From an uncultured bacterium (lineage in GTDB: Bacteria > Actinomycetota > Coriobacteriia > Coriobacteriales > Eggerthellaceae): a DNA stretch of 5,830 nucleotides. The translations under genes and the position numbers were made by a program. Where the stretch lies: the NCBI GenBank assembly GCA_947649215.1, contig CANSQW010000095.1:1-5830 (forward strand), read 5' to 3'. Below, piece after piece: positions 1-5,830 of this stretch (the stretch's first letter is position 1; every line of letters starts with the position of its first letter). The notes below the pieces were generated by a model. That model had not been told where the DNA came from, did no database searches, and was given only the letters and a program-made list of their open reading frames with translations.

Positions 1-140
1 GCTCGGGCGCGGTGGTGCGCTCGGTAGGGGCCGTGGCCCCCGGCGACGCGCTCGCCGTCACCGTGGCCGACGGCGAGCTGGACTGCCTCGTCCGCTCGGC
101 TCGCGCCACCACCTCTGTCGAACCCTGGAAGGAGTCCTAG
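1..140 (+). CDS. xseA: Exodeoxyribonuclease VII large subunit, C-terminal end (partial)
   Basis: The reading frame is open from base 3 and ends at TAG 138-140, giving the last 45 residues of a protein that begins outside the window. The visible tail contains APGDALAVTVADGELDC followed by a short variable end (VEPWKES). This matches the C-terminal part of XseA, where a beta-rich 'GD.l...v.dG.l...V' segment closes the protein. XseA is the catalytic subunit of exonuclease VII, which degrades single-stranded DNA in both directions to short acid-soluble oligonucleotides and works in DNA repair in the cytoplasm. The identification rests on this tail plus the directly abutting xseB gene, the usual partner. 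The stop codon touches the xseB ATG, so the two are almost certainly co-transcribed and translationally coupled. The end carries the xseB ribosome site (GGAAGGAG, 127-134). Confidence 0.85.
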   Translation, partial: SGAVVRSVGAVAPGDALAVTVADGELDCLVRSARATTSVEPWKES

Positions 141-398
141 ATGAGCGATACCCTGCGACCCGTTGACGAGCTGACGTTCCGCGAGGCCATGGCCGAGCTG
201 GAGGGCGTCGTCAGCGTACTTGAGAGCAACACCCTCGAGCTGGAGGAGAGCCTCACCAGCTACGCGCGCGGCGTGGCGCTGCTCGCCTCGCTGCAGCGCC
301 GCCTTGACGCGGCCGAGCAGCAGGTGGACGTGCTCATGGGCGAGCTGGCCCCCGCCCCCGACGACGAGGTTCAGGACACCACGCTGTCCAAGGCCTAG
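141..398 (+). CDS. xseB: Exodeoxyribonuclease VII small subunit
   Basis: This 85-residue protein has a normal length for XseB. It contains the family core: LTFREAMAELEGVV at residues 11-24, a LES turn at 27-29, LELEESLTSYARGVALL at 32-48, then an RRLDAAEQQVDVL helix at 53-65. These are the two helices that form the coiled hairpin by which several XseB subunits bind one XseA. The last about 15 residues are acidic and variable, as is common. XseB has no catalytic residues of its own and is needed for exonuclease VII activity on single-stranded DNA. The start is well fixed: GGAAGGAG lies at 127-134, six bases before ATG, and the preceding xseA stop ends one base before the start. There is no gap between xseA and xseB, so they form an operon; the HIT gene follows 36 bases later on the same strand. 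Confidence 0.95.
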   Translation: MSDTLRPVDELTFREAMAELEGVVSVLESNTLELEESLTSYARGVALLASLQRRLDAAEQQVDVLMGELAPAPDDEVQDTTLSKA

Positions 399-434
399 GC
401 GGCCTGGCCGGCACCGAAGAGAGAGGAGCGCGCC

Positions 435-794
435 ATGCGCAAGGACGACTGCATCTTCTGCAAGATAGCGGCGGGGGAGATCCCCGCGACGAAGGTCTAC
501 GAGGACGATGAGGTGCTCGCCTTCGAGGACCTGAGCCCGATGATGCCCGTGCACACGCTCATCATCCCCAAAGACCACTACGACAACATCGCCGACGGCA
601 TTCCCGACGAGGTGATGGGCCGCCTCTTCAACACGGTGGGGAAGGTGGCGCGCCTGAAGGGCGTCGAGGAGGGCGGCTTCCGCGTGGTGGTGAACACGGG
701 CGATGATGCCTGCCAGAGCGTTCACCATGTGCACGTCCACGTGCTCGGCGGCGCGCAGATGAACGACGGCGACCCCTCCCTGAAGGGGGAGTAG
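435..794 (+). CDS. HIT-family (histidine triad, HINT-like) nucleotide-binding hydrolase
   Basis: This 119-residue protein carries the histidine triad HVHVHVL at residues 98-104. H100 is the expected nucleophile, and GG follows at 105-106. By alignment from memory with HINT1, other active-site positions are present: H40 in SPMMPVHTLIIPKDH, N87 in VVNTGDD, and S95 before the triad. An N-terminal CIFC (C6 and C9) is the metal-binding pair found in many bacterial members. HINT-type proteins hydrolyse purine nucleoside phosphoramidates and aminoacyl-adenylates in the cytoplasm; the in vivo role in bacteria is generally unclear. AGGAG at 424-428 sits six bases before the ATG. The C-terminus (AQMNDGDPSLKGE) lacks the Trp-Pro-Pro-Gly-like ending seen in many HINT1-type proteins, so substrate preference may differ. 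The gene lies 36 bases after xseB and could be read with it; no functional link to DNA repair is implied. Confidence 0.93.
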   Translation: MRKDDCIFCKIAAGEIPATKVYEDDEVLAFEDLSPMMPVHTLIIPKDHYDNIADGIPDEVMGRLFNTVGKVARLKGVEEGGFRVVVNTGDDACQSVHHVHVHVLGGAQMNDGDPSLKGE

Positions 795-809
795 GTCCCG
801 CTCGCCGAA

Positions 810-834
810 AGGGCGCCCCTCGCGCTGGCGCCCT
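810..834 (+). other. Strong GC hairpin between the HIT gene and ackA
   Basis: AGGGCGCC at 810-817 pairs perfectly with GGCGCCCT at 827-834, leaving a nine-base loop. It begins 16 bases after the HIT stop, where a terminator for the xse-HIT transcript would be expected. No T tract follows (the next bases are CGGCGCGCGG), so it is not a classical intrinsic terminator. It could slow polymerase, protect the 3' end of the upstream mRNA, or act with Rho. The hairpin itself is seen directly; its role is inference. Confidence 0.5.
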
Positions 835-877
835 CGGCGCGCGGCCCCCTAGAATTCTCTGCTGTACACTCGAGTCT

Positions 878-884
878 AAGGGGG
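878..884 (+). promoter_or_regulatory. Ribosome binding site fixing the TTG start of ackA
   Basis: AAGGGGG lies seven bases before TTG 892. No ATG or GTG in the same frame offers an alternative that keeps the conserved N-terminus: the protein must begin at MNVLVINAGSSS, where N7 is part of the active site. This makes TTG the start codon. A TACACT hexamer at 865-870 resembles a -10 box, but it would put the transcription start almost on the ribosome site and has no good -35 partner, so no ackA promoter is assigned. Confidence 0.75.
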
Positions 885-891
885 CAGGTCG

Positions 892-2133
892 TTGAACGTA
901 CTCGTCATCAATGCAGGATCTTCGTCTCTGAAATACCAGCTCGTCAACGTTGAGAGCCAGCAGGTCATGGCCAAGGGCATCTGCGAGCGCGTAGGCTCGG
1001 CCGAGGCCTTCCACAAGCACGGCATCGACGACAACGAGGTGGTCATCGACGCGAAGATGGCCGACCACAACGACGCGATGGCCCTCGTGCTCGAGTCGCT
1101 TACCTCAGGCCCCACCAAGGCCATCGACTCGCTTGACGAGATCGACGCCGTCGGGCACCGCATCGTCCAGGGCGGCAAGTACTTCGAGCGCTCCGTCCTC
1201 ATCGACGAGGACGTCATCGCCAAGATCGACGAGCTGGCCGAGCTCGCGCCCCTGCACAACAAGGCGGCGCTCATGGGCATCTACGCCTGCCAGGAGGCCC
1301 TGCCGGACAAGCCCATGGTGGCGGTGTTCGACACGTCGTTCTTCCACTCCATGCCGCCGAAGGCCTACATGTACCCGCTGCCCTACGAGCTCTACGAGAA
1401 GTACGGCATCCGCAAGTACGGCGCCCACGGCACCTCGCACCGCTATATCGCCGAGCGCGCGGCCGCCTTCATGGACGAGCCGCTTGACGACCTCAAGCTC
1501 ATCACCTGCCACCTGGGCAACGGCTGCTCGATGTCGGCCATCGACCACGGCGTGGCGGTGGACACCTCCATGGGCCTCACGCCGCTCGACGGCCTCATGA
1601 TGGGTACCCGCTGCGGCGCCATCGACCCGGCCATCGTGCCCTTCATCATGGAGCATGAGGGCCTTTCCGCCGCAGAGGTCAACGACCTCATGAACAAGAA
1701 GAGCGGCCTGCTCGGCATCTCCGGCATCTCGAACGACCTGCGCAGCGTGCGCGACGCCTCCGAGGCCGGTGACGAGCGCGCCCAGCTCGCCTACGACATG
1801 TACTCCAACTCGGTCAAGAAGTACATCGGCCAGTACATCGCCGTCATGGGCGGCGTGGACGCCATCGTGCTCACGGCCGGCGTGGGGGAGAACTGCGAGA
1901 AGATGCGCCGCATGATCTTCGCAGGGCTCCAGCCGCTCGGCATCGTGCTCGACCTGGAGAAGAACAAGGAGCGCGGCTTCGAGCGCGAGGTCTCGGCCGA
2001 CAGCTCCCAGGTGCGCATCATCATCATCCCCACCAACGAGGAGCTCATGATCGCCCGCGACACCTTCTACATCATCCGCGAGCGCGAGGTGGCCGAGGCC
2101 GCCGGCGTGGACATCCACACCGAGATGCTGTAA
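892..2133 (+). CDS. ackA: Acetate kinase
   Basis: This 413-residue protein has about the family's usual 400-residue length and is intact. Acetate kinase converts acetyl phosphate and ADP to acetate and ATP, the last step of the phosphotransacetylase-acetate kinase fermentation route in the cytoplasm. Family motifs appear in order: NAGSSSLKY at residues 7-15, GHRIVQGG at 88-95 (R90), PLHNKAAL at 120-127 (H122), FDTSFFHSMP at 146-155 (D147), YGAHGTSHRY at 176-185 (H179), HLGNGCSM at 207-214, MGTRCGAIDP at 237-246 (R240), TAGVGEN at 328-334, and TNEE at 381-384, which supplies the metal-binding Glu. All expected catalytic and phosphate-binding residues seem present. The C-terminal tail after residue 395 is slightly extended and charged. 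The start is TTG with AAGGGGG seven bases upstream. No phosphotransacetylase gene is next to it here: the HIT gene lies 97 bases upstream and a structured spacer lies downstream. A hairpin at 2164-2184 probably ends the transcript. Confidence 0.98.
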   Translation: MNVLVINAGSSSLKYQLVNVESQQVMAKGICERVGSAEAFHKHGIDDNEVVIDAKMADHNDAMALVLESLTSGPTKAIDSLDEIDAVGHRIVQGGKYFERSVLIDEDVIAKIDELAELAPLHNKAALMGIYACQEALPDKPMVAVFDTSFFHSMPPKAYMYPLPYELYEKYGIRKYGAHGTSHRYIAERAAAFMDEPLDDLKLITCHLGNGCSMSAIDHGVAVDTSMGLTPLDGLMMGTRCGAIDPAIVPFIMEHEGLSAAEVNDLMNKKSGLLGISGISNDLRSVRDASEAGDERAQLAYDMYSNSVKKYIGQYIAVMGGVDAIVLTAGVGENCEKMRRMIFAGLQPLGIVLDLEKNKERGFEREVSADSSQVRIIIIPTNEELMIARDTFYIIREREVAEAAGVDIHTEML

Positions 2134-2163
2134 CGCCTGCTGCGGCTGGCGATCTGCGAGAGA

Positions 2164-2196
2164 GGCCCGGCGTGATGCCGGGCCCCTCGTGCGTTT
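2164..2196 (+). terminator. Probable transcription terminator after ackA
   Basis: GGCCCGGC at 2164-2171 pairs perfectly with GCCGGGCC at 2177-2184 around a five-base loop (GTGAT). It starts 30 bases after the ackA stop. The following tract is only moderately T-rich (CTCGTGCGTTT), so it is a weak intrinsic terminator of the kind common in high-GC genomes. A second, overlapping pairing is possible: GGGCCCC 2180-2186 with GGGGCCC 2197-2203 around a ten-base loop. The two pairings exclude each other because they share 2180-2184. Confidence 0.65.
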
Positions 2197-2231
2197 GGGG
2201 CCCCTGAGGCGGAGGGCCGGGCGCGGCGGAC

Positions 2232-2272
2232 GGGGCGGGGCGCGTGGGCGTGGGCGCGGGCGCGGGGCGGGG
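2232..2272 (+). other. G-quadruplex-forming G-tract cluster
   Basis: Seven runs of three or four G occur within 41 bases, at 2232-2235, 2237-2240, 2246-2248, 2252-2254, 2258-2260, 2264-2267 and 2269-2272. The loops between them are only 1, 5, 3, 3, 3 and 1 bases long. This meets and exceeds the usual four-tract pattern for an intramolecular G-quadruplex, on the coding strand of both flanking genes. It sits about 100 bases after ackA in the noncoding spacer. A role as a polymerase roadblock, read-through barrier or recombination site is inference; high background GC makes some G runs expected, but not this regular spacing. Confidence 0.6.
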
Positions 2273-2299
2273 CGCGGCGGAAAAGCGGCTCCTTTGCTG

Positions 2300-2456
2300 C
2301 GAGAAAGGCCGGCTTTGCAAGGCCTGAGTCCCGGATGAGGCGCCTTTGGCGCGACCGACGAGGCCTCTGTCATGCGCGACCTGGGATTTTGTCATGCTTC
2401 CGCCGCGTAGGCGAGTCGCGGGGCCCGCGTCAATCATGCAAAGCCGGCTTTTCTCG
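2300..2456. repeat. 157-base element bounded by 20-base inverted repeats (MITE-like or structured RNA)
   Basis: The left arm 2300-2319 and right arm 2437-2456 are reverse complements at 19 of 20 positions. The single difference would be a G-U pair in RNA, so all 20 bases could pair in a transcript. Each arm also contains a near-palindromic core around GCCGGC; AAAGCCGGCTTT at 2440-2451 is a perfect palindrome. The interior holds a small hairpin (GCGCC 2340-2344 with GGCGC 2348-2352), the palindrome GAGGCCTC (2360-2367), CCGCG 2403-2407 pairing with CGCGG 2417-2421, and two copies of TGTCATGC (2368-2375 and 2390-2397). There is no open frame with a convincing start. No flanking target-site duplication is evident. 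It may be a dispersed noncoding repeat of this lineage or the body of a small RNA; both are inference. Confidence 0.55.
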
Positions 2457-2459
2457 TCG

Positions 2460-2476
2460 AAATCGCGGCGATTTTT
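2460..2476 (+). terminator. Small hairpin followed by five T
   Basis: AAATCG at 2460-2465 pairs with CGATTT at 2469-2474 around the loop CGG, and T2472-T2476 forms a run of five T that overlaps the stem end. It lies four bases after the right arm of the inverted-repeat element, so it could end a transcript of that element. The stem is short and half A-T, so it would be weak on its own. Confidence 0.35.
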
Positions 2477-2482
2477 CGCCCG

Positions 2483-2518
2483 CACCCCGTTGCCCGCGGT
2501 AGGGAGGGGTGGTTTTTT
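2483..2518 (+). terminator. Intrinsic terminator upstream of the surface-protein gene
   Basis: CACCCC at 2483-2488 pairs with GGGGTG at 2506-2511. Inside, CCC 2493-2495 pairs with GGG 2502-2504 around GCGGTA, with an asymmetric internal loop (GTTG against A). One G then precedes six consecutive T at 2513-2518. A GC stem directly followed by a U6 tract is the classical Rho-independent form. It lies 64 bases before ATG 2583, so it either ends an RNA made from the preceding structured element or acts as an attenuator in the leader of the surface gene. Confidence 0.6.
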
Positions 2519-2550
2519 GCTGCCGAGTTGTTTACCATGGTGGGCAGCAA
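2517..2550. promoter_or_regulatory. Operator-like dyad around a weak -10-like hexamer
   Basis: TTGCTGCC at 2517-2524 and GGCAGCAA at 2543-2550 are perfect 8-base inverted repeats 18 bases apart. A second perfect palindrome, ACCATGGT (2534-2541), lies between the arms. TACCAT at 2533-2538 keeps the T1, A2, A5 and T6 positions of a -10 box, and a start about 7 bases later would give a leader of about 40 bases before ATG 2583. No good -35 hexamer is seen at the right distance. The dyad could be a regulator-binding site over the promoter, or a hairpin in the leader RNA. The repeat is directly visible; promoter and operator roles are inference. Confidence 0.4.
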
Positions 2551-2565
2551 GATCGGCAATCACCG

Positions 2566-2576
2566 AGAGAAGAGAG
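2566..2576 (+). promoter_or_regulatory. Ribosome binding site for ATG 2583
   Basis: The purine run GAGAAGAGAG ends six bases before ATG 2583, which is good spacing. The alternative start ATG 2612 has GAGGAG at 2593-2598, 13 bases away and therefore less well placed. This favours 2583 as the native start of the surface protein, although the nine-G tract puts it out of frame in this copy. Confidence 0.55.
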
Positions 2577-2582
2577 ATCATC

Positions 2583-2642
2583 ATGGCACTACGAGGAGCG
2601 GCATTCCGAAAATGCCTCACGGGGGGGGGTGTCTCCTCTTAG
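2583..2642 (+). other. Frame-shifted signal-peptide leader: 19-residue product in the nine-G state
   Basis: From ATG 2583 the frame reads MALRGAAFRKCLT, enters the G run, and stops at TAG 2640-2642 after 19 residues. R4, R9 and K10 form a typical positively charged N-region of a secretion signal. If the tract had one more G, translation would continue as TGGG-CLLLGFALMVGVPALA, a complete signal peptide, into the 1,000-plus-residue surface protein. With one fewer G the frame would instead stop at bases now numbered 2680-2682. This segment is therefore best read as the true 5' end of the downstream gene in an out-of-frame state, not as an independent small gene. Confidence 0.65.
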
Positions 2643-5600
2643 GGTTTGCCCTGATGGTGGGAGTGCCGGCCCTCGCCGTTGACGAGGCGGTTCCGGCTCT
2701 GTCGGAGCAGGCGGCATCCCAAGCGGCGGGGGCGGACGCTCCCGCGAATCCTGAACCCGAGAATACTGATGACGCGACCGCCGATCCGGCGGATGCCCCG
2801 GCGTGCGTCGCTTCGATGGCGGCCCGGGCGGACACGCCGGCAGCGGCTTCGGCCCCTGCGTCGGCTCCTGTGGCCGTTGGCGGGACGGCCCGGGCGGCGT
2901 CCCTCGCCGACACGGGCATCGCGGTGTCCGGCGGCGCGGAGGGTTCCGACTATGACCTTGACGAGGGCGCCAAGGTCATAACGGTGCTCACCGGAACCCC
3001 GCTCACGCTCGCCGGCGAGTCTGCGGTCTGGGGCGTGCGCGTGGCCCCGGGCGTGAAGGCGAACCTCACCTTGGCCGGCCTGACGGTGGATCTGTCCGCC
3101 GTCGGCGGCATTCCGCTTGACGTGGCCACCAACCTCTACGATGTGCAGCCCGACGGCACCCAGCGCCTGAGCGCGCCGGCGGCAAAGGCCGACGACGTCA
3201 CCAACAAGACGACGCTTCTGCTCACCTTGGCTGATGGCACGGTGAACGTGCTCAAGGGCGGAGACGGCGCGCCGGCGCTCCACTGCGGCGAGGGGTCGGT
3301 GCTCGTGGTGGACGATGCGGTGGCGAACGTGGATAGCGAGGGCCGTCGCATCACGCCAGATCAGGGCGCGGTTCCCTACGACTGCATGCTCGCCAACGGC
3401 ACAGCCCTCAAGGAGGGCGACCCGCTCTACCTCATGGAGAGCGCTGACCCTGGTGTGCTTGAGTGCACGGGCGGCCCAGCCAGCACCGGCATCGGTTCGG
3501 GCCAGGACGAGAACTCCGGCGACATGACCTTCGACGGAGGCGTGATCGGGGCGGATGCCCATGCGCCCTTGGCATCGAGCGCACAGTCCCTGCCATCGGC
3601 GGGTTGCGGGATAGGCGGATCCCTTGGCGGCAGCGCCACCAAGACCACCTTTAACGGCGGCGTCATCATCGCTCGAGCGTCAGCCCATGGCTCTGCCATC
3701 GGCGGTGGTCCGGTGGGCAAGGCCGGCGCTTGGGGAGGTGGCGCGGGGGATGTCTTTCGCTCGCAGCTCCCCAACACCATCACCAACCCTAATAAGAGCG
3801 GTGGCCAACGCTGCGGAGACATCGCCATCAACGGCGGGAAGATCAGCGCAGAGGGCGGGGAGCACGGCTATGCCTTCGGCACGGGCTGCTTTCCCGCCGA
3901 CAACGCCGGCTGCACCGTCCTCATCACCGGTGGCAACCTCGTGCCCGAGAACGCGAACGGCGTGGGCCAGTACAGCGGATATCTCGGCGCGCCGAACGCT
4001 ACGGTCATCGTCCAGGGCGGCTCCTTCAATCTGGAGCCAGCCAACTTCACCGGCACGGTGACCGACGGGGCGGGCAACGCGCTCACGCTCGTCTCCATCA
4101 GCCTCGGTGAGGACTCCGAGGTCATCGGCTCGCGCATCAAGAGCCTGACGGTGAAGGTGGACGGCGTGCCGCTCGCCCCCGACTACGGTCTGCCCTACGA
4201 GGTGGACGAGAAGGGCAAGGTGTACTTCTGGCTGCCCGCCACCGTCTCGACTAAGCGCGTCACCGTGGCAGACCTCGCCGTCTACGACAAGGCGTCCGGC
4301 ACGGTGACCGAATCGGAGTACGACTTCGTCCTGCCCCATGAGGGCGAGGACGGCAACGTGGCCAAGCGCAACGTCGAGATTGACGTGACCGACCAGGTGC
4401 TGGCCGACGATGCTCTGCGCTCCCTCGTGCGGAGGCGCTACGACGGGCTGGCGGTTGACCCCGCCGCGCTGAAGGACGCCGTGGCGGCCCTCGGCGTGGA
4501 GACCACCAAGCCGCGTCGGGCGCCGGTCACGGAGATCGACGCATTCACGAGCCAACGGCTGCTCGACAAGGACGGCAAGCCCGACCCCGAGCCCATCAAG
4601 GAGGATGGCGACCGCTCCTTCAAGCGCGCCGGCACCTACGAGCTGGTGATGGAGTCGAAGCAGTTTACGCGCGAGGACCCCTCCTTCGGCGACTCGTTCT
4701 GGGGTCACTGGCTCCTGTTCGACGCGGTGATCGAGGCTGCCGATACGCGCGTCTACGACGTATCGCAGGAGCTGTCTTACGACGCGTCCGCACCGGGCAG
4801 CGGGGATGACGCGCCTGCCAGCCGTCAGGCCGGGCGCGCCGAGGAGGGCGCGCTTAAGTCCGTCACCTTCCGCGCTTCGGTCATGCCCAACAACCAGACG
4901 GGCGACGGCCTTCAGCCCGAGGCGCTCACCTGCGAGGCCCCGACGGGCACGGTGGCCTTCTCTGTGAACGGCGTGGAGGTCGGTACGGCGAAGCTCGAGC
5001 CTGCCGCAGACGTGAACAGTGCGGGGTACGCCTGGTCGAAGGCCGAACTTGAGTGGGATCCCGCCGGGGCGGCCATTCCGCGACGGCCTGACGGGCGCCT
5101 CGTGGTGGAGGCGCGCTGCGACGGCGACGAGAACTACCGCGGCAGCTCGGCGCGCCAGGCAGACGACGCCCTCACCGAGGACGAGGCGCCAGGCTACCCG
5201 CTCGTGGACGTGCCCCAGGTGTCGGTGGTGCCCGACGACCCTGACGATCCGGACGCCAAGCCGCGGCCCCTCGAGCCCACGGGCCCGGCCGAGGTGCGCG
5301 AGCCCGGCCCCGATGACCCGCCGGGAATTACGAGCACCGTGCACGTGACGGTGCGTGACGAGGTGCGGGTGCCTCCGAGCGAGGGCGACCCCCTCACGGC
5401 CGATGACCTGCGAAAGTGGGCCGAGGATCGCTATATCGTGACGCCGGGCTGCGAGATAGCCGGCATCACGGTGGACGGCTCGCCTGACGGCGTGATCGAT
5501 CCCTCGATACCCGGCACCCATGAGGTGCGCGTGGTCGTGCGCGACCCTAAGACGGGCAACACCACCACGGTGGTGGTCGACTACACGGTGGTCAAGCCGG

Positions 5601-5830
5601 ATGATCCCGAGGAGCCCGACGACCCTGACGGTCCCGATGATCCGCCGGCGCCGCCGACCACGGACGACCCCGCAGGGCCCGAGACTCCCGGTGGCTCTGA
5701 CGGGCCGCAAGACCCCGCCGATCCGCCGCGTCCCGTCGACCCGTCGAACCCGGGCGGCGACGCCGACCGCAGCGAGGGGGATCCTGCGACGAAGGGGCCC
5801 GCGGCCACGTTGACGCGCCTGGCGCAGACG
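2612..5830 (+). CDS. Large secreted surface protein with beta-helix repeats and Ig-like domains (3' end outside window), possibly phase-variable
   Basis: A single frame is open for 1,073 codons from ATG 2612 to the window edge without a stop. The start is uncertain. ATG 2612 is in frame as sequenced, but ATG 2583 has the better ribosome site and signal N-region and would be in frame with ten G. Order of parts, counted from 2612: hydrophobic signal segment CLLLGFALMVGVPALA ending in an ALA cleavage site (residues 7-22); Ala/Asp/Pro-rich linker (23-95); beta-rich segment resembling carbohydrate-binding-like surface domains (about 100-300); GG-turn beta-helix repeats (about 300-475); a mixed region of unknown fold (475-745); an Ig-like domain with PTGTVAFSVNGVEVGTA and GDENYRGSS (about 750-850); Asp/Pro linker; a second Ig-like domain (907-994) ending in GTHEVRVVV and TTTVVVDYTVV; Pro/Asp/Gly-rich linker (995-1069); and LAQT at the very end. 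It probably stands on the cell surface as an adhesin or glycan binder. No enzyme motif was recognised and the ligand is unknown. Confidence 0.85.
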   Translation, partial: MPHGGGCLLLGFALMVGVPALAVDEAVPALSEQAASQAAGADAPANPEPENTDDATADPADAPACVASMAARADTPAAASAPASAPVAVGGTARAASLADTGIAVSGGAEGSDYDLDEGAKVITVLTGTPLTLAGESAVWGVRVAPGVKANLTLAGLTVDLSAVGGIPLDVATNLYDVQPDGTQRLSAPAAKADDVTNKTTLLLTLADGTVNVLKGGDGAPALHCGEGSVLVVDDAVANVDSEGRRITPDQGAVPYDCMLANGTALKEGDPLYLMESADPGVLECTGGPASTGIGSGQDENSGDMTFDGGVIGADAHAPLASSAQSLPSAGCGIGGSLGGSATKTTFNGGVIIARASAHGSAIGGGPVGKAGAWGGGAGDVFRSQLPNTITNPNKSGGQRCGDIAINGGKISAEGGEHGYAFGTGCFPADNAGCTVLITGGNLVPENANGVGQYSGYLGAPNATVIVQGGSFNLEPANFTGTVTDGAGNALTLVSISLGEDSEVIGSRIKSLTVKVDGVPLAPDYGLPYEVDEKGKVYFWLPATVSTKRVTVADLAVYDKASGTVTESEYDFVLPHEGEDGNVAKRNVEIDVTDQVLADDALRSLVRRRYDGLAVDPAALKDAVAALGVETTKPRRAPVTEIDAFTSQRLLDKDGKPDPEPIKEDGDRSFKRAGTYELVMESKQFTREDPSFGDSFWGHWLLFDAVIEAADTRVYDVSQELSYDASAPGSGDDAPASRQAGRAEEGALKSVTFRASVMPNNQTGDGLQPEALTCEAPTGTVAFSVNGVEVGTAKLEPAADVNSAGYAWSKAELEWDPAGAAIPRRPDGRLVVEARCDGDENYRGSSARQADDALTEDEAPGYPLVDVPQVSVVPDDPDDPDAKPRPLEPTGPAEVREPGPDDPPGITSTVHVTVRDEVRVPPSEGDPLTADDLRKWAEDRYIVTPGCEIAGITVDGSPDGVIDPSIPGTHEVRVVVRDPKTGNTTTVVVDYTVVKPDDPEEPDDPDGPDDPPAPPTTDDPAGPETPGGSDGPQDPADPPRPVDPSNPGGDADRSEGDPATKGPAATLTRLAQT
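2621..2629 (+). repeat. Homopolymeric G9 tract inside the signal-peptide coding region
   Basis: Nine consecutive G lie 38 bases after ATG 2583. Runs of this length in a coding region are classical slipped-strand hotspots. A change by one unit decides whether ATG 2583 is joined to the surface-protein frame (ten G) or not (eight or nine). The run may also be miscalled, as long homopolymers are prone to sequencing error; either way the frame break is real in the given sequence. Confidence 0.85.
3524..4027 (+). repeat. GG-turn beta-helix repeats within the surface protein
   Basis: Five copies of a short strand-turn-strand motif with an invariant Gly-Gly occur in frame: MTFDGGVI (3524-3547), TTFNGGVI (3644-3667), IAINGGKI (3821-3844), VLITGGNL (3917-3940) and VIVQGGSF (4004-4027). 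Spacings are 40, 59, 32 and 29 codons. Between them are glycine-rich turns such as GIGSG, GCGIGGSLGG, GSAIGGG and GYAFGTG. This pattern is typical of right-handed beta-helix (pectin-lyase-like) repeats in large surface proteins of gut Gram-positives. The copies are diverged at DNA level, so this is an old protein repeat rather than a recent tandem duplication. Confidence 0.7.
5594..5818 (+). other. Pro/Asp/Gly-rich wall-spanning linker
   Basis: About 75 residues of low complexity, with repeated DDP, EEP, DGP and DPP units, follow the second Ig-like domain. A shorter similar linker (VPDDPDDPDAKPRP) lies near 5228-5272. Such acidic proline-rich stretches commonly lie just before the sortase signal and carry the protein through the cell wall. 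The repeated codons (GAC-CCT, GAT-CCG, GAC-CCC) could also allow length changes by recombination. Confidence 0.65.
5819..5830 (+). other. Probable start of a sortase-type motif (LAQT), cut by the window end
   Basis: The last four codons read LAQT, directly after the proline-rich linker and a short Thr/Ala/Lys segment. Variants of LPxTG such as LAxTG are used as wall-sorting motifs in some actinobacteria, so the next residue is expected to be Gly, followed by a hydrophobic segment and a few basic residues. The motif is incomplete here, so this is inference from position and pattern. Confidence 0.45.

Follow-up and report, generated by a model that had tools for sequence, protein, structure and literature searches.

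The predicted surface-protein gene and its G tract

The window is the whole stretch of DNA analysed, 5,830 nucleotides that make up bases 1–5830 of contig 95 in a draft Eggerthellaceae genome (1.74 Mb in 316 contigs, 57% complete), and its features given below with coordinates lie on the forward strand. Ahead of the gene under study it carries xseB, a HIT-domain gene and the acetate kinase gene ackA (892–2133, PF00871). It is without a match in the plasmid collection. The genus-mates of this genome are Adlercreutzia faecimuris JBNU-10 (G001), which is placed in the Eggerthellaceae of the Coriobacteriia, Enterorhabdus sp. P55 (G002) and a third genome, G003.

The body of the gene extends from 2630 to the window end at 5830, with more than 1,060 open codons after the tract, and its protein, P0001, continues beyond the window. 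The search table gives 100% identity between P0001 and the frame of the window, with one R-to-Q difference visible. A large secreted protein exposed on the surface is predicted. The C-terminus of P0001 consists of LAQTG, then a hydrophobic stretch and then RRRSARR, which we take to be the look of a sortase-anchored protein. P0001 is called sortase-like only by this visible pattern; the LPXTG sortase-anchor model TIGR01167 gives no match on it, and on the relative L032 it scores 14.7 bits against a cut-off of 15.9.

No Pfam or NCBIfam model scores above cut-off for P0001, and no Pfam model does so for the part of the protein inside the window. The structure model is made mostly of strands at middling confidence (mean pLDDT of 67), and its comparison with the PDB returns no clear fold match (best E of 2e-3, TM of 0.09 and 0.11).

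A run of nine G's at 2621–2629, with C directly 5′ and T directly 3′, precedes this body. On its upstream side, the frame of ATG 2583 (2583–2585) starts with MALRGAAFRKC, passes through the tract and ends at TAG 2640–2642, so the short open frame of 2583–2642 encodes MALRGAAFRKCLTGGGVSS, a predicted n-region of a signal peptide. On its downstream side, another frame encodes CLLLGFALMVGVPALA at 2630–2677, which holds the hydrophobic core and the predicted cleavage region, and meets no stop up to 5830. With one G less, the ATG 2583 frame is read to end at TGA 2680–2682.

The original prediction is thus accurate on this arrangement. The G9 does part ATG 2583 from a frame of more than 1,000 codons, the stops at G9 and G8 are where it had placed them, and translation finds the body free of other stops through 5830. 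ATG 2583 and the gene body are separated by a homopolymer of at least eight, and a change in its length toggles the frame of an otherwise intact gene, the start itself being predicted.

The purine-rich stretch GAGAGAAGAGAG at 2565–2576 resembles a Shine–Dalgarno sequence and lies 6 nt 5′ of ATG 2583. At G9 the downstream frame has in-frame ATGs of its own at 2537, 2612 and 2654, all absent from the list of the original prediction. Among them, ATG 2612 (2612–2614) is a possible weak start that is in frame with the body at G9 and kept in P55. GAGGAG (2593–2598) lies 13 nt 5′ of it and is also present in P55. Via ATG 2612, the G9 state may be weakly on and not fully off.

The sequence just upstream, at 2521–2582, is conserved with the P55 ortholog, being 29/30 and then 28/30 identical, and we predict that it holds the promoter and the leader. 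The conserved block has a sharp edge at 2521. Such a boundary is consistent with ATG 2583 or 2612 having its promoter and leader there, and it speaks against a start at ATG 2537. A promoter scan finds no sigma-70-type consensus at 2100–2720, and Rfam gives no match at 2100–2800 up to an E of 1.

Beyond the two orthologs, DNA matches to the 5′ part of the window occur in A. faecimuris and in 13 genomes of other genera at E of 1e-5 to 1e-3. They are short and scattered, and are taken as chance. Four of them, in family genomes, fall in one shared open reading frame, presumably a CdsA-like one.

The two pieces of the window had been described as making a perfect signal peptide, which is overstated. 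Compared with eight signal peptides of relatives, the ATG 2583 frame scores 10.25 and the other two frames 5.75 and 6.75. The ATG 2583 frame is matched or beaten by its own shuffles in 189 of 300 cases, so the upstream piece is no better than shuffled sequence against the paralog signal peptides and this similarity was rejected as support. The best result against shuffles (30 of 300) goes to the third frame, needed by no model. The same test on P55 gives 174, 130 and 39 of 300 for the three frames.

This G9 is the sole run of at least eight G's in the window with both strands counted. A comparable run arises in 34 of 200 dinucleotide shuffles of the GC-rich window. Taken alone, the G9 is unremarkable and the case therefore rests on the comparison with relatives.

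Tracts in the relatives of the gene and across genomes

The locus itself is present in two of 138 family genomes, the window's genome and P55, and has G9 in both. The P55 ortholog shows an internal loss of about 2.8 kb and a frameshift. Judged from this loss, decay may occur at the locus, and the deletion may be an assembly collapse instead of a true loss. The protein records P0002 and P0003, relatives with 89% and 85% identity, have uninterrupted frames of 1092 and 1098 residues, and these open bodies make decay less likely. The records of P0001, P0002 and P0003 all begin with M[V/I]GVPALA, as expected if none of the three has a tract that keeps ATG 2583 in frame. A copy with ATG 2583 in frame is found in none of the window's genome, P55 and the three records.

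In the four genus genomes, the search for the surface-protein family gives 32 matched pieces, which fall at 14 gene loci; 13 of these loci have a G or C tract of at least nine near the N-terminus. The exception is L034, the sole locus of G003, whose genome is 77% complete. At one P55 locus the contig breaks off right at the tract, and the state is readable at the 12 other tract loci. Half of these are in frame (L032, L033, L036, L039, L041 and L044), and the other six are out of frame (the window, L035, L038, L040, L042 and L045). The body is open over more than 1,000 codons in five of the six out-of-frame copies, the sixth being the P55 ortholog.

The family tracts take two forms. In the window gene and the P55 ortholog, poly-G lies inside the signal peptide, and in the other readable paralogs poly-C lies directly behind it. 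A single inherited accident can hardly account for tracts that sit at two positions and use both bases within the same family. Moreover, one paralog has C10 in the window's genome (L035/L117), which puts it out of frame, whereas its C9 in A. faecimuris (L033/L086) and in P55 (L032) keeps it in frame.

The comparison was widened to the tract surroundings in two genomes. For A. faecimuris all 57 tracts were covered. For the window's genome, which has 78, most were covered through 60 of 63 merged tract regions; the three omitted are the contig of the window itself and two regions whose tract is at a contig end. The pairing drew on the 57 A. faecimuris tracts and 70 of the window's genome, including the window's own, and excluded those no more than 40 bases from an end of the fetched stretch. 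Twelve pairs are matched on both flanks. Their tract lengths are equal in four and differ in eight (9/10, 12/9, 10/12, 9/11, 10/9, 11/12, 9/10 and 9/11), and some of the differences may stem from errors in sequencing or assembly, given a draft of 316 contigs. The window's genome has G37 and G39 runs at contig ends that look like artefacts.

The 10/12 pair is nearly identical within about 450 bp and diverges farther upstream. Not counted is L104/L120 (9 vs 10), since L105 is the nearer partner of L120 (10 and 10); with L104/L120 included, the count is 9 of 13. Including instead L071/L131, a pair by eye under the pairing threshold with G10 in both, gives 8 of 13.

Several of the tract genes can be named. 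One pair, L098/L145, has a Tat-type signal peptide with G9 in one genome and G11 in the other and flanks that are 90% identical; neither copy is in frame, and the shift differs between them. It encodes a molybdopterin oxidoreductase, in which RR[A/S]FLKTA, presumably the Tat-type signal motif, is followed by the tract and then by about 800 open codons. A second molybdopterin oxidoreductase gene, L141, is split at G9. Pfam supports this type for L141 and for L098 of the Tat pair. At the three molybdoenzyme loci, NCBIfam models of the DMSO-reductase type also match, though each under cut-off.

The tract genes also include the LuxR-type regulators L081/L125 and L134 and the MBOAT acyltransferase L109, which is in frame at C9. 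The L134 tract may lie outside its gene, as the upstream part is scored non-coding. The L100/L112 pair has G9 and is out of frame in both genomes. The signal peptide of L094/L147 has C9 in both, with the ATG frame open through the tract. As many as 45 of the 57 A. faecimuris tracts fall outside the called genes, which come from a custom simple codon-score caller and not from a standard program, and some of these extragenic tracts precede a response regulator or a transporter.

The run lengths do not fall off evenly. G or C runs of 7, 8, 9 and 10 or more number 52/31/49/29, 84/40/44/13, 117/90/86/23 and 37/12/20/13 in the four genus genomes, and runs of nine exceed geometric decay in all four (P of 3e-9, 7e-7, 0.03 and 7e-9). 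Over the 138 family genomes, runs of 8, 9 and 10 or more total 1029, 1248 and 1364. Nines are more numerous than eights in 68 of these genomes, fewer in 52 and tied in 18, and they are more numerous in 35 of the 39 with at least 20 tracts. The one-contig genome G056 has 9, 24 and 30 runs of 8, 9 and 10 or more, so artefacts at contig ends do not account for everything. The one-contig genome G008 has 8, 4 and 5 such runs, with no excess of nine.

Avoidance of runs was measured in 0.23 Mb holding all 57 A. faecimuris tracts, that is, at loci picked for having tracts. In the called genes there, runs of at least six number 30 against 168 under synonymous shuffling, being more than 5-fold rarer. 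Runs of 7–8 are lacking against about 37 expected, and nine coding runs of at least nine are seen against 4.3 expected. Once scaled to the whole genome, the runs of at least nine are also avoided, and those that remain stand out.

The mismatch repair genes were sought with two models. MutS_I, for the mismatch-binding domain of MutS, finds nothing in the 138 family genomes, 92 of which are at least 90% complete, and is positive in 11 of 14 controls. NucS_C finds nothing in the four genus genomes and is positive in 7 of 14 controls. Neither MutS nor NucS thus turns up in the respective genomes, which agrees with a published statement that all Coriobacteriia analysed there are without NucS and MutS-MutL (PMC5290159). 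Their absence would leave slippage at the tracts uncorrected.

Proposed contingency switching and its alternatives

The best explanation, which we consider probable, is that the G9 at 2621–2629 is a poly-G contingency tract and that its slippage switches the surface protein on and off. We favor it because the tracts of the relatives vary in length and frame and because mutS and nucS are unfound. The original prediction had also preferred a contingency locus to decay, and this preference is supported by the tracts at 13 of 14 family loci, the paralog with C10 in one genome and C9 in others, the 8 of 12 pairs differing in length and the failure to find MutS.

In the proposed switch, polymerase slippage during replication would add or remove one or a few G's, and the slips would stay uncorrected. 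At G10, the charged start MALRGAAFRKC would be fused to the hydrophobic core, providing an export signal and leading to surface anchoring. At G9, there would be little protein, possibly a weak product via ATG 2612. At G8 or G11, neither start would reach the body and no protein would be made. If G9 works through ATG 2612, the switch would read the opposite way round. The likely use would be to vary a surface structure met by the host, phage or neighbours.

The likelihoods that we assign to this explanation and to its alternatives overlap, and their sum slightly exceeds one. An unlikely but not negligible alternative is that G9 is the normal in-frame state, expressed in all strains, with the true start at ATG 2612 or ATG 2537 and the tract read as three glycines. 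The tract may then be incidental, or may be an off-switch upon length change, which overlaps the contingency explanation. G9 in both genomes with the locus, the G9-type frame of all three protein records and the GAGGAG kept in P55 at 13 nt from ATG 2612 all speak for a normal G9. So does VGSKIGNH of the upstream G9 frame: four family genomes have a similar stretch that is likewise open in this frame, though the similarity is probably due to chance. However, the conserved block from 2521 leaves ATG 2537 no space for a conserved promoter and ribosome site, and the export signal from ATG 2612 would have no lysine or arginine before its core. Moreover, GGG makes up 17% of the glycine codons in the called A. 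faecimuris genes, and therefore three of them in a row are expected by chance at about 0.005.

The other alternatives dispense with a heritable switch or with a variable tract. Programmed slippage of RNA polymerase or the ribosome at G9 would yield a fixed share of full-length protein, and would suit window/P55 and L100/L112, pairs in which two species share one tract length and neither copy is in frame. We judge it improbable, as DNA tract length differs in 8 of 12 matched pairs and the gene calls leave 45 of the 57 tracts of A. faecimuris extragenic. Simple decay, in which an ordinary frameshift at a mutation-prone run has disabled the gene, appears more improbable still. The large deletion and frameshift of the P55 ortholog fit it, and runs mutate easily without MutS or NucS, but the body of the window copy has no further stop, two relatives of 85–89% identity have open bodies, the family tracts recur at two positions and in both states, and genes otherwise avoid such runs. 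Least probable of all is an error of sequencing or assembly at G9, with the true tract always in frame at a single length. The genome is a draft with artefact-like G runs at contig ends, but the tract is more than 2.6 kb from both window ends and the separately sequenced P55 ortholog has G9 too.

A wider set of tracts and known systems

Contingency switching at this gene may be one case of many. In a joint reading that we offer tentatively, as a serious possibility short of a probable one, the Eggerthellaceae, for which no mismatch repair is known, would run a genome-wide poly-G switchboard of dozens of self-mutating G/C tracts. Its targets would be surface proteins, LuxR-type regulators, an O-acyltransferase and Tat-exported molybdenum reductases. 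The window gene would then be one switch with three settings, strong, weak and off, given by its three frames and two ATGs.

If this is true, the gut family hedges its surface proteins and regulators by tract slippage, and seemingly clonal gut populations are mosaics in surface and metabolism. The molybdopterin oxidoreductase class performs drug and catechol metabolism in Eggerthella and relatives. The tract state could account for metabolic differences between strains, or between cultures of one strain, despite the presence of the gene, and surveys of gene presence would miscall any metabolism switched in this way. The fate of hypermutable runs in a lineage without MutS and NucS also becomes testable.

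Homopolymer phase variation is already known, including in the Actinomycetota, and the greater novelty lies in the set of tracts across the family, molybdoenzymes included. We found no report of it for the Eggerthellaceae or Coriobacteriia in the open-licence literature. In Campylobacter jejuni, poly-G contingency genes such as Cj1295 have tracts of about 9–10 G's that shift the frame of surface-related genes; this bacterium is Gram-negative, however, and common ancestry of the tracts is not implied.

Gardnerella belongs to another class of the Actinomycetota than the Eggerthellaceae. It likewise has many tracts of at least eight, about a quarter of them inside genes and often with surface motifs such as LPXTG (PMC11287997). 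Colonies of a single strain have mostly a 9 bp tract and a minority of 10 there, the variation being shown by colony sequencing (PMC11287997), whereas ours comes from genome comparison.

Cutibacterium (Propionibacterium) acnes is similar in having 54 variable tracts, 96% of them G/C, both genic and intergenic (PMC4746626). The same paper cites tracts with putative surface proteins, for example dermatan-sulphate adhesins. In contrast to what we propose, repeat lengths there mostly track clades and change slowly (PMC4746626).

Within the same family, Eggerthella lenta shows reversible phase variation of the cell surface at its capsule locus, but by large DNA inversions (PMC13174815). The text of that paper names slipped-strand mispairing only as a generally known mechanism, and homopolymer, slippage and frameshift go unmentioned in it. 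Phase variation of an E. lenta prophage is also reported (PMC8778435).

Homologs of the surface protein were also sought more widely. A single-sequence scan of the named genomes gives no match for the protein, and an alignment scan gives six loci, two of which are in A. faecimuris and P55. The homologs in two Erysipelotrichaceae-type MAGs, Candidatus Stoquefichus (L169) and an uncultured Erysipelotrichaceae bacterium (L170), are without a G/C run of at least seven, and so is the Clostridiales locus L172, a weak match. The sixth locus, L173 of the Bacteroidia, is likewise a weak match (27% identity), and close to its start it has C10 and C11.

Tracts within coding sequences

The Tat-type signal peptides of three molybdopterin oxidoreductases are each interrupted by a G tract. 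One of the loci belongs to Adlercreutzia faecimuris (L098:2942-5424, + strand) and has G9; the other two, in the window's genome, have G11 (L145:85-2569, - strand) and G9 (L141:2412-4954, + strand). All three are out of frame, and about 800 codons are open downstream of the tract at each locus.

A regulator gene carries C9 in A. faecimuris (L081:3002-3010) and C11 in the window's genome (L125:2499-2509) and is out of frame in both genomes. The tract lies between the GerE (LuxR-type) DNA-binding domain and an N-terminal part to which no Pfam family is assigned.

Another matched gene has G9 in both species, at L100:8326 in A. faecimuris and L112:2502 in the window's genome, and is out of frame in both. 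This shared G9 may reflect either a frameshift that has become fixed or slippage of a programmed kind.

Possible gene remnant and contig ends

The ortholog of the window's gene in Enterorhabdus sp. P55 (L175, G002:C267) retains both the G9 and the subsequent stop. About 2.8 kb of its body is missing and it is frameshifted, with only the gene ends remaining. Assembly collapse is a possible source of this loss.

At contig ends of the window's genome, the G runs of 19 (L122), 37 (L128) and 39 (L150) look like sequencing or assembly artefacts. Such runs inflate the tract counts of draft genomes.

Shared stretch and inverted repeats

A stretch of about 450 bp is almost the same in A. faecimuris (L065:2802-3261) and the window's genome (L122:2302-2763) except for its tract, G10 versus G12, whereas the sequences further upstream are dissimilar. 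It may be an element that is mobile or that has recently come to be shared.

Upstream of a large gene, G10 in A. faecimuris (L082:3002) and G9 in the window's genome (L121:2502) lie immediately 3′ of TTGAC and are flanked by the inverted repeats GTCATAGA and TCTATGAC. The site is possibly a variable promoter or operator.
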